A stretch of DNA of 64,000 bases from Amycolatopsis cihanbeyliensis. GTDB taxonomy: Bacteria; Actinomycetota; Actinomycetes; Mycobacteriales; Pseudonocardiaceae. The DNA lies in the NCBI RefSeq assembly GCF_006715045.1, contig NZ_VFML01000001.1:4618501-4682500 (forward strand), given 5' to 3'. The notes below the pieces were generated by a model. The model had not been told where the DNA came from and did not search any database. It saw only the letters and a program-made list of their open reading frames with translations. Made by a program: the position numbers and the translations under genes. Positions 1 through 64,000 of this stretch are shown here, one piece after another (within the stretch, counting starts at the first letter, position 1; every line of letters starts with the position of its first letter).

Positions 1-1
1 C

Positions 2-289
2 TATGCCGAGCAGCCCGGCTCGGTGCCGGTGCTGGGCGTGCAGGTGGCCAGCGGCCAGGCGGACGGCCTCGACCTGCTCGCCGAGCTGGACGTGCGGCTG
101 CCGAGCGTGCACGACGGCGAGGACATGACCGCCGGGCCGGTGCGCTCGGCGCTGCGCGTCCCGCGGGCCCTGCCGGCCTCGTACCTGGTCACCGCGGAGG
201 GCGCGGTGCGGTTCGTCACCGACCCGCGGCTGTTCGACGACGTCGCCGCGGTGCGCTCGGCGGTCGAGTCCTACGGCGGTGCCACGTGA
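2..289 (+). CDS. TlpA/thioredoxin-like protein, C-terminal part only
   Basis: The window opens inside this reading frame, so the N-terminus and any CxxC active site lie outside. The visible 95 residues hold the last strands of a thioredoxin-like fold: a stretch ending ASYLVTAEGAVRF, the usual pattern before the cis-Pro-distal hairpin of TlpA/ResA proteins. Its stop overlaps the GTG of the next gene (GTGA), so the two are probably translated together. The assignment leans on context: in mycobacteria a TlpA-like gene precedes the NUDIX-marP pair. I cannot verify redox function from this fragment. Confidence 0.55.
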   Translation, partial: YAEQPGSVPVLGVQVASGQADGLDLLAELDVRLPSVHDGEDMTAGPVRSALRVPRALPASYLVTAEGAVRFVTDPRLFDDVAAVRSAVESYGGAT

Positions 290-990
290 CCGGTGCGCTG
301 GTGCGACCCGGTTCGGTACCCGGCTGGCTGCGCCCGCTGGTGGAGGTCAGCGGCGAGCTGGACACGCAGACCTTCACCGCCTTCCGCCCACCGCGCGGTA
401 CGGCCAGCCGCCCCGCCTCGGTGCTGGTGCTGTTCGGCGAGCAGGGCGGCGAGCCGGATGTGCTGCTGCTGCGCAGGGCCGACACCCTCGGATCGCATGC
501 CGGCCAGGTTGCCTTCCCCGGGGGCGGGGCCGAGGACGGCGACGGCGGGCCGGTGGCCACCGCGCTGCGCGAGGCCGAGGAGGAGACCGGTGTCGAGCCC
601 TCCGGGGTGCGGCCGGTCGCCCTGCTGCCGGAGTTGTACGTTCCGGTTTCCGGGTTCGCCGTCACCCCGGTGCTGGCGAGCTGGGACACCCCGTCCCCGG
701 TGCGGGCGGTGGATCCGGGGGAGACCGCCGCGGTGGCGCGGGTGCCGATCGCCGAACTGGTCGCCCCGGCGAACCGTTTCCAGGTACACAAGCCCGGTTC
801 GGGGTGGCGCGGTCCCGCCTTCGAGGTCAACGGCCTGTTCGTCTGGGGCTTCACCGCGGGCCTGCTCTCCGTGCTGCTCACCCTGGGCGGGTGGGAACGC
901 GACTGGGATCGCTCGGACGTGCGGGACGTTGACGTAGCGTTGGCCGAGCACGAGGCCCGTACCGGGGCCGGTCGGGACAACAGTGGGTAG
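286..990 (+). CDS. NUDIX hydrolase, CoA pyrophosphatase type
   Basis: A 234-residue NUDIX protein. The NUDIX box runs from GGGAEDGDGG into REAEEETG (about residues 84-109), with the metal-binding REUXEEXG core intact. Just before it, LLLRRADTLGSHAGQVAFPG resembles the UPF0035 signature of CoA pyrophosphatases (NudL/PCD1 type), which split CoA or acyl-CoA into 3',5'-ADP and phosphopantetheine. The GTG start overlaps the upstream stop. Nine bases separate its stop from marP. Substrate is inferred from that signature only; other nucleoside diphosphate derivatives are possible. Confidence 0.8.
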   Translation: MTGALVRPGSVPGWLRPLVEVSGELDTQTFTAFRPPRGTASRPASVLVLFGEQGGEPDVLLLRRADTLGSHAGQVAFPGGGAEDGDGGPVATALREAEEETGVEPSGVRPVALLPELYVPVSGFAVTPVLASWDTPSPVRAVDPGETAAVARVPIAELVAPANRFQVHKPGSGWRGPAFEVNGLFVWGFTAGLLSVLLTLGGWERDWDRSDVRDVDVALAEHEARTGAGRDNSG

Positions 991-999
991 GGAGCGGGC

Positions 1000-2187
1000 G
1001 TGAACTGGGTCGACGTGCTGGTCGTGCTGCTGGCCGTGCTGGCGGCGGTGTCCGGCGCGCGGCAGGGTGTGGTGATCGCGTTGCCCGCCTTTCTCGGGGT
1101 GGTGCTCGGGGCGGTCGTCGGCATCCGGGTCGCGCCGCTGATCGTCGACCTGTTCGAGAGCGTGGTCGCCAGGGTGGCGTTCGCGGTGGCCACGGTGGTC
1201 TTCCTGATCGCGCTGGGGGAGACCCTCGGCGTCTGGATCGGCAACAAGATCAAACGCCGGATCAGGTCCCCCAAGCTGTCCGGGGCGGACAACACGCTCG
1301 GCGCGATCGTGCAGGGCGCTGTGGTCTTCGTGGTCGCCTGGCTGATCGCGTTGCCGCTGACCAGCGTGGCCGGGTTGCCGGGCCTGGCCTCGGCGATCAA
1401 CAACTCGAAGGTGCTCGGCGGCGTCAACTCGGTGATGCCGAACGCGGCGCAGAACCTGCCCAACGAGCTGCGCAAGCTGCTGATCGACGAGTCCGGTTTC
1501 CCGTTCATCCTCGATCCCTTCGACAAGGCGCCGATCAACGAGATCGAACCCCCTGACCCGAGCCTGCAGAACAGGCCGGTCGTGCAGCAGTTGCGGGGCA
1601 GCGTGGTGAAGGTGCGGGGCGCGGCGCCGTCCTGCTCCCGGGCGCTGGAGGGCACCGGCTTCGTGATCGCACCGCGGCGGGTGATGACGAACGCGCACGT
1701 GGTGGCGGGCACCAACGAGGTCGCGCTGGAGACGGACCGGGGTCGGGTGCCCGCCCGGGTGGTGTACTTCGATCCGGAGACCGATGTCGCGATCCTCGCC
1801 GCGCCCGCGCTCGAGGCGCCGGCGATGCGGTTCGCCTCGTCCCCTGCCCGGGCCGGGGACGACGCGATCGTGCTCGGCTACCCGCTGGACGGCCCGTACA
1901 CGGCGAAGGAGGCACGGGTGCGGGCGCAGATCAACCTGCGCGGCCCGGACATCTACGACGAGCAGACCGTGCAGCGCCAGGTGTTCACCGTGCGCGGCGA
2001 GGTGCGCAGCGGCAACTCCGGCGGACCGATGATCGATCCGAACGGCCGCGTGATCGGGGTGGTGTTCGGTGCCGCGGTCGACGACCAGGACACCGGGTTC
2101 GTGCTGACCGCCGAGGAGGTTCGCCCCGAGGTGCGGGCCGCGCCCGGCTACGGGGCGCGGGTGAGCACCGGCCCCTGTACCGCGTGA
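1000..2187 (+). CDS. marP: MarP-like membrane-anchored serine protease
   Basis: 395 residues, close to the 397 of mycobacterial MarP. The first ~150 residues form a CvpA-like domain with four hydrophobic helices. A trypsin-fold domain follows, with the triad visible as His233 (TNAHVVAG), Asp262 (PETDVAIL) and Ser340 (SGNSGGPM). One Cys just before the protease core (APSCSRAL) and a Cys three residues from the C-terminus match the disulfide known from MarP. MarP cleaves periplasmic substrates during acid and oxidative stress. It is the third gene of a tight thioredoxin-NUDIX-marP run; the start is GTG with GGAGCGG upstream. Confidence 0.9.
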   Translation: MNWVDVLVVLLAVLAAVSGARQGVVIALPAFLGVVLGAVVGIRVAPLIVDLFESVVARVAFAVATVVFLIALGETLGVWIGNKIKRRIRSPKLSGADNTLGAIVQGAVVFVVAWLIALPLTSVAGLPGLASAINNSKVLGGVNSVMPNAAQNLPNELRKLLIDESGFPFILDPFDKAPINEIEPPDPSLQNRPVVQQLRGSVVKVRGAAPSCSRALEGTGFVIAPRRVMTNAHVVAGTNEVALETDRGRVPARVVYFDPETDVAILAAPALEAPAMRFASSPARAGDDAIVLGYPLDGPYTAKEARVRAQINLRGPDIYDEQTVQRQVFTVRGEVRSGNSGGPMIDPNGRVIGVVFGAAVDDQDTGFVLTAEEVRPEVRAAPGYGARVSTGPCTA

Positions 2188-2200
2188 CGGGCTTGCGGGA

Positions 2201-3145
2201 TCAGTCCGGCAGCCCGGCGAGGAAGGCCGTCAGGGTGGCCCCGGTCCGGCTCGCGGCCTCGAGCTGTGGAAAGTGCCCCACATCGGGCAGGGTCTCGAAC
2301 CGCGAGCGCGGCCCCAGCCACGGCGCCGAGTCGCGGGCGGTGGCCGGCAGCACGCAGGGGTCCGCCTCGCCGTGCAACTGCAGTACGGGCACCCGCACGC
2401 GCGCGTCGACCGCCCCGGTGAACCGCCTGCCCTCGCCGCGGAACTGGGCGCGGAAGGCCCAGCGGTAGTACTCCAGCGCGCTGTGCGCGACATGCGGCAC
2501 CAGCATGGCCGCGCGCAGTCTGCGCGCGGTGTCGGCGAAGTCGGGGGTCGCGGCCCACCGCGGGTGGGCGAGCTCCCGCAGCCACCGCTCCACCGCGGCC
2601 GCCTCCGCGCGGACCAGCCCGCGCTCCGGGAGGAGTGGGAGCTGGGCACGGAAGAGCTGGCCGAGCGCGCGGGCCTGGTTGCGCGGGTGCCTGCGCAGGG
2701 CGGTACGCGGGATCGCGGCCCGCAGCGCGAGGGGGTGTGCGCCGGCCAGCACGCTCACCGAGCCGACCACCCTGGGATGCAGGGTCGCCACCGTCCAGGC
2801 GAGCAGGCCGCCCCAGGCATGCCCGACCAGGTGCGCCCTCGGCTCACCGAGCGCGCGGACCAGCCCGGCCACGTCCCCGGACAGTGTCCAGGCGTCGTAG
2901 CCGCGGGGCGGTTTGTCCGAGTCCCCGTAGCCGCGCAGGTCGACGGCGACCGCGCGGTATCCGGCGTCGGCCAGCGTGAGCAGCTGGTGCCGCCAGACCC
3001 ACCAGAACCCCGCGAAGCCGTGCAGCAGCAGCACCATCGGTCCGGAGCCCGCTTCCGCGACGTGCAACCGGATCCCGTTCGCGGAGACGTCGCGATGTGT
3101 CCACGGACCGTCGATCCGGACGCTGGACGGGTCGGGTGCTCGCAC
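2201..3145 (-). CDS. EphE-like alpha/beta hydrolase with an altered nucleophile elbow
   Basis: An alpha/beta-hydrolase of 314 residues. HGF oxyanion-hole motif (LLLHGFAGFWW), GYGDSDKP and a C-terminal DVGHF histidine are present, as in epoxide hydrolases. At the nucleophile elbow the sequence reads VGHAWGG, so Ala110 stands where epoxide hydrolases carry Asp and esterases Ser. Catalysis by the usual mechanism is therefore doubtful. The GTG at 3145 was preferred because the reading begins APDPSSVRI and leaves 22 bp after the upstream stop; longer starts overlap the preceding gene. Position next to marP matches EphE of mycobacteria. It is convergent with marP, 13 bp apart. Confidence 0.75.
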   Translation of the reverse strand: MRAPDPSSVRIDGPWTHRDVSANGIRLHVAEAGSGPMVLLLHGFAGFWWVWRHQLLTLADAGYRAVAVDLRGYGDSDKPPRGYDAWTLSGDVAGLVRALGEPRAHLVGHAWGGLLAWTVATLHPRVVGSVSVLAGAHPLALRAAIPRTALRRHPRNQARALGQLFRAQLPLLPERGLVRAEAAAVERWLRELAHPRWAATPDFADTARRLRAAMLVPHVAHSALEYYRWAFRAQFRGEGRRFTGAVDARVRVPVLQLHGEADPCVLPATARDSAPWLGPRSRFETLPDVGHFPQLEAASRTGATLTAFLAGLPD

Positions 3146-3167
3146 CAGCGGTTCTCGGACGCTCTGT

Positions 3168-3710
3168 CTAGCCGCGTGGCGCGCCGGGTGCCGCCGCGGC
3201 CCGCTCCGGGGTGGTCGCCAGCTCGTCACCCGTGTCGCGGCGTGGTCGCAGCGCGGCCGCGGTCTCCCGGACGCTGCTGATCGTGCGTTCCGGGGCGCGC
3301 AGCTTCTTCACCTTCCGGTATCCGAGCAGCAGGAAGAACGCCACGGTCACGAGCATCAGCCCGAACACGATGGCGAAGGCCGCCCAGCGCTGCAGCCACT
3401 CGGACAGCAGCTCACCGAGGAAGAAAAAGAAGAAGAACGAGCTGTACAGGGCGACGACCAGGGCGATGATGAAGAAGATGCTGCCTTTGAGGCCCTTCTT
3501 CGCCTCCCTGGCCACCTCGGACTTGGCGAGCTCGACCTCGGCGCGCACCAGGGTCGAGAGGTGCTCCGTCGCGTCCCGGACCAGGTTGCCGACCGAGCGG
3601 TCACCGTCGGCCGCGCCGCCGTCAGGGTCTTCGGAGAGCGGAACGTAGGGCACCCAGCCACCGCCGTCCTTGTCGTTGAATTGGTGCTTGGGGCTGCTCA
3701 CGAGCCACAT
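3168..3710 (-). CDS. Phage-holin-family (superfamily III-like) membrane protein
   Basis: 180 residues. After an acidic N-terminus, a helical stretch (RSVGNLVRDATEHLSTLVRA, then ELAKSEVAREAKKG) precedes two membrane helices. The first is unusually phenylalanine-rich (seven consecutive Phe around residue 103). A charged tail rich in Arg and Ala follows. This layout matches the Actinobacteria-wide family annotated as phage holin 3_6, whose cellular role is unknown. ATG chosen with GGAGGGG about 13 bases upstream; GTG at 3701 is an alternative. It is third in the run nhaA, LRR gene, this gene, ephE-like, all on the minus strand. Confidence 0.7.
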   Translation of the reverse strand: MWLVSSPKHQFNDKDGGGWVPYVPLSEDPDGGAADGDRSVGNLVRDATEHLSTLVRAEVELAKSEVAREAKKGLKGSIFFIIALVVALYSSFFFFFFLGELLSEWLQRWAAFAIVFGLMLVTVAFFLLLGYRKVKKLRAPERTISSVRETAAALRPRRDTGDELATTPERAAAAPGAPRG

Positions 3711-3759
3711 CGTGCCATGCGCCCCTCCGGCGGGCGCGCAGGGCGCGCAGGGGCGCTGG

Positions 3760-4737
3760 TCATGGCCGGTGCGTTTTCCAGTCCGGCCCGCGCAGGTCGG
3801 TGCCCGGCCGCTGGCGCAGGCCGGCCAGCTGACCGGCGTCGATGCCCTCGTTGCCGCCGAGGAACAGCAGATCCAGCTCGGGCAGGTCGGCCAGCGGACG
3901 GGTGTCTCGGACGGCGTTGTCGGCGAGCCCGAGCTGGCGCAGCCGCACCAGGCCGGCCAGCGGGGCCAGATCCGTGATGCCGCTGGCCCACAGGTAAAGG
4001 CTGCGCAGCTCGGTGAGGCCGGCGAGTGGTTCGAGGTCGTGCAGTGGGTTCTCCGAGAGGTCGAGGCTGCGCAGGCCACTGAGCCCGCGCAGCGGCGCGA
4101 GCGAGCCGATCCGGTTGGCGCGCAGGTTCACCGAAGCCAGCGTGGTGAGGCCGGCGAGTGGCGCCAGGTCGGTGATCCGGTTCTGGGCGGCATCCAGGTG
4201 CTCCAGGGCCGACAACTCGTCCAGACCGGCAAGCGACCCGATCCGATTGTCGGCGAGTTCGAGTGAGCGCAGCCTGCCGTGCCCGCGCAGCTCCGGCGCC
4301 GCGGTCAGCGAGTTGGCGCCCAGGTCGAGCCGGGTCAGGTAGCGCAGTTCGCGGGCGAACCGTAGTTCGCCGAGTGCGTTGTCGTACAGATCGAGCCAGG
4401 TCAGGCTGGTCATTCCGGCCAGCGGGGTGGCATCGCTGACCCGGTTGCCGCGCAGGCTGAGCGCGGGTAGCCGATCCAACCCCGCCAGCGGCCGCAGGTC
4501 GGTGAGTCGGTTGAAGCTCAGAAACAGCCCGGTCAGGTTCGGCAACCCGGCCAGCGGGCCCAGGTCGGTGATCTCGTTGTGGTCCAGGCGCAGCACCCGC
4601 AACTGCGGGTACCGCTCGATCCCACTCAGGTCGGTGATGCCGGACCGGCTGGCGTCCAATGCCCGCAGGGTGCCGTCCTCCGCGCGCGGGGCGCGCGCCA
4701 CGGCCTGCCGCAGGTTCGGGTCGGGCAACGTGTTCAT
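3760..4737 (-). CDS. Leucine-rich repeat protein, internalin-like, cytoplasmic
   Basis: 325 residues built almost wholly of about a dozen 20-22-residue leucine-rich repeats with the pattern LxxLxLxxNxITDLxPLAGL, the SDS22/internalin subclass. There is no signal peptide, membrane helix, LPXTG anchor or catalytic domain, so it looks like a free cytoplasmic binding protein. The reading frame can start at TTG 4746, but ATG 4737 is preferred because a TATACT -10 element lies 8 bp upstream, which fits a leaderless transcript. A dyad operator sits directly before that -10. LRR proteins bind protein partners; the partner here is unknown. Confidence 0.8.
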   Translation of the reverse strand: MNTLPDPNLRQAVARAPRAEDGTLRALDASRSGITDLSGIERYPQLRVLRLDHNEITDLGPLAGLPNLTGLFLSFNRLTDLRPLAGLDRLPALSLRGNRVSDATPLAGMTSLTWLDLYDNALGELRFARELRYLTRLDLGANSLTAAPELRGHGRLRSLELADNRIGSLAGLDELSALEHLDAAQNRITDLAPLAGLTTLASVNLRANRIGSLAPLRGLSGLRSLDLSENPLHDLEPLAGLTELRSLYLWASGITDLAPLAGLVRLRQLGLADNAVRDTRPLADLPELDLLFLGGNEGIDAGQLAGLRQRPGTDLRGPDWKTHRP

Positions 4738-4745
4738 GCCTATCA

Positions 4746-4766
4746 AGTATACATACCGGTCGGTAT
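4746..4766 (-). promoter_or_regulatory. Promoter -10 and dyad operator of the LRR gene
   Basis: On the minus strand, TATACT (4751-4746) is a good -10 placed 8 bp before the LRR ATG. Immediately upstream, positions 4753-4766 read ATACCG-AC-CGGTAT on that strand, a perfect 6-bp inverted repeat with a 2-bp centre. This resembles TetR-family operators, and its position in the -35/-10 spacer would let a bound repressor block RNA polymerase. No TetR gene lies in the window, so the regulator is unidentified. Confidence 0.5.
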
Positions 4767-4767
4767 A

Positions 4768-4785
4768 CCGCGGCCCGGGCCGCGG
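4768..4785. repeat. 18-bp perfect palindrome
   Basis: CCGCGGCCCGGGCCGCGG is perfectly self-complementary with no loop. It lies between the nhaA stop (4807) and the LRR promoter, so it may act as a transcription stop or an additional protein-binding site. It has no T-tract. Confidence 0.4.
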
Positions 4786-4806
4786 TCAGCGACCCGGCGG
4801 GCTTGG

Positions 4807-6015
<1,209 letters not shown>

Positions 6016-6287
6016 AGGCGAAACTCCCAATAGTGCGGTCGATGGCCTCTACGCCGACCAGACTTCCCGGCACACCTTCACGAAATTTTAGCGTGCGAGC
6101 GGTCGCCGTGATCGTCATCGTGGGAATGCCCACTTGGTTGCATCCTGTATGCACTCCGGGTAGGTGGCTCGATACCGGGCATATCCGGCATGGTGCTTTG
6201 GTACGACGATGCGCCCTATCGGGTCAAAGTCCGTCCAATCTACGATGCTGCTGACAACGATGTCTAAACCATGAGGATGGGCGAGTT

Positions 6288-7754
6288 GTGAGTACCTCTA
6301 CCGAGGTCGGACAGGGCCAGCCGGACAGGTCGTTCTTCGGGCACCCACGAGGGCTGGCGAACCTGTTCGGCATCGAGATGTGGGAGCGCTTCTCCTTCTA
6401 CGGGATGCAGGCGATCCTCACTATTTACCTCTACTACGAGGTGGCCGAGGGCGGCCTTGCGCTACCCAAGGACAGCGCGACCAGTGTGGTCGGCGCATAC
6501 GGCGGGCTGGTCTACCTATCCACCATCGTCGGCGCCTGGTTCGCGGACCGGCTGCTCGGCAGGCAGCGCACGCTGTTCTACAGCGCGGTACTGATCATGT
6601 TCGGTCATATCTCGCTGGCCGTGCTGCCCGGAATGGCCGGTGTCGGGGTCGGCCTCGCCGCGGTCGGGCTCGGCAGCGGTGGCCTCAAGGGTAACGCGAC
6701 CTCGCTGGTCGGGTCGCTGTATGCGAAGGAGGACGAGCGGCGAGACGCCGCCTTCTCCATCTTCTATCTTGGTATCAACCTCGGTGCCTTCGTCGGGCAG
6801 ATCCTGACCGGACTGGTGCAGGAGGAGGTCGGCTTCCACTACGGGTTCGGGCTGGCCGCGCTCGGCATGGCCATCGGCCTGGTCCAGTACACCCTCGGGC
6901 GGAAGAACCTCAGCGCGGACGCCGATGTGGTGTCGAACCCGCTGCCCGCGGCACGGCGGCCACTGGCGATCGCCGGGGCGCTGGTCGTGGTCGCGGCAAT
7001 TGTGCTGCTGGTGGTGGCCGGGGCGATCACCCCGGCGAACCTGGCCGATGTCACGCTCGTGGTGATCATCGTCGCGGTGATCGCCTACTTCACGGTCATC
7101 CTGACCAGCAAGCGGATCACCGCGGTCGAGCGCAAGCGGGTGTTCAGCTTCATCCCGATGTTCCTGGCCAGCTTCGTGTTCTTCTCGCTGTTCCAGCAGC
7201 AGTACACCCTGGTGATCATTTACGCCGACCAGCGGGTCGACCGAGGCATCTTCGGCTGGGAGATGCCGGTGGCCTGGGCGAACTCGTTCAACCCGGTGTT
7301 CATCATCCTGCTGGCCGGGGTGTTCGCGGCGATGTGGACCAAGCTGGGCTCGCGCCAGCCGTCCACCCCGATCAAGTTCGCCCTCGGCACGATCACCATC
7401 GGCATCGCGTACCTGGTGTTCCTGCTGTTCGCCGGCGGAACGGGGAACAGCACGCCGTTGCTGATCCTGGTGCTGATCATGCTCATCTTCACCGTCGGTG
7501 AGCTGATGCTGTCCCCGGTGGGCCTCTCCCTGTCCACCAAGCTGGCCCCGGCCGCGTTCCGTACCCAGATGGTGGCCTTGAACTTCCTGTCCATCGCGCT
7601 GGGTTCGACCATGGCGGGATGGCTGGCCGGCTACTACAGCGTGGACAACGAGACGCCGTATTTCGCGCTGGTCGGCGGCGCCTCGATCGCGTTCGGCCTG
7701 CTGCTGGTGCTGATGACGCCGTTCATCAAGAAGCTGATGAGCGGGGTGCGTTAG
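6288..7754 (+). CDS. POT/PTR-family proton-dependent oligopeptide transporter
   Basis: 488 residues, about 14 hydrophobic helices. The POT signature is clear: EMWERFSFYGMQ in helix 1, the counterpart of the ExxERFxYY proton-coupling motif, and FYLGINLGAF for the second PTR2 signature. Such carriers import di- and tripeptides with protons (DtpT/YclF type). GTG start at 6288 follows GAGGATGGGCGAG. A short reading frame ATG AGG ATG GGC GAG TTG TGA (6271-6291) ends on the start codon (TTGTGA), which could couple translation. A strong shared terminator follows the gene. Confidence 0.92.
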   Translation: MSTSTEVGQGQPDRSFFGHPRGLANLFGIEMWERFSFYGMQAILTIYLYYEVAEGGLALPKDSATSVVGAYGGLVYLSTIVGAWFADRLLGRQRTLFYSAVLIMFGHISLAVLPGMAGVGVGLAAVGLGSGGLKGNATSLVGSLYAKEDERRDAAFSIFYLGINLGAFVGQILTGLVQEEVGFHYGFGLAALGMAIGLVQYTLGRKNLSADADVVSNPLPAARRPLAIAGALVVVAAIVLLVVAGAITPANLADVTLVVIIVAVIAYFTVILTSKRITAVERKRVFSFIPMFLASFVFFSLFQQQYTLVIIYADQRVDRGIFGWEMPVAWANSFNPVFIILLAGVFAAMWTKLGSRQPSTPIKFALGTITIGIAYLVFLLFAGGTGNSTPLLILVLIMLIFTVGELMLSPVGLSLSTKLAPAAFRTQMVALNFLSIALGSTMAGWLAGYYSVDNETPYFALVGGASIAFGLLLVLMTPFIKKLMSGVR

Positions 7755-7774
7755 TTCGCGCCCGGTGGTCCCCG

Positions 7775-7808
7775 GTGTTCCGCGCGGCTTTCCGGCCGCG
7801 CGGAACAC
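7775..7808. terminator. Bidirectional hairpin terminator
   Basis: A perfect 14-bp stem (7775-7788 with 7795-7808) closes a 6-base loop between the convergent POT transporter and VIT-family genes. It reaches to within one base of the VIT stop codon. No T-tract, as usual for this GC content. Confidence 0.8.
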
Positions 7809-8528
7809 TCACACCGCCGCACCGAACAGGGTGCCGACCAGATAGGTGACCGCCATCGTCAGGGCGCCCACCCCGACGTTGCGGGTGATGGCGTGGGCGA
7901 TCCTGGCCCCGCCGAGCCACGCGCTCACCAGGCCGGTCAGCGCGAGGCTGAGCACCACCGCCGCGGCGCAGGCCCACACCCGGGCCGGTGTCGGCGGCAC
8001 GGTGATCGCGACCAGCGGGAGCAGCGCGCCGATCGAGAACGCGAGCAGCGAGGCCCAGGCCGCCTGCCATGGGCTGGTCAGGTGCTTCGGGTCGATCCGC
8101 AACTCGGCCTCGGCGTGTGCCTGCAGCGCGTCCTTCGCGGTGAGTTCCTTCGCGACCCGCGCGGCCAGCTCCGGGGACAACCCCTTGTGCTGGTAGATCT
8201 CGGCCAGCTCGCGTTCCTCGGCCTCCGGCATCGTGGCCAGCTCCCGCCGTTCGAGCCGCAGCATGGCCCGCTCGGAATCGCGCTGGCTGCTGACCGAGAC
8301 GTACTCGCCGCCCGCCATGGACAGGGCGCCGGCGACCAGGCCGGCGATGCCGGCGGTGAGGATGGCCATCCGGTCCGCGGTGGCCCCGGCGACGCCGACG
8401 ACGAGACCGGCGACGGACACGATGCCGTCGTTCGCGCCGAGTACCCCCGCGCGCAGCCAGTTGAGCTTGCCGCCGACATCGTCGTGGTGCGCCTCATCGG
8501 AATGCGCGGGCTCCGGCGTGTCGGTCAC
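7809..8528 (-). CDS. VIT1/CCC1-family iron or manganese transporter
   Basis: 239 residues. The N-terminal helix pair carries VLGANDGIVSVAGLVVGVA and AGALSMAGGEYVSVSSQRDSE, the conserved metal-path motifs of the VIT family. A cytoplasmic Glu-rich helical insert (ERRELATMPEAEERELAEI) corresponds to the metal-binding hairpin of plant VIT1, and three hydrophobic helices follow. Members move Fe2+ or Mn2+ out of the cytoplasm by proton exchange. The His/Asp-rich N-terminus (HSDEAHHDD) may add metal binding. GTG start. Which metal is used cannot be told. Confidence 0.87.
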   Translation of the reverse strand: MTDTPEPAHSDEAHHDDVGGKLNWLRAGVLGANDGIVSVAGLVVGVAGATADRMAILTAGIAGLVAGALSMAGGEYVSVSSQRDSERAMLRLERRELATMPEAEERELAEIYQHKGLSPELAARVAKELTAKDALQAHAEAELRIDPKHLTSPWQAAWASLLAFSIGALLPLVAITVPPTPARVWACAAAVVLSLALTGLVSAWLGGARIAHAITRNVGVGALTMAVTYLVGTLFGAAV

Positions 8529-8550
8529 CGTTCAAGTGAAACACGGGCAC

Positions 8551-8587
8551 CCCGGGTGGGTGCCGGTTCGATCGGCACCCACCCGGG
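8551..8587 (-). terminator. Hairpin terminator after the AT-hook gene
   Basis: A perfect 15-bp stem (8551-8565 with 8573-8587) with the 7-base loop GTTCGAT lies 17 bp past the stop of the minus-strand gene at 8605-9081 and upstream of the VIT gene start. It most likely ends the AT-hook transcript. Confidence 0.7.
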
Positions 8588-8604
8588 TGGCACGGACGTC
8601 CTGT

Positions 8605-9081
8605 TCAGCTCTCCAGCTCGGCCAGTGCCTGCTTCGCCTGCTCGAGCTCGGCCTCGAGCTGGGCGACCTTGGCCTGCTGCTGCTCGCGGGCCGCGTTGAT
8701 CACTTCGTCGATCGGGCCGGACAGCTCGATGTGCAGCTCCTTCGCCGCGCGGGAGACGGCCGCGGCGGGGATCTCGAGCCCGCGGGTGACCCACTTGCTG
8801 CCGTGCTTGAGCTCGGCCTGCCACTCGCCGTCGGCCGTGCCGGTGACGGTGAGGGTCAGCTCGACGGTCCGGGTCTTCTTCGCGTTGGCGCCCTTGGGCC
8901 TGCCGCGCTTGGGCTTGGCCTGCTCGTCGGCGGTAGCGGCGTCCTGGTTGCCTTCGGAGTCGTTGCTGGTCGGGTCGTTACCGGTGGTGTCGTCAGCGTC
9001 GGAGGACGAGTCGGAGACCTCGCCGTTCGCCTGGTTCTCCGAGGTTTCTTCCTGCTGCTCTGTCAAGGAATCCACGGTCAT
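8605..9081 (-). CDS. Small acidic protein with AT-hook-like motif (DUF6319-like)
   Basis: 158 residues in three parts. Residues 1-55 are acidic and disordered, rich in Asp, Ser, Thr and Gln. Then a basic AT-hook core, KPKRGRPKG, of the kind that binds the minor groove of AT-rich DNA. A globular part with the strand pattern TVELTLTVTG and TADGEWQAELKHG follows, ending in a coiled coil (AREQQQAKVAQLEAELEQAK). I recall this architecture as the actinobacterial family DUF6319, function unknown. A DNA-binding or nucleoid role is inference. SD AAGGAG, own terminator, probably monocistronic. Confidence 0.6.
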   Translation of the reverse strand: MTVDSLTEQQEETSENQANGEVSDSSSDADDTTGNDPTSNDSEGNQDAATADEQAKPKRGRPKGANAKKTRTVELTLTVTGTADGEWQAELKHGSKWVTRGLEIPAAAVSRAAKELHIELSGPIDEVINAAREQQQAKVAQLEAELEQAKQALAELES

Positions 9082-9197
9082 CGTCGGTGTCGTCTCCTTG
9101 CCGGATGGATGGGTTCTCCCGCGCGACAGCGTAGAACACCCGTTCGATTACTCCGCGTCGGGGTCGGCTCGCTCAGGAGAACCGGGGTGAGGACGGG

Positions 9198-11180
9198 TCA
9201 GTCCTCGTCGGAGCCGGACTTCAGGCCGCTGGCGATCTGGTCCATGACGCTGGCATCGGCCAGGGTGGTCACGTCACCGACGTCCCGGTTCTCCGCGACA
9301 TCGCGCAGCAGGCGGCGCATGATCTTGCCGGAGCGGGTCTTGGGCAGCTCCGACACGACCATGATCTGCCGGGGCTTGGCGATCGGGCCGATCTCCCCTG
9401 CCACGTGGTTGCGCAGGTCCTGCACGGTCTGCTCGCCGGCGTCGGTGGAGCTGCCCCGCAGGATGACGAAGGCGACGATGCCCTGCCCGGTGGTGGCGTC
9501 GCTGGCGCCGACCACCGCGGCCTCGGCCACCGCGGGGTGGGAGACCAGCGCGGACTCGACCTCGGTGGTGGAGATCCGGTGCCCGGACACGTTCATCACG
9601 TCGTCCACCCGCCCGAGCAGCCAGATGTCCCCGTCGCTGTCGTACTTGGCGCCGTCCCCGGCGAAGTAGAAACCCTGGTCGGCGAACCGGGACCAGTAGG
9701 TCTCCCGGTACCGCTCGTCGTCGCCCCAGATGCCGCGCAGCATGGCCGGCCAGGGCTTGTCCAGTACCAGGTAGCCGCCGCCACCCGCGGGCACCTCGGC
9801 GCCGTTGTCATCGACCACCTTCGCCGAGATCCCCGGCAGCGGCGCCTGCGCCGACCCCGGCTTGGTGTGCGTGACGCCAGGCAACGGGGAGATCATGATC
9901 GCCCCGGTCTCGGTCTGCCACCAGGTGTCCACGATGGGTGCCCGGCCGCCGCCGATGTGCTCCCGGTACCACATCCACGCCTCCGGGTTGATCGGCTCAC
10001 CGACGCTGCCCAGCACCCGCAGCGAGGAAAGGTCGTACTTCGCCGGAATATCCGAGCCCCATTTCATGAACGTCCGGATCAACGTCGGCGCGGTGTAGTA
10101 GATCGACACCTTGTAGTTCTGCACGATTTCCCAGTGCCGCCCCTCGTGCGGGGTGTTCGGCGTGCCCTCGTAAACCACCTGCGTCGCCCGGTTCGCCAGC
10201 GGTCCGTACACGATGTAGGAATGTCCGGTCACCCAGCCGATGTCCGCGGTGCACCAGTACACGTCCTGCCCTGGCTTGTGGTCGAAAACCACCCGGTGCG
10301 TGTAGGCGGCCTGAGTCAGGTATCCGCCCGAGGTGTGCAGAATCCCCTTCGGTTTCCCGGTCGTGCCGCTGGTGTACAGAATGAACAGCGGGTGTTCGGA
10401 GTCGAAGGCCTCCGCCTCGTGCTCGGCCGGCTGCGTGGCCATCAGCTCGTGCCACCAGATGTCCCTGGACTCGGTCCACGGCACCTCTTCCGGGGTCTCC
10501 GCGCCGGTACGGCGCACCACCAGCACCCGTTGCACGCTCTCCGCGCCGACGAGGGCCTCATCCACCTGTGCCTTCATCGCCGCGGCCTTGCCACGCCGGT
10601 ACTGCCCGTCGGAGGTGATCACCACCTTGGCCTCGGCGTCGTCCACCCGGGCCCGCAGGGCGGTCGGGGAGAATCCACCGAACACCACGCTGTGCAGCGC
10701 GCCGATCCGCGCGCACGCCAGCATCGCGACGATCGCCTCCGGAATCATCTGGAGCTGGATCGCCACCCGGTCGCCCGCGACCACTCCGAGGGACGCGAGA
10801 CCGTTCGCGGCCCGGCAGACCTCCTCCTGCAGCTGCGCGTAGGTGATCTCCCTTGTGTCCCCGGGCTCGCCGACCCAGTGAATCGCGACCTGATCCCCGA
10901 AACCGGCTGCCACATGCCGGTCAACACAATTGAAGGCAACATTCAGCCGGCCACCGACAAACCATCGCGCAAATGGTGCGTTCGACCAGTCGACCACCTG
11001 ATCCCAGCGCGATTCCCAGTCCAGTTTCTCCGCTTGTTCGGCCCAGAAACCCTCGCGGTCGGACTGCGCTTCGGCATACATCCCCGCGCCCGCATTCGCC
11101 TGCGCGGCGAATTCCCCATCCGGTGGAAACGTCCGAGTCTCGGACAGTAGGTTGTCGAGAGCCGGGGACTGCTCTGTCAT
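9198..11180 (-). CDS. acsA: Acetyl-CoA synthetase (AMP-forming)
   Basis: 660 residues, the usual AcsA length. ANL-superfamily motifs are present: P-loop-like [18 protein letters not shown], the YRETYWSRF segment before the hinge, and the C-terminal [11 protein letters not shown] whose Lys carries the adenylation step and is the target of Pat acetylation in relatives. It turns acetate, ATP and CoA into acetyl-CoA through acetyl-AMP. ATG 11180 has a perfect AGGAGG 9 bases upstream; an upstream in-frame start is ignored for that reason. Lys acetylation control is family knowledge, not visible here. Confidence 0.95.
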
Positions 11181-11291
11181 GGTGGTAAGCCTCCTGGTTC
11201 CGGTGGGTGCACTACCTGCGCTACTGCTGCTTCGCGGGCGCGGTGACGACGGTAGTACGCCACACAACACGCCGCACTGGTACGTCGGTGG

Positions 11292-11876
11292 CTATGCCGT
11301 CCTGGACAACAGGTGGTCACGCACGGCGGGCCACTCGCCCGCGGTCACCGAGTAGACCACGGTGTCGCGCAGGCTGCCGTCCTTGCGGATCCGGTGCGCG
11401 CGCAGGAGGCCCTCGCGGGTGGCGCCGAGTCGCGCGATCGCCCGCTGCGAGCGCTCGTTGCGGATATCGGTTTCCCAGGCGACCCTGGTCGCCCCGAGTA
11501 CCTCGAAGGCACGGCGGAGCAACAGCAGCTTCGCCTCGGTGTTCAGCGGCGTCCGCTGCCATGGCACGCCGATCCAGGTGTGGCCGATGAGCAGGTTCCG
11601 GTGCGCCGGATCGATCTGGTAATACGACGTGGTCCCGGCCACCTGGCCGGTACGGGTGTCGATCTGCGCCCAGGCGAGCCGGTCGGCCTCGGCGAGGACG
11701 TGCTCGATCTGCGCGCGGGAGCCCGCGACGTCGGTGGGCTGGTGGCTGCTGAGCCAGGTCCAGACGCCGGGGTCGCGGCCCGCCCGGTAGAGGCCCTCGG
11801 CGTGCCGCGTACCGAGTGGCTCCAACCGGACCCGGTCGCCGGTCAGGGTGGGGTGTCGGTGCCATTCCTCGTTCAC
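11292..11876 (-). CDS. GNAT-family N-acetyltransferase (RimJ/RimL type)
   Basis: 194 residues. The order of elements is that of RimL-type GNATs: an N-terminal LTGDRVRLEPLGTRHAEGLY, a GTTSYYQIDPAHRNLLIGHT strand pair, and the late ERSQRAIARLGATREGLLR region that forms the acetyl-CoA-proximal helix and strand of motif B. These enzymes acetylate N-termini or small amines; the substrate here is unknown. GTG start. It precedes acsA on the same strand with a 111-bp gap, so transcription with acsA is possible but not shown. Confidence 0.8.
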   Translation of the reverse strand: MNEEWHRHPTLTGDRVRLEPLGTRHAEGLYRAGRDPGVWTWLSSHQPTDVAGSRAQIEHVLAEADRLAWAQIDTRTGQVAGTTSYYQIDPAHRNLLIGHTWIGVPWQRTPLNTEAKLLLLRRAFEVLGATRVAWETDIRNERSQRAIARLGATREGLLRAHRIRKDGSLRDTVVYSVTAGEWPAVRDHLLSRTA

Positions 11877-12021
11877 CAGCTCACGCTATGACCGGAAGTG
11901 GTTATCTCCCAGTGCCAGTCACGCACGATCAAGAGAGGCCACTCGGTGCCCGCCGGGCGGCTCCTATGCTCGCGGTACTCGGCGCCGGGCCCGGCTGCCG
12001 TTGGTACGGGAAGGACGGCGG

Positions 12022-12519
12022 ATGACGGTGGAGCGGGACGAGCTCACCTGGGAGCTGTTCGGTTCGGCGAGCAGGCAGCTGGCGCGGCAGGTCGCGGAGG
12101 GCGGTTTCGAACCCGACCTGATCCTGTCGATCGCGCGGGGCGGGTTGTTCGTCGCGGGAGCCCTCGGGTACGCGCTGGACGTCAAGAACCTGCACGTGAT
12201 GAACGTGGAGTTCTACACCGGCGTCGATCAGCGGCTCGACCTGCCGGTGGTGCTGCCGCCGGTACCCAACGCGGTGGACCTGGCGGGTGCGAAGGTACTG
12301 GTGGCGGACGACGTCGCGGATACCGGCGCCACCCTGAAGCTGGTCCGGGACTTCTGCGCGGAGCAGGTGGCCGAGGTGCGCTGCGCGGTGGTCTACGAGA
12401 AGCCGTGGACCACGGTGTCCTGCGAGTACGTGTGGCGGCGCACCGACAGGTGGATCAACTTCCCGTGGTCCACGCTGCCGCCGGTGGTCCGCAGGGAGGG
12501 GCAGGTGCTGGACGCATGA
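12022..12519 (+). CDS. Phosphoribosyltransferase (purine or xanthine type)
   Basis: 165 residues. The PRPP-binding motif is VLVADDVADTGATLKLV (about residues 92-108), and the pyrophosphate loop SIARGG precedes it. The C-terminal WINFPW pattern is found in xanthine/hypoxanthine-guanine type enzymes of archaea and actinomycetes. It would transfer a purine-like base to PRPP; the base cannot be fixed from sequence. A TATGCT -10-like element is at 11965-11970. The stop overlaps the next ATG (ATGA), so the following Fic-N-like gene is co-translated. Confidence 0.78.
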   Translation: MTVERDELTWELFGSASRQLARQVAEGGFEPDLILSIARGGLFVAGALGYALDVKNLHVMNVEFYTGVDQRLDLPVVLPPVPNAVDLAGAKVLVADDVADTGATLKLVRDFCAEQVAEVRCAVVYEKPWTTVSCEYVWRRTDRWINFPWSTLPPVVRREGQVLDA

Positions 12520-13247
12520 CGGATCCGTTGCGACCGCTGCTTGATCTGGAGGGTGTGGCCGAGGCCGCGCAGTCGGCGCAGGAGGCGGTGTTCGCGGTGC
12601 ACCGGCACGGCGCCAACCTGCGGGGCGGCTCGGCGACCGCGGCGGAGGCCTCGGTGCGTGCGGCGCGGGCTTCGGCCGGCATCGACGGTGCCGATCCGGA
12701 ACTACCCGCGGAGGGCGCGGTGCGGGACCCGCTGCTGGCCGGTGCGCTGCGGGTGGCGGAGGCGACGGAGTCCCTGCTGCCGACCTGGCGGCGTGCGCCC
12801 TTGCAGGCGTTGGCCAGGATGCATGTGCTGGCGGCGACGGACCTCGTCGACGATCCCGACAGCCTGGGCAGGCCGGGCGCGGATCCGGGGATGGCGCGGC
12901 GGCTGGAACTGCTCGCCCAGTTGGTCACCGGCGCCACCGCGGTACCAGGGCCGGTACTGACCGCGGTCGTGCACGGGGAACTGCTCACCCTGGACGCGTT
13001 CGGAACGGCGGACGGCGTGCTGGCCAGGGCCGCGGGCCGGCTGACCATGATCGCGACGGGGCTGGACCCGAAGGCGCTGACCGTGCCCGAGGTCGCGTGC
13101 TTCCGTCGGGTGCGCCGCTACCGGGCCGCCGCCGCGGCCTTCGCCACCGGCGAGCCGGAGGGTGTGCGGGAGTGGCTGCTGTTCGCCTTCGAGTCGCTCC
13201 ACGCGGGCGCGAAGGAGGCCACCACCATCGCCGACGCCACCGGCTGA
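12516..13247 (+). CDS. Helical protein resembling a stand-alone Fic N-terminal domain
   Basis: 243 residues, almost all predicted helix and rich in Ala and Arg. The segment TAAEASVRAARASAGIDG looks like the Fic-N region containing the ASSAIEG-type motif, and MHVLAATDLVDD resembles the following helix. The catalytic Fic motif HPFxxGNGR is absent, so AMPylation is not expected. Similar actinomycete proteins are sometimes labelled oxidoreductase without support. It overlaps the phosphoribosyltransferase gene by 4 bp (ATGA), indicating a joint role. Function unknown. Confidence 0.5.
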   Translation: MTDPLRPLLDLEGVAEAAQSAQEAVFAVHRHGANLRGGSATAAEASVRAARASAGIDGADPELPAEGAVRDPLLAGALRVAEATESLLPTWRRAPLQALARMHVLAATDLVDDPDSLGRPGADPGMARRLELLAQLVTGATAVPGPVLTAVVHGELLTLDAFGTADGVLARAAGRLTMIATGLDPKALTVPEVACFRRVRRYRAAAAAFATGEPEGVREWLLFAFESLHAGAKEATTIADATG

Positions 13248-13262
13248 CCCGCCCCCACACGA

Positions 13263-13361
13263 CGGTTAGCCCGCTAACCGCGGCGTGCGGGCGGCCCCGG
13301 ACTACGTTTCGCGGGCTAACCGCACCGCGGGGCGGCCCCGGCGGCTACGGTGTGCCCGCTA
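13263..13361. repeat. Imperfect tandem repeat, 42-43 bp period
   Basis: GCTAACCG recurs at 13273, 13315 and 13358, i.e. every 42 or 43 bp. The block GGGCGGCCCCGG appears in the first two units (13289-13300 and around 13330-13341), each followed by CTACG. An inverted copy CGGTTAG at 13263-13269 forms a hairpin with the first unit. The third copy contains the TAG stop codon of the minus-strand methyltransferase. The block fills the space between two convergent genes. Confidence 0.6.
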
Positions 13362-14246
13362 ACCGTGCTCCCGGGTGGCGGTCAGCAGGGTGGCGGTGCC
13401 CATCACCTCGTCGAAGGGGTCGTCCATCGGTAGGCCGTACCGTTGCCCTGCCTGCTGCGCGGACTCGGCGGCGGCCGTCCAGCCCGCGGAACGCAGCCAG
13501 TCGGCGCAGTCGCGGCGCGGTTCGGCGTTCCAGAGCTGGCTGACGTCGGCGCCGAACTCCTCGAACGCCTCGCGGAACAGCGGGTGGTCGCGCAGCGTGG
13601 CCAGCCTGTCGATGCTGGCCCGCTCGACGGCCAGCCGGCTGCCCGCCGCGGACAGCCGGTGGATCACCTCGAACAGCCCTTCCTCGGCCCGCCCCGGCAG
13701 GTAGGGCAGCAGCCCCTCGGCCAGCCAGGCCGTCGGCCGCCGCGGGTCGAAACCGGCCCCGAGCAGCGCGGACTCCCAGTCGTCGCGCAGGTCGGTTGCG
13801 ACCTCGTGCCGGCGGCAGCGTGCGCTCGCGGCCTGCTCGTCGAGCACCGTCCGCTTGAACGCCAACACCTTGGGCTGGTCCACCTCGTACAGCTCGCAGC
13901 CGTCCGGCCAGTCCAGCCGGTACGCCCGGGTGTCCAGCCCGGCCGCCAGCAGCACGACCTGGTGGATACCCGCCGCGGTGCTCGCCGCGAAGTACTCGTC
14001 GAAGAACCTCGACCGCACGCCCAGGTAGCGGGAATGACGGAACCAGCCGTCGCCGGCGACGGAGGTGTCCTCGAGGCGGGCGGGCAGCGGTCGGGGGGAG
14101 TCGGCGGCACGGACGAACGCGGCCGCGTAGGGATCGGACACCAGTGGATCGGCGCGGTCGGTCTCGACCGCGCGGGCGGAGGCGACCCCCAGCGCCGTCA
14201 AGCCGACGCTCGAGGTGATGTCCCACTGTTCGAAGACGGCGCACAT
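13359..14246 (-). CDS. Class I SAM-dependent methyltransferase (TIGR00027/LCMT-like)
   Basis: 295 residues. The family pattern is SSVGLTALGVASARAVET at the start, DPYAAAFV, SRFFDEYF, then the SAM-binding LLAAGLDTRAYRLDWP and the acidic YEVDQPKVLAFK. WLAEGLLPYLP matches the family's post-II motif. These are leucine-carboxymethyltransferase-like proteins abundant in mycobacteria and other actinomycetes; substrates are mostly unknown, with some linked to polyketide tailoring. ATG 14246 follows GGAG at 6 bases; an upstream frame extension lacks a ribosome-binding site. It is transcribed downstream of murQ with 143 bp between. Confidence 0.85.
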   Translation of the reverse strand: MCAVFEQWDITSSVGLTALGVASARAVETDRADPLVSDPYAAAFVRAADSPRPLPARLEDTSVAGDGWFRHSRYLGVRSRFFDEYFAASTAAGIHQVVLLAAGLDTRAYRLDWPDGCELYEVDQPKVLAFKRTVLDEQAASARCRRHEVATDLRDDWESALLGAGFDPRRPTAWLAEGLLPYLPGRAEEGLFEVIHRLSAAGSRLAVERASIDRLATLRDHPLFREAFEEFGADVSQLWNAEPRRDCADWLRSAGWTAAAESAQQAGQRYGLPMDDPFDEVMGTATLLTATREHG

Positions 14247-14389
14247 GCTTACTCCAGCTGGTCGATTGCTTAGCTTATACAACCAACTGTGGCACCGGCC
14301 GCGTGCTCGAATGCGTACGGCGCGTTATTTGCCCGACTTCGATCTGGTGTGATTTCCCTCTCGTGGGATCGACCTGGTTCCGGAGTGAA

Positions 14390-15340
14390 TCAGCCCGCAC
14401 GCACCCGCACGGCGTCCAGCGCGTCCCGGACATGCCCACCGTGATCGGTGAGCGCGTCCGCCGCCTCCACCGTGGCCACGCCGGACAGTAACTGGACCAG
14501 CGCGGTCTTCAGGTCGCCACCCGCCTCGTGCAGCGCGTCCGAGCAGTCCTGCGAGCTCATCCCGGTGGCCTCGCGCAGGATGCGCAGCGTGCGGCCGCGC
14601 AGCTTGGCGTTGGTGGCCCGCATGCTGACCATCAGGTTCGAGTACGTCCGGCCGAGCTTGATCATCGTGGCGGTGGAGAACGCGGTCAGCACGATCTTCT
14701 GCGCCGTGCCCGCCTTCATCCGGGTGGAGCCCGCGATCGCCTCCGGCCCGGTGTCCACCGCGATCAGCACGTCCAGCTCGGGTGGCCGGACGGCGTTCGG
14801 GTTGCCGGACACCAGCGCGGTGCGCGCCCCGTTCCGTTTCGCCTCGCGCAGCGCGCCGAGGACGAACGGCGTCCGCCCGGAGGCGGTGAGGCCGAGCACG
14901 AAGTCGCCGTCGGCCACGGAGGTGCTCACCTCCGCGGCTCCGGCCTTGGTGTCGTCCTCGGCGTTCTCGACGGCGTGCCGCAGCGCACGCTCGCCGCCCG
15001 CGTGATGCGCCACGAACCAGTCCGGCGGCACGTTGAACGTCGGCACCAGCTCCGCCGCGTCCAGGGTGGCCAGCCTGCCGGAGGTGCCCGCGCCGACGTA
15101 GTGCACGCGGTGCCCGCCGCGCAGCGCCTCGGTCGCGTAGTCGACCGCGGTCGCCAACTGCGGCAGCACCGCCTGCACCGCGTCCGGAACCAGCCGGTCC
15201 TCGGCGTTGATCGCCGCGAGGATGCCGGTGGTCGACATCTGGTCGATGTCGACGGTCCGTGGGTTGCGTTGTTCTGTCGGGGAGTCGACGTGCACAACCT
15301 GGCGCGGCACGGTCATCAGGCGCCTCACTGTTTCTGTCAT
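14390..15340 (-). CDS. murQ: N-acetylmuramic acid 6-phosphate etherase
   Basis: 316 residues with a SIS domain. Diagnostic stretches are TEQRNPRTVDIDQMST, YVGAGTSGRLATLDAAE, GTAQKIVLTAFSTATM and the C-terminal helix pair of MurQ. It removes the D-lactyl ether from MurNAc-6-phosphate to give GlcNAc-6-phosphate and D-lactate in cell-wall recycling. Its ATG overlaps the murR stop (ATGA), so both are read from one transcript. No MurNAc kinase or PTS gene is beside it. Confidence 0.95.
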   Translation of the reverse strand: MTETVRRLMTVPRQVVHVDSPTEQRNPRTVDIDQMSTTGILAAINAEDRLVPDAVQAVLPQLATAVDYATEALRGGHRVHYVGAGTSGRLATLDAAELVPTFNVPPDWFVAHHAGGERALRHAVENAEDDTKAGAAEVSTSVADGDFVLGLTASGRTPFVLGALREAKRNGARTALVSGNPNAVRPPELDVLIAVDTGPEAIAGSTRMKAGTAQKIVLTAFSTATMIKLGRTYSNLMVSMRATNAKLRGRTLRILREATGMSSQDCSDALHEAGGDLKTALVQLLSGVATVEAADALTDHGGHVRDALDAVRVRAG

Positions 15341-16320
15341 TTTCCGGTTTCCCGCGGTCGCCGCCTGCCATCCGGCCGGACCCCGAGCCGGTGTGCGCCC
15401 ACGGCGTCCCTGGTGGCGTCCAGCGCGTTGACCGCGGCGTCCATGTGCCGTTGCGCGACACCGATGAACAGGCAGTCGATGACAGTGAGTTGCGCGATCC
15501 GGCTGGCGGTGGCGCCGGATCGGAACGTCGTTTCCCGTGCCGCCGTGGTGAGCACGTGGTCGGCGACCTCGGTGATGGGGGAGCGAGGGAAGTTCGTCAG
15601 TGCGACGGTGGTCGCGCCGTGTTCGCGGGCGACCCGCAGTGCCTCCACCGTGTCGGTGGTGGCACCGGTGTGCGAGATGCCCACCGCGACATCACCGCCG
15701 TTCAGCACCGCGGCCGAGGTGAGCATGATGTGCGTGTCCGACCAGGCGAAGCTCACCCTGCCGATCCGGTGCAGCTTCTGCTGCAGGTCGGCGGCGACGA
15801 AGGCGCTGGCGCCGACCCCGTACACGTCGACCCTGCCCGCCCCGGCCACCACGTTGATGACCTGTTCCAGCACCGGGATGTCGAGTTGCTCCGCGGTTTC
15901 CTCCACCGCACGGGCGTCGGCGAAGCTGACCTTGCTGACCACGGCGGGCAGGTCGTCGTCGGTCGCGATCTCGCCGCCGAGGTTGCGGCTGGACCGGGCT
16001 TCCGACCGGGCCGTGTCCGCGGCGAGCGCGATTCGTAACTGCGGGTAACCGCCGACGCCGATCGCCTTGCAGAACCGGGTGACGGTGGTCTCACTGGTGT
16101 TCGCGGCGAGCGCGACTTCGGTGATGCTGCGCCGAGCCACCGCCGAGGGGTCGTCCAGCACGACCTTGGCGACGCGCTGCTCGGCACGGGCGAGTCCGGG
16201 CAGCAGCGAACGAATACGCACGAGCGGTGACGAGTCGGACTCCCGGGCCGACTCGTCGAGCTCCGCCACGTTTGGCCGAACGTCGTCGGAGGGTTGCTCA
16301 GCGTCAGGATTCGTGTCCAT
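15337..16320 (-). CDS. murR: MurR/RpiR-family transcriptional regulator
   Basis: 327 residues. The N-terminal HTH_6 domain (LARAEQRVAKVVLDDPSAVA, then TEVALAANTSETTVTRFCKA) is followed by a SIS domain (VYGVGASAFVAADLQQKL, VGISHTGATTDTVEALR). RpiR proteins sense phosphosugars; next to murQ the likely ligand is MurNAc-6-phosphate and the likely targets are these recycling genes. ATG 16320 is taken as start; an ATG at 16347 in the same frame is an alternative. Neither has a strong ribosome-binding site. An AT-richer 171-bp gap with a GTTAG...CTAAC inverted repeat (16453-16478) lies upstream. Confidence 0.88.
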   Translation of the reverse strand: MDTNPDAEQPSDDVRPNVAELDESARESDSSPLVRIRSLLPGLARAEQRVAKVVLDDPSAVARRSITEVALAANTSETTVTRFCKAIGVGGYPQLRIALAADTARSEARSSRNLGGEIATDDDLPAVVSKVSFADARAVEETAEQLDIPVLEQVINVVAGAGRVDVYGVGASAFVAADLQQKLHRIGRVSFAWSDTHIMLTSAAVLNGGDVAVGISHTGATTDTVEALRVAREHGATTVALTNFPRSPITEVADHVLTTAARETTFRSGATASRIAQLTVIDCLFIGVAQRHMDAAVNALDATRDAVGAHRLGVRPDGRRRPRETGK

Positions 16321-16452
16321 CGCCAGAAATTTACTAACTGTAGGCATCGACGACAAGGCTACTCGCCCCTTTCCGATTAATCGCAACCGGACTGTGTTGT
16401 CACAGCCCCGGCTAGCGCCTGGTTCGTTGATCAGAAAGTCGCCAACCGAGCC

Positions 16453-16478
16453 GTTAGTGTTAACCAGATTATTCTAAC
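16453..16478 (-). promoter_or_regulatory. Possible MurR operator
   Basis: GTTAG (16453-16457) and CTAAC (16474-16478) form an inverted repeat in an unusually AT-rich stretch between the amiE-like stop and murR. Long, imperfect dyads are typical of RpiR-family sites, but only the outer five base pairs are symmetric here, so this is a weak call. Confidence 0.3.
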
Positions 16479-16491
16479 AACTCCGCAACTG

Positions 16492-18243
16492 TCACCGGGT
16501 GCGTAGCTCCCATCCGACCTCGGTGAACGCCGCCGGTTCGCGCTCGCCGTCGAGAATCGTGCCGTGAAAATCACCTACCCGGATCGTGTCTATGTGAATC
16601 CCACGTCCGGAGTAGTACTGGTCCGTAGTGAATCGCCAACGTAGGGTCTGTTCCCCCATTTGGGGGACAACTGCATAGGCGTGCCACCACGCACGGTGTC
16701 CATAACCGGAGAGTGCGTCCACCCGGCCACCGGGAGCGCCATGCCCGAAAACTCGTAATGAAACCGTGTCCCAGGTGGCGCCGTCCGCGCTCGCTTCCAG
16801 GACCAGCCGGTCGGTCACCTCGGAGTCGACGAAGGCGTCGAAGCGGACCAGCGCCGGCCCGCGACGCACGGTGAACGGCCGGGTCGTCAAGGTCGCGGTG
16901 CCGGAACTCCCGACCCCGGTGAACCAGGAGTCCTCCCCGCGCAGGGGACGCACCGCGAGGGCACGGGCCAGGCCGGTGGCCCAGGCCCGCCGGGCCGGGT
17001 TGACCGAACCCCAGGACCGCGAGGGGTGCACCCGGTTGGTGAGCAGGACCGCGATCGACCGGGACTTCGGGTCGATGACCAGCGAAGTTCCGGTGTAGCC
17101 TGTGTGGCCCGCGGTGTCCGGCGAGGCCAGCCCGCCCATGTACCACAGCTGATCCAGCTCGAAGCCCAGCCCGTGCGCGTCCCCCGGGAACTCCTGGTTG
17201 TAGTTGGTGAGCATGGAGCGCACCGTGTCCGGGCGCAGGACTCGCTCGCCGCCGTAGCTGCCGCCGTTCAGGATCGCCTGGCCGAGTACGGCGAGGTCCC
17301 GCGCGGTGCCGAACACCCCGGCGTGGCCGGCGACTCCACCCAGTGACCAGGCGTTCTCGTCGTGTACCTCGCCACGCACCATGCCGCGCGGCGGGTTCTC
17401 CTGGTACTCGGTCGCCGCGACCCGGTCCAGCTTGGCCGCGGGCGGGTTGTACCCGGTGTCGGTCATACCCAGCGGTTCGGTGATCCTGGCCGCGACCACC
17501 TCGTCCAGCCCTCGCCCGCGCAGCCGCTCGACCAGCACCCCGAGGGTGATCAGGTTGAGGTCGGAGTACTCGTAGGCGCTGCCCGGCTGCTGCTTCGGTG
17601 CCACCTCCATGACGGCCCTGATCCGGGACTCCTCGTCCGGCCAGTCCCGCCACAGCGGCAGGAACGGCTCCAGCCCGGAGGTGTGCGTGAGCAACTGCTG
17701 GACGGTGATGGACTCCTTGCCGTTCACCCCGAACTCGGGCAGGTAGCGGGCGGCGGGGGCGTCCAGCTCGATCCGACCCTCCTCGACCAGCTGTAGTACC
17801 GCGATCGAGGTGAACAGCTTGGAGATCGAGGCCAGGTCGAAGATGGTGTCCGTGCGCATCGGCACCTGTTCCGACTCGGGCAGTTCGGTGCCCGCGCCGT
17901 CGGCGTAGCGCACCGCGCTGCCCGCGGTGTGCGTGTCCACCACCATCCCGGCGTGCACCAGCGTGCCGACCGAGCCGGCGAACAGCGGGTGCCCGGTCTG
18001 CGGGTCCGCCCGCGTCCAGCCGGTCAGCCGCCGCTCGGTTGCCCTGATCGGCTCCGGGTCCAGGCCCGCCTGCTCCGGGGTGGCCTCGCGCAGCCTCGTG
18101 TCCGCCGGCGCGAACCCGTGCCACGGCCGGTCGAAGCGGCCGGGGTCGTGCCCACCCGCCTCGGTGCCGGCCATCGTGCTCGTGCTCACTCCCGCCAGGG
18201 TGACTGTCAGTATCGCCGCCACCGCCAAGACCCTGTTTCGCAT
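16492..18243 (-). CDS. Secreted serine hydrolase of the beta-lactamase/AmiE type with C-terminal binding domain
   Basis: 583 residues. A signal peptide (RNRVLAVAAILTVTLAG) leads into a class C beta-lactamase fold with the SxxK motif in FDLASISKLFTS and a Tyr-Ser motif in AYEYSDLN; HTGYTG stands near the third active-site element. From about residue 450 a beta-rich domain begins (TRPFTVRRGPALVRFDAF onward) that resembles carbohydrate-binding or MAM-like modules. In Bacillus the neighbour of nagZ and namZ is AmiE, an N-acetylmuramyl-L-alanine amidase of this fold, so peptide-sugar cleavage is the likely role. ATG 18243 chosen with GGCAGG 6 bases upstream. Confidence 0.75.
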   Translation of the reverse strand: MRNRVLAVAAILTVTLAGVSTSTMAGTEAGGHDPGRFDRPWHGFAPADTRLREATPEQAGLDPEPIRATERRLTGWTRADPQTGHPLFAGSVGTLVHAGMVVDTHTAGSAVRYADGAGTELPESEQVPMRTDTIFDLASISKLFTSIAVLQLVEEGRIELDAPAARYLPEFGVNGKESITVQQLLTHTSGLEPFLPLWRDWPDEESRIRAVMEVAPKQQPGSAYEYSDLNLITLGVLVERLRGRGLDEVVAARITEPLGMTDTGYNPPAAKLDRVAATEYQENPPRGMVRGEVHDENAWSLGGVAGHAGVFGTARDLAVLGQAILNGGSYGGERVLRPDTVRSMLTNYNQEFPGDAHGLGFELDQLWYMGGLASPDTAGHTGYTGTSLVIDPKSRSIAVLLTNRVHPSRSWGSVNPARRAWATGLARALAVRPLRGEDSWFTGVGSSGTATLTTRPFTVRRGPALVRFDAFVDSEVTDRLVLEASADGATWDTVSLRVFGHGAPGGRVDALSGYGHRAWWHAYAVVPQMGEQTLRWRFTTDQYYSGRGIHIDTIRVGDFHGTILDGEREPAAFTEVGWELRTR

Positions 18244-18264
18244 GATCATCCTGCCCCGAGCCCG

Positions 18265-19560
18265 TCAGCGGTACAGCAGGTACGGCCGCCTGCGCCGGAC
18301 GAATCCGCGCAGCTCGGCCTGCCAGGCGTCCACGATGGTGTCCGCGTCCGCGCCCGCGTCGACCATGGTGCGCAGCCGGTCGGACCCGCTGAGTTTGTCG
18401 ATGAAATGGTCCGGCCGCCAGTCGAAGAGATCCGGGTGCAGGCGTTTCGCCGTGACGATCATCGAGACCGCGGTGCGGATCGCGTCGAAGGATCGGGGGT
18501 CGGTGACCGTCAGCTGCACCCCGCCGCAGGTCTCGCCGACGAACTTGCCGAAGGTGGGGACGAAGTAGTTCTCCCGGAAGCTGACGCCGCGCAGGTGCTG
18601 CTTGCCGAGCTCCTCCCGCCACCGCCAGTCGAGCCCGGGCGCACCGATGATCTCGAACGGGCGGGTGGTGCCCCGGCCCTCGGCGAACACGGTGCCCTCG
18701 AACAGGCAGGTCCCCGGGTACACCATCGCGGTGTCCGGGGTGGGCATGTTCGGGCTCGGCGGCACCCAGTGCAGGCCGGTGCCCGCGAAGAAGGTGTTCC
18801 GCCGCCAGCCGTGCATGCGGACCACGTGCAGCGCATCGCCGAGGCTGCCGCCGTCCTCGGGCAGGAACTCGGCGTCGAAGAACCTGGCCAGCTCGCCCAC
18901 GGTCATGCCGTGCTGCTGCACGATCGGTTTGCGGCCGACCCCGGAGGCGAACTCCGGGTCCAGCATCGGCCCGGCGGCCTCGCCCCCGAGCGGGTTCGGC
19001 CGGTCCAGTACCACCAGCGAGGCACCCGTGCGCCGGGCGGCGACCATCGCGGTGTACATCGACCAGATGTAGGTGTAGAAGCGCGCGCCGACATCGGCGA
19101 TGTCGAACACCACGGTGTCCACGCCCGCCTTGGTGAACATGCCGGCGAGCTCGTCCGCGGTCACGCCGTAGGCGTCGTAGACCGGGACGCCGGTGCGCGG
19201 GTCGACGTAGTCACCCTCCGAGCCGCCGGCCTGCGCACTGCCGCGGAAGCCGTGCTCGGGACCGAACGCCGCCACCGGGCGCACGCCGGACGCGACCATC
19301 GAGTCCACGATGTGATCACCTCCGGCCAGCACTCCGGTCGGGTTGGACAGCACGCCGACCTTGCGCCCACTCAAGGGACGCCATCGCAGCCGCGCCATGA
19401 CGTCCGCGCCGGGAACGGTGTCCCAGTGCGGTGTCCTGGCTGCCTCGGCCGTCTCCTCGGTGGTCCGCTCGGCGGCGCCGGCGGTCAGCTGCGTGCCAAG
19501 GGCCAGCGTAGGCGGGGTGAGCGCGGTTGCGGTCAGGAAGCGACGACGATTCACCGACAT
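18265..19560 (-). CDS. namZ: Exo-beta-N-acetylmuramidase NamZ (DUF1343, GH171)
   Basis: 431 residues. A Tat-type leader (NRRRFLTATALT) starts the protein. The DUF1343 body carries GVLSNPTGVL, FGPEHGFRG with the probable catalytic Glu, DIADVGARFYTYIWSM, and FFAGTGLHWVPPSPNMPTPD. NamZ removes terminal MurNAc from peptidoglycan fragments after NagZ has removed GlcNAc. The gene starts 7 bp past the nagZ stop and ends 21 bp before the amiE-like start, giving a three-gene secreted muropeptide-degrading unit. Export through Tat is inferred from the twin-arginine motif. Confidence 0.9.
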   Translation of the reverse strand: MSVNRRRFLTATALTPPTLALGTQLTAGAAERTTEETAEAARTPHWDTVPGADVMARLRWRPLSGRKVGVLSNPTGVLAGGDHIVDSMVASGVRPVAAFGPEHGFRGSAQAGGSEGDYVDPRTGVPVYDAYGVTADELAGMFTKAGVDTVVFDIADVGARFYTYIWSMYTAMVAARRTGASLVVLDRPNPLGGEAAGPMLDPEFASGVGRKPIVQQHGMTVGELARFFDAEFLPEDGGSLGDALHVVRMHGWRRNTFFAGTGLHWVPPSPNMPTPDTAMVYPGTCLFEGTVFAEGRGTTRPFEIIGAPGLDWRWREELGKQHLRGVSFRENYFVPTFGKFVGETCGGVQLTVTDPRSFDAIRTAVSMIVTAKRLHPDLFDWRPDHFIDKLSGSDRLRTMVDAGADADTIVDAWQAELRGFVRRRRPYLLYR

Positions 19561-19567
19561 GCCGGCC

Positions 19568-21400
19568 TCACCAGCTCAGACCGTGGTCGAAGGGGTAGAG
19601 CACGGTATCCGGGTCGCTGCCGGACGGGATGTCCACCGGCAGCTTCCCGCGCGGCGAGCTCGTGCCGAGCAGCACCTTGGCCAGCGCGGTCATCGAGACG
19701 TCCCGCCAGTCGTAGGTGGCCACCCAGGTCGGCACGTCCGCGTAACCGGGGTCGTATGGCTCCTGCACGGCCACCGCGACCACCGGCCTGCCGGTGCCGA
19801 GCAGGCTGTCCACCAGCTCGCGCTGGGCCGCGCCGGTGCGCAGGTTGTTGGTCAGCACGACCACGGTGTCCGCCTCGCCGGCCGCCGCGACCGTCCGTTC
19901 GATCGTGCCCGGATCGGGGCTGGAGCCGGTGGGCAACGCCGTCCCGCCCAGCTCCTCGGCCAGCGCCCGCACCGGTTCCGCCGGGTAACCGGGGTAGGAA
20001 GGGCGATTCCAGCCGGTGACCAGCACCTTGCCGGGATCCTCGAGCGGGAGCACGCCCGCGCCGTTGCGCAGCACTGTGGTGGCCCGATCGGTGACCCGCT
20101 GGACGGCTTCCTTGTGCTCAGGGGTGCCGACCTTGTGCGGCACCTGCCGCTCGTTGACGAACGGCCGGAACAGGATGCCCCGGTTGAACTTCTGCTCGAG
20201 AATGCGCCGCACGCTCCGGTCGATGCGCTCCTCGCTGATCCGGCCGCCGCGCACGGCGTCCAGCACGCCGTCGATGGCCACATCCAGGTCCGGCGGCATC
20301 AGCATCTGGTCCACGCCGGCCTCGAGGGCGCGCACCGGGATCTCCGAGTCCGAGTACATCTCGCGCACTCCCTGCATCTGCAGCGAGTCCGTGACGATGA
20401 CGCCCTGGTACCCGAGGTCCGCACGGAGCAGGCCGGTCATGATCGGTTTGGACAGCGTCGCCGGGTCGCCCGAGGGATCGAGGCTGGGGACCGTGATGTG
20501 CGCGGTCATGATCGCGTCGGCCCCGGCCTCGATGGCCGCCCGGAACGGCGGCAGGTCGGTCTCCCGCCATTCCTGTTCGGTGCGGTCGATCGTGGGTAGA
20601 CCGGTGTGGCTGTCCGTGGCCGCGTCACCGTGGCCGGGGAAGTGCTTCGCCGCGGTGGACACGGTCTGGCCGTACCTTTCCGCCTCCTGGTAGCCCTCCA
20701 CCTGCGCGGCGACATTGCGCGCGGCGAGGTCCGGGTGTGCGGAGAACGAGCGCGAGCCGATGATCGGGTTCAGCGGGTTGGAGTTGACGTCGGCCACCGG
20801 CGCGAAGTTCTGCCTGATCCCGATCGCGCTCAGTTCCTCGGCGTTGATCGAGGCGAGCTCCCGAGCGGCGGCCTGGTCACGGGTGGCGCCCAGCGCCATC
20901 GCGCTCGGGTACTCGGTTGCCGGCTCGCCGAGCCGGGTCACCCGGCCGCCTTCCTGATCCACCGAGATGGTCAGCGGCAGGTGGGGTGCACTGGTCAGCG
21001 CGGCGCGCTGCAGCCCGTTGGAAAGCCCGGCCACCTGTCGCGGCGTCTCGATGTTGTCGGTCCCGCCGTGGTTGAAGTAGATGACCCCGCCGACGTGGTA
21101 GCGCCGTACCACCTGGGCCGGGGTGTCCACCCCGTATTTCTCCTGGTTCCCGGGGTGGGTCTCGTCGGCGGACTGGCCCCAGACATCGGCGACGAAGAGT
21201 TGGCCCACCTTCTGTTCCAGTGTCATCCAGCGCATCGCCTGCTGTGCCCATGCCTGTGCCCCGGCCTGGACGCCGGGACCGTTCGACCCCGGTTCGTGTT
21301 CGTGCGTCGCGGTGGCCGGGCCGGCGCCGGCGACGGTGGTGACGGCGAGCAGGCCGGCGACTGAAACGGCGGCGATCTGTGGCCTCCGGCGGGTCGTCAC
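19568..21400 (-). CDS. nagZ: Secreted beta-N-acetylglucosaminidase NagZ (GH3, two-domain)
   Basis: 610 residues. A signal peptide (TTRRRPQIAAVSVAGLLAV) precedes the GH3 barrel with ISVDQEGGRVTRL, the catalytic loop KHFPGHGDAATDSH and the nucleophile Asp in VIVTDSLQMQG. A second alpha/beta domain fills residues ~410-610, as in Bacillus NagZ but not in the short Gram-negative enzyme. It trims GlcNAc from the non-reducing ends of muropeptides. GTG 21400 is set by AGGGAGG 7 bases upstream; the frame extends further up but without a site. First gene of the recycling cluster. Confidence 0.93.
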   Translation of the reverse strand: MTTRRRPQIAAVSVAGLLAVTTVAGAGPATATHEHEPGSNGPGVQAGAQAWAQQAMRWMTLEQKVGQLFVADVWGQSADETHPGNQEKYGVDTPAQVVRRYHVGGVIYFNHGGTDNIETPRQVAGLSNGLQRAALTSAPHLPLTISVDQEGGRVTRLGEPATEYPSAMALGATRDQAAARELASINAEELSAIGIRQNFAPVADVNSNPLNPIIGSRSFSAHPDLAARNVAAQVEGYQEAERYGQTVSTAAKHFPGHGDAATDSHTGLPTIDRTEQEWRETDLPPFRAAIEAGADAIMTAHITVPSLDPSGDPATLSKPIMTGLLRADLGYQGVIVTDSLQMQGVREMYSDSEIPVRALEAGVDQMLMPPDLDVAIDGVLDAVRGGRISEERIDRSVRRILEQKFNRGILFRPFVNERQVPHKVGTPEHKEAVQRVTDRATTVLRNGAGVLPLEDPGKVLVTGWNRPSYPGYPAEPVRALAEELGGTALPTGSSPDPGTIERTVAAAGEADTVVVLTNNLRTGAAQRELVDSLLGTGRPVVAVAVQEPYDPGYADVPTWVATYDWRDVSMTALAKVLLGTSSPRGKLPVDIPSGSDPDTVLYPFDHGLSW

Positions 21401-21759
21401 GACAAGCCTCCCTGTGTTCTCGCGGCGGTGCGGCACGCGGGTGTCAACGGGCCGAAGGTCCGAAATCTTCTCACGCGAATCTTTCGGTATCGGGAAGCTA
21501 CTCACCGCCGGTGGCACGGTCAACGACGTGCTATGCCGTTTGGCCTAGTCAGGCCCCATAACAACTTCATAGCGCACGATGCGAACGGACCACTGGCGGC
21601 ACCGGTCAGTACCACGTCCCTGGGCTGGTCCGGACGAGAACGTGCCCAGCCATCGCCGGCGCGAGGGGCAGGCATCGTGGGGGCCGGGGGGTCGGGGGCT
21701 CGGCCCCTGGAAAGAGACCGGACCGAGCGAGGTTGCCGAACGGCGACCGAGCATACGCT

Positions 21760-21797
21760 GGCGGCGCCCATCCGCATTGCTGCCGATGGGCGCCGCC
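21760..21797 (-). terminator. Long hairpin, probable terminator
   Basis: A perfect 13-bp stem (21760-21772 with 21785-21797) encloses a 12-base loop that itself contains GCA/TGC pairing. It lies about 420 bp beyond the stop of the HAD gene on the minus strand and ahead of nagZ. It would stop read-through into the recycling cluster. Confidence 0.45.
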
Positions 21798-21888
21798 TGC
21801 TCGCGCGGGCTACTCGGGTGACCAAGCGTGCAACTCAGGTCGTACCTACCTGGACTCGGCGTCCGGCGTCCCGGTACGCAGTCCCTTG

Positions 21889-21952
21889 ACGACAAGCCTC
21901 CCGCGGCGTGCTGCGCGTGGGTGCCCGGAGTCCGCGCACGGAGATCTTTCGG
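21889..21952. repeat. Degenerate second copy of the nagZ leader
   Basis: The 14-mer ACGACAAGCCTCCC at 21889-21902 exactly repeats 21399-21412, where it contains the nagZ start and Shine-Dalgarno region. A later shared word ATCTTTCGG occurs at 21944 and 21479, with about 25 bp missing in the second copy, and a CGCGGCG-type block lies between. The copies are 490 bp apart in the same orientation. Confidence 0.5.
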
Positions 21953-22219
21953 GGTGGACGAGGCTTCTCTTCTGCCTGGCCCCTGGCCGACAAGATGTCC
22001 GCACCTACTTTCTACCCAGTGACGGCCGTCACTTCAAGGGTGCGGACGGGTGCACCGGTACAGAGGCTCGATCCGGTGACGAGAGGTTTCCCCGCGTCGT
22101 GGAATCAGTGGTCCCGCCTGGCCTGTTTCGCCGGTTCGTGCCGCCGTGTGGGTGTCGGGGCTCGGGGTGCGGGCACCCAGCGTCGTGGCGCGCTCGACAG
22201 TGGACGGTTCGGTCCTCGC

Positions 22220-23077
22220 TCAGTCTTTGCGTCGCCTGCGGGAAATCCCGTACCACGTCATACCGGCCGCGGCGACGGCGCCGAACCCGACCGCCATCAT
22301 CGTGGCCGGAGTGGGGATGCGGTCGCGCAGGGAGACCGGTTTGGAGAACTCCAGCACCGGCCAGTTCCGGGATTCCGCGAGCCTGCGCAGGGCGCGGTCC
22401 GGGTTGACCGCGTGTGGGTGACCGACCACTTCGAGCAGCGGCACGTCGGTGCTGGAATCACTGTAGGCATGGCATGCGGTGAGGTCGTAGCCATGGGTGT
22501 CGGCAAGGCGCCGGGCTGCCACCGCCTTCTGCTCGCCGTAGCAGTAGAAGGCGACCTGGCCCGAGTAGCGGCCCTCGACGATCTCCATCCGGGTGGCCAC
22601 GCTGCGGGTGGCGCCGAGCATCTCCGCGATCGGCGCGACCACCTCCTCGCCGGTCGCGGAGAGCACGACCACGTCGTGGCCTTCGTCCTTGTGCCGGGCG
22701 ATGAGTTCGGCGGCCTCCGCGTAGACGAGCGGCTCGACCACGTCATGCAGCGTCTCGGCGACGATGGCGCTTACCTGTGCCACATCCCACCCCGCGCACA
22801 ACGCCGAGATCTGCGCCCGCATCCGCTCCGTCTTGTCCGCGTCCGCGCCGGCGAGGGAGAAGACCAGTTGGGCGTACGCGCTCTTCAACGCCGCCCTGCG
22901 GTTGATCAGACCCTGGCGCAGCAGGGGCTTGCTGAAGGCAAGCGCACTCGAGGATGCGATGATCGTCTTGTCGAGATCGAAGAACGCCGCGACCTCGGTG
23001 TCGGATGCGGGCGTGGTCCGGGTCGGCACGGTGGGTTCGGCTGACTGCTCGGCGGGAGACCTGGTGGGTTCGGGCAC
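22220..23077 (-). CDS. HAD-IB family phosphatase with C-terminal membrane anchor (SerB/CicA-like)
   Basis: 285 residues. HAD motifs in order: FFDLDKTIIA (motif I, nucleophile Asp), VVVLSATGEE (motif II), YGEQKAVAA (motif III Lys) and HAYSDSSTDVPLLE (motif IV). A final helix (MMAVGFGAVAAAGMTWYG) followed by SRRRRKD should tether it to the membrane. Relatives are annotated phosphoserine phosphatase-like or inhibition of morphological differentiation protein. GTG 23077 is placed because TATTGT lies exactly 6 bp upstream, a leaderless arrangement; GTG 23122 with GGGGAG is an alternative. Divergent from ssd. Confidence 0.82.
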   Translation of the reverse strand: MPEPTRSPAEQSAEPTVPTRTTPASDTEVAAFFDLDKTIIASSSALAFSKPLLRQGLINRRAALKSAYAQLVFSLAGADADKTERMRAQISALCAGWDVAQVSAIVAETLHDVVEPLVYAEAAELIARHKDEGHDVVVLSATGEEVVAPIAEMLGATRSVATRMEIVEGRYSGQVAFYCYGEQKAVAARRLADTHGYDLTACHAYSDSSTDVPLLEVVGHPHAVNPDRALRRLAESRNWPVLEFSKPVSLRDRIPTPATMMAVGFGAVAAAGMTWYGISRRRRKD

Positions 23078-23294
23078 CCCTCCACAATAGAAGTGGCCGC
23101 CAGTCGCCGGTGAGCTGGTCACTGTACTCCCCGGCCGCCGGAAAATAGATGACATATTACGGCGCCCGGTTGAACGTGCCGTTACCGAATTGTGGGTACC
23201 CGCCCGTCACCCACCACTGCGCCAAGCGAGTTACAGTTGAAGGGTCCGGTGTCGATCGGACCGGTTCAGTCCGACCCCCCGGGGCTGAACCCTC

Positions 23295-23330
23295 GGCGGC
23301 CCCCGCTCCTCCCCCCTGGCGGGGGCCGCC
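23295..23330 (+). other. 12-bp-stem hairpin in the ssd leader
   Basis: GGCGGCCCCCGC (23295-23306) pairs perfectly with 23319-23330 around a pyrimidine-rich 12-base loop. It lies about 180 bp before ssd; it may be a terminator or an attenuator in the ssd leader. Which one cannot be told without a transcription start. Confidence 0.45.
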
Positions 23331-23362
23331 CCTCAATCTTCCGCATCCCTCGGGTTCTCCAG

Positions 23363-23391
23363 GTTGTCCACATCAGCCTTGCTGTCCACAG
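23363..23391. repeat. DnaA-box-like pair, copy 1
   Basis: TTGTCCACA at 23364-23372 is the DnaA-box form used by high-GC actinomycetes; CTGTCCACA follows 18 bp later (23382-23390). The 29-bp unit 23363-23391 matches 25 of 29 bases with 25815-25843 upstream of tadA. It may bind DnaA or another factor shared by the two pilus-related promoters. Confidence 0.55.
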
Positions 23392-23507
23392 CCGCGATTC
23401 TTCGTCGTTGTCCCGGGCGGTCTGCTGGACGACGCTGGAGTTCCGACCGGTGTTGCGGGCCCGGCCCCGGTCGGTGGTGACCGAGCGAGGCCCGTTGGGG
23501 GTGCACG

Positions 23508-24578
23508 ATGGGCGAGCAACGCCCACTTGCCGTTATTAATGACGAAACCGTCCTGGACGAAGTGCTGCGGCTCGCCGCGGCGGTCGGCTGCGAGGTCGAT
23601 CGCGCTGCGGATCTGCCCGGTGCCCGTCCGCAGTGGACCGCGGCACCACTGGTCATCCTCGACGAGGAAGCCGTGCGGTACGGCGATCCCCCGCCGCGGC
23701 GCCCCGGGATTCTGCTTGTCTGCAAGGGAACCGTCGCGCCCGAGTCATTGCGACGTGCGTTGCGTAACGGGGTGGAGCGGTTGGTCATGCTCCCGGACGA
23801 CGAGGGGGAGTTGGTCTCCGCGCTCGCCGATGCCGTCGAGGGACCCGTGCTGGACGGCAGGGTGCTCGCCGTGCTCGGGGGTCGAGGAGGTGCCGGCGCG
23901 TCGGTATTCGCGGCCGGTCTCGGCCTTGGTGCGGTACGCGCCGGGGGTAATGCATTACTCGTGGACTGCGATCCCCTCGGGGGCGGAGTCGATCTGTTGC
24001 TCGGTGTCGAGGACGAACCCGGGCTGCGCTGGCCGGAACTGCGGGTGAACTCCGGCCGGGTCTCGATGGCCGCGCTGCAGCCGGCGTTGCCGGGCACCCG
24101 GCACGGTGCGGCCCGGCTCTCCGTGCTGTCCTGTGGTCGAGACGGTGCGGACGGCGCGGGCCCGTCCGGGCATGCGGTCGCCGCGGTGGTGCGGGCCGGG
24201 CGCAGGGCGGGGCAGCTTGTGGTCTGCGACCTTCCCCGGCACTTGCCGGGTGCGGCCAGGCCCGTGCTGGAACTCGCCGATCTCGTGATCCTCGTGGTCC
24301 CCGCCGAGCTGCGAGCCTGTGCCGCGGCGGCACAGGTCCTGCGCGGTCTGTTCCAGGTCCGTGAGCGGGTGCGGGTGCTGGTCCGTGGACCATCCGCCGA
24401 AGGCCTCGGGGTCGACCAGGTCGCCGCCGCGGTCGGGGTGCCCGCGGTAGCTTCCGTGCGTGCGGAGCGGGCACCCGCTCGCGCACTGCTCGAGCGGCGC
24501 GGGGGTTCGCTTTCCGGGGCGGCACGGGCGGTACTGGAGACGGTACGGTTCGACCCGAGTCGGGAGGGATCGGCATGA
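23508..24578 (+). CDS. ssd: Septum-site-determining protein Ssd / CpaE-TadZ-like ATPase
   Basis: 356 residues. The N-terminal ~120 residues are receiver-like, and from residue ~125 a MinD/ParA fold follows (RVLAVLGGRGGAGASVFAAG, ALLVDCDPLGGGVDLLLG, LVVCDLPRHLPGAARPVLE). The P-loop reads GGRGGAGAS, lacking both Lys of the deviant Walker A motif, so ATP turnover is uncertain. In mycobacteria the homologue affects septum formation; the CpaE/TadZ group localises Tad pilus machines. ATG has GGGGGTG upstream. The stop overlaps the DUF2891 ATG (ATGA). Confidence 0.82.
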   Translation: MGEQRPLAVINDETVLDEVLRLAAAVGCEVDRAADLPGARPQWTAAPLVILDEEAVRYGDPPPRRPGILLVCKGTVAPESLRRALRNGVERLVMLPDDEGELVSALADAVEGPVLDGRVLAVLGGRGGAGASVFAAGLGLGAVRAGGNALLVDCDPLGGGVDLLLGVEDEPGLRWPELRVNSGRVSMAALQPALPGTRHGAARLSVLSCGRDGADGAGPSGHAVAAVVRAGRRAGQLVVCDLPRHLPGAARPVLELADLVILVVPAELRACAAAAQVLRGLFQVRERVRVLVRGPSAEGLGVDQVAAAVGVPAVASVRAERAPARALLERRGGSLSGAARAVLETVRFDPSREGSA

Positions 24579-25618
24579 CCACACGCGGGGAGCGGCGCGA
24601 GAGCGAGCTGCGTTCGCTGGCGCCGACGTTCGCGCGGACGGCGTTGACCAACATCGCCCGCGAGTACCCGCACCACGAATCGCATCTGCAGACCAGTGCG
24701 GTGGATCGGGTTCCCCGGCCCCGCGACCTGCATCCGGCCTTCTTCGGTAGCTACGACTGGCATTCGTGCGTGGAGATGCACTGGCTGCTGTTGCGGCTGC
24801 TGCGGCTGGTACCGGACGCGGTGCCGCGGGAGGAGGTCCGAGCCGCGCTCGACGAGCACCTCGGCCCGGCCGCCCTCGCGGCGGAAGCCGACTACTTCGC
24901 TCGGGTGGACCAGCGCGCGAACGAGCGCCCCTACGGCTGGGGGTGGGCGCTGATGTTGACCCACGAGGCCGCCACCTGCCGCGACCCCGCGGCCGCGCGG
25001 TGGACCGAGAGTCTGACGACGCTGGCGAGTGTGTTCGTCCATCGCTACCTGGAGTGGCTGCCGCTGGCCACGTACCCCGTGCGGTACGGCGTGCATGGCA
25101 ACAGCGCCTTCGGGCTTTCCCTCGCCCTGCCGTATGCCCGCATGCTGGCGGAAAGCGGTGACGGCAGGCTTCTCGACGCCGTCACCGCGGCCGCGCACCG
25201 GTGGTTCGGCGACGATCGGGACTATCCGGCGGGCTGGGAGCCGTCCGGAGCCGACTTCCTCTCGCCGGCTCTGGTGGAAGCGGAGCTGATGGCGGGCCTG
25301 CTGCCCGCGGAGAGGTACGCCTCCTGGCTGGACTCGTTCCTGCCCGGTATCGCCGCGGGTGAGCCGGCCACGCTGTTCACCCCGGCGTTCGTCAGTGACT
25401 TGACCGACGGGTACATCGCCCACCTGCACGGGCTGAACCTGTCCAGGGCGTGGTGCTGGCGGCGCCTCGCGGAGTCGTTGCCCGGCGGGGATCCGCGCGC
25501 CGAGCTCATGTTCGCGGCCGCCGAGGAGCACGCCGAGGCCGCGCTCGGCCACGCCACCGGTAGCGACTACGCGGTGGAACACTGGCTGGCGTGCTACGCG
25601 GTGCTGCTGCTCAGCTGA
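24575..25618 (+). CDS. DUF2891 family protein
   Basis: 347 residues, rich in Trp, His and Glu, with an all-helical pattern like an alpha/alpha toroid. Landmarks are HPAFFGSYDWHSCVEMHW near residue 52-70, NERPYGWGWALML, VRYGVHGNSAFGLSLALPYA, and LHGLNLSRAWCWRRLA. These conserved aromatic and His positions recall DUF2891, whose fold suggests a sugar or glycan-processing enzyme but whose activity is unknown. It overlaps ssd by 4 bp, so it is co-translated with it, and it separates ssd from tadA, which I recall as adjacent in mycobacteria. Confidence 0.75.
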   Translation: MTTRGERRESELRSLAPTFARTALTNIAREYPHHESHLQTSAVDRVPRPRDLHPAFFGSYDWHSCVEMHWLLLRLLRLVPDAVPREEVRAALDEHLGPAALAAEADYFARVDQRANERPYGWGWALMLTHEAATCRDPAAARWTESLTTLASVFVHRYLEWLPLATYPVRYGVHGNSAFGLSLALPYARMLAESGDGRLLDAVTAAAHRWFGDDRDYPAGWEPSGADFLSPALVEAELMAGLLPAERYASWLDSFLPGIAAGEPATLFTPAFVSDLTDGYIAHLHGLNLSRAWCWRRLAESLPGGDPRAELMFAAAEEHAEAALGHATGSDYAVEHWLACYAVLLLS

Positions 25619-25652
25619 GCCGTCTCCCGCCAGCCTGATCTGCCTACAATAG

Positions 25653-25671
25653 ATTGCCCGCTTCGGGCGGT
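25653..25671 (+). terminator. Weak hairpin after DUF2891
   Basis: GCCCG (25656-25660) pairs with CGGGC (25664-25668) over a 3-base loop, extended by two wobble pairs and one A-T pair. It lies 35 bp past the DUF2891 stop and may end the ssd transcript. Confidence 0.35.
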
Positions 25672-25697
25672 TCCGGCGCGCCACCGGCTCCCATCGT

Positions 25698-25781
25698 GTT
25701 TGCCGCCCACGTAAGCGTGTTTGCTCTCCACGCGCACGAGTTTGCCGCTCACGCGCACGAGTTTGCCGTTCGTGTACGTGC
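25698..25781. repeat. Four tandem 21-bp repeats (iteron-like)
   Basis: Units start at 25698, 25719, 25740 and 25761, each beginning GTTTGC and mostly continuing CCGCTCACGCGCACGA with substitutions. The 21-bp period equals two helical turns, so all units face the same side of the helix. The fourth unit is the most diverged. A DnaA-box pair follows 34 bp later. Confidence 0.8.
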
Positions 25782-25814
25782 ACGATCCGGGATGGCTTGC
25801 CGCTCCCGCGTCAC

Positions 25815-25843
25815 GTTGTCCACATCAACCGGGTTGTCCACAG
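25815..25843. repeat. DnaA-box-like pair, copy 2
   Basis: TTGTCCACA occurs at 25816-25824 and again at 25834-25842, 18 bp apart start to start. The whole 29-bp unit is a near copy (25/29) of 23363-23391 in front of ssd. It ends 80 bp before the tadA start. Confidence 0.55.
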
Positions 25844-25923
25844 GTTGAGGAGACCGTCGTTGTGCCGGCACGGCCGAGCGCGTGACGCTGGAACTCGGAA
25901 TCTCGAGCTGTGGAGGAGCAGCC

Positions 25924-27096
25924 ATGAGCGTCGAACTGGTCGAACGTGTCCGGCGTCGGCTGATCGGTAGTGGAGCCGGCGCCGGTGAGATCGGCCCCTC
26001 GGTCCTGGCCGACGCGGTACGAGCCGAGGTGGGTGGGGTCGCCGCACACACCGACGTCCTCGACGCGCTGCGTCTCGTGCGGCACGAACTGGTCGGCGTC
26101 GGGCCACTCGAACCGCTTCTCGATGATCCGGATACCACCGACATCCTGGTCACCGGTCCGCACGAGGTGTGGGTGGACGGGCGGAACGGGTTGCGCCGCA
26201 CCGAGATCCGGTTCGCGGGGGAGGAGTCGGTGCGCCGGCTGGCCCAGCGGCTCGCGCTCGCGGCCGGTCGCAGGCTCGACGACGCACAACCGTATGTGGA
26301 CGGTTGGCTGCCGGGTGCCGGGCCGCACGGGCATGTGCGCCTGCATGCCGTGCTCCCGCCGATCGCGTCCTGCGGTACGTGCATCTCGCTACGCGTACTC
26401 CGTCCAGCCACCCACGACCTGCCGAGCCTGGCGAAGTTGAAAACCTTCGCGGGTAACGGCCTCGCCGTTCTCGAGGCGATTGTGGACACCAGGATGGCCT
26501 TCCTGGTCACCGGCGCGACCGGCGCGGGCAAGACGACCATGCTGGCGGCCTTGCTCGGCCGGGTGGTTCCCACGGAACGCATCGTGTGCGTCGAGGACGC
26601 CGGAGAGCTACTGCCTGCCCATCCACAGTTCGTACGGCTCACCGCGCGACCACCCAATGTGGAGGGTGCGGGGGAGGTGACACTGCGCGACCTCGTCCGG
26701 CAGGCGCTGCGCATGCGCCCGGACCGGCTGGTGGTCGGCGAGGTCCGTGGGCGCGAGGTGTGCGAGCTGCTCAACGCGTTGAACACCGGGCACGACGGCG
26801 GTGCCGGCACCCTGCATGCCAATTCTCCTGGGGAGGTTCCGGCCCGGCTGGAGGCGCTGGCCGCCCTCGGCGGGCTGTCCCGCCCCGCGTTGCACAGCCA
26901 GCTCGCCGCGGCGGTTCAGGTGGTGTTGCACATGCGCAGGGAAGGCAACACCCGCACCCTCGCCGAGATCGGGGTGGTGCGACGCGCCGAGGCGGCCGCC
27001 GAGGTGTGCCCGGTGTGGCGCGCGGGCCGGTGGACCGAACACCGGCCGTTGCTGGCCGACCAACTCGCCCAACGTGCCGGGAGGCCACCATGCTGA
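25924..27096 (+). CDS. tadA: TadA-type pilus assembly ATPase
   Basis: 390 residues of the secretion-ATPase superfamily (VirB11/TadA). Walker A GATGAGKTT has Lys203; the Asp box is IVCVEDAGELLP; Walker B is DRLVVGEVRG; the His box is TGHDGGAGTLHANSP. It powers assembly of Flp-type pili from the cytoplasmic side together with TadB and TadC. ATG 25924 follows GGAGGAG by 5 bases; a longer frame from 25882 lacks a site. Its stop lies inside the tadB start region (7-bp overlap). Confidence 0.93.
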   Translation: MSVELVERVRRRLIGSGAGAGEIGPSVLADAVRAEVGGVAAHTDVLDALRLVRHELVGVGPLEPLLDDPDTTDILVTGPHEVWVDGRNGLRRTEIRFAGEESVRRLAQRLALAAGRRLDDAQPYVDGWLPGAGPHGHVRLHAVLPPIASCGTCISLRVLRPATHDLPSLAKLKTFAGNGLAVLEAIVDTRMAFLVTGATGAGKTTMLAALLGRVVPTERIVCVEDAGELLPAHPQFVRLTARPPNVEGAGEVTLRDLVRQALRMRPDRLVVGEVRGREVCELLNALNTGHDGGAGTLHANSPGEVPARLEALAALGGLSRPALHSQLAAAVQVVLHMRREGNTRTLAEIGVVRRAEAAAEVCPVWRAGRWTEHRPLLADQLAQRAGRPPC

Positions 27097-27938
27097 GCTG
27101 GTCCGCCCTGGCCGCCGGTTGCGCGCTGCTGTGCTGGCCGGGAAGTACGGCGGCGTCCCGGTTGCGCGTGCTGCCGGGAGTTCCTGACCGGCCGTGCCGA
27201 AACCTCCGCACGCCGAGTGCGTACGTCAGAAGCGCGCGAGGCACTCGTCCCGGGACGTTGGCCGTACTGGCCGCGGTTCCCGCGCTCGGCGCGGGCGTGG
27301 CCCTGCTCGGCCCGGGTCCCGTGCTCGCGGCCGCCCTGCTGGGCACCGCGGCCTGGCTGGCGCGCCGGTCCAGGAGCAGGTTTCGTGCCCGTACCGCCAC
27401 GTTGGCCGCGCTGGCCGAGGCGTTGCGTGCGGTGGTGGCCGAGCTGCGTGCGGGCACGCATCCCGCCATGGCCGCCGAGTCCGTCGCGACCGAGGCGTCC
27501 GCTGGAGCCGCCGCCGTGCTGCGGGCGCTTGCCGGGGCGGTGCGGATGGGCGGCGAGCTCGTGATGCCGGCCGAGGTCGGTCCGGCGGCACAGCGGATCC
27601 CCGGCAAGGTGTTGGGCCAGTTGCGTGGTGCCTGGGAACTCGCGCGGCGGCATGGTGTCCCGGTCGCCGAGGTACTCGATGCGGTACGGCGTGACCTGGA
27701 CGCGACCGTCCGGTTCGCCGGTCAGGCCGAGGCGCGGATGGCCGGCCCACGGGCCGGTGCCGCGGTGCTCGCGGCGTTGCCCGCTTGCGGGATCCTGCTC
27801 GGCGAGGCGATGGGTGCCGGTCCGCTGCATGTGCTGACCGGCACCGCGCTGGGACAGCTGCTCTCGGTCGCCGGCGCCGGCCTGATCTGCCTGGGCATGG
27901 CATGGACCGTCCGGTTGACGGGGTGGGTGGTGCTATGA
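27090..27938 (+). CDS. tadB: TadB-like inner-membrane platform protein
   Basis: 282 residues. Two N-terminal membrane helices, a cytoplasmic type II secretion F-domain (LAEALRAVVAELRAGTHPAM, then AWELARRHGVPVAEVLDAV) and two C-terminal helices give the TadB/GspF topology. It forms the membrane platform that couples TadA to pilin extraction. The start ATG overlaps the tadA stop by 7 bp with GGGAGG just upstream; the end overlaps tadC (ATGA). Confidence 0.85.
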   Translation: MLSWSALAAGCALLCWPGSTAASRLRVLPGVPDRPCRNLRTPSAYVRSARGTRPGTLAVLAAVPALGAGVALLGPGPVLAAALLGTAAWLARRSRSRFRARTATLAALAEALRAVVAELRAGTHPAMAAESVATEASAGAAAVLRALAGAVRMGGELVMPAEVGPAAQRIPGKVLGQLRGAWELARRHGVPVAEVLDAVRRDLDATVRFAGQAEARMAGPRAGAAVLAALPACGILLGEAMGAGPLHVLTGTALGQLLSVAGAGLICLGMAWTVRLTGWVVL

Positions 27939-28663
27939 CGCAGTACGCCATCGCACTTGTCCTGCTGGCGCTCGCCTGCCTGCTGCCCGGTCGCGAGACG
28001 GCGACGGCCCGGCTGGCCAGGGTGCTGCCCGCCCCGGCCACTCCGAACCTCCCGCGGTCGCGGTACCTGCGACCCGCCGTGTTCGCCGTACCGCCTGCCG
28101 TGCTGGTGGCCGTTCTCGGCGGCTGGCCTTTCGGTGCCGTCGCGGCGATCCCCGCCGGCGCCGCCGTCGCATACTTCCTGCACCGGTCGGACGGTGACCG
28201 GGCTCGGCAGGTGGCTGGCGAGGAACCGGCCCGGCTCGCCGCGAGCTGGGACCTGCTGTCGGCGAGCCTGCGCGCCGGGCTACCGGTACCGACGGCCGTG
28301 CGTGCCGTAGCTGCCGGGATGCCGCAACGGCAGGCCACGGCCCTGATCGACACCGCCGATCTGCTGGTGCTCGGGGCGGATCCCGCGGAGGCATGGGCCC
28401 CGGCAAGGGCGTGTGCCGACACCGCCGAGTTCGCCAGGGCCGCCTGCCGCACCGCGCGGTCAGGCACCGCGCTGGCGGAGGTGGCCGAGGGGCTTGCCGC
28501 CCGGATCCGCGCTTCGCTCGGCGATCGAGCCGAGGCACGAGCGCAGCGGGTGGGGGTCCTGGTGGCCGCCCCGCTTGGCCTGTGCTTCCTGCCCGCGTTC
28601 CTGTGCTTGGGGGTGGTTCCGGTTGTGGTCGGCCTCGCCAGCCGGCTCAGCATCCTGGCCTGA
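27935..28663 (+). CDS. tadC: TadC-like inner-membrane platform protein
   Basis: 242 residues. N-terminal helix (QYAIALVLLALACLLPG), a second helix pair near residues 50-80, a T2SSF cytoplasmic domain (AASWDLLSASLRAGLPVP; AEVAEGLAARIRASLGDR) and a terminal helix pair. It is the partner of TadB in the pilus platform. ATG overlaps the tadB stop by 4 bp. Shorter than proteobacterial TadC, as is usual in actinomycetes. Confidence 0.85.
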   Translation: MTQYAIALVLLALACLLPGRETATARLARVLPAPATPNLPRSRYLRPAVFAVPPAVLVAVLGGWPFGAVAAIPAGAAVAYFLHRSDGDRARQVAGEEPARLAASWDLLSASLRAGLPVPTAVRAVAAGMPQRQATALIDTADLLVLGADPAEAWAPARACADTAEFARAACRTARSGTALAEVAEGLAARIRASLGDRAEARAQRVGVLVAAPLGLCFLPAFLCLGVVPVVVGLASRLSILA

Positions 28664-28726
28664 CCAGCATCGACCAGCCCGACCTTTCCACCGATCGACG
28701 CCGTTCAGGCGTGGAAGGACTCGACC

Positions 28727-28942
28727 ATGAGCAACAGAACACAGCCGCGCCTGCCCGGCAGGCTTCGTGCCTGGCCCCGTCGGCTCGCCGTCCGCGACGA
28801 GGGCATGAGCACGGCCGAGTACGCCATCGGCACCATCGCGGCCGCCGCCTTCGCGGCCCTGCTGTACACGGTGGTGACCGGCGACAACGTGCTCAACGAA
28901 CTGACCTCCCTTGTCCAGCAAGCCCTCACGACGGAGTTCTGA
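28727..28942 (+). CDS. DUF4244 small Flp-pilin-like protein
   Basis: 71 residues: a basic leader (about 22 residues), then DEGMSTAEYAIGTIAAAAFA followed by one hydrophobic helix. The GMSTAEYA segment before the helix is the processing-site pattern of Flp pilins (class III leader, Glu at +5). It should be cut by a prepilin peptidase and polymerised, and so is the probable shaft subunit of the Tad pilus. SD GGAAGGA. Its stop shares a base with the next ATG (TGATG). Confidence 0.85.
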   Translation: MSNRTQPRLPGRLRAWPRRLAVRDEGMSTAEYAIGTIAAAAFAALLYTVVTGDNVLNELTSLVQQALTTEF

Positions 28943-29352
28943 TGTTCACCGCGCGGATTCGTGCCGGTCCCGTCACCGGCAGGGAAGGCGGCCAGGTCAC
29001 CGTGGAGGCGGCGATCGCACTGTCCGCGCTGCTCGCCGTGTTCGGCCTGATCCTGGCCGGCCTCGGTGCGATCGTCGACCAACTGCGGTGCACCGACGCG
29101 GCCAGGGAAGCGGCCCGGTTGGTGGCGCGGGGGCAGCGGCACCTCGCCACCGAAGCGGTTCGCACCATCGGGCCGGACGGGGCGCGGCTGGCCATCCGCG
29201 CGGCGGGCGAGGGCGTGACCATCGCCGTCGCCGAGGCACCCGGTACCGGCTCCTTACCAGGGGTGCGAGCACACGCCGAGGCCTATGCCCTGCTGGAGCC
29301 GGGGGTCAGGCCACCCCCGGAGGTCGGGGGGAGTACCGATGGCCTGCGCTGA
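28942..29352 (+). CDS. TadE-family pilus-associated protein
   Basis: 136 residues. A short N-terminus, then GGQVTVEAAIALSALLAVFG, the TadE-type prepilin motif with Glu five residues into the hydrophobic segment. The rest forms the short periplasmic beta-part (DQLRCTDAAREAARLVARG). TadE minor pilins act in Tad pilus biogenesis. ATG overlaps the preceding stop by one base; GGAG lies 6 bases upstream. Confidence 0.82.
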   Translation: MFTARIRAGPVTGREGGQVTVEAAIALSALLAVFGLILAGLGAIVDQLRCTDAAREAARLVARGQRHLATEAVRTIGPDGARLAIRAAGEGVTIAVAEAPGTGSLPGVRAHAEAYALLEPGVRPPPEVGGSTDGLR

Positions 29353-29698
29353 ACCGAGCCACGGCGACCGAGGCGCGGCGGTGGTCTGGGCGGCCGGTGC
29401 GATCGCGGCCCTGCTCGTGTTGGCGGCCGTCGTCTGCTGGCTCGGCGCCGCCCTCGTGGTCCGGCACCGGGCGGCGGGCGCCGCCGACCTGGCCGCGCTG
29501 GGCGCCGCCGGATACGCGATGCGAGGCCAGGAGGCCGCCTGCGCCAGGGCACGCACCGTCGCCGACCGGATGGGCGCCAGGGTCCGGGGCTGCCGGTTGG
29601 TCGGCTGGGACGCGCTGGTGCGGGTGGAGGCGCGACCGCCGGACTCGCTCGTCGGCTTCGGTACCGCCACGGCGCAGGCCCGGGCCGGGCCGCCGTGA
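29339..29698 (+). CDS. TadE-like protein of the helicase/secretion neighbourhood
   Basis: 119 residues with a single N-terminal helix (AAVVWAAGAIAALLVLAAVV) after SHGDRG, then HRAAGAADLAALGAAGYAMRG, which resembles the TadG/TadE periplasmic start. It matches the small protein that in actinomycetes sits between TadE and the DECH helicase (TIGR03816-type). ATG 29339 overlaps the end of tadE by 14 bp, with GGGGGGAG upstream. Cys pairs in AACARA and GCRLVG may form a disulfide. Confidence 0.75.
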   Translation: MACAEPSHGDRGAAVVWAAGAIAALLVLAAVVCWLGAALVVRHRAAGAADLAALGAAGYAMRGQEAACARARTVADRMGARVRGCRLVGWDALVRVEARPPDSLVGFGTATAQARAGPP

Positions 29699-30102
29699 CG
29701 GCCGGGCTGGTCCTGGCCGCCGAGCGGTCGTGCACGGTGATGAGACGGGCGGTACGGCCGGCCGGCCGCGCGATGGGCGGGAGGTGGCCCGTTCGGCGGT
29801 CGAGCGGTCATCCCCGCACGGTGAGCGGTATCACAGGCGCGAACACCCGGGTGGTGCGCGTGGATGCGGACCGCGACGAGCGGGCCGGTCGGGGCTACGC
29901 CGAGCCGGTCATCGGCCGGTGATCTTCAGCCGGACCGTTAGCTCCCCGCTCACTCATCGTTCGTTACCGGCCGGTTGGCGCCAGGGATCTACCGGCTTTT
30001 TGCAAATTGCCGTTAAGTCGGGTGTAGCCCCGCCGCCGAACCTCACCCGAGTCTCAAGGGCGGCGGACAGCAGAGAAGTTTCTGGAGGAGGCCGAAGTAA
30101 CG
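29699..30102. other. 404-bp region after the tad cluster
   Basis: A 75-codon frame (29695-29922) begins on the GTGA overlapping the previous stop, but its composition (Arg/Gly rich) and lack of any domain make it doubtful. The rest holds a possible -35 TTGCAA around 30001 and the leader of the next gene. No hairpin of note. Confidence 0.5.
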
Positions 30103-30753
30103 ATGTTGGACACGGACTGGTCGGAAGGCTGGCGAGGAGCGTTCGGAATCGAGCTCCGCGCCGAGGCGATCGGCCTTGCCTGGCGGGGTTGGCCGGTGCT
30201 GCCCGGCACCTACCCGGCGGGCGACGACGGCGACCGGGCAGCCGAGTGGAGCCGTCCGGTTCCCGCGCACGACGACTGGCGTGAGCGGCTCGGTGCCCAC
30301 CCGCACAAGGTCGCTTCGTGGTGGACCGGCAGCCCCTACAGCCTGTTGGTGGCCACCGGCACCGTGCTCGACGCGGTCGAGGTCGACGACGAGGTGGGCC
30401 GCCGTGCGGCGCGGTTGCTGCGGGTGCAGGGAGCACCGGCGCCGATCGTGGCGATGCCGAACGGCCGGTGGCTCTTCCTCACCACCGCTGCCGATCGGCT
30501 GCCTGTCGCCCTCGCCGAGGACGACAGCGTCGAATGGCATGGCGCCGGTGGCTGGGTGCCACTCCCGCCGACGCCTTTCGAGCACGGGGTCGTGCATTGG
30601 CGGGTCAAGCCCGAGGTCTGGGGTTGGCGCCTGCCGGATGCGGCATCCGTGCACGATGTGCTCGCCCGCGCGCTGCACGGTCCGACGTCGGACGACACCC
30701 CGGCGCCATCTTCCGCTCAGGAGTTGCTGGCGGTGGGACGTTCAGCAGCGTGA
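30103..30753 (+). CDS. Prim-Pol-type (bifunctional primase/polymerase N-domain) small protein
   Basis: 216 residues. The N-terminal motif AIGLAWRGWPVLPGTYP and the later ATGTVLDAVEVDDEVGRRAA and MPNGRWLFLTT resemble the PF09250 Prim-Pol domain in a compact actinomycete form. The first acidic metal pair looks degenerate (LDAVEVDD) and no helicase part follows, so enzymatic activity is uncertain. SD GGAGGAGG, 11 bases before ATG. It converges with the helicase gene and overlaps its end by 37 bp. Confidence 0.6.
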   Translation: MLDTDWSEGWRGAFGIELRAEAIGLAWRGWPVLPGTYPAGDDGDRAAEWSRPVPAHDDWRERLGAHPHKVASWWTGSPYSLLVATGTVLDAVEVDDEVGRRAARLLRVQGAPAPIVAMPNGRWLFLTTAADRLPVALAEDDSVEWHGAGGWVPLPPTPFEHGVVHWRVKPEVWGWRLPDAASVHDVLARALHGPTSDDTPAPSSAQELLAVGRSAA

Positions 30754-33122
30754 TTGACCATCAGGTGGTCGTGCCGGCCCTCGTGTTGACGCACAGCCCC
30801 GAGCACGATGTCCAGTACGACCACGGCCCCTGCCTTGTCCAGCGGATCGTTGCCGTTCCCGCACTTCGGCGACTGTACGCAGGACGGGCATCCCGCCGGG
30901 CACTCGCAGGAGACGATCGCCTCCCGCGTAGCGGCCAGCCATGGGACCAACGCGGCATAACCGCGGTCGGCGAATCCCGCGCCTCCGGGATGGCCGTCGT
31001 GCACGAACACCGTCGCCTCCCCGGTGTCCTCGTGCAGCGCGGTGGAGACCCCGCCGATATCCCAGCGGTCGCACGTAGCGAACAGCGGTAGCAGGCCGAT
31101 CGCCGCGTGCTCGGCGGCGTGCAGGGCGCCGGGGATGCGCGCCGGAACGAGTCCAGTGCCCCCCGGCGCCCTGCCCTTACGCGAAGCACTCGACGTGTCC
31201 TCGCGCAGCAGCTCCTCGCTCACCGTGTACCACACCGCCCTGGTGTGCAGCCGCTGCTCGGGAAGGTCCAGCGGAACCTGGTCGAGTACCTCACCCGAGG
31301 GCAGCTTGCGCAGGTAGCCGACCACCTGCGAGGTCACCGCCACCTCGCCGAGGCAGGTCCGTACCCCGCCGAAGACCTCCTCCCGCTGCGTGCCCAGCAC
31401 CGAGATGTCCACCACCTCGCGGGCCGAGGTGGTCCACTCCGGGGCTTCCGCGTGCACCAGAGCCAGCCCTGCCTCCAGATCCAGTTCGTCGACCACGTAG
31501 GACGACCCCTGGTGCAGGTACACCGCGCCGGTGTGCACCGTGCTGCACGCCGAAGTCGCGTCCACCGTCCCGAGCATCCGCGAGGTCTCCGCCTCGACCA
31601 CCGCCACCTGCTCGCCACCGGAACCGCGGATGTCCACCTCCGCCTGCGGGCGGTCGCGGCGGGTCCAGTACCAGCCGCTCGCCCTGCGGCGCAGCACCTT
31701 GTCGGCGACCAGGGAGTCCAGCACCGCGCGGGCGGACGCGCCGCCGAAGGTCTCGAGCTCGGCCGCGGTGAGTGGCAGCTCGGCGGCGGCGCAGGCGAGC
31801 TGCGGGGCCAGCACGTACGGGTTCGCCGGGTCCAGCACCGCGGTCTCCACCGGGCGGTCCAGCACCGCGGCCGGATGGTGCACCAGGTAGGTGTCCAGCG
31901 GATCGTCCCGCGCGACGAACACGACCAGCGCGCCGTCGCCCGCGCGCCCGGCCCGGCCCGCCTGCTGCCAGAACGAGGCCAGGGTGCCCGGGTAACCGGC
32001 CAGCACCACCGCGTCCAGCCCGGCAATGTCCACACCCAGTTCCAGCGCGTTGGTGGTGGCCGCGCCGAGCAACTCGCCGGAGAGCAGGGCCGCCTCCAAC
32101 TCGCGGCGCTCCTCCGGCAGGAAGCCGCCCCGGTACGCGGCGACCATATCGGGCAACGAGGAGTCCACTTCGGACAAAATGCGACGGGCGCCGAGCGCGG
32201 TCAGCTCCGCGCCGCGGCGAGACCGGACGAAGGCCAGCGAGCGAGCCCCCTCGATCACCAACTCGGCCAGGATGCGGGCCGCCTCGGCCCCCGCCGAGCG
32301 CCGTACCGGCGCGCCGTTCTCGCCCGCCGACTCCTCCAGCAGCGGCGGCTCCCACAGGGCCACCGTGCGCGCGCCGCGGGGGGACGCGTCCGCCAGCACC
32401 GGGGTGCAGTCCACACCGGACAGGCGGGTGGCGAACTCGTCGGGGGCGGCCGTGGTCGCCGAGGCCAGCACGAACACCGGATCCGAACCGTAGTGCCGCG
32501 CTACCCGGCGCAGCCTGCGCAGCAGCAGAGCCACGTGCGAGCCGAACACGCCGCGGTAGCTGTGGCACTCGTCCACCACCACGTGGGTCAGCCTGCGGAA
32601 CAGCCGTGCCCAGCGGCCATGCGCGGGCAGGATCCCGCGGTGCAGCATGTCCGGGTTGGTGAACACCCAGCGCGCGTGCGCCCGCACCCAGTCGCGCTCG
32701 GCCATCGGGGTGTCCCCGTCGTAGGCCGCGGGCCGCACGCCGCCCGGGTCCATAGAGGACACAGAGCGTAACTGGTCGGCCCCGAGCGCCTTGGTCGGTG
32801 CGAGGTAGAGCGCGCCGGCCTTCGGGTCCTCGGCCAGCCCGGCGAGTACCGGTAGCTGGTAGCCGAGGGACTTCCCGGAGGCCGTGCCGGTCGCGATCAC
32901 CACATGCCGGCCGGCCCGGATCAGGGAGGCCGCCTCGACCTGATGGGTCCACGGTCGCTCGACCCCGGACGCCCGCGCCGCGCGGGCGACCTCCGCCGGC
33001 ACCCAGTCCGGCCATTCGGCGAAACCGGCCTCGCGTTCGGGTAACTCCGTGACATGGGTGACCGGGTTGCGGTCCTCCGGGATGCCCGCCGTCACCCGGC
33101 GCAGCAGGCGCCGCGCCCGCAT
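30717..33122 (-). CDS. DECH-box helicase of the MrfA/YprA family with DUF1998 zinc domain
   Basis: 801 residues. SF2 motifs: TGTASGKSLGYQLP (I), LAPTKALGADQ (Ia), VVVDECHSYRG (II, DECH variant), LASATT (III), FVRSRRGAEL (IV), TNALELGVDIAGLD (V) and QQAGRAGRAG (VI). The C-terminal cluster CECPAGCPSCVQSPKC supplies four Cys for a zinc site typical of DUF1998. Bacillus MrfA works in mitomycin-lesion repair. Its position beside the tad genes is conserved in actinomycetes. ATG 33122 follows GGGAG by 6 bases; a GTG at 33143 is less likely. Confidence 0.9.
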   Translation of the reverse strand: MRARRLLRRVTAGIPEDRNPVTHVTELPEREAGFAEWPDWVPAEVARAARASGVERPWTHQVEAASLIRAGRHVVIATGTASGKSLGYQLPVLAGLAEDPKAGALYLAPTKALGADQLRSVSSMDPGGVRPAAYDGDTPMAERDWVRAHARWVFTNPDMLHRGILPAHGRWARLFRRLTHVVVDECHSYRGVFGSHVALLLRRLRRVARHYGSDPVFVLASATTAAPDEFATRLSGVDCTPVLADASPRGARTVALWEPPLLEESAGENGAPVRRSAGAEAARILAELVIEGARSLAFVRSRRGAELTALGARRILSEVDSSLPDMVAAYRGGFLPEERRELEAALLSGELLGAATTNALELGVDIAGLDAVVLAGYPGTLASFWQQAGRAGRAGDGALVVFVARDDPLDTYLVHHPAAVLDRPVETAVLDPANPYVLAPQLACAAAELPLTAAELETFGGASARAVLDSLVADKVLRRRASGWYWTRRDRPQAEVDIRGSGGEQVAVVEAETSRMLGTVDATSACSTVHTGAVYLHQGSSYVVDELDLEAGLALVHAEAPEWTTSAREVVDISVLGTQREEVFGGVRTCLGEVAVTSQVVGYLRKLPSGEVLDQVPLDLPEQRLHTRAVWYTVSEELLREDTSSASRKGRAPGGTGLVPARIPGALHAAEHAAIGLLPLFATCDRWDIGGVSTALHEDTGEATVFVHDGHPGGAGFADRGYAALVPWLAATREAIVSCECPAGCPSCVQSPKCGNGNDPLDKAGAVVVLDIVLGAVRQHEGRHDHLMVNHAAERPTASNS

Positions 33123-33496
33123 GCCTTCTCCCGCGCCGTCCACCCGGCGAGCTTGGCATATCGGCAGGGCGGCATGTGGCCGGGCGGCGCGGGCAGGCGG
33201 ATCGGTTCAGTGAGCGGTCTCACAGCGTCCGCGTTCGGCTTCGGCCGGGCGACGGTCCCGTTCCGCCGTCCCGGTAATGACCTGCGCCGACCTGAGCCGA
33301 CCACCCACGAATCGGCACCGAGCACTCGCTGTTCGTTACTTTGTGTACCGGAATGGGGACGCCTTGCCGGAGCGATCGGTGCTACCAATACACTCCGCCC
33401 AACCACACCACCTGTGGTGCATTCCATGCCAGCGTCGGCGCAGCCGTTCGATCGGCGGCCCGTCGCTGACGACAGGCGACGTTTCCAGGAGGACGA
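33123..33496. other. Divergent region of the helicase and hppA genes
   Basis: 374 bp without a gene. A candidate hppA promoter is TTGCCG (33364-33369) with TACACT (33389-33394), spacer 19. A short hairpin ACCACA/TGTGGT (33402-33418) lies at the predicted transcript start. The long leader (about 95 bases) may hold more control than I can see. Confidence 0.4.
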
Positions 33497-35782
33497 ATGT
33501 CCCGGCATTTCCTCGCGGCGGGCTCCGCGGAGCTCTCCGGAGGTGACTACGGCATCGTGGCCGTGGTCGCCGTGGTCGCCCTTGCCGCACTGGTCATTGG
33601 CTACCTACTGCTCAAGGAGGTGCTGGCCGCGGGCCAGGGCACCACCAAGATGCAGGAGATCGCCAAGGCGGTGCAGGAAGGGGCGACCGCCTACCTCAAC
33701 CGGCAACGGAAGACGCTCGCGATTTTCGGCGCTGTCGTTTTTCTCCTGCTGCTGGTGCTTCCCGCGGAAGATTGGAGTGAGCGGATAGGCCGATCGCTGT
33801 TCTTCCTCGTCGGCGCTGTCTTCTCGTTCGCGATCGGTTACCTCGGCATGTGGCTGGCCACCAGGGCCAACCTCCGGGTCGCCGCCGCGGCGAGGGAAGG
33901 CGACGGCGCCAGGGAGAAGGCGATGCGGATCGCCTTCCGGACCGGTGGTGTGGTCGGCATGATCACGGTCGGGCTCGGACTCTTCGGCGCGGCGGTGGTC
34001 GTGCTGGTGTACGCCGGCCAGGCGCCCAAGGTGCTGGAGGGCTTCGGTTTCGGCGCCGCCCTGATCGCGATGTTCATGCGTGTCGGCGGCGGCATCTTCA
34101 CCAAGGCCGCAGACGTCGGCGCCGACCTGGTCGGCAAGGTCGAGCAGAACATCCCCGAGGACGACCCGCGCAACGCCGCCACCATCGCCGACAACGTCGG
34201 GGACAACGTGGGCGACTGCGCAGGGATGGCGGCCGACCTCTTCGAGTCCTACGCGGTGACCCTGGTCGCCGCGCTGATCCTGGGCAGCGCCGCGTTCGGC
34301 ACGGCCGGAGCGGGCCTGACCTTCCCGCTGATCATCCCGGCGATCGGGGTGATCACCGCGGTGATCGGTATCTACATCACCAGGGCACGCGCGGGCGAAA
34401 GCGGGCTGACGACGATCAACCGCTCGTTCTACATCTCCGCGGTGATCTCCGCGGTGCTCTCGGCTATCGCGGCCTTCGTGTTCCTGCCGGACTCCTTCGC
34501 CGAAGCCACCGGCAGCCCGGCCGTGATCGCCACCGTCTCGGTGATCATCGGCATCGTGCTGGCCGGGGTGATCCTCTGGCTCACCGGCTACTACACCGGA
34601 ACCGAGCACAAGCCGGTCAAGGATGTCGGTAAGAGCTCGGAGACCGGCGCGGCCACGGTCATCCTGTCCGGTATCTCGGTGGGCTTCGAGTCCGCCGTGT
34701 ACACCGCCCTCGTTGTCGGTGCCGCGGTCTTCGGTGCCTACCTGATCGGCGGCGGGGTCGCGCTGTTCGCCGTGGCGCTGGCCGGAACCGGCCTGCTCAC
34801 CACGGTCGGCGTGATCGTCGCGATGGACACCTTCGGCCCGGTCTCGGACAACGCGCAGGGCATCGCCGAGATGTCCGGTGACCTCGAAGAGGGCGAGGGC
34901 GTGCAGATCCTCACCGAGCTGGACGCCGTCGGCAACACCACCAAGGCGATCACCAAGGGCATCGCGATCTCCACCGCGGTGCTCGCCGCGACCGCGCTGT
35001 TCGGCTCCTACTCCGAGTCGATCGAGTCCAAGCTGCGGGAACTGGGGATGACCCTCACCTCCACCGACCTGTTCCTGGACCGGGTTGTCAGCCCGAACAC
35101 GCTGATCGGTGTGATGATCGGTGCGGCCGTGGTGTTCCTGTTCTCCGGGCTCGCGGTGAACGCGGTCTCCCGCGCGGCAGGCGCCGTGGTCTACGAGGTG
35201 CGCAGGCAGTTCCGGGAGATCGCCGGAATCATGGAGGGCACCACCCGCCCCGAGTACGGCAAGGTGGTCGACCTGGTCACCAGGGACTCGCTGCGCGAGC
35301 TGACCACCCCGGGTCTGCTGGCGATCTTCGCGCCGATCGCGGTCGGCTTCGGCCTCGGCACCGGCGCGCTGGCCGGGTACCTCGGCGGGGCCATCGCGGC
35401 CGGGATGCTGATGGCGGTGTTCCTCGCCAACTCCGGTGGTGCCTGGGACAACGCGAAGAAGCTGGTCGAGGACGGCCACCACGGTGGCAAGAACTCCGAG
35501 GCGCACGCGGCCACCGTGATCGGGGACACCGTGGGTGACCCGTTCAAGGACACCGCGGGTCCCGCGATCAACCCGCTGATCAAGGTGATGAACCTGGTCT
35601 CGCTGCTGATCGCACCCGCGGTGGTGACCCTCTCGGTCGGGCCGGACGCCTCGGACCCGCTGCGGATCGCGATCGCCGTGGTCTCCGTGTTGATCATCGC
35701 GGCGGCGATCGTGGTGTCCAAGCGTCGCGGCAACGCGATCGCCGACACCCCGAGCAACGCGGAGGCGACCAACGCCTCCTGA
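33497..35782 (+). CDS. hppA: Membrane H+-translocating pyrophosphatase, K+-independent type
   Basis: 761 residues, about 16 membrane helices. Substrate-site motifs are DVGADLVGKVEQNIPEDDP, DNVGDNVGDCAGMAADLFES and GDTVGDPFKDTAGPAINPL. The subtype marker reads GNTTKAITKG, with Lys where K+-dependent enzymes have Ala, so it should pump protons without K+. It uses PPi energy to energise the membrane and removes PPi, complementing the soluble Ppa encoded at 59731-60255. SD AGGAGG 6 bases before ATG. A hairpin terminator follows directly. Confidence 0.96.
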   Translation: MSRHFLAAGSAELSGGDYGIVAVVAVVALAALVIGYLLLKEVLAAGQGTTKMQEIAKAVQEGATAYLNRQRKTLAIFGAVVFLLLLVLPAEDWSERIGRSLFFLVGAVFSFAIGYLGMWLATRANLRVAAAAREGDGAREKAMRIAFRTGGVVGMITVGLGLFGAAVVVLVYAGQAPKVLEGFGFGAALIAMFMRVGGGIFTKAADVGADLVGKVEQNIPEDDPRNAATIADNVGDNVGDCAGMAADLFESYAVTLVAALILGSAAFGTAGAGLTFPLIIPAIGVITAVIGIYITRARAGESGLTTINRSFYISAVISAVLSAIAAFVFLPDSFAEATGSPAVIATVSVIIGIVLAGVILWLTGYYTGTEHKPVKDVGKSSETGAATVILSGISVGFESAVYTALVVGAAVFGAYLIGGGVALFAVALAGTGLLTTVGVIVAMDTFGPVSDNAQGIAEMSGDLEEGEGVQILTELDAVGNTTKAITKGIAISTAVLAATALFGSYSESIESKLRELGMTLTSTDLFLDRVVSPNTLIGVMIGAAVVFLFSGLAVNAVSRAAGAVVYEVRRQFREIAGIMEGTTRPEYGKVVDLVTRDSLRELTTPGLLAIFAPIAVGFGLGTGALAGYLGGAIAAGMLMAVFLANSGGAWDNAKKLVEDGHHGGKNSEAHAATVIGDTVGDPFKDTAGPAINPLIKVMNLVSLLIAPAVVTLSVGPDASDPLRIAIAVVSVLIIAAAIVVSKRRGNAIADTPSNAEATNAS

Positions 35783-35794
35783 CCCGCGAACGGG

Positions 35795-35832
35795 CTCGGG
35801 CCCGTCACGTCCTGGTGCGTGGCGGGCCCGAG
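35795..35832 (+). terminator. hppA terminator
   Basis: CTCGGGCCCG (35795-35804) pairs with 35823-35832, and an inner CACG/CGTG helix lies within the loop. TTTCCC follows shortly after. It is 12 bp past the hppA stop. Confidence 0.75.
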
Positions 35833-35894
35833 GCTTTCCCGGCCGGGTAGCGTCCGGCACCGGCACACTCGTTCGCCTGGGAGGGACACCGAGC

Positions 35895-36551
35895 ATGAGG
35901 TATCGCGTCGGGTCACTGGCAGCCTGCCTTGCCATCCTGCTGACCGGATGTTCCGACGACGAGATCACGGAGCCCCCGACCGGCACACCCGCACCGAGCG
36001 AGACGAGTGGCCCGAGCACCTCCGCGCCGGACGGCCCCGCCAGTGGCCGCACGCCGAGCGGCGGGGCCACACCCGAGAACGAGACCGATGCCGCCGACGA
36101 GGCCAACGTCGCGTGGATGAACGACTTCTGCGGTGCGCTGACCGAGTTCGCCACCCTCTCCGGTGCGCAGGCCCCGGACATCGCCCCCGGGGACATCGCC
36201 GCCGCCAAGCGCACCTTCAGCGACATGCTCGGCCGCTTCGATGGTGCGCTGGGTACCGCGGTGACGAAGCTGGGGGCACTGCCGCCCTCCCCGGTGCCGG
36301 AGGGTGACACGAAGAAGCAGGAACTGCTGGACCGGCTCGGGCCGGTACGGCAACAGATCTCCGACGCCAGGAGCAAGCTGGACGCGGCGCGGGGCGACGA
36401 TCAACAGGCGTTGATCGAGGCGGTGGGCAGCGTTCAGGAGGCGAGCACGGCACTGGCCGAGATCGGGAACCCACTCGGGCTGGTGGACGGAATTCCCGCA
36501 CTACGGGACGCGGGGCGCCATGCCCCGAACTGCGCAGACTTACAAAAGTAA
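35895..36551 (+). CDS. Secreted lipoprotein, paralogue 1
   Basis: 218 residues. Lipobox LLTGC after a short hydrophobic leader; the mature Cys starts a Ser/Thr/Pro-rich disordered linker (to about residue 65). A helical domain follows, with WMNDFCGAL at its start and a Cys near the end (HAPNCADL), likely forming a disulfide. It shares this plan, spacing of Trp and Cys, and a PxPVPxGDT word with the next gene, so the two are tandem paralogues. Function unknown; surface location by lipid anchor. Confidence 0.75.
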   Translation: MRYRVGSLAACLAILLTGCSDDEITEPPTGTPAPSETSGPSTSAPDGPASGRTPSGGATPENETDAADEANVAWMNDFCGALTEFATLSGAQAPDIAPGDIAAAKRTFSDMLGRFDGALGTAVTKLGALPPSPVPEGDTKKQELLDRLGPVRQQISDARSKLDAARGDDQQALIEAVGSVQEASTALAEIGNPLGLVDGIPALRDAGRHAPNCADLQK

Positions 36552-36659
36552 CTCTCCGCAATCGGCGTGGTATCAGTCAGGTACTGCGCGACTTGCGAAG
36601 CTTGCTGGGATCGGTACCGTCAACACGGCTGTGCTCACGGTGCGTAAGGAGGTGTCGGC

Positions 36660-37310
36660 GTGCGGCCGCGGAGTTCCGGTTTGGCGGCAGTGGTGGGACT
36701 GGCGACGGTGCTGTGCCTGGTACTCACCGGATGCGGCCGGCAATCGCCGGAGGCCGGCCCGGCGGACGGGCAGGAGGCACGCCGTGTTCCCGGCAGCACC
36801 ACCTCCGGCGCGCCCAGCCAGGAGCGGCTGCACCGGGAGCGCGCCACGACCGAATGGGTCGACGGTTACTGCACTGCGGTCGGTGCCCTCGTGGACTCGA
36901 TGTCCTCGATTCCGGAGATCGATCCGAGTAGCCCGCGGCGGGCCTCCCGGACCTCCAGCCGGCTGCTCGGCGCGGTGATCGGTGGCCTGGATCGGACCCT
37001 GAGCAACCTGAACGGCCTGGCGCCGGCCCCGGTTCCGAGCGGGGACACGATGAAGGTCAAGGCGGTCGCCGACTACACCCGTATCCGGGAGCGGGCGGTG
37101 AGTGCCAAGGAACAGCTGGACGCCGCCGGCAGGGACGACGCCCGGCATGCCGCCATCGAGGCGGTCGACGGACCGCTGGAGGACCTCGGCGAGGTCAACC
37201 TGCTCGAGGGCATCGGCTCCACCCCGGAGTTGGCCGCGGCGAGCAGGCGGGCGGCCACCTGCCGCGAGCTCATCGAGCAGGACCCGAGTCCCCGTCTCGG
37301 TCCGGCGTAG
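36660..37310 (+). CDS. Secreted lipoprotein, paralogue 2
   Basis: 216 residues. Lipobox LVLTGC, a shorter Ser/Pro linker, then WVDGYCTAVGALVDS and a terminal RRAATCREL, mirroring paralogue 1 (Trp-x3-Tyr/Phe-Cys and a closing Cys). The shared APVPSGDT and PVPEGDT words and helix lengths support duplication. GTG start has a near-perfect AAGGAGGTG. The pair is probably co-transcribed (108 bp apart). No enzyme motif is seen. Confidence 0.75.
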   Translation: MRPRSSGLAAVVGLATVLCLVLTGCGRQSPEAGPADGQEARRVPGSTTSGAPSQERLHRERATTEWVDGYCTAVGALVDSMSSIPEIDPSSPRRASRTSSRLLGAVIGGLDRTLSNLNGLAPAPVPSGDTMKVKAVADYTRIRERAVSAKEQLDAAGRDDARHAAIEAVDGPLEDLGEVNLLEGIGSTPELAAASRRAATCRELIEQDPSPRLGPA

Positions 37311-37353
37311 GAACCGGGCGGGGGATCCGCGGCTCGCCCGTCCCCGTTCCTAC
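37307..37353. terminator. Bidirectional hairpin overlapping two stop codons
   Basis: GTAGGAAC (37307-37314) pairs with GTTCCTAC (37346-37353), and CGGGCG (37315-37320) pairs with CGCCCG (37335-37340) across a 5-base bulge. It spans the stops of the lipoprotein and the MerR gene. Confidence 0.55.
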
Positions 37354-38102
37354 AGCCGCCGCCCGGCGTAGGCGGCCATCGCCTCGCGCAGGTACGCGGC
37401 CAGGCCCGGCGCGGTCTCGTCGATGTTGGCGGTGAACCGCTCGTCATCGACGTACAGCTGACCGAGACCGGTGTAGGACTCGCGATCCGGCGTCCAGAAG
37501 TGGCAGATCCACCGGTAGTGCGCGTCGGTGGCCTCGATCGTGCGCGGGTCGTCGGCGGGCACGCCGTCCCGCATCAACTCGGCGAGCTCGGCCGATGCCG
37601 CGGCACCCTCCCGCTGCACGGCCTCCCACTTCTCCGCTGACCAACCCTTGACCCGCTCGTGCGATTCGCGCGCGCCGCTGCCCCAGCGCCGCTCCGCCTC
37701 CTGGGCGTGGCGTTCGGCCTGTTCGGAGTCCCTGGCGAAGCCCCGGTACAGATTTTCCGCGTTCATGTCCTTCCCTCCTTCCAGCTTCTCGATGGTGTGC
37801 CGCACGGTCGTGGCGAGCCGGTCGAACCGGTCCCGCTCGGCCAGCAACCACTCGTGGTGCAGCCGGAGCGCGTCCAGCTGGTCGGTCTGCCGGTCGAGGA
37901 CGTCTCCGATCGTGTCCAGCCCGAGCCCGAGCTCCCGCAACACCCGGATCTGCTGCAGGCGCAGCAACTGCTCCCGCTCGTAGTAGCGGTAACCGTTGCC
38001 ACCGATATGGGCCGGCCTGAGCAGGCCGATCTCGTCGTAGTGCCGCAACGTCCTCGACGTCACCTTGGCCATTCGCGCGACCTGCACGATCGAGTAAGCC
38101 AT
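37350..38102 (-). CDS. MerR-family regulator with TipAS-type ligand domain
   Basis: 250 residues. Residues 1-70 form the MerR winged helix (IVQVARMAKVTSRTLRHYDE, IGLLRPAHIGGNGYRYYE), then the dimer coiled coil to ~110. The C-terminal ~130 residues (NAENLYRGFARDSEQAERHA, ATDAHYRWICHFWTPDRESY, AAYLREAMAAY) match the TipAS antibiotic-recognition domain. In Streptomyces TipAL this domain traps thiopeptides and activates the promoter. Its own promoter has the MerR layout (38147-38177), so autoregulation is likely. SD GGAGG. The target genes are unknown. Confidence 0.9.
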   Translation of the reverse strand: MAYSIVQVARMAKVTSRTLRHYDEIGLLRPAHIGGNGYRYYEREQLLRLQQIRVLRELGLGLDTIGDVLDRQTDQLDALRLHHEWLLAERDRFDRLATTVRHTIEKLEGGKDMNAENLYRGFARDSEQAERHAQEAERRWGSGARESHERVKGWSAEKWEAVQREGAAASAELAELMRDGVPADDPRTIEATDAHYRWICHFWTPDRESYTGLGQLYVDDERFTANIDETAPGLAAYLREAMAAYAGRRL

Positions 38103-38146
38103 GTCGACCTCCGTGCGGATGAACCTCCTTCCGGCTCACCTCGACG

Positions 38147-38177
38147 ACGTTAGAGATTGACGCTACGTCAACTTCAA
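38147..38177 (-). promoter_or_regulatory. MerR-type promoter of the tipA-like gene
   Basis: On the minus strand, -35 TTGAAG (38177-38172) and -10 TAACGT (38152-38147) are 19 bp apart. The spacer holds the dyad TTGACG-TAG-CGTCAA (38171-38157). A long spacer with a central dyad is the hallmark of MerR-activated promoters, pointing to autoregulation. Confidence 0.8.
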
Positions 38178-38200
38178 ACCAGTTCGTCGTACGTCACGGC

Positions 38201-38225
38201 TATACTGTCTCGAACGGGTGTTCTA
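38201..38225 (+). promoter_or_regulatory. Promoter -10 with LexA-like box
   Basis: TATACT at 38201-38206 is a strong -10. Downstream at 38210-38225 stands TCGAAC-GGGT-GTTCTA, matching 11 of the 12 conserved positions of the actinobacterial SOS box (TCGAAC-N4-GTTCGA). A LexA dimer here would cover the transcription start. Confidence 0.5.
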
Positions 38226-38235
38226 TCCTCTGCGT

Positions 38236-38832
38236 GTGGACCAGATCTCGTTCTTCTCCGCCGAGGCCCGCGGCCCGCGAGCCGGGGATCTCGCGGGCGT
38301 GCTGTGTGGTCACGGGCAGGTCGTGAGCTTCGGGCGCACCGCGGCCCGGCTCTCGGTCGAGCTGGGGGAGGGCCTGCGCGCGCGGGCACTGGCCATGGAG
38401 TGTGGGCGGCGCGGGGTGACCGCCGAGGTCACCAGCTCGGCGGAGGGGCAGCCGCTGGTCCGTACGCCGTTCCGGGTCGACCTGTTGCCGCTGGCCGACG
38501 ACTGGTGCGCGGGCGAGGGCAAGGAGGTGCCGGGGCGGTTCCTGCTGGACGGACCCACCCTGCGGATGTGGGTGCTGGCCTGCGGGATCCCCACCGAACG
38601 CGGCTACCTGCTCCCGCTCGACCCGGAGGCGCCGGACACCCACGATCCGCTTTCCGCGGCGCTGGGCACGATCGGCCTGCCGGCCCAGCGGGTCGGCCCC
38701 AAGGCGGGCGGCCCCGCCCTTCGCGTCACCGGCAGGCGGCGCCTTGCCACCCTCGAGGAACTGGTCGGCCGCCCGCCCGCCGGTGCCGAACCTCTCTGGC
38801 CCACCCCGAACCCCCTCCGTCGGGCCGGCTGA
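38236..38832 (+). CDS. WhiA-N-domain-like (LAGLIDADG-fold) hypothetical protein
   Basis: 198 residues. The pattern DLAGVLCGHGQVVSFG, then ARLSVELGEGLRARALAMEC, then RRGVTAEVTSS resembles the first half of WhiA, and ALRVTGRRRLATLEELVGR resembles its second LAGLIDADG-like repeat. The DNA-binding helix-turn-helix that ends WhiA is missing. Its place next to topA matches a conserved mycobacterial hypothetical gene. Start uncertain: GTG 38236 reads DQISFF and lies clear of the LexA-like box; GTG 38218 is the alternative. No Shine-Dalgarno is seen for either. Confidence 0.5.
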   Translation: MDQISFFSAEARGPRAGDLAGVLCGHGQVVSFGRTAARLSVELGEGLRARALAMECGRRGVTAEVTSSAEGQPLVRTPFRVDLLPLADDWCAGEGKEVPGRFLLDGPTLRMWVLACGIPTERGYLLPLDPEAPDTHDPLSAALGTIGLPAQRVGPKAGGPALRVTGRRRLATLEELVGRPPAGAEPLWPTPNPLRRAG

Positions 38833-38838
38833 CCGGGT

Positions 38839-39666
38839 TCAGGAGGGGAGATGGCAGTCGGGACGAGTGAGGTCGATCCGGCTGCCCGCGATCAGGCAGC
38901 CGTAGAAGCGGTAGGTCTGCTGCCCGTAGTTGGTGCCGTGCCGGACGGTGACGTTGCCGTGCTCGTCGACCTCGCACGGGTTGTTCAAGGTGCAGCGCTG
39001 ACCGTCCTCGTTGCCGGTGTTGTTCACCCCGACGACCTCGCCGCTGTCCCGGTCGATGATGGGCGAACCCGACGTGCCGCCGATGGTGTCGCAGCTGGGC
39101 GTGTACCGGATCGAGTCGCGCCAGGTCCAGCCGGCCTCACGCAGCTCGTGCACGAACCCGTCCACCGTGCAGGAGTAGATCCGCTTCCAGTATCCGGACA
39201 CCACGCTGATCGCGGTGCCCTCGTCGGCCGTGGCGGAGGCCAGCCGCAACGGCCGAACTCCGTAGGCCTGCTCCAACTCGGCGTAACTGCGCCGCAGCCG
39301 GTACAGCGAGACATCTGTCTCGGTCATCGTCGCGTAGACCAGCCTGCTCGCTCGCAGCGTGCCCAACTCACCCCGGCCGTCCGCGGTGAGCAGCCGGAAC
39401 TGTCGCTGGGACGGCCGGTCGATGATTACCTCACCCGGTTCCGGGAAACCCGCCTGCAGGCAGTGCCCGTTGGAAAGGACGAGTGCCGGGTCATCGGCCG
39501 CCGCCCCGGCGAGGCGCACCACCGAGCCGGAGCAGTTGGACAGCGCGACCGTGGCCCGGAAGTCGACTTCGGCCCGGGCGGTCACGGTGGCGGCCGCGGG
39601 CGACGGCACCAGGAGGAGCGCCCCGAGCAGGGCCGTGAGGAGGGCGGTCAGCCATCGGCGGGTCAT
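38839..39666 (-). CDS. Secreted trypsin-fold serine protease
   Basis: 275 residues. A signal peptide (RRWLTALLTALLGALLLVPS) precedes an S1-type domain with His in VLSNGHCLQ, Asp in MTETDVSLYRL and Ser in IGGTSGSPIID. Eight or so Cys suggest disulfides. The DNA around the Ser and Asp is well conserved in the V8/trypsin-like families of actinomycetes. Extracellular protein degradation is the general role; no propeptide is obvious. It converges with the WhiA-like gene, 6 bp apart, and diverges from topA. Confidence 0.85.
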   Translation of the reverse strand: MTRRWLTALLTALLGALLLVPSPAAATVTARAEVDFRATVALSNCSGSVVRLAGAAADDPALVLSNGHCLQAGFPEPGEVIIDRPSQRQFRLLTADGRGELGTLRASRLVYATMTETDVSLYRLRRSYAELEQAYGVRPLRLASATADEGTAISVVSGYWKRIYSCTVDGFVHELREAGWTWRDSIRYTPSCDTIGGTSGSPIIDRDSGEVVGVNNTGNEDGQRCTLNNPCEVDEHGNVTVRHGTNYGQQTYRFYGCLIAGSRIDLTRPDCHLPS

Positions 39667-39970
39667 GCCTTGACTCCTTATCGGTTCCGGGGACGGTTGC
39701 GGGTAACAATAGGTGAGGTGTGCACCGACGAACGGAGGGTATTCGTCCGGCTACCGAAGCCCCCAGCGCGGACGAGTCGGACATCACGTGCTAGGTGTGG
39801 AAAAGAAACATCGCCGGGCTCGCGGCCGATGCGCCCCATACGTGGTGGCCACCGGACGCGGTACCTGAGCGGAGGTCACCGGCAAGTGCGGTGCACACTG
39901 GCTGGTCGAACAGGCTGGTCGAACTAGTGTCGCCATCGCGGCGAGATGATTGAGCGGAGAGCAGGACAGC
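39667..39970. other. Divergent region of the protease and topA genes
   Basis: 304 bp without a gene. A 12-bp direct repeat GGCTGGTCGAAC occurs at 39900-39911 and 39913-39924, about 50 bp before topA, and could bind a regulator. No clear -10/-35 pair was identified. Confidence 0.45.
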
Positions 39971-42775
39971 GTGGCTGGATCGGCACGGACCAAGAACTCT
40001 GGATCGAATGGCGCCGGTCGTCGACGGCTGGTGATCGTCGAGTCCCCGACCAAGGCCCGCAAGATCGCGCCCTATCTCGGCCGGGACTACGTGGTCGAAT
40101 CCTCCCGCGGGCACATCAGGGACCTCCCGCGTGGCGCCGCCGACGTGCCTGCCAAGTACAAGGGCCAGCCCTGGGCAAGGCTCGGCGTGGACGTGGACAA
40201 CGACTTCGAGCCGCTCTACGTCGTGTCGCCGGACAAGAAGGCGACCGTGACCGAGCTGAAAGGCCTGCTCAAGGACGTCGACGAGCTCTACCTCGCCACC
40301 GACCCCGACCGCGAGGGTGAGGCCATCGCCTGGCACCTGCTGGAGGCACTCAAACCCAAGGTGCCGGTGCGCAGGATGGTGTTCCACGAGGTCACCGAGC
40401 AGGCCATCCGCTCGGCGGCGGAGAGCACCAGGGAGCTCGACCCCGACCTGGTGGACGCCCAGGAGACCAGGCGCATCCTGGACCGGCTCTACGGCTACGA
40501 GGTCTCCCCGGTGCTGTGGAAGAAGGTCATGCCGAAGCTCTCGGCAGGCCGGGTGCAGTCGGTGGCCACCCGTATCGTGGTCGAGCGGGAACGCGAGCGG
40601 ATGCGGTTCACCTCGGCCTCCTACTGGGACATCGCCGCCACGATGGACGCCGGCGCGGACGCCTCGCCACGGACCTTCCCGGCCAGGCTGGTCCAGGTGG
40701 ACGGCGACCGGTTGGCCACCGGAAGGGACTTCGGCGCGGACGGGCAGCTGACCGCCGCGGCCGCGAAGAAGGACGTCCGGGTGCTGGTGGAGGCGGACGC
40801 GAACCGCCTCGCCGAGGCGCTGCGCGGGCAGGACTTCGCGGTCACCAGCGTCGAGGAGAAGCCCTACACCCGGCGGCCGTACGCCCCGTTTATGACCTCC
40901 ACCCTGCAGCAGGAGGCAGGTCGCAAGCTGCGGTTCTCCTCCGAGCGCACCATGCGGATCGCGCAGCGGTTGTACGAGAACGGCTACATCACGTACATGC
41001 GTACCGACTCGACCACCCTCTCCGAGGCGGCGATCTCGGCGGCGCGCGACCAGGCGACCGAGCTGTACGGCTCCTCCCACGTCTCGCCCAAGCCGCGGCA
41101 GTACACCCGCAAGGTGAAGAACGCGCAGGAGGCACACGAGGCGATCCGGCCGGCGGGCGAGGTCTTCCGCACGCCCGGCCAGGTCGCCAGTGAGCTGGAG
41201 AGTGACGAGTTCCGGCTGTACGAGATGATCTGGCAGCGCACCATCGCCTCCCAGATGGCCGACGCCAAGGGCACCACGATGTCGGTGCGGATCAGCGGTA
41301 CCGCAAGTAGCGGGGAGGAGTGCGCCTTCGCGGCCTCCGGGCGCACCATTACCTTCGCCGGCTTCCTCAAGGCCTACGTCGAGGCCGTGGACAGCGAGGC
41401 GGGCGGCGAGGCCGACGACAAGCAGAGCAGGCTGCCGCAGCTGCGCGAGGACCAGCAGGTGTCGGCGACCGAGCTGACCCCGGACGGCCACGCCACCTCG
41501 CCACCCCCGCGTTACAGCGAGCCGAGCCTGGTCAGCAAGCTCGAGGAACTGGGTATCGGCAGGCCCTCGACCTACTCCTCGATCATCAAGACCATCCAGG
41601 ACCGCGGCTACGTGTGGAAGAAGGGTTCCGCGCTGGTGCCGTCCTGGGTCGCCTTCTCCGTGGTCGGGCTGCTGGAGCGGCACTTCGAGCGCCTGGTGGA
41701 CTACGACTTCACCGCGGCCATGGAGGACGAGCTGGACCGCATCGCCGCGGGTGACGAGCAGCGCACCCGGTGGCTTTCCACCTTCTACTTCGGCGGCGAC
41801 ACCGGCGCGGACGGCTCCGTGGGCCGGCTCGGCGGGCTGAAGAAGCTGGTCGGTGCCGGGGTGGAGGACATCGACGCCCGTGAGATCAACTCCATCCCGC
41901 TGTTCACCGACGAGAACGAGAACACGGTGGTGGTGCGGGTCGGCCGGTACGGACCGTACCTCGAGCGCGAGGTCGACGGCAGCTCGCAGCGCGCCAACCT
42001 GCCCGACGACCTGCCGCCGGACGAGCTGACCCCGGAGATCGCGGAGAAGCTCTTCGCCACCCCGCAGGAGGGCCGCTCGCTGGGCACCGACCCGGAGACC
42101 GGGCACGAGATCGTCGCCAAGGAAGGCCGGTTCGGCCCGTACGTCACCGAGATCCTGCCGGAGCCCCAGGAGGCCGAGGGCGAGACCAAGAAGAGCAGCA
42201 AGGCGAAGAAGCCCAAACCGCGCACCGGTTCGCTGCTCAAGTCGATGTCCATCGAGGACATCACCCTGGACGACGCGCTCAAGCTGCTCTCGTTGCCGAG
42301 GGTGGTCGGCACGGACCCGGAGTCCGGCGAGGAGATCACCGCGCAGAACGGGCGCTACGGGCCGTACCTGAAGAAGGGAACCGACTCCCGGTCACTGGCC
42401 ACCGAGGAGCAGATCTTCGACATCACGCTGGAGGAGGCACTGAAGCTCTACGCCGAGCCGAAGCGGCGCGGCAGGCAGGCGGTGGCGAAGCCGCCGCTGA
42501 AGGAGTTCGGCAACGACCCCGCCTCCGGCAAGCCGATGGTGGTGAAGGACGGCCGGTTCGGTCCCTATGTCACCGACGGTGAGTACAACGCCTCGCTGCG
42601 CCGCTCGGACAGCGTGGAGGAGCTGACCGAGGAGCGGGCCGCCGAGCTGCTCGCGGAGAAGCGGGCCAAGGGGCCGGCGCCGAAGAAGCGCTCGTCCTCC
42701 ACCCGCAAGAAGGCGTCCAGCGGCACCAAGAGCGGCACCGGCGGCAGCACCGCCAAGTCCAAATCCAAGTCCTGA
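39971..42775 (+). CDS. topA: DNA topoisomerase I
   Basis: 934 residues, the same length as the mycobacterial enzyme. The TOPRIM domain starts LVIVESPTKARKI and has the metal site ATDPDREGEAIAWH. The catalytic Tyr342 is in ITYMRTDST. Four C-terminal repeats with YGPYL or FGPYV cores replace zinc fingers (YGPYLEREV, FGPYVTEIL, YGPYLKKGT, FGPYVTDGE), and a Lys/Ser-rich tail ends the protein. It relaxes negative supercoils. GTG 39971 was chosen by the AGGA site; a TTG at 39950 is possible. Confidence 0.97.
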   Translation: MAGSARTKNSGSNGAGRRRLVIVESPTKARKIAPYLGRDYVVESSRGHIRDLPRGAADVPAKYKGQPWARLGVDVDNDFEPLYVVSPDKKATVTELKGLLKDVDELYLATDPDREGEAIAWHLLEALKPKVPVRRMVFHEVTEQAIRSAAESTRELDPDLVDAQETRRILDRLYGYEVSPVLWKKVMPKLSAGRVQSVATRIVVERERERMRFTSASYWDIAATMDAGADASPRTFPARLVQVDGDRLATGRDFGADGQLTAAAAKKDVRVLVEADANRLAEALRGQDFAVTSVEEKPYTRRPYAPFMTSTLQQEAGRKLRFSSERTMRIAQRLYENGYITYMRTDSTTLSEAAISAARDQATELYGSSHVSPKPRQYTRKVKNAQEAHEAIRPAGEVFRTPGQVASELESDEFRLYEMIWQRTIASQMADAKGTTMSVRISGTASSGEECAFAASGRTITFAGFLKAYVEAVDSEAGGEADDKQSRLPQLREDQQVSATELTPDGHATSPPPRYSEPSLVSKLEELGIGRPSTYSSIIKTIQDRGYVWKKGSALVPSWVAFSVVGLLERHFERLVDYDFTAAMEDELDRIAAGDEQRTRWLSTFYFGGDTGADGSVGRLGGLKKLVGAGVEDIDAREINSIPLFTDENENTVVVRVGRYGPYLEREVDGSSQRANLPDDLPPDELTPEIAEKLFATPQEGRSLGTDPETGHEIVAKEGRFGPYVTEILPEPQEAEGETKKSSKAKKPKPRTGSLLKSMSIEDITLDDALKLLSLPRVVGTDPESGEEITAQNGRYGPYLKKGTDSRSLATEEQIFDITLEEALKLYAEPKRRGRQAVAKPPLKEFGNDPASGKPMVVKDGRFGPYVTDGEYNASLRRSDSVEELTEERAAELLAEKRAKGPAPKKRSSSTRKKASSGTKSGTGGSTAKSKSKS

Positions 42776-42782
42776 CCTGCGA

Positions 42783-42798
42783 TCGAACGTACGTTCGA
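42783..42798 (+). promoter_or_regulatory. Perfect LexA (SOS) box
   Basis: TCGAACGTACGTTCGA is a 16-bp perfect palindrome that fits the actinobacterial LexA consensus TCGAAC-N4-GTTCGA exactly. It lies 33 bp before the GTG of the next gene and just upstream of a -10-like TCTAAT (42820-42825), so LexA would repress that gene until DNA damage. Confidence 0.8.
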
Positions 42799-42831
42799 GA
42801 AATTGTCGGTGGTGCCCGGTCTAATGGCCGG

Positions 42832-43668
42832 GTGACCGAGACGACAGGGACGACAGCAAGCCGGACGACAGCAAGCCCGACAGCCCACACCCCCCACACC
42901 CGGAGCCGGCGCGAGACGGTCTTCGAGCTCCTCGACGAGGTCCTCGCGCCGCTGGACAGCGCGGTGCCGGAGCGGCCGTCGCCGATGGAGTTCCTCGACC
43001 CGGAGTTCCGGCTGCCCGCGGCACTGCGGGAGGGGCCGCCACCGGACACCGGTGACCTGGCCGCGGAGGCCGAGCAGTACACCAAGGTCGTCGGCGATAT
43101 GGCGGCCATGGGGCTGCTGCCGGAGGGCGAGGTGACCCCGGCCGCCGTGGCGCTGTACCGCACGCTGCGGGCAGGGCATATCCGCGGCGTGGTGACCGGT
43201 GTGTTCGCCGATCGCGCCGAGCCGCTCCAGGTGCGGTTCTTCGGTGACCGGGACTGCGCCACCGTGCTGAACGTGGTCGGCGGCGAGGTACTGCTGCGCA
43301 GCGGTTCCCTGCGCGGGTTGCCGCAGTGGGCCTTCGACGACATCCGCGACGTACCGCGCGGGCCGGGTGGATTCGTCGAGCTACACGCCGACGAGCACGG
43401 GGGCCTGCCGGAGGAGGCGGCGGACACGGTGGAGATGATCAGGCGGAGCACGGCCCGGCCGCGACACGGCACGGTGCTGGTCGAGCTCATCGTGCGGGAC
43501 CGGGTTCGAGTCGAGTACCCGCGGGGCGCCTTCGTGCTGTTCGACAACGATATCGGGCGGTACTTCCTCGGCACCTCGGTCAGCGAGCGCGGGCACTGGG
43601 TACTGCAATACGCGCCCGCGGGGCGAGCGCATGCCGAACGGTGGGTCGAACATGCGGCGCTGGGCTGA
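42832..43668 (+). CDS. EspG-like protein under a LexA box (function unknown)
   Basis: 278 residues. After a Thr-rich start, the second half shows FADRAEPLQVRFFGDRDCAT, SLRGLPQWAFDDI and VRVEYPRGAFVLFDNDIGRY with FLGTSVSERGHWVLQYAP. The strand order and the GRY...W-V pattern recall EspG-type ESX secretion chaperones, but no PE/PPE or ESX genes lie nearby, so this is tentative. GTG start sits 6 bp after TCTAAT, fitting a leaderless transcript. The perfect SOS box upstream suggests DNA-damage induction, unexpected for an EspG chaperone. Confidence 0.4.
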   Translation: MTETTGTTASRTTASPTAHTPHTRSRRETVFELLDEVLAPLDSAVPERPSPMEFLDPEFRLPAALREGPPPDTGDLAAEAEQYTKVVGDMAAMGLLPEGEVTPAAVALYRTLRAGHIRGVVTGVFADRAEPLQVRFFGDRDCATVLNVVGGEVLLRSGSLRGLPQWAFDDIRDVPRGPGGFVELHADEHGGLPEEAADTVEMIRRSTARPRHGTVLVELIVRDRVRVEYPRGAFVLFDNDIGRYFLGTSVSERGHWVLQYAPAGRAHAERWVEHAALG

Positions 43669-43680
43669 CGGATACGGGCG

Positions 43681-43705
43681 TTCACCCGCTACCCTGGCGG
43701 GTGAA
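43681..43705 (+). promoter_or_regulatory. Inverted repeat around a -10 element
   Basis: TTCACCCGC (43681-43689) and GCGGGTGAA (43697-43705) are perfect inverted repeats whose 7-base loop contains the -10-like TACCCT (43690-43695). It overlaps a GTG at 43701 that could be a leaderless start. The repeat could be an operator. Confidence 0.4.
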
Positions 43706-43733
43706 GCTGACGTTGCGCAGGGGAGTGGTGACG

Positions 43734-44300
43734 GTGGGACAGGCTCAGTTCGACCCGGACGGGACCCAGTCGCCGCCCCCGCCGCCCGCCTTCAACGACC
43801 CGCTGGCCGGCCTGGTCACCGGCAGCGACGCCGGAATCGGTGCCAGGGCCACCCCGGACGACGAGGTGGAAGTCGAGATCGCCTCCCCGGTGGAGCCGGA
43901 CCCCGAGGTGGTGCGCGACATGGTGGACGCGGCGCTGACCAGCGAGCGCGACGAGGAACTGTTCAGCAGGCTCCGGGGCGAGGACCGCAAGAACAAGCAG
44001 CAGGAGCCTGCCCAGCCGGCGGAGTCCGGCACCACCGAGTCGGGTGCGCAGGCGCCCACACCCACCGCCGGGATGCTTCCCGCGCAGCAACAACGGGCCT
44101 GGCCCGGCCAGCCGCAGTTGATGCAGGCGTTCCGGCCGCGGCACCGGGACGAGCGCGAGCCGAAGCCTCAGCCGGTGCGCAAGCCGTCCAGCGGCTCCGC
44201 GGGGCTCGGGATCGCGGTCGTGTTGCTGGTGATCTTCGGCGTGCTGGTGATCCAGCTACTGTCCAGCCTGTTCGACAGCTTCTCCGGCGTCTTCAACTAA
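43734..44300 (+). CDS. Single-pass membrane protein, Pro/Gln-rich
   Basis: 188 residues: a cytoplasmic acidic part (DDEVEVEIASPVEPDPEVV, then ALTSERDEELFSRLRGED), a Gln/Pro-rich linker, and a C-terminal helix (GLGIAVVLLVIFGVLVIQLL) followed by a short tail. No domain recognised. GTG 43734 has GGGGAG 8 bases upstream; GTG 43701, right after TACCCT, is the alternative and adds 11 residues. It follows the SOS-box gene by 65 bp and may be its partner. Confidence 0.6.
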   Translation: MGQAQFDPDGTQSPPPPPAFNDPLAGLVTGSDAGIGARATPDDEVEVEIASPVEPDPEVVRDMVDAALTSERDEELFSRLRGEDRKNKQQEPAQPAESGTTESGAQAPTPTAGMLPAQQQRAWPGQPQLMQAFRPRHRDEREPKPQPVRKPSSGSAGLGIAVVLLVIFGVLVIQLLSSLFDSFSGVFN

Positions 44301-44355
44301 GGCGTGTCTCCCAGCCGGGATCTCGGTGAACAGCATGCGCAAGTATGGTGGCCCG

Positions 44356-44790
44356 ATGGTGTCGGTCAAGCAGTTCCAGGTCACCTTCGACTGCGCAGAA
44401 CCCGAGCGCGTCGCTCGTTTCTGGTGCGAGGTGTTGGGGTACGTCGTACCGCCGCCGCCGGAGGGGTTTGCCACGTGGGACGACGTCGATCGCTCGTTGC
44501 CGCCTGAGCGTCAGGGTGCGGCGTTCGTCTGCATTGATCCCTCAGGTGTGGGCCCGCGACTGTTCTTCCAGCGCGTTCCCGAAAGCAAGGCCGTCAAGAA
44601 TCGGCTGCACCTCGACGTGCGGGTCGGCACCGGGCTCGTGGGTGAAGAGCGCCTCGCGGCACTCGAGGCCGAGTGCGCACGTCTGGTCGCGCTCGGCGCG
44701 GTACGCGTGCGACTACTGCTTGCCGACGGCAACGAGGAGTCCTGCATCGTGATGCAGGACATCGAGGGCAACGAGTTCTGTCTCGACTGA
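44356..44790 (+). CDS. VOC-family (glyoxalase-like) protein
   Basis: 144 residues, one VOC domain of two beta-alpha-beta3 units: SVKQFQVTFDCAEPERVARF then HLDVRVGTGLVGEERL. The pattern WCEVLGYVV and IEGNEFCLD at the end are standard for this glyoxalase/bleomycin-resistance/dioxygenase group. Metal ligands are partly conserved (His in LHLDV, Glu in GNEFCL). ATG 44356 is set by TATGGT placed exactly 6 bp upstream, the leaderless arrangement; a frame start at 44326 was set aside. Substrate unknown. Confidence 0.78.
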   Translation: MVSVKQFQVTFDCAEPERVARFWCEVLGYVVPPPPEGFATWDDVDRSLPPERQGAAFVCIDPSGVGPRLFFQRVPESKAVKNRLHLDVRVGTGLVGEERLAALEAECARLVALGAVRVRLLLADGNEESCIVMQDIEGNEFCLD

Positions 44791-45010
44791 GGGCCGCGAA
44801 CCTGTCCTCGTTCGTTCCCCAGCACACGCCCTGGCGAACGACCCGCTTACCGGCTGCGGTGCGACCGCGCCGCGATTACCGTCCGGCGGTACCGGTCACC
44901 GGCCCGGCGGTTGGCTTGGTTGCTCTCGGGATACCCTGACTACACGTACGGGGGATTGCGGAGCGGCGGCCCGGTCGGCGCGGTCGCGAGCGGCCGTCGG
45001 AGACACGACT

Positions 45011-47149
45011 TTGCGGGGTGGGCGCATTAGCGACGAAGCGGGGGCGGCGAGCAGCGCGGGTGCGGACGGCGACGCGTCCGGCGCCTCCACGGTCTACCGG
45101 ATCCGTCGCGTGCTGGCGATCCCGCCGTTTCGCCGGCTGTGGGCCGTCACCTACCTGTGCAGCGTGGCCGACTGGCTCGCCCTGCTCGCGCTGACCGGCC
45201 TGGTCACCAAGTTCACCGACAACTACGCCGCGCAGAACTTCGCCTTCGCCGGGGTCGTACTCACCAACCTGCTGCCCGGCCTGCTGTTCGCCCCGCTCGG
45301 CGGGCTGCTGGCGGACAAGTTCGACCGCCGCAAGATCATGATCGTAGCGGACCTGTTCCGCTGCGCGCTGCTGCTGTCCATCGCGCTGGTCGGCAGCACG
45401 TGGTGGCTGTTCATCGGCAACTTCCTTGTCGGTTCCGCGGCGATGATGTGGATCCCTTCCAAGGACGCGGCGGTGCCGAACCTGCTGCGCCGCCCGGACC
45501 AGGTGGAGACGGCAAACCAGCTCGGCATGGTGATGACCTACGGGCTCGCCGTGGTCACCGGCGCCGGGCTCTACTCGATCCTGACCGGTATCCAGACCAC
45601 CTTTCACCTGCCGCCGGACGTGCTCGGTGAGTTCGGCATCGCCAAGGTGGTCGTGGTGCTCAACGGCCTGCTCTACCTGGGCAGCGCGCTGCTACTCACC
45701 CGCATCCCCGAGCTCTCCCTGCGCAACGTGCACCCGGTGCCCAGTACCGGCGCGGCGCCGAAACCCGTCGTCGAGGCGACCTCCACCGGCCTGCTCGGCA
45801 TGGTCCGCGACGCAGGCAAGTTCATCCGCAGCACCCCGCTGGTCCGCGGGCTGCTGATCGGCATGGTCGGCGCCTTCGCCGCGGGCGGCGCGGTGATCGG
45901 CTCGGCCAAGCCGTACTCCTCCAGCCTGGGCGGCGGGGACGCCGCGTTCGGCCTGCTGTTCGTCGCGGTGTTCCTGGGGGCGGCGGTCGGTCTCGCCGGC
46001 GCGCCGAAACTGGCCAAGCGACTGCCGCACGACCGGCTGTTCGGGGTCGGCATCGTGCTTGCCGGTCTGGCCCTGATCGTGGTGGCGCTGGCCCCGCACC
46101 TTGCGGTGGCCCTGGTGGCCGTGGCCGTGGTCGGTGCCTGCGCGGGCGGGGCGTTCCTGACCGGCGTCACCATCATCGGCTCGCAGATCGACGACGCCAT
46201 CCGCGGCCGGATCAACTCCATCTACCAGGCCGCGCTGAAGCTGATCGTGTTCGGCGCGACCGCGACTGTTCCGCTGCTGATCGGCCTGGTCAGGCCGCAG
46301 GTGGTCAGCGTATGGGGCAATCCGATCATCATCGACGGCACCCGACCGGTGCTGCTGGGCGGCGGGTTGCTCGCTGCCCTGGTCGGGGTGATCGCCTACC
46401 GGCAGATGGACTCCCGGCGCACCGAGCCGATCCTGGCCGATCTGCGCAACGCGATCCGGCGCCGGCCGCGCCGGGTGAACGGACTGCTGATCGCGCTGGA
46501 GGGGACCACGGCGACCGACACCGCCGCGCAGGCCGCCCGGCTGGCCGGGTGGCTGCGCTCCTCCAGCCCGCGCCAGGTGGTGCTGGCAGCCGACCCCGCG
46601 CTGGACGACGATCGGCTCGCCTCCCTGGTCTCCGGGGCCTCGCTGACCGGGGCGCGGGCGCAGGCGCTCGCCGCGGCCGCGGTACGAGCGGACATCGTGG
46701 AGCGGGATGTGCGGCCCGCGCTGGACGGCGGGGCGATCGTGGTGATGGAACGGTTCGTGGACTCGCCGCTGGCGCATCTGTCCGCGGTGGCCGGGTTGGA
46801 CACCGCGGAGTTGGAGGGCCTTGCCGACTGGGCGACCAACCGGCTGCGCCCCGATGTCACCGTCCTGCTGGACGCCGGGCCTGCCCCGGCGACCGCGAGC
46901 AGGGTGGCCTCGCACGAGGGCCACTGGCAGGTGCAGAATCTGCTCGCCGAGATGGCGGCGGCGGATCCGGACCGGTACGTCGTGGTGGATGCCGAGGGCA
47001 CTGAGGACGAGGTGGGTGAGCGCGTGCGGACCGCGGTAGGGGCGGTACTGGCCGGAAGGCGGCTCGGTTTCCAGCCGCGGGACACTGCCGAGGAAGCGGC
47101 CGAGACAGCGGGGGCTGCCGAGCAGCGGCGCACGGAGGCCTCGTCGTGA
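45011..47149 (+). CDS. MFS transporter fused to a thymidylate-kinase-like domain
   Basis: 712 residues. Residues ~35-470 form a 12-helix MFS carrier (LADKFDRRKIMIVADL, GRINSIYQAALK). From ~490 a thymidylate-kinase-like domain follows: LLIALEGTTATDTAAQAARL stands where the P-loop should be, ALDGGAIVVMERFVDSPLAH matches the DRxxxS region and RPDVTVLLDAGPAPA the next strand. The P-loop has lost GxxxxGK(S/T), so phosphate transfer is unlikely. The fusion is recurrent in actinomycetes. TTG start chosen with GGAG 8 bases upstream. The stop overlaps holB (GTGA). Confidence 0.85.
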   Translation: MRGGRISDEAGAASSAGADGDASGASTVYRIRRVLAIPPFRRLWAVTYLCSVADWLALLALTGLVTKFTDNYAAQNFAFAGVVLTNLLPGLLFAPLGGLLADKFDRRKIMIVADLFRCALLLSIALVGSTWWLFIGNFLVGSAAMMWIPSKDAAVPNLLRRPDQVETANQLGMVMTYGLAVVTGAGLYSILTGIQTTFHLPPDVLGEFGIAKVVVVLNGLLYLGSALLLTRIPELSLRNVHPVPSTGAAPKPVVEATSTGLLGMVRDAGKFIRSTPLVRGLLIGMVGAFAAGGAVIGSAKPYSSSLGGGDAAFGLLFVAVFLGAAVGLAGAPKLAKRLPHDRLFGVGIVLAGLALIVVALAPHLAVALVAVAVVGACAGGAFLTGVTIIGSQIDDAIRGRINSIYQAALKLIVFGATATVPLLIGLVRPQVVSVWGNPIIIDGTRPVLLGGGLLAALVGVIAYRQMDSRRTEPILADLRNAIRRRPRRVNGLLIALEGTTATDTAAQAARLAGWLRSSSPRQVVLAADPALDDDRLASLVSGASLTGARAQALAAAAVRADIVERDVRPALDGGAIVVMERFVDSPLAHLSAVAGLDTAELEGLADWATNRLRPDVTVLLDAGPAPATASRVASHEGHWQVQNLLAEMAAADPDRYVVVDAEGTEDEVGERVRTAVGAVLAGRRLGFQPRDTAEEAAETAGAAEQRRTEASS

Positions 47150-48339
47150 CGCGCACGGTCTGGGCCCAGCTGGTGGGGCAGGAACCCGCGATCGAGGTGC
47201 TGTCCGCGGCGGCCGACTCGGCTGCCGCGCTGGTGTCCGGCGCGTCCACCGACTCCGGTGCGATGACCCATGCCTGGCTGCTCACCGGCCCGCCCGGTTC
47301 GGGTCGTTCGGTGGCCGCGCGTACCTTCGCGGCGGCGTTGCAGTGCACGAGCGGCACCGGCTGCGGCGACTGCACCGGTTGCCGGACAGCGCTGTCCGGC
47401 TCCCATGCCGATGTGCGGCTGGTGGTGCCGGAAGGCCTGTCCATCTCGGTGGCGGAGATGCGCGCACTGGTGCAGGCCGCGGCGCGTAAGCCGACCACGG
47501 GGCAGTGGCAGGTCGTGATCATCGAGGATGCCGACCGGCTTACCGAAGGGGCGGCGAACGCGCTGCTCAAGGCGGTCGAGGAGCCACCGGATCGCACGGT
47601 CTTCCTGCTCTGCGCGCCCTCGGACCACCCGGAGGACATCACGGTGACGATCCGTTCGCGCTGCCGGCTGGTGAGCCTGCGCACGCCGCCGAGGGCGGCC
47701 ATCGCGCAGGTGCTCACCGAGCGGGATGGCATCGAACCGGAACTGGCCGAGTGGGCGGCCGCCGTGTGCGGTGGGCATGTCGGCAGGGCACGCCGGCTGG
47801 CCACGGACCCGAGTGCCCGCGAGCGCCGGGCGGCGGTGCTGCGGATCCCGCTCGGGTTGCGCCGGGCGGGCGACGTCTTCACCTGCGCGGACGACCTGAT
47901 CAAAACCGCCGAGGCGGATGCCACCGAGGAGAGCAAGGCCAAGGACGAGGCCGAGCAGGAGGCCGTGCGCACCGCGATGGGTGCCGGCGGCAGCGGCAAG
48001 GGTGTCGCCTCGGCGAAACGGGCCGCCGACGCCGCCGTCAAGCAACTGGAGAAGCGGCAGAAGTCGCGGGCGACCAGGACCCAGCGAGACACCCTCGACC
48101 TGGCCCTTGTGGATCTCGCCGCCTTCTACCGGGACGTGCTGGTCACTGCCAGCCGGTCCGGCGCCGCCCTGATGCACCCGGACCGAGCCGGGGACAGCGC
48201 GCGGGCCGCGGCCGAGTGGTCGCCGGTCTCCACGCTGCGCCGCCTGGAGGCGGTACTCGCCTGCCGCGAGGCGATCGAGTGGAACGTGAAACCGCGGATC
48301 GCGGTGGAGGCCATGGTGACCACCCTGCGTCAGGGCTGA
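47146..48339 (+). CDS. holB: DNA polymerase III delta prime subunit
   Basis: 397 residues. Walker A-like GPPGSGRSVAA carries Arg instead of Lys, as is normal for non-hydrolysing delta prime. The Cys zinc motif is CTSGTGCGDCTGC, Walker B is VVIIEDADRLTEGAAN, and sensor SRC (IRSRCRLVS) is present. It is the stator of the clamp loader that places the beta clamp on DNA. GTG start overlaps the transporter stop. An extra charged segment (AEADATEESKAKDEAEQEAV) sits in the middle, then the C-terminal helical domain. A strong terminator follows. Confidence 0.94.
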   Translation: MTRTVWAQLVGQEPAIEVLSAAADSAAALVSGASTDSGAMTHAWLLTGPPGSGRSVAARTFAAALQCTSGTGCGDCTGCRTALSGSHADVRLVVPEGLSISVAEMRALVQAAARKPTTGQWQVVIIEDADRLTEGAANALLKAVEEPPDRTVFLLCAPSDHPEDITVTIRSRCRLVSLRTPPRAAIAQVLTERDGIEPELAEWAAAVCGGHVGRARRLATDPSARERRAAVLRIPLGLRRAGDVFTCADDLIKTAEADATEESKAKDEAEQEAVRTAMGAGGSGKGVASAKRAADAAVKQLEKRQKSRATRTQRDTLDLALVDLAAFYRDVLVTASRSGAALMHPDRAGDSARAAAEWSPVSTLRRLEAVLACREAIEWNVKPRIAVEAMVTTLRQG

Positions 48340-48397
48340 TCAGCCCGGACGCGCGGGTTCAGCCGCGGCCGGTTCCCGCCTGCCCGGCACCGCCTGA

Positions 48398-48432
48398 GCC
48401 GAGGGGCGAGGGCCGTGCCCTCGCCCCTCGGC
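48398..48432. terminator. Bidirectional hairpin, 16-bp perfect stem
   Basis: Positions 48398-48413 pair perfectly with 48417-48432 across the 3-base loop CGT. It lies between the convergent holB and surface-protein genes. Confidence 0.88.
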
Positions 48433-48442
48433 CGGTCACCCG

Positions 48443-50098
48443 TTACGAGCGTGGACGTGGCGACGGCTTGACCGGGTCGGCTGCCGTGCTCACCCGCCTG
48501 CGCCCCGGCAGGGCCGCGACCAGCACCACACCCACCAGCAGCAGGCCCGTGCCGGTCCAGAAGATCGGCACCGTGGAGTACGCGGCGCTGGTCTGCGCCA
48601 GCTTGTCCGGCACACCGGGTGCGTCACCGCCGCCGGGCGGCGGGCCCGGCTGCTTGGTGGTTCCGCATTCCACCCCGCCCTCGGGGGCGTAGGCCCTGGC
48701 GATCTGCTCACCGAGGGAAAGCTGGGCGAGCGAGGAGGGCAGCTTGTCCGCGGCGGCCTCCGGCAGCGCGTCCTTCAGCAGCTTGGTGGGCAGCACCTGC
48801 AGGTCGAGCAGCCGGGCCGAGGCGCCGAGCTGGTAGCCCTTGAACGGGTCGGTCATGTCCATGGACTGCTCGTTCAGCTGCGCAATGGACAGCCGCAGTA
48901 CCCCGAGGTCCAGCACGAAGCCCTTGGCCGCTTCGGTGATCGGCTTGGTCACGTTCTCGGCCAGCTCGGCAAGGCCACCGATGACCGGAACGTCCTTGAT
49001 CTCCTTGAAGCCGGGGATATCCCGGATCCCGGGCAGCGGGATACCGATCGGGACGTCCTGGGTCGGGTTGGCCGCGTCCAGGGTGAACAGCACCTCGCCG
49101 CCCCGTTCCACGGTCAGCACCGGGGCCTTGTACTCGACGGTCGAGGTGTCCTTGTTCCCGGTGGAGGTGACGGTCAACGTGGGCTGGCTGGCCACCTTGA
49201 TGGTCAGGCCGAGCGGGGTGCCCTTCAGGATGTTGATGTCCGCGGCCTGCATGGTCGAGACGGACTGCACGGCCTTGCGGTCCGAGTCCGGGATATCCAC
49301 CAGCCGGACCGTGGACCGGGAGGACAGCGTGTTCGGCAGGCTGATCAGCGAGCCGCTGCCGTCGCCCTTCGGCTTGTCCCCTCCGGAGAGCAGGCCGCCC
49401 AGGCTGGCCAACGGCCCCGGCAACTCGCCGAGGGTCTGCTTCAGGTCATCGCCGGCCTCGGTGAGCTCGCCCGCCTCCGGCATCGAAGGGATGACGTTCA
49501 GCACGGACAGGCTGGCCAGCGAGGTGGAGGCATCGGCGATGGTGCCCACACACGGGCCCAGCTCCGGGCTCCAGCGTGCGTGTGCCTTGCCGTTCAGCAG
49601 GCCCACGTTCAGCAGCGGGTTCGGCGGGGCGTTCAGCCCGCCGGTGATCGGTTCCGGGTTGTCCGGCAACGCGGTCTGCACCAGCGAGCCCGGCAGTTGC
49701 GGCGCGTTCCCGGCCACCGAGGCGCCGAACGGGGACGCCTGCGCGATCGACCGCTCGTAGGCCAGGTAGGCCTCGGAGTTGGCCTGAGCGCTGGACAGGC
49801 CGAGCCCGCCCTCGAAGGCAGCCTGCTTCGGCAGCTCGTCCGACATCTCGTCGATGATCGCGCTGGTCGGCACCGCGTCCGGCAGCAGCCGCAGCACGCC
49901 GAGCCCGGTGCCCGCGTCGCCGACGGCCTTACCGGTCGGCTGCACGTTCGGCGGCGAGGAGATCGGTGGCTGGCCCGGATCCTCCGGCTGCGGAATCGGC
50001 GTCGTGGGAATCTCCTGCGCCATGGCGGGCACGGCGGGCAGGGCAAGCACGGCAGCCGTCACGGGGAGTGCCAGCAGGCGGGGCAGGCGTCCGCGCAT
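48443..50098 (-). CDS. Secreted protein with C-terminal membrane anchor, Pro/Leu-rich
   Basis: 551 residues. Signal peptide (RLPRLLALPVTAAVLALPAV), a Pro-rich linker, then a long beta-rich body without known domain (GLGLSSAQANSEAYLAYERS; TVEYKAPVLTVERGGEVLFT). A Pro/Gly linker (PGPPPGGGDAPG) and a terminal helix (VPIFWTGTGLLLVGVVLVA) plus basic tail follow, i.e. a type I membrane-anchored surface protein without an LPXTG motif. It resembles actinomycete proteins of unknown function. SD AGGAGG at good distance. Confidence 0.75.
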   Translation of the reverse strand: MRGRLPRLLALPVTAAVLALPAVPAMAQEIPTTPIPQPEDPGQPPISSPPNVQPTGKAVGDAGTGLGVLRLLPDAVPTSAIIDEMSDELPKQAAFEGGLGLSSAQANSEAYLAYERSIAQASPFGASVAGNAPQLPGSLVQTALPDNPEPITGGLNAPPNPLLNVGLLNGKAHARWSPELGPCVGTIADASTSLASLSVLNVIPSMPEAGELTEAGDDLKQTLGELPGPLASLGGLLSGGDKPKGDGSGSLISLPNTLSSRSTVRLVDIPDSDRKAVQSVSTMQAADINILKGTPLGLTIKVASQPTLTVTSTGNKDTSTVEYKAPVLTVERGGEVLFTLDAANPTQDVPIGIPLPGIRDIPGFKEIKDVPVIGGLAELAENVTKPITEAAKGFVLDLGVLRLSIAQLNEQSMDMTDPFKGYQLGASARLLDLQVLPTKLLKDALPEAAADKLPSSLAQLSLGEQIARAYAPEGGVECGTTKQPGPPPGGGDAPGVPDKLAQTSAAYSTVPIFWTGTGLLLVGVVLVAALPGRRRVSTAADPVKPSPRPRS

Positions 50099-50196
50099 AT
50101 GCAGAGTCCTCCTGATAGGCCGGGTCAGTCGACTGAGACTGACGTCATAGCAGGCTAACGACGGTGGGGGCTGAAAGTGACGCGGAGTGTTGCCGC

Positions 50197-50202
50197 TACA
50201 CT
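50197..50202 (+). promoter_or_regulatory. -10 element of tRNA-Thr
   Basis: TACACT lies 33 bp before the tRNA 5' end, a plausible -10 for this gene; the matching -35 is unclear (GTGACG at 50177-50182 is too close). Confidence 0.4.
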
Positions 50203-50235
50203 CTCCAATCGAGGGACGGGCACTGCTCGTCCACT

Positions 50236-50309
50236 GCCGCGTTAGCTCAGTCGGCCAGAGCGGTTCACTCGTAATGAACAGGTCAGGGGTTCGATTCCCC
50301 TACGCGGCT
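50236..50309 (+). tRNA. tRNA-Thr (anticodon CGU)
   Basis: A 74-base cloverleaf. The acceptor stem GCCGCGT pairs with ACGCGGC (50302-50308), with T as discriminator. The D-arm carries AGCTCAGTCGG, the anticodon loop reads CT-CGT-AA, and the T-arm contains GGTTCGATTCC. CCA is not encoded. Reads the ACG Thr codon, frequent in this GC-rich genome. Confidence 0.96.
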
Positions 50310-50321
50310 CGTAGCTCGCAA

Positions 50322-50347
50322 GGGGTCCGGATCACCCGGACCCCTTT
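50322..50347 (+). terminator. tRNA-Thr terminator
   Basis: GGGGTCCGG (50322-50330) pairs with CCGGACCCC (50336-50344) across ATCAC, followed by TTT. Classic intrinsic terminator 13 bp past the tRNA. Confidence 0.88.
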
Positions 50348-50348
50348 C

Positions 50349-50861
50349 TCATGGATCGCTCAAGATTCCACGCGCGTTCCGTTCGTAGCACTCTCCGCAA
50401 CGCGGCCACTTCTTTGGCGGTTGGCTGTCGCTGGTCCAGGCCAGCACGCCGCAGGTACTGAGCACGACGGTGCGGCCGTCCAGCGTCGCGGTGATGGGCC
50501 GTTCAGGTATCCGGTGCACCATGTGCTCGTCCCGCAACCCCAGCGCTGGTCCTCCGGGGTTTGCCGGGATGGGCGGTGCGCGATGCGGCAGGGGTCGCGA
50601 GGCGGCACGTGACTCGCCGCCCCTCGTGGATGCCTGGTGCAGGCAGCCTGTACAGGGGAGACCCGCGAACGCGGGCAGCGCCTCGGCCGCGGGTACGGAC
50701 AGCCTGATGCCGCAGTAGGCCACCGCCATTCCACCGGTAGCCGTGCTCAGCGGGACGACGTGGACCGCGCGGTCCCGCTCGCCCCTCGCGTAGTCGGATC
50801 GAAGGCGTAGCAAGACCACGGGTTCGCCGCCCGGGGCGTTGACCTGCTGTTTCGGTGTCAT
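50349..50861 (-). CDS. Small Cys-pair protein (possible zinc binding), unknown function
   Basis: 170 residues. Paired Cys appear in LPCTGC (with an earlier AYCGIRLS) and in the C-terminal WPRCGECYERN, with a further STCGVLAW, giving a likely zinc site. The Cys-rich ends flank a Pro/Arg-rich middle. No known domain. It is transcribed away from the XRE gene across a shared promoter region, so it may be under the same operator (50896-50914). ATG start, weak ribosome-binding site. Confidence 0.6.
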   Translation of the reverse strand: MTPKQQVNAPGGEPVVLLRLRSDYARGERDRAVHVVPLSTATGGMAVAYCGIRLSVPAAEALPAFAGLPCTGCLHQASTRGGESRAASRPLPHRAPPIPANPGGPALGLRDEHMVHRIPERPITATLDGRTVVLSTCGVLAWTSDSQPPKKWPRCGECYERNARGILSDP

Positions 50862-50895
50862 CGTGGCTGACGCTAGCGGCCACGGCAGGTGATCA

Positions 50896-50914
50896 GTTGT
50901 ACAGTTTGTGTAAC
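50896..50914. promoter_or_regulatory. Likely XRE-regulator operator
   Basis: GTTGTACA-GTT-TGTGTAAC is a 19-bp inverted repeat with one mismatch in eight, midway between the divergent small-protein and XRE genes. XRE regulators often bind such AT-richer dyads and control themselves. Confidence 0.5.
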
Positions 50915-50964
50915 TGGGTCACTGCGTCGGCGGATATACCGGTCCGCACACGACAAGGTGGGTA

Positions 50965-52173
50965 ATGACTGAAGAAACATCCGACATAGGACGGCGCGTC
51001 CGGTACTGGCGTCGGCGCCGCAACCTCGACCGTAAACGATTCGCCGATATGGTCGGACGCTCGACCTCATGGCTGGACAAGATCGAGAACGGCGAGCGCA
51101 GCCTGCTCCGGTTGCCGATGCTCGAACGGGTCGCCGAGGCGTTGTCCGTCGACCCGAGTGCGCTCACCGACGGGGATACCCCGGACGTCCGGTGCACGGA
51201 CGCCGTCGAGGTCGAGGCGATCAAGAAGGCCCTCGGCCGGTATCCAATGCTTACCCCAGGCTCGGGCGGCGGCGTGGTGCCGGCCGACGTACATCGGCAA
51301 CTGCGATACGCAGGGTACGCCTGGCTCGCTTCCCATCTCGCCACTGTCGGCCAAGTGCTGCCGCGACTGCTTATCGATGCGCAAGCAGTCGCCAGCCAGG
51401 CAGCGGAGGCGGACCGCGCACACGCGCATCGCGCACTTGTGATGGCGTATCGGCTTGCCTGCTCGATGTTGCTGAAACACGACGCCACGGACATCGCCTG
51501 GCTAGCCGCCGATCGGGCCATGCATGCCGCCCGGTGCGGCGACGACACCATCGCGCTGGCGCGCGCCACCCGTAGCGTCGCGCGCGCCATGAGTCACGTC
51601 GGCCAGTTCGACGAGTCCGTGGCTGCGGCGACTGGCATGGCAGATCTTCTGCGGCCATACCTGGGCAACGGCGATGCGGACACGGTGCCCTTGTTCGGAA
51701 TGCTGCTGCTCTCAGCGGAAATCACCGCCTCGAGGCAGGGCAACGGGTCGCTGGCCGGCGACCTGCATCAGGAGGCGGTCTCCGCCACCGGCAGACTCGC
51801 ACCAGAGCATCGAGACCACCACACGGTGTTTGGTCCCGCCAATGTCCAGGTACACCGGGTGTCCGCGCTCGTACGGCTCAGGGAAGGGAAGCACGCCATC
51901 CGCTATGCCGACACGATCGAGCCCTCGCTGATCGCTTGTCTCCCATCCGAGCGGCAGTCGAACTACCTACTCGATCTCACCGATGCCTATACCCAGACCG
52001 GCAGCTACCGGAACGCGCTTCGCGTGCTCATCCAAGCCGATCAACTCGCCCCGCAAGAAGTCCGTTGCCGACCGTTGGCCCGGCGGCTCATCAGCGGGTT
52101 GCTGTTGACCAATCCCGGCGGAGCGGACGCCGGTCTCCGTCGAATCGCGCACAAGGCAGGGGTAAACGCGTGA
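50965..52173 (+). CDS. XRE-family regulator with TPR-like sensor part
   Basis: 402 residues. Residues 8-65 are a helix-turn-helix (DIGRRVRYWRRRRNLDRKRF, DMVGRSTSWLDKIENGERS). The remaining ~330 residues are helical pairs of TPR type (AWLAADRAMHAARCGDDTIA, YLLDLTDAYTQTGSYRNALR), typical of regulators that sense peptides or small ligands. The GTG of the next gene overlaps the stop (GTGA), so the two proteins are translated in step. SD AAGGTGG. Target genes are probably this operon and the divergent small gene. Confidence 0.85.
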   Translation: MTEETSDIGRRVRYWRRRRNLDRKRFADMVGRSTSWLDKIENGERSLLRLPMLERVAEALSVDPSALTDGDTPDVRCTDAVEVEAIKKALGRYPMLTPGSGGGVVPADVHRQLRYAGYAWLASHLATVGQVLPRLLIDAQAVASQAAEADRAHAHRALVMAYRLACSMLLKHDATDIAWLAADRAMHAARCGDDTIALARATRSVARAMSHVGQFDESVAAATGMADLLRPYLGNGDADTVPLFGMLLLSAEITASRQGNGSLAGDLHQEAVSATGRLAPEHRDHHTVFGPANVQVHRVSALVRLREGKHAIRYADTIEPSLIACLPSERQSNYLLDLTDAYTQTGSYRNALRVLIQADQLAPQEVRCRPLARRLISGLLLTNPGGADAGLRRIAHKAGVNA

Positions 52174-53129
52174 CTGCCGACAACCGTTCGAAGGTTCTCT
52201 ACACGGTGATCTGCGGGGCAGGACCCGCTGGGCGCATCGAAACATTCGTCACCCTCGCCAATGAGCGAGGCTGGGAGGTGTGCTGCATCGCCACGCCCGC
52301 TGCGATGACGCACTTCCTCGACCTGTCAGACCTTCGGGAACTCACCGGACATCAGGTGCGCCACGACTATCGACGGGAAGGCGATGAATCGTTTCCCCGC
52401 GCTGACGCCGTTGCCGTTGTGCCCGCGACCTACAACACCATCAACAAATGGGCAGCAGGTATTACCGACACGTATGCACTGAACGTGCTGGCCGAACTCA
52501 CCGGACTCGGCATACCCATCGCAGTGCTTCCGTTCGTCAACACCGCTCTCGCCGCCAACCGGGTCCTCGATCGCAGCGTCGACGAGTTGCGTCGTTCCGG
52601 CATCACCGTCCTGTATGGTCCGTCGGGCTTCCGGCCCCACCCGCCGCGTACCGGAGGCACCGCTCTCGACCGGTACCCGTGGCACCTCGCTTTGGACGCG
52701 CTGGAGATTCGGCTGCCCCCTGTCGCCGCCGCGGTCATCGTCGAGAACGCGAAAGTCCTGTTGGTCCGGCGGCTGGTGCAGGAGGGAAGCCTTTCCTGGC
52801 AGTTCCCAGCAGGGGAAATCGAGGCAGGTGAATCGGCAGCCGAAGCGGCCGTCCGCGAGGTTCGGGAGGAGACCGGCCTGAGCGTGATCGAATCCCAGGT
52901 TCTCGGTGAACGGGTTCATCCGAGCACCGGCCGCACCATGATCTACGTGGCTTGCGAAGTCGTGTCCGGAACGGCGCGGGTGGAGGAGAGCGAGGAGATC
53001 GCGGAGGTCGAATGGCTCGAGCGCGGACAACTCGGCGAGTATGTACCACACGGCTTCTACGAACCGGTTCAAGCGCACCTGGACGTTCTGCTCGCGATGA
53101 ACGCCGATGACTCGCAGCGTTCGTCGTGA
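52170..53129 (+). CDS. HFCD-type flavoprotein fused to a NUDIX hydrolase
   Basis: 319 residues in two domains. Residues ~1-175 match the HFCD/Dfp flavoprotein fold (YTVICGAGPAGRIETFVTLA; ADAVAVVPATYNTINKWA with GITDTYALNVLAEL; IPIAVLPFVNTALAANRV), where the P-A-x-x-N-T-I motif binds FMN. Residues ~185-310 are a NUDIX domain with a perfect box, GEIEAGESAAEAAV then REVREETGL. The flavoprotein may decarboxylate or otherwise handle a cysteine- or nucleotide-like substrate, while the NUDIX part hydrolyses a diphosphate. Its joint reaction is unknown. GTG start overlaps the XRE stop. Confidence 0.82.
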   Translation: MTADNRSKVLYTVICGAGPAGRIETFVTLANERGWEVCCIATPAAMTHFLDLSDLRELTGHQVRHDYRREGDESFPRADAVAVVPATYNTINKWAAGITDTYALNVLAELTGLGIPIAVLPFVNTALAANRVLDRSVDELRRSGITVLYGPSGFRPHPPRTGGTALDRYPWHLALDALEIRLPPVAAAVIVENAKVLLVRRLVQEGSLSWQFPAGEIEAGESAAEAAVREVREETGLSVIESQVLGERVHPSTGRTMIYVACEVVSGTARVEESEEIAEVEWLERGQLGEYVPHGFYEPVQAHLDVLLAMNADDSQRSS

Positions 53130-53132
53130 GGC

Positions 53133-53855
53133 TCAGTTCGGGATCGGTTCCCGCGCGGTCCGGGTCACGTCGGCGACGAGCTCGACGATGTCCGGCCCGT
53201 ACGCCTCCGAGTTGATGACCTTCAGCAGCAGGCAGAACGAGTCGTCGCGGTACTTGCGGGCGAGCCGACGGTGGTGCCGGGCAAGGTAGCGGGTCGCAGC
53301 CTGGTTGGTGATGGCGACCTGGCCGCAGAACAGGAACACCGGCCGAGCCTCCCGCTCGACGGAAAGCCGGGCCAGGATGACGTACTCCACGGCGCCCTTC
53401 TCCAGGTGATAGCGCTCCGTGCCGATCTGGAAGACGCACTGGTCGGCGGGTCCCTCGGGATCCAGGCCGGTGTTCACCGCGACACCCGGCAGCAGGGCAC
53501 GCAGGTGCGCGGCCATCCGGTGGTTGGAGACGGGCCCGCCGACGCAGAACTCGGCCTGCCGGCCGAGGCCCTGGCGCACCAGGTCATGCGCCACGATCCG
53601 GGCCTGCGCGCCGCAGTCCTTGATCAGTGCGGACAGCTCGAGCAGGGTGAACACGTCGTAGCGGTCTACCGCGTCCTCCCTTCCCGCGTGCCGGTTGACC
53701 ACGAGCAACGCGTCGGAGCCGCGCGGGAGGCCGAGAAAACGCTGCTTGCGGCGCAGCGTGCGCCGCAAGAGAAACGCACGGGTGAACCAGCCGATGGCGG
53801 CGCTGATACCCGCCGCCAGCACGCCCAGTGCGACCTCGAGCACGTCCTCAGTCAC
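53133..53855 (-). CDS. Membrane-anchored protein, unknown function
   Basis: 240 residues. One N-terminal helix (LGVLAAGISAAIGWFTRAFL) is followed by basic RRTLRRKQR, so the rest (~200 residues) faces the cytoplasm. Conserved-looking words are RQAEFCVGGPVSNHRMAAHL and NTGLDPEGPADQCVFQIG, which suggest a nucleotide- or sugar-binding alpha/beta fold; I do not recognise the family. GTG start lies 8 bp inside the end of the ECF sigma gene, so it is its downstream operon partner and may be an effector of that sigma factor. Confidence 0.5.
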   Translation of the reverse strand: MTEDVLEVALGVLAAGISAAIGWFTRAFLLRRTLRRKQRFLGLPRGSDALLVVNRHAGREDAVDRYDVFTLLELSALIKDCGAQARIVAHDLVRQGLGRQAEFCVGGPVSNHRMAAHLRALLPGVAVNTGLDPEGPADQCVFQIGTERYHLEKGAVEYVILARLSVEREARPVFLFCGQVAITNQAATRYLARHHRRLARKYRDDSFCLLLKVINSEAYGPDIVELVADVTRTAREPIPN

Positions 53856-55080
53856 GGGCGCGCATCGTAGCCGCCGCGCGGTCCAGCAGGTAGCGCTGCT
53901 CGGGCAGGCTGGTGGTCAGCCGCGCGGCCCGTTCGTAGCAGGATCGGGCGACCGTGCGCTCGCCCGCCAGCTCCAGCAGGTGCGCCCGTACCGCGTGCAG
54001 TCGGTGATGCCCGGACAGCCGCTCGTCGGTGTCCAAGCCCTCGAGCAGCGCGAGCCCGGCCTGGGGGCCGCGCACCTTGGCCACCGCCACCGCATGGTTC
54101 AGCGTGACCATCGGGTTCGGCGCGAGGCGCATCAGTATCCGGTACAGCCCGATGATCTGCGCCCAGTCGGTGTTCTCGGCGCGGGCGGCCTCCGCGTGCA
54201 CCGCCGCGATCGCCGCCTGCACCTGGTAGGGCCCGAGTTCGGCCTCGGCCAGTGCGCGGGTGATCAGGCCGCAACCCTCCTCGATGGAATCTCGGTTCCA
54301 CCGGCCGCGGTCCTGCTCCTCGAGCGGGACCAGCCCGCCGTCCGGCCGGGTGCGTGCCGCGCGGCGCGCGTCCACCAGCAGCATGAGCGCGAGCAGGCCG
54401 GTCACCTCGCCGTCCTCGGGCAGCAGGCCACGGACGGTCCTGGTGAGCCGGATGGCCTCGGCGGTCAGCTCGCCGCGGTACAGCTCGGGCCCCGAGCTGG
54501 CGGTGTAGCCCTCGTTGAAGATCAGGTACAGCACGTGCAGCACGTTGCGCAGCCGATCCGCCCGTTCCGCGGCGGGCGGTGGCCGGAACCGTGCGCCCGC
54601 CGCCCTGATCCGCTGCTTTGCCCTGCTGATGCGTTGACCCATGGTGGCTTCCGGCACGAGGAAGGCCCTGGCGATCTCCGCCGTGGTCAGCCCGCCGACC
54701 GCGCGCAGGGTGAGCGCGATCTGCGCGGGCGGGGTCAGCGCGGGATGGCAGCACAGCATCAGCAGCGTGAGTGTGTCGTCCTCGCCGGGCGGCTCGGCGC
54801 GGAGCTCGTCCGGCGGGGTCAGTGCCGCCACCTTCTCCTGCCGCTGCCTGCTGGCCCGCTCGCTGCGCAGCTGGTCGGTCAGCCTGCGCGAGGCGACCCT
54901 GATCAGCCAGCCGACCGGGCTGTCCGGCACGCCCCGCTCCGGCCACCGCGTCGCCGCCGCGAGCAATGCCTCCTGCACCGCGTCCTCCGCGGCCTCGAAA
55001 TGCCCGTAGTGCCGCACGAGCGCGGCGAGGACCTGCGGCGCCGTGCGGCGCAGCAGGCCATCGACCTCGCCGGTACTCAC
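53848..55080 (-). CDS. ECF sigma factor of the ECF42 type with TPR-like tail
   Basis: 410 residues. Region 2 is ALVRHYGHFEAAEDAVQEAL and WLIRVASRRLTDQLRSE; region 4 includes TLRAVGGLTTAEIARAFLVP and ATMGQRISRAKQRIR. The ~220-residue C-terminal extension (NVLHVLYLIFNEGY, then RPDGGLVPLEEQDR) is the helical-repeat domain of ECF42, which replaces an anti-sigma factor. ECF42 genes pair with a YCII/DGPF protein, as here. It overlaps that gene (GTGA) and the downstream membrane gene. Confidence 0.9.
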   Translation of the reverse strand: MSTGEVDGLLRRTAPQVLAALVRHYGHFEAAEDAVQEALLAAATRWPERGVPDSPVGWLIRVASRRLTDQLRSERASRQRQEKVAALTPPDELRAEPPGEDDTLTLLMLCCHPALTPPAQIALTLRAVGGLTTAEIARAFLVPEATMGQRISRAKQRIRAAGARFRPPPAAERADRLRNVLHVLYLIFNEGYTASSGPELYRGELTAEAIRLTRTVRGLLPEDGEVTGLLALMLLVDARRAARTRPDGGLVPLEEQDRGRWNRDSIEEGCGLITRALAEAELGPYQVQAAIAAVHAEAARAENTDWAQIIGLYRILMRLAPNPMVTLNHAVAVAKVRGPQAGLALLEGLDTDERLSGHHRLHAVRAHLLELAGERTVARSCYERAARLTTSLPEQRYLLDRAAATMRARD

Positions 55081-55472
55081 ATTTCCTGACCGGAGGTTTC
55101 CATGATCGGGCGCACCTCGATCCCGGCGAACCGGGCGTCCGGGAACCGTTCCGCGATCTCGGCCGCCCGCTCCGGGCTCTCGCAGTCGACCACGAAGTAC
55201 CCCGCCAGCTGTTCCTTCGCCTCCGCGTAGGGCCCGTCCGTGGTCACCGGGAGACCGTCGCGCACCCGCACGGTCCGCGTGTGCACGGGGTCGGCGAGCG
55301 CCGTGCCCGCGATGAGCTCCCCGGACTCGGTGATCTCCTTGTCCAGCGCCTCCGCTTGCTCGGAGAGCGCGGCCTGCTCGTCCTCCGGTAGCGCCTGGAA
55401 CTCCGGTGTCCGCTCGAAGATCGGGTGTCCCCAGCTCTTCGGGTTGCTGTAGATCAGGATCAGGTACTTCAT
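55077..55472 (-). CDS. YCII-related DGPF-domain protein
   Basis: 131 residues with a start MKYLILIYSN and the diagnostic TTDGPYAEAKEQLAGYFVVD. DGPF proteins are ferredoxin-like dimers; many act with ECF42 sigma factors and are thought to be part of the same stress response. It sits directly upstream of the sigma factor gene, overlapping by 4 bp. Enzymatic activity is unproven. Confidence 0.9.
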   Translation of the reverse strand: MKYLILIYSNPKSWGHPIFERTPEFQALPEDEQAALSEQAEALDKEITESGELIAGTALADPVHTRTVRVRDGLPVTTDGPYAEAKEQLAGYFVVDCESPERAAEIAERFPDARFAGIEVRPIMETSGQEM

Positions 55473-55497
55473 CTCGTTCCTCCCGCTGCCGTGCCGG

Positions 55498-55881
55498 TCA
55501 CGCCGGTCCCGCGACGCCGATCAGATTGCCCTCCGGATCGGTGAAATGCCCGACCACCAGGCCGCCGCTCGGTGCGTGCGCCGGGCCCATCCGGCGGGAC
55601 CCGCCCAGGGCCTCCGCCCTGCGCAGCGCGGCCTCCACCTCGGGGACACCGACATAGAACAGCACTTGCCGCCGGTAACCGGTGCCGCCGCCGACCCCGC
55701 CGTTGATGCCGCCCGCACCGGTCGTGCCGCCGTCCACGAACCCGTAGTTGCCCGGCTCGGAGACCTCCTCGACAACGGCGTCGCCGATGCCGAAGTCCCA
55801 GCCGAACAGCTCGGCGTAGTAGCGGCGCAGCCGCGCGGGGTCGGTCCCGATGATCTCGAAATGCACCACTGGATGTTCCAT
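55498..55881 (-). CDS. VOC-family (glyoxalase-like) protein
   Basis: 127 residues: HPVVHFEIIGTDPARLRRYY with ELFGWDFGIG, then RRQVLFYVGVPEVEAALRRA and VVGHFTDPEGNLIGVAG, a single VOC domain of the lactoylglutathione-lyase-related type. ATG 55881 follows GGAAAGGG; the longer frame starts in unrelated sequence. It is 25 bp ahead of the DGPF gene and probably first in the ECF42 operon, maybe an enzyme under its control. Confidence 0.85.
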   Translation of the reverse strand: MEHPVVHFEIIGTDPARLRRYYAELFGWDFGIGDAVVEEVSEPGNYGFVDGGTTGAGGINGGVGGGTGYRRQVLFYVGVPEVEAALRRAEALGGSRRMGPAHAPSGGLVVGHFTDPEGNLIGVAGPA

Positions 55882-55977
55882 GATCAGCCCTTTCCGCGCC
55901 GACCGCTCGGCGCCTCGCGGCGGAGGTCGGAGCGCGGTGGCCGGTTTCGACATTCCTGGCGAGGAACGTCCGAACGA

Positions 55978-56010
55978 ACTTGGGCCCTCCCGCGCGGGGA
56001 GGGCCCAAGT
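55978..56010 (-). terminator. Protease-gene terminator
   Basis: A perfect 14-bp stem (55978-55991 with 55997-56010) around GCGCG, 20 bp past the stop of the secreted trypsin gene. It separates it from the ECF42 operon, which is on the same strand. Confidence 0.82.
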
Positions 56011-56030
56011 GGTGGTTCGGTTACCGGGGA

Positions 56031-57023
56031 TCAGCAGGGGCCGAGGTCCTCCCACACGGCCCAGGAGGTCGGGTCGCCCGGCTCGGCGCCACCCGGGTAC
56101 CAGATCGCCTCCCACCGGTGGCCGTTGTGCGCCACCACGTCGCCGATCCGGTAGGAGTCCCCGGCCTGCCAGGCGGGAACGCCCTCGCAGCCTTCCGGCG
56201 GCGGGTTGTCGTCATCGTCGTCGTCGCCAACGACACCGTTGATCCAGGACCGGTAGGCGGGCACCTTCATGTAGATCGCCGGGGCCTGCCCGCAGGTCGG
56301 CTGGCCACGGCCGGCCCTGCTGGTCGCGCCGGTCAGCCGCCACTCGCCGCCTTCTTGTACGACCGACGGCCCGCCGGAGTCCCCGTAGCAGGCGCCCGCA
56401 CGGGGCACGCCACCAAGGCACAGCTCGGTGTTCGGGTCGAAGTTGGCGGTGCAACCGGAGGCCTGCACCGACACGTCGATCTCCATCAGGTCGCGCGAGG
56501 CGCCGCAGCCGCCGCGGGTCGCGCAGGTCTGGCCGAAGCCGATCAGCCTGGTCTCGGTGCCCGCGCTGGTACCGGCGTCGGCGATGTCGATCGGCGTCTG
56601 GCCCACCGACTGGGACAGCTGCACCAGCGCGATGTCGCCGGAGCCCGGCACGACCCGGGAGGTACCGACCAGGGTGCCGCCGGAGTCGTACCTGGTGCTG
56701 CCCACCCGTACCTGGAAGCCGCCGGGCGACTGACCCTGGATGCAGTGCTTCGCGGTCACGACCCAGTCGGACCTGATCAGCGAGCCGCCGCAGAAGTGCC
56801 GGCCCGAGGACTGCAACGAGGCCATGAAGTCATACGTCTGGCTGGCGCGCCGGCCACCGACGATATAGGGGGAGACATCGCCGCCGCCCTCCGCCGAGGC
56901 CGCGACGGGCGCGGTGTCGGGGGTGGACTCGGGTGCCGCCGTCGCCGATTGCGCCGTGCTCAGCATCAACCCGGCCGAAGCCAGCAGGACGCCTGCGCCG
57001 AGTCCGATCTTGCGGAGCCGCAT
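56031..57023 (-). CDS. Secreted trypsin-like protease with C-terminal chitin-binding-like domain
   Basis: 330 residues. Signal peptide (RLRKIGLGAGVLLASAGLML), a short pro-region, then mature start PYIVGGRRASQ. Triad: His in VTAKHCIQG, Asp in SGDIALVQL, Ser in GDSGGPSVV; Cys pairs are as in Streptomyces trypsins. An Asp-rich linker (GDDDDDDNPPP) leads to a ~45-residue domain (AWQAGDSYRIGDVVAHNGHR and WAVWEDLGPC) like the CBM5/12 chitin-binding fold. It may hold the protease on chitin or cell wall. ATG 57023 follows AAGGAG. Confidence 0.9.
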   Translation of the reverse strand: MRLRKIGLGAGVLLASAGLMLSTAQSATAAPESTPDTAPVAASAEGGGDVSPYIVGGRRASQTYDFMASLQSSGRHFCGGSLIRSDWVVTAKHCIQGQSPGGFQVRVGSTRYDSGGTLVGTSRVVPGSGDIALVQLSQSVGQTPIDIADAGTSAGTETRLIGFGQTCATRGGCGASRDLMEIDVSVQASGCTANFDPNTELCLGGVPRAGACYGDSGGPSVVQEGGEWRLTGATSRAGRGQPTCGQAPAIYMKVPAYRSWINGVVGDDDDDDNPPPEGCEGVPAWQAGDSYRIGDVVAHNGHRWEAIWYPGGAEPGDPTSWAVWEDLGPC

Positions 57024-57199
57024 GGGCTGTCGCTCCTTTCCACGAGCTGTGCAGGGGAGGATCAGGAGCTCCTTGATCACCGAGCCGGTTCCGGTGGCCG
57101 GCCCGGACAAACTATGACCCGCCGTGCCCGCGCACCGTCATCCTTACGGGGGATCAATCGCGGTTATCCCCGGAGATCGCGTGCCGGATCGGCCGGCCG

Positions 57200-57211
57200 T
57201 AGGGTTGCCGC
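57200..57211 (+). promoter_or_regulatory. Leaderless -10 of the carbonic anhydrase gene
   Basis: TAGGGT (57200-57205) stands exactly 6 bp before the ATG at 57212, the standard spacing for a leaderless mRNA. Confidence 0.55.
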
Positions 57212-57739
57212 ATGCCGATGTTTTCCTTCGAGGGCGTCAGCCCCACCGTGCACCCGGACGCCTGGATCGCGCCGACGGCGACGCTGGTCGGCGACGTCGT
57301 CGTGGAGAAGGGCGCATCCATCTGGTACGGAGCCGTGCTCAGGGCCGACTTCGGCCGCATCGTGGTCCGGGAGGGCGCCAACGTCCAGGACAACTCGGTG
57401 GTGCACGTGAACGCGGGCAACGAGACCGAGATCGGCAAGAACGCCACCGTCGGCCACCAGTGCCTCGTGCACGACTGCACGGTGGGGGAGCAGGCACTGA
57501 TCGGCAACGGTTCCACGGTGCTGGACCAGGCCGAGATCGGCACCCGAGCGCTGGTCGCGGCCGGTGCCACGGTGACCCCGAACCTGGTGGTTCCGGCGGA
57601 ACACATCGCCATGGGCAGCCCGGCGAAGAAGCACGTGCCGCTGACCGACTCGGCCCGGGTGTGGGTGGAGCACAACGCCGCCGTCTACCAGCAACTCGCC
57701 AGGCGCCATGCCGAGGGGATCGAGCCGGTCGGCGACTGA
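57212..57739 (+). CDS. Gamma-class carbonic anhydrase-like protein
   Basis: 175 residues of left-handed beta-helix: hexapeptide repeats such as ATLVGDVVVEKGASIWYGAV. Zinc ligands are in NVQDNSVVHV, ATVGHQCLVHDC (three His of the gamma-CA site). The C-terminal helix (SARVWVEHNAAVYQQLARRH) packs on the trimer. It would hydrate CO2 or, as in many actinomycete relatives, have undefined activity. It is placed 24 bp or so upstream of the L11-paralogue promoter. Confidence 0.88.
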   Translation: MPMFSFEGVSPTVHPDAWIAPTATLVGDVVVEKGASIWYGAVLRADFGRIVVREGANVQDNSVVHVNAGNETEIGKNATVGHQCLVHDCTVGEQALIGNGSTVLDQAEIGTRALVAAGATVTPNLVVPAEHIAMGSPAKKHVPLTDSARVWVEHNAAVYQQLARRHAEGIEPVGD

Positions 57740-57754
57740 GCCGGACTTTTCGAG

Positions 57755-57785
57755 TTGAGTCTCCAGTAGCTGGAGACCTTAGCGT
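57755..57785 (+). promoter_or_regulatory. MerR-type promoter of the L11 paralogue
   Basis: TTGAGT (57755-57760) and TAGCGT (57780-57785) are 19 bp apart. The dyad GTCTCCAG-TAG-CTGGAGAC (57759-57777) fills the spacer. A long spacer with a centred dyad is the layout of promoters activated by MerR-family proteins. The dyad differs from that of the tipA-like gene at 38157-38171. Confidence 0.75.
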
Positions 57786-57825
57786 TCCCGGTCGTCACGT
57801 AGATGGGACGACCGAAGGGGACGCC

Positions 57826-58323
57826 GTGTCACCGAACAAGCCACCGAGCCAACAACCGAGCCAACAACCCAACAAGCCACCGAAGAAGGCCAGGAAGCTC
57901 AGCTTCCAGGCCACGCTGGAACTCACCGCCGGGGACGCGCCGGTGGTGGATCTCGGCAAGATGCTCGGCCAGACCGGGGTGAACCTGGTCGAGGTCAAGC
58001 GGGCCTACGACGCCGCGACCGCGAACCAGCGTGGTGACGTCGTCCCGGCCGTGGTCTCGGTGTTCGAGGACCGTTCGTTCGACCTGCGCCTGAAGACCCC
58101 GCCGACCGCGTTCCTCATCCGCAAGGCGCTGGGTGGCAGGGGTTCCTCCCGGCCGGGGCACGAGGGCGCGGGGACGTTGAGCGCGGAGCAACTGCGGGAG
58201 ATCGCCGAGCGCAAGCTGCCCGACCTGAACACCGGCGACCTGGACGCGGCGATGCGGACCATCGCGGGTACGGCGCGGTCGATGGGCGTCACGGTGCAGC
58301 CACCGGCGCCGCGGGTGCACTAG
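57826..58323 (+). CDS. Divergent ribosomal protein L11 paralogue
   Basis: 165 residues. A hydrophilic, Gln/Pro/Lys-rich N-terminus (~25 residues, SQQPSQQPNKPPKK) precedes an L11-type N-domain (SFQATLELTAGDAPV, LGQTGVNLVEVKRAYD, PAVVSVFEDRSFDLRLKT, PPTAFLIRKALG) and the L11 C-domain (LREIAERKLPDLNTGD, RTIAGTARSMGVTV). The canonical PPVGPALGQ turn reads VVDLGKMLGQ, so the two prolines that contact thiopeptides are lost. It stands apart from the usual rplK-rplA locus. GTG start after AAGGGG. It probably substitutes L11 or binds a regulatory site; see findings. Confidence 0.85.
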   Translation: MSPNKPPSQQPSQQPNKPPKKARKLSFQATLELTAGDAPVVDLGKMLGQTGVNLVEVKRAYDAATANQRGDVVPAVVSVFEDRSFDLRLKTPPTAFLIRKALGGRGSSRPGHEGAGTLSAEQLREIAERKLPDLNTGDLDAAMRTIAGTARSMGVTVQPPAPRVH

Positions 58324-58328
58324 GATCG

Positions 58329-58412
58329 AGGTCGTCCGAGCGACTGGCGCCGCCTGAGGTGGAGCACCACCGGGGAGCTTTCGATCGGCAGGCACCGCGC
58401 GCCTGGGTGTCC
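58329..58412 (+). ncRNA. ZTP (pfl) riboswitch
   Basis: The conserved words of the pfl RNA appear in order: GACTGGCGC (58342-58350), then ACCACCGGGGAGC and CGCCTGGGT (58400-58408). This RNA senses ZTP/ZMP (AICAR monophosphate), the alarm signal for low 10-formyl-tetrahydrofolate, and commonly controls folate and glyA genes. It begins only a few bases past the stop of the L11 paralogue and ends 45 bp before the glyA ATG. Confidence 0.85.
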
Positions 58413-58421
58413 CGCCGCGAG

Positions 58422-58443
58422 CAGGGAGCCGAACCGCTCCCTG
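58422..58443 (+). other. Expression-platform hairpin before the glyA ribosome-binding site
   Basis: CAGGGAGC (58422-58429) pairs with GCTCCCTG (58436-58443), loop CGAACC, three bases before AGGAG. It is likely the switching element that opens or hides the glyA start. Confidence 0.5.
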
Positions 58444-58457
58444 TCAGGAGTAGGACC

Positions 58458-59726
58458 ATGACGCACCAGCCAGGTATGTCCGCACTGACCGCCGCCGACC
58501 CGGAGATCGCCGGTCTCGTCGAGCGGGAGGCACGTCGCCAGCACGACAAGATCCGGCTGATCGCCTCGGAGAACTACGTATCCGAGGCGGTGCTCGAGGC
58601 CACCGGGACCGTACTGACCAACAAGTACTCCGAGGGCTACCCCGGCCGGCGCTACTACGAGGGCCAGCAGGTCATCGACCAGGTGGAACGGCTGGCCGTG
58701 CAGCGGGCGAAGGCGCTGTTCGGGGCCGAGCACGCCAACGTCCAGCCGTACTCCGGCTCGCCGGCGAACCTGGCGGCGTACCTGGCCTTCGCCAAGCCGG
58801 GGGACACCGTGCTCGGGATGGCGCTGCCGGACGGCGGGCACCTGACGCACGGCTGGAGCGTCTCGGCGACCGGCAAGTGGTTCGACCCGGTCCGGTACGG
58901 CGTCCGCAAGGAGACCGGCCGGGTCGACCTCGACCAGGTCCGCGACCTGGCCCGGCGGCACCGGCCGACGTTGATCTTCGCGGGTGGCACCGCCATCCCG
59001 CGCACCATCGACTTCCCCGCTTTCGCCGAGATCGCCCGCGAGGTGGGGGCGGTGCTGGTGGCCGATATCGCGCATATCGCGGGCCTGGTAGCGGGTGGGG
59101 CGCATCCCTCGCCGGTCGGGTACGCCCCGGTGATCACCACCACCACGCACAAGACGCTGCGTGGCCCGCGTGGCGCGATGATCCTGGCCGACGCCGAGCA
59201 CGGCAAGGCCATCGACAAGGCGGTGTTCCCCGGACTGCAGGGCGGGCCGCACAACCACACCACCGCGGCGATCGCGGTGGCGCTGGGCGAGGCGGCCACC
59301 CCGGAGTTCCGGGACTACGCGCATGCCGTGGTCGACAACGCGAGGGCGCTGGCCGAGGCGCTGCTGGAGCGCGGTTTCGACCTGGTGTCCGGCGGCACCG
59401 ACAACCACCTGCTGCTGGTCGACCTCACCGGTAAGGGGATCGGCGGCAAGCCCGCGGCCCAGGCGCTGGACCGGGCGGGTGTCGAGCTGAACTACAACAC
59501 CGTCCCGTTCGACCCGCGCAAGCCCTTCGATCCCTCCGGAATCCGGCTGGGTACCTCCTCCATCACCACCCGTGGCCTGCGGCCGGAGCACCAGCCGCGG
59601 CTGGCGGAGTGGATCGACCGCGCGGTCACCGCCGCGGCGAGCGGGGATGAGCAGGCCCTCGAGCGGATCGCCGCCGAGGTCCATGAGTTGCTGGCCGCCT
59701 ACCCCATGCCCGGCTACCGCGCGTAA
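58458..59726 (+). CDS. glyA: Serine hydroxymethyltransferase
   Basis: 422 residues of PLP fold type I: IRLIASENYVSEAVLEATG, NKYSEGYPGRRYYEGQQVID, and the PLP Lys in TTTTHKTLRGPRGAM. It converts Ser and tetrahydrofolate to Gly and methylene-THF, the main source of one-carbon units. The GlyA His in SVSATGKW region and the quinone-loop residues follow the usual order. ATG 58458 has AGGAG 7 bases upstream; the upstream frame belongs to the riboswitch. It converges with ppa (4 bp apart). Confidence 0.96.
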   Translation: MTHQPGMSALTAADPEIAGLVEREARRQHDKIRLIASENYVSEAVLEATGTVLTNKYSEGYPGRRYYEGQQVIDQVERLAVQRAKALFGAEHANVQPYSGSPANLAAYLAFAKPGDTVLGMALPDGGHLTHGWSVSATGKWFDPVRYGVRKETGRVDLDQVRDLARRHRPTLIFAGGTAIPRTIDFPAFAEIAREVGAVLVADIAHIAGLVAGGAHPSPVGYAPVITTTTHKTLRGPRGAMILADAEHGKAIDKAVFPGLQGGPHNHTTAAIAVALGEAATPEFRDYAHAVVDNARALAEALLERGFDLVSGGTDNHLLLVDLTGKGIGGKPAAQALDRAGVELNYNTVPFDPRKPFDPSGIRLGTSSITTRGLRPEHQPRLAEWIDRAVTAAASGDEQALERIAAEVHELLAAYPMPGYRA

Positions 59727-59730
59727 GGGG

Positions 59731-60255
59731 TCAGCTGGTTTCGGGGGTCTCGGCGGCTTCGGCGAGCTCGGCCAGGCGCGTGGACTCGCGCTCGTAGGAG
59801 CGCTTGATCTCGTTCTCGGCCTCGGTGCGGCTCGCCCAGTTCGAGCCCTCGACGCTCTTGGCCGGCTCGAGGTCCTTGTAGACCTGGAAGAAGTGCTCGA
59901 TCTCGAGCTTGTGGAACTCGTTGAGGTGGTGGATGTCGCGCAGGTGCTCCAGCCGCGGGTCATCCGAGGGCACGGCGATCACCTTGTCGTCAGGGCCCTT
60001 CTCGTCGGTCATCCGGAACATCCCGATCGCCCGCGCGCGGATCAGGCAGCCGGGGAAGGTCGGTTCCTGCACCAGGACCATGACGTCGAGCGGGTCACCA
60101 TCCTGACCGAGGGTGTCGTCGATGAACCCGTAGTCCGCCGGGTACTGGGTGGCCGTGAACAGGGTGCGGTCCAGCTTGATCCGCCCCGTCTTGTGGTCCA
60201 CCTCGTACTTGTTCCGTTCCCCCTTGGGGATTTCGATCGTGACGTCGAACTCCAC
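59731..60255 (-). CDS. ppa: Inorganic pyrophosphatase
   Basis: 174 residues of the family I fold: [29 protein letters not shown], and the signature [10 protein letters not shown] with its metal-binding Asp residues. The C-terminal helix ([12 protein letters not shown]) is typical of actinobacterial hexamers. It hydrolyses PPi from biosynthesis; the membrane pump HppA does the same job energetically coupled. GTG start with GAGG upstream. Divergent from the dacB gene. Confidence 0.95.
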
Positions 60256-60414
60256 GCCGTCCTCGCTGATCTTGTCTGTTATCGCCGCGGCCGGGCGGCT
60301 GACCGGTTCCCTTACTTGACATCACTAGTGTGGACCATGCGCCGCCGCCGGTCCGCATGGCCGCCTGTGACCTCGGCCCCGCCGGCACGGTGCCGAAGCG
60401 ATGGAGGAGGGTGC

Positions 60415-62538
60415 GTGCCGGAGAACGAAACGGCTGGTGCAGGCCAGGAACCGGCCTGGCCGTCGGCCGACCGTGACGAGTCGGCCGACGGCAACGAGCA
60501 GTCGACCAACGAACTGCCCGTGCCGAAGGTCACGCGGGACGAACCGCAGACCGTGTGGGTACGGCAACCGGTGCCCGAGCCCGACGCCGGGGAGCCCACC
60601 GAGCACGCCCGCGTACCGGAATGGCCACCGCAGGTCCGTGCGGAGCAAGCACCGGCACGTGCCGAGCACACACGCGAGCCGGGGTGGCCGACGCAACATC
60701 CGGAGCCGCCCGCCCGGCCGGCCGAGCAGAGTACCCAGCCGGTGCGGCGCCCGGAACAACCGCAGCCACAGCAGCCCTCACCACAGCAGCCGCAGCAGCC
60801 CGCGCCGCAGCAGCCGCAGCAGGGGCAGCCCGCGCCGCCGTCGCGGCAGGTGCCGGAGATCCGGCAGGCGGGCGTGCCTGCCCGGCCGATGCGGATCGAG
60901 CCGACCGGGGAGATGCGGCCCGCCCCGGCCACCACCGGTGAGCAACGGCCGGCGGCGCCGCAGCACCCCCAGCGCCCGCCGCAGGCTCCGCCACCCCAGC
61001 AGCCGCGGGCGGCACCGGCCCAGCAAACCCAGCAAACCCAGCAGGCCCAGCAACCGCCACCCCCGGTCGAGCCGCCGGCCGCCGACCAGACCACGCGGGC
61101 CGAACCCGAGGCGGCGGCAGCCGAACCCGACCACGTCGCCGAGTCGCAGGCCCCGCCGAAACGCAAACGCCGCGGCCTGCTGGTCGGTGGCGTGGCCGCG
61201 CTGCTCGTGGTCGCGGTCGGGGTGGCCATGGCGTTGCCCTACGTGTCCAACCGGCTCGGCCTGCCCTGGGCGCCGAACGCGCCGCGCGCCTCGGCCCCGG
61301 AGCCGGTGGCGGTCAACAGGTCGCTGCACGGGCCCGACACCGCGGCACCGGCACCGACCCCGGAGGGGGTGGCCGCGGCGCTGCAAGGCCCCGCGAGCAG
61401 CCCCGCGCTCGGCGACTTCACCGGCCGGGTGCTGGACCCGGCGACCGGAACCGTGCTGTGGGAGAGCTCGCCGAACGAGGTACGCGTCCCCGCCTCCACC
61501 ACCAAGCTGCTCGCCGCCGCGGCGGCGCTGCTCGCGGTGGACCACGGCAAGCAGCTGACCACCAAGGTGGTGGCAGGCGACCAGCCGGGCACCGTGGTGC
61601 TGGTCGCGGGCGGGGACGTCACGTTGACCGGGCTGCCGGAGGGCCAGGACCCGATCTACCGCGGCGCCGCCCACCTCGACGAGCTGGTCGCGCAGGTCAA
61701 GCAGGCCGGGACCCCGGTCGAGCGGGTGCGGCTGGACCTGTCCGCCTTCACCGGCCCCGAGGAGGCGCAGGGGTGGGCCCCGGAGGACGTGCCGTCCACC
61801 TTCATGTCCGCGGCGCAGCCCGCGATGCTCGATGGCGGGCGCGGCGAGCCCACCGGGATGAAATCCGTGCGCGTGTCCGATCCGGCGGGCGAGCTCGCCC
61901 AGCGGCTGGCCGGGGAGCTGGGCGCGAGCGTCGGCGAGCCGACCACCGCGCCGCAAGGGGCGACGGTGCTCGGCGAGGTGCGTTCCGCGCCGCTGACCGA
62001 GCTGGTCGACCAGATGCTGACCCTGTCCGACAACCTCCTCGCCGAGGTGATCGCCAGGCAGACGGCCGTCGCCACCGGCGAGGAGCCCTCCTTCTCCGGC
62101 GCCGCTCGGGCCACGATCGACGTGCTCGCCGAGAACGGCTTCGACGTCGAAGGGCTCGAGCTCTCCGACGGCAGCGGGCTGTCGGTGCGCAACCGGGTGT
62201 CCGCGACCCTGCTGAGCGAGCTGCTCGCGGTGGCCGCGGCACCGGACGACTCCGATCCGCGGACGGCGCAGCTGCGGCCGCTGCTGGGCGGGCTACCGGT
62301 AGCGGGCGCCAGCGGCACTCTTGCCGGCCGCTACGACGGGCCTGCCGAGAAGGGCAAGGGCTGGGTGCGGGCCAAGACCGGCACCCTTTCCGAGGTGAAC
62401 ACGCTGGCCGGGGTGGTGCTCGACGCCGATGGCAGGGTGCTGGTGTTCGCGCTGATGTCCGGGGGCTCCGCGCTGAGACCGGCGCAGGCCGCACTGGACG
62501 AGGTGGCCGCGGCACTGCGCGAGTGCGGATGTCGGTGA
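60415..62538 (+). CDS. dacB: D-alanyl-D-alanine carboxypeptidase/endopeptidase, PBP4 type
   Basis: 707 residues. The first ~250 are cytoplasmic, Pro/Gln-rich and disordered (QQPQQP runs), then a membrane helix (GLLVGGVAALLVVAVGVAMA). The S13 catalytic motifs are Ser361-x-x-Lys364 (PASTTKLL), Ser538-Asp-Asn540 (LSDNLLAEV) and Lys654-Thr-Gly (AKTGTLSEV). It trims pentapeptides and cuts cross-links in the cell wall. The long cytoplasmic tail may bind partners. GTG start with GGAGGAGG. Conserved partner of ppa and the zinc peptidase. Confidence 0.92.
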   Translation: MPENETAGAGQEPAWPSADRDESADGNEQSTNELPVPKVTRDEPQTVWVRQPVPEPDAGEPTEHARVPEWPPQVRAEQAPARAEHTREPGWPTQHPEPPARPAEQSTQPVRRPEQPQPQQPSPQQPQQPAPQQPQQGQPAPPSRQVPEIRQAGVPARPMRIEPTGEMRPAPATTGEQRPAAPQHPQRPPQAPPPQQPRAAPAQQTQQTQQAQQPPPPVEPPAADQTTRAEPEAAAAEPDHVAESQAPPKRKRRGLLVGGVAALLVVAVGVAMALPYVSNRLGLPWAPNAPRASAPEPVAVNRSLHGPDTAAPAPTPEGVAAALQGPASSPALGDFTGRVLDPATGTVLWESSPNEVRVPASTTKLLAAAAALLAVDHGKQLTTKVVAGDQPGTVVLVAGGDVTLTGLPEGQDPIYRGAAHLDELVAQVKQAGTPVERVRLDLSAFTGPEEAQGWAPEDVPSTFMSAAQPAMLDGGRGEPTGMKSVRVSDPAGELAQRLAGELGASVGEPTTAPQGATVLGEVRSAPLTELVDQMLTLSDNLLAEVIARQTAVATGEEPSFSGAARATIDVLAENGFDVEGLELSDGSGLSVRNRVSATLLSELLAVAAAPDDSDPRTAQLRPLLGGLPVAGASGTLAGRYDGPAEKGKGWVRAKTGTLSEVNTLAGVVLDADGRVLVFALMSGGSALRPAQAALDEVAAALRECGCR

Positions 62539-62577
62539 CCGGGCGAGCCGGTGCGACGGGCGGGTAGCGTCGGAGAG

Positions 62578-63669
62578 GTGAGTCAGCCAACACGCCAGGA
62601 GAGCAAGCACAGCATGGGCGGCAAGGACGGCACGGCCGCCGTCGTCGACTGGTCCCTCGCCGCGTCGACCGGTGCCCGGCTGGTGCGCGGCGGGCCCTCG
62701 GTGCCGCGGGCCGAGGCCGAGCTGACCGTGCACGAACTGCGTGAGCTCACCATCGAGGCGGAGTCGCACGTCCGGCGGCTCACCGGGCTCGGCGACCAGC
62801 TTCCGCTGCGTCCCGGCACCGTGGTGGACCGGCCGGGCTGGATCAGGTCCGCGGCCGCCGGGCTGGAGGAACTGACCGGGCGGGCACTGCCGGGCGAGGA
62901 ACGCCGCATGTTCGGTCCGCTGCTCGCGGGCGGCGCCGGGGTGCAGACCGGCGTGCTGCTGGCCTTCCTCGGCGCGCGGGTGCTCGGCCAGTACGACCCC
63001 TTCGGCGGGCCGGACAAGTCCGGGCAGCTGGTGCTGGTCGCGCCGAACGTGCTGACCGCGCAGCAGGCCCTGAACGTGGACGGCCGCGACTTCCGGATGT
63101 GGGTCTGCCTGCACGAGTGCACCCACCGGCTGCAGTTCACCGCGGTGGACTGGCTGCGCGACTACTTCGCCGACGAGGTGTCCCGGCTGGTCGGCGGGCT
63201 CGCCGACAGCGACGGCCTCGGCAGCATGTTGAGCAGGCTGCCGGACACCCTGCGCGAGGCGCGGCGCGGCGGCTCGGACGGCTCGACCGGGTTCGCCGAG
63301 CTGGTCTCCTCGCCGGACCAGCGTGAGGTCTTCGACAAGCTGCTGGCGCTGTCCACCCTGCTGGAGGGACACGCCGACTACGTGATGGACGCGGTGGGCC
63401 CGGCGGTGGTGCCCAGCGTGTCCACCATCCGCAAGCGGTTCACCGCCCGGCGCAGGGGCGGCGGGCTCTTCGACCGGTTGCTGCGCAGCCTGCTCGGGGT
63501 GGACGCCAAGATCCGCCAGTACGCGCGCGGAGCCGCGTTCACCCGCGAAGTGGTGGATGCGGTGGGCATGAGCGGCTTCAACGCCGTGTGGACCTCGCCG
63601 AACACCCTGCCGACCCGGGCGGAGATCGGTGATCCGCAGGCCTGGGTGCGCCGCGTGCACGGCCGGTGA
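62578..63669 (+). CDS. Zinc-dependent metallopeptidase of the DUF2342 family
   Basis: 363 residues. The zinc site is HECTH in MWVCLHECTHRLQF, with EGHADYVMDA downstream giving the third ligand region; this is the DUF2342 actinobacterial pattern. No signal peptide. Role unknown; the conserved context with dacB and tilS hints at housekeeping. GTG 62578 lies 7 bp past TAGCGT (62565-62570), which suits a leaderless transcript. Its stop overlaps tilS (GTGA). Confidence 0.88.
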   Translation: MSQPTRQESKHSMGGKDGTAAVVDWSLAASTGARLVRGGPSVPRAEAELTVHELRELTIEAESHVRRLTGLGDQLPLRPGTVVDRPGWIRSAAAGLEELTGRALPGEERRMFGPLLAGGAGVQTGVLLAFLGARVLGQYDPFGGPDKSGQLVLVAPNVLTAQQALNVDGRDFRMWVCLHECTHRLQFTAVDWLRDYFADEVSRLVGGLADSDGLGSMLSRLPDTLREARRGGSDGSTGFAELVSSPDQREVFDKLLALSTLLEGHADYVMDAVGPAVVPSVSTIRKRFTARRRGGGLFDRLLRSLLGVDAKIRQYARGAAFTREVVDAVGMSGFNAVWTSPNTLPTRAEIGDPQAWVRRVHGR

Positions 63670-64000
63670 CGGGCGACGGTCCCGGTCCCGCGGTCGCCGC
63701 GGTCCGGCGGGCGGTACGGGAGTTCCTCGCCGACCCGGGACGGTCGGAGTACCTGGACCACGGTGAGCTGGGGGTCGCGGTCTCCGGTGGCGCCGACTCC
63801 CTCGCACTCGCCGAGGCGGCCGCGCACGCCGGCCGCCGGCTGGGCCTGCGGGTCCGCGCGCTGGTGGTCGATCACGGCCTGCAGGAGGGTTCGGCAGCGG
63901 TGGCGGCCACCGCTGCCGAGACGGCCCGCACCCTCGGCGTCGACCACGCCGAGGTGCACACCGTCCAGGTGCACGGCCCCGGCGGGCCGGAGGCCGCGGC
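63666..64000 (+). CDS. tilS: tRNA(Ile)-lysidine synthase, N-terminal part
   Basis: The frame runs off the window end after ~111 residues. The PP-loop SGGADSLALAEAAA is visible, and the ALVVDHGLQEGS strand follows, both standard for TilS. TilS makes lysidine at C34 of tRNA-Ile2 so that AUA is read as Ile. GTG start overlaps the preceding stop. Confidence 0.9.
   Translation, partial: MTGDGPGPAVAAVRRAVREFLADPGRSEYLDHGELGVAVSGGADSLALAEAAAHAGRRLGLRVRALVVDHGLQEGSAAVAATAAETARTLGVDHAEVHTVQVHGPGGPEAA

Follow-up and report, generated by a model that had tools for sequence, protein, structure and literature searches.

Why should an actinomycete that carries an ordinary gene for ribosomal protein uL11 also hold a second, strongly diverged one? 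The second gene, here called L11-2, lies in a 64,000-nucleotide stretch of Amycolatopsis cihanbeyliensis DNA (the window), in which an earlier note had placed it from the letters alone and at the right position. The coordinates of L11-2 and of the features around it are collected in Table 1. Its reading frame is open upstream as far as 57124; we chose the GTG at 57826 as the start because homologs start nearby and AAGGGGA precedes it. As the note had said, both L11 domains are recognizable, scoring above the Pfam cut-offs (PF03946, 45.4 bits against 32.9; PF00298, 87.9 against 21.4), the terminal GTARSMG is intact, and the protein is far from the canonical sequence, with 53% identity to the canonical copy of the same genome. 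L11-2 reached 127.2 with the NCBI L11_bact equivalog model TIGR01632, under the cut-off of 141.85, whereas the canonical protein was accepted with 200.4. L11-2 thus carries both Pfam domains of bacterial uL11 but neither the equivalog score nor the nusG/rplA locus. The Gln/Pro-rich extension also described in the note is present in L11-2 but is not a family trait: besides the aligned members listed in Table 1, the nearest relative, from A. aidingensis P0002 (95% identical, the best among the matches listed), starts MSPNKQPKK and is without the PSQQ repeats. The predicted structure model of L11-2 had a pLDDT of 77.

Table 1. Features of the window that bear on L11-2
Feature	Position	Strand	Details
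TipA-like MerR gene	37350..38102	-	HTH and TipAS domain (TipAS 118.6 bits); 20 kb from L11-2
Gamma-carbonic-anhydrase-like gene (name presumed)	57212..57739	+	upstream neighbor; homolog in 30/47 loci compared, window included
MerR-type promoter	57755..57785	+	-35 TTGAGT (57755-57760), 19-bp spacer, -10 TAGCGT (57780-57785)
Operator	57759..57777	.	perfect inverted repeat GTCTCCAG-TAG-CTGGAGAC
Leader hairpin	57789..57814	+	8-bp arms; follows the promoter, ahead of the start codon
L11-2, second uL11 gene	57826..58323	+	165 aa; GTG start 57826, stop 58321-58323
N-terminal extension of L11-2	57829..57891	+	Gln/Pro/Lys-rich; absent from 18 other family members aligned
Altered thiopeptide-contact turn	57940..57972	+	codons for PVVDLGKMLGQ; D42, K45 at canonical P26, P29; one residue shorter
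ZTP (ZMP/ZTP) riboswitch before glyA	58330..58415	+	46.7 bits; context outside the system
glyA (name presumed)	58459-59726		downstream gene

A profile search of the 7.4-Mb window genome gave two PF00298 matches. The other one, whose turn reads ANPAPPVGPALGQ, is an ordinary rplK flanked by nusG and rplA; a canonical rplK beside rplA, for which the note had proposed to search, is therefore present elsewhere in the genome, and L11-2 is not its sole L11 gene. In one further genome (G087, locus L100), an L11-2-type protein stood alone among the matches listed, with the canonical L11 absent. The search itself probably accounts for this absence: the L11 searches miss genes, and in 4 of 150 genomes (one of the same genus) no L11 match at all was listed. 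Annotated rplK was also seen in eleven plasmid records of Clostridioides difficile, 97 to 150 kb in size.

In an alignment, the turn of L11-2 is GDAPVVDLGKMLGQ where the canonical copy has GAANPAPPVGPALGQ. When 57 L11-2 rows were compared with 26 canonical rows, canonical P26 was replaced by D or E, P29 by K, C42 by K, and N46 by D in all 57; we take canonical P26 and P29 to be P23 and P26 in E. coli numbering. The L11-2 turn was one residue shorter, with M, V, or I at canonical P23 and a gap at P25, and F41 in helix 2 was V, L, or I. The 100% proline of the canonical rows is in part a product of selection, four of an initial 30 (L066, L068, L073, and L304) having been removed for divergent turns; L260 and L098 were removed from the L11-2 set. 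Among the four canonical rows removed, L304 (positions 1085-1552, genome G081) is the sole L11 among the matches listed for its genome and lies in the canonical nusG-rplK-rplA place; its turn, ANPASVGQALGPHG, does not have the usual prolines. PPVGPALG was absent from all matches listed (120 of 7956) in a protein search with L11-2. The change is not private to the window copy, a possibility that the note had named as refuting its reading: the close relatives carry the altered turn as well. The claim that the turn prolines are lost needs one qualification. In Amycolatopsis-type members, P39 is still present directly ahead of the altered stretch and matches canonical P23 or N22 depending on the alignment (P23 in an alternative one), and one turn proline may therefore be kept in these proteins. 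T-P-P, GTAR-MG, and further C-terminal positions are the same in L11-2 and canonical rows; judged from this alignment, the predicted C-terminal rRNA-binding core is kept. According to excerpts of PMC5960728, thiostrepton sits between helices 43/44 and the N-terminal domain of uL11 and stacks its thiazoles on the turn prolines, and changes of prolines in the turn lead to thiostrepton resistance.

Members of the L11-2 clade were found in Pseudonocardiaceae, Micromonosporaceae, and Streptosporangiales. When named genomes were scanned, at least 137 relatives were returned, and 80 loci were kept from them; 46 (L003 to L048) were treated as L11-2 and 34 were less alike. The 46 came from Amycolatopsis, Prauserella, Actinophytocola, Kutzneria, Saccharothrix, and their kin, and also from Dactylosporangium, Nonomuraea, and Thermoactinospora. 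A second L11 copy was present in at least 50 of 79 same-genus relatives. The copy of T. rubra was matched at E 1e-41 in at least 79 of 250 genomes of the D. sucinum family, and in 8 of 249 genomes of its own order (T. rubra included); a class-wide draw of 394 genomes gave one match besides the window genome at E 1e-44. Every copy read had the altered turn (30 of the 79 in the D. sucinum family and all 8 in the T. rubra order). The 57 usable actinomycete L11-2 rows formed one clade in an 89-row tree (support 100/99, stem 1.22), the separate grouping of relatives that the note had suggested looking for. Two Bacillaceae L11s were its sister (95/94), and TclQ of pBac115 fell outside. L260, which had been wrongly extracted, sat on a branch of 3.16, and L098 was left out.

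In the window, L11-2 stands between the gamma-carbonic-anhydrase-like gene and the ZTP riboswitch that precedes glyA, and glyA-type ORFs were present in up to 36 of the 47 loci compared. No thiopeptide genes were found among the window neighbors read within about 3 kb of L11-2. Three genomes counted as L11-2 negative retain remnants: an in-frame loss of 43 codons at the L11-2 locus (G030), a truncated gene (G071), and a vestige (G022). Given these remnants and the conserved locus, L11-2 is old at this position and was lost on several occasions; it is useful but dispensable.

How is such a gene switched on? The sequence upstream of L11-2 reads TTGAGT-CTCCAGTAGCTGGAG-ACCT-TAGCGT, with a palindrome within the 19-bp spacer, which is the layout of MerR-activated promoters. 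For counting, the promoter was defined without the letters of the palindrome (TTG[AC], a 15-mer with at least 5 or at least 4 of 6 paired arm positions, and TA....T), a definition fixed after the sites were known. It picked out a site before 34 of the 46 L11-2 genes with at least 5 pairs and before 41 with at least 4, compared with 0 of 1,115,130 other positions in the same loci. A looser score placed the promoter before 22 of 39 additional loci (four of which duplicate genes already among the 46). The other 17 (L239 to L244 and L246 to L256) encode one Micromonosporaceae protein type, and their start codon is preceded instead by a conserved 5' leader, GGTTGTCGTGCG ... GTGCAGCACACACTAAGGAGC. 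In the whole window genome, the operator pattern at up to 2 mismatches gave a single site, that of L11-2.

In 11 of 16 genomes of Amycolatopsis and its kin, a second operator site was found 16.8 to 25.1 kb from L11-2 on the other strand, and the gene following each of the eight second sites read encodes a MerR protein of about 315 aa. The orthologue in the window genome (C1:4693135-4694061) is preceded by CTCCACCGACTGGAG, with one arm base different. In two genomes of the T. rubra order (G893 and G935), a gene of the same MerR family adjoins L11-2 divergently, and each has its own operator copy; any MerR gene in the flanks was seen at 4 of 91 loci scanned, 39 of which had flanks of about 1.5 kb only. 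The presence of the MerR gene was itself uninformative: at least 76 of 79 same-genus relatives have a match, whether or not they carry L11-2, and co-occurrence was therefore set aside. The case for this regulator rests instead on the common operator and the divergent pairs, and on these grounds we consider it very likely that the 315-aa MerR protein controls L11-2. By sequence and fold comparison (the fold matches coming from one aligner alone), its C terminus is weakly TipAS-like. The operator was also kept before the MerR gene in the 24 L11-2-negative genomes read (of 29); loci L177, L184, and L185, two of them from L11-2 genomes, gave no row in this reading. In four genomes read (L187, L188, L208, and L210), the same operator precedes another gene, the L208 copy of which belongs to DUF2268, a predicted Zn-dependent protease in Pfam. 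Because the operator is kept before the MerR gene where L11-2 is missing and also stands before the DUF2268 gene, the MerR regulon would extend beyond L11-2.

The TipA-like gene within the window had been the first candidate for the regulator. It was dropped, and is probably not the direct regulator, because this gene and L11-2 have different operators. The operator of the TipA-like gene, TTGACGTAGCGTCAA, looks autoregulatory, and its class recurs before relatives of the gene in many genomes. A second TipAS gene is also present in the window genome. TipAS genes do not track L11-2: they were found in 15 of 21 and 0 of 10 L11-2 genomes, compared with 33 of 40 genomes without it. In some genomes, the L11-2 operator is similar to the operators of TipAL genes, with near agreement in G080 and T. 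rubra, or of stand-alone TipAS genes. Two Bacillaceae L11 genes (L066:1710-3043 and L073:5974-6411) lie away from rplA and have changed turns and MerR-like promoters; one of the two is followed by a TipAL gene, which gives the TipAL-L11 pair of Amphibacillus.

Since a weakly TipAS-like MerR gene and, in some other genomes, TipAL/TipAS genes carry this operator too, the predicted regulation of L11-2 points independently to antibiotic sensing. The suggestion of the earlier note, a stand-in L11 that keeps ribosomes working under thiopeptides, is thereby partly supported, by the second copy, the clade-wide altered turn, and a promoter of an antibiotic-sensing type. From the altered turn, the kept core, the promoter, and the common operator, all read in the DNA, we infer the steps that would turn them into resistance. 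A thiopeptide or similar drug would bind the 315-aa-type MerR protein, which would then untwist the 19-bp-spaced promoter and turn on L11-2. On new or exchanging ribosomes, L11-2 would replace L11 on helices 43/44 of 23S rRNA, the uL11-rRNA cleft would no longer hold the drug, and translation would continue. Some genomes would also have stand-alone TipAS under this switch, to mop up the drug. Taken as a whole chain, including induction, ribosome entry, and resistance, we favor with reasonable confidence the view that L11-2 is a thiopeptide-inducible, resistance-adapted stand-in uL11. The broader proposal leans only slightly toward probable: that many actinomycetes keep a sensor-driven ribosome swap apart from thiopeptide clusters, in which TipAL or a TipAS-like MerR drives a stand-in uL11 (in some genomes together with a TipAS sponge), and that a related arrangement exists in Bacillaceae.

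Other readings of the same evidence have to be weighed. The MerR protein might sense a different ligand, and L11-2 might shield the GTPase center against an agent other than a classical thiopeptide. Consistent with this, the effector domain is weakly TipAS-like, excerpts of PMC7762955 describe TipA-class proteins as active against diverse antibiotics, TipAS genes are no more frequent in L11-2 genomes, and the window neighbors of L11-2 are not thiopeptide genes; the changed residues, however, are those on which thiopeptide thiazoles stack (excerpts of PMC5960728). We regard this alternative as unlikely. A second one turns on the stringent factor Rel, whose activation needs the same region of uL11, as known from relC biology. 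If L11-2 were induced in translation stress, it could make ribosomes unable to activate Rel, with resistance a side effect. The factor-serving domain does include the altered turn and the changes in helix 2 (F41 to V/L/I, C42 to K, and N46 to D), and the MerR operator also precedes the DUF2268 gene, which has no obvious ribosomal role, but the operators common with TipAL/TipAS genes and the Amphibacillus pair favor thiopeptides over starvation, and we consider this explanation unlikely as well. Far less probable is an extra-ribosomal role, in which L11-2 would bind free rRNA, another RNA, or a drug as a decoy or regulator and never enter active ribosomes: the subthreshold equivalog score and the long stem branch would suit it, but the kept rRNA-binding core, including GTAR-MG, would not be expected for a purely extra-ribosomal use. 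That L11-2 is a dispensable duplicate without a special job and on its way out is scarcely credible, since the substitutions fixed in 57 rows and the promoter conserved across families suggest long-term selection, despite its presence in just those 50 or more of 79 relatives and its loss or decay in some Amycolatopsis (G030, G071, and G022).

If the inducible stand-in reading is right, an antibiotic sensor would alter the composition of the ribosome itself, a case of inducible target replacement by a ribosomal protein, and TipA-type sensing would gain a concrete resistance output. Thiopeptide tolerance would be predicted in well over a hundred genomes of this survey. L11-2 would also offer a natural experiment on the role of the uL11 proline turn for translation factors and the stringent response.

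Several known systems come close. Compared with canonical uL11 (rplK), L11-2 has the same two domains and RNA-binding core, and differs in its turn and locus. The L11 paralogs TclQ and TclT of thiocillin and micrococcin P1 producers are presumed, in excerpts of PMC12724294 and PMC10704990, to replace L11 and confer thiopeptide immunity, and the micrococcin cluster also holds a putative MerR gene, tclU. Like them, L11-2 is a second L11 with changed turn prolines besides a canonical copy. However, TclQ lies inside a biosynthetic cluster, whereas the neighbors of L11-2 in the window and in most near relatives are housekeeping genes; the TclQ turn, APPVGTALGP, has one proline changed (P to T), whereas L11-2 is without the PPVGP prolines; TclQ of pBac115 is no member of the 57-row clade; and for L11-2 a candidate regulator is named by a common operator. 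TipAL/TipAS of Streptomyces resembles the system in its MerR-type activation and TipAS domains. The candidate regulator in Amycolatopsis, in contrast, is another MerR protein with a merely TipAS-like C terminus. The excerpts of PMC7762955 state that several genes, tipA included, are activated by TipAL and mention no ribosomal protein target. Among the papers listed in literature searches, mostly outside subscription journals, none described a second L11 under MerR or TipA control outside producer clusters. The paralogs used under zinc limitation are ribosomal proteins different from uL11, and their signal is zinc. They are alike in being condition-dependent paralogs of ribosomal proteins (excerpts of PMC5912738). 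Known kinds thus lie near on each side, namely the TclQ immunity L11, the TipAL/TipAS sensor, and the zinc-limitation ribosomal proteins, and among the papers listed none joined them.
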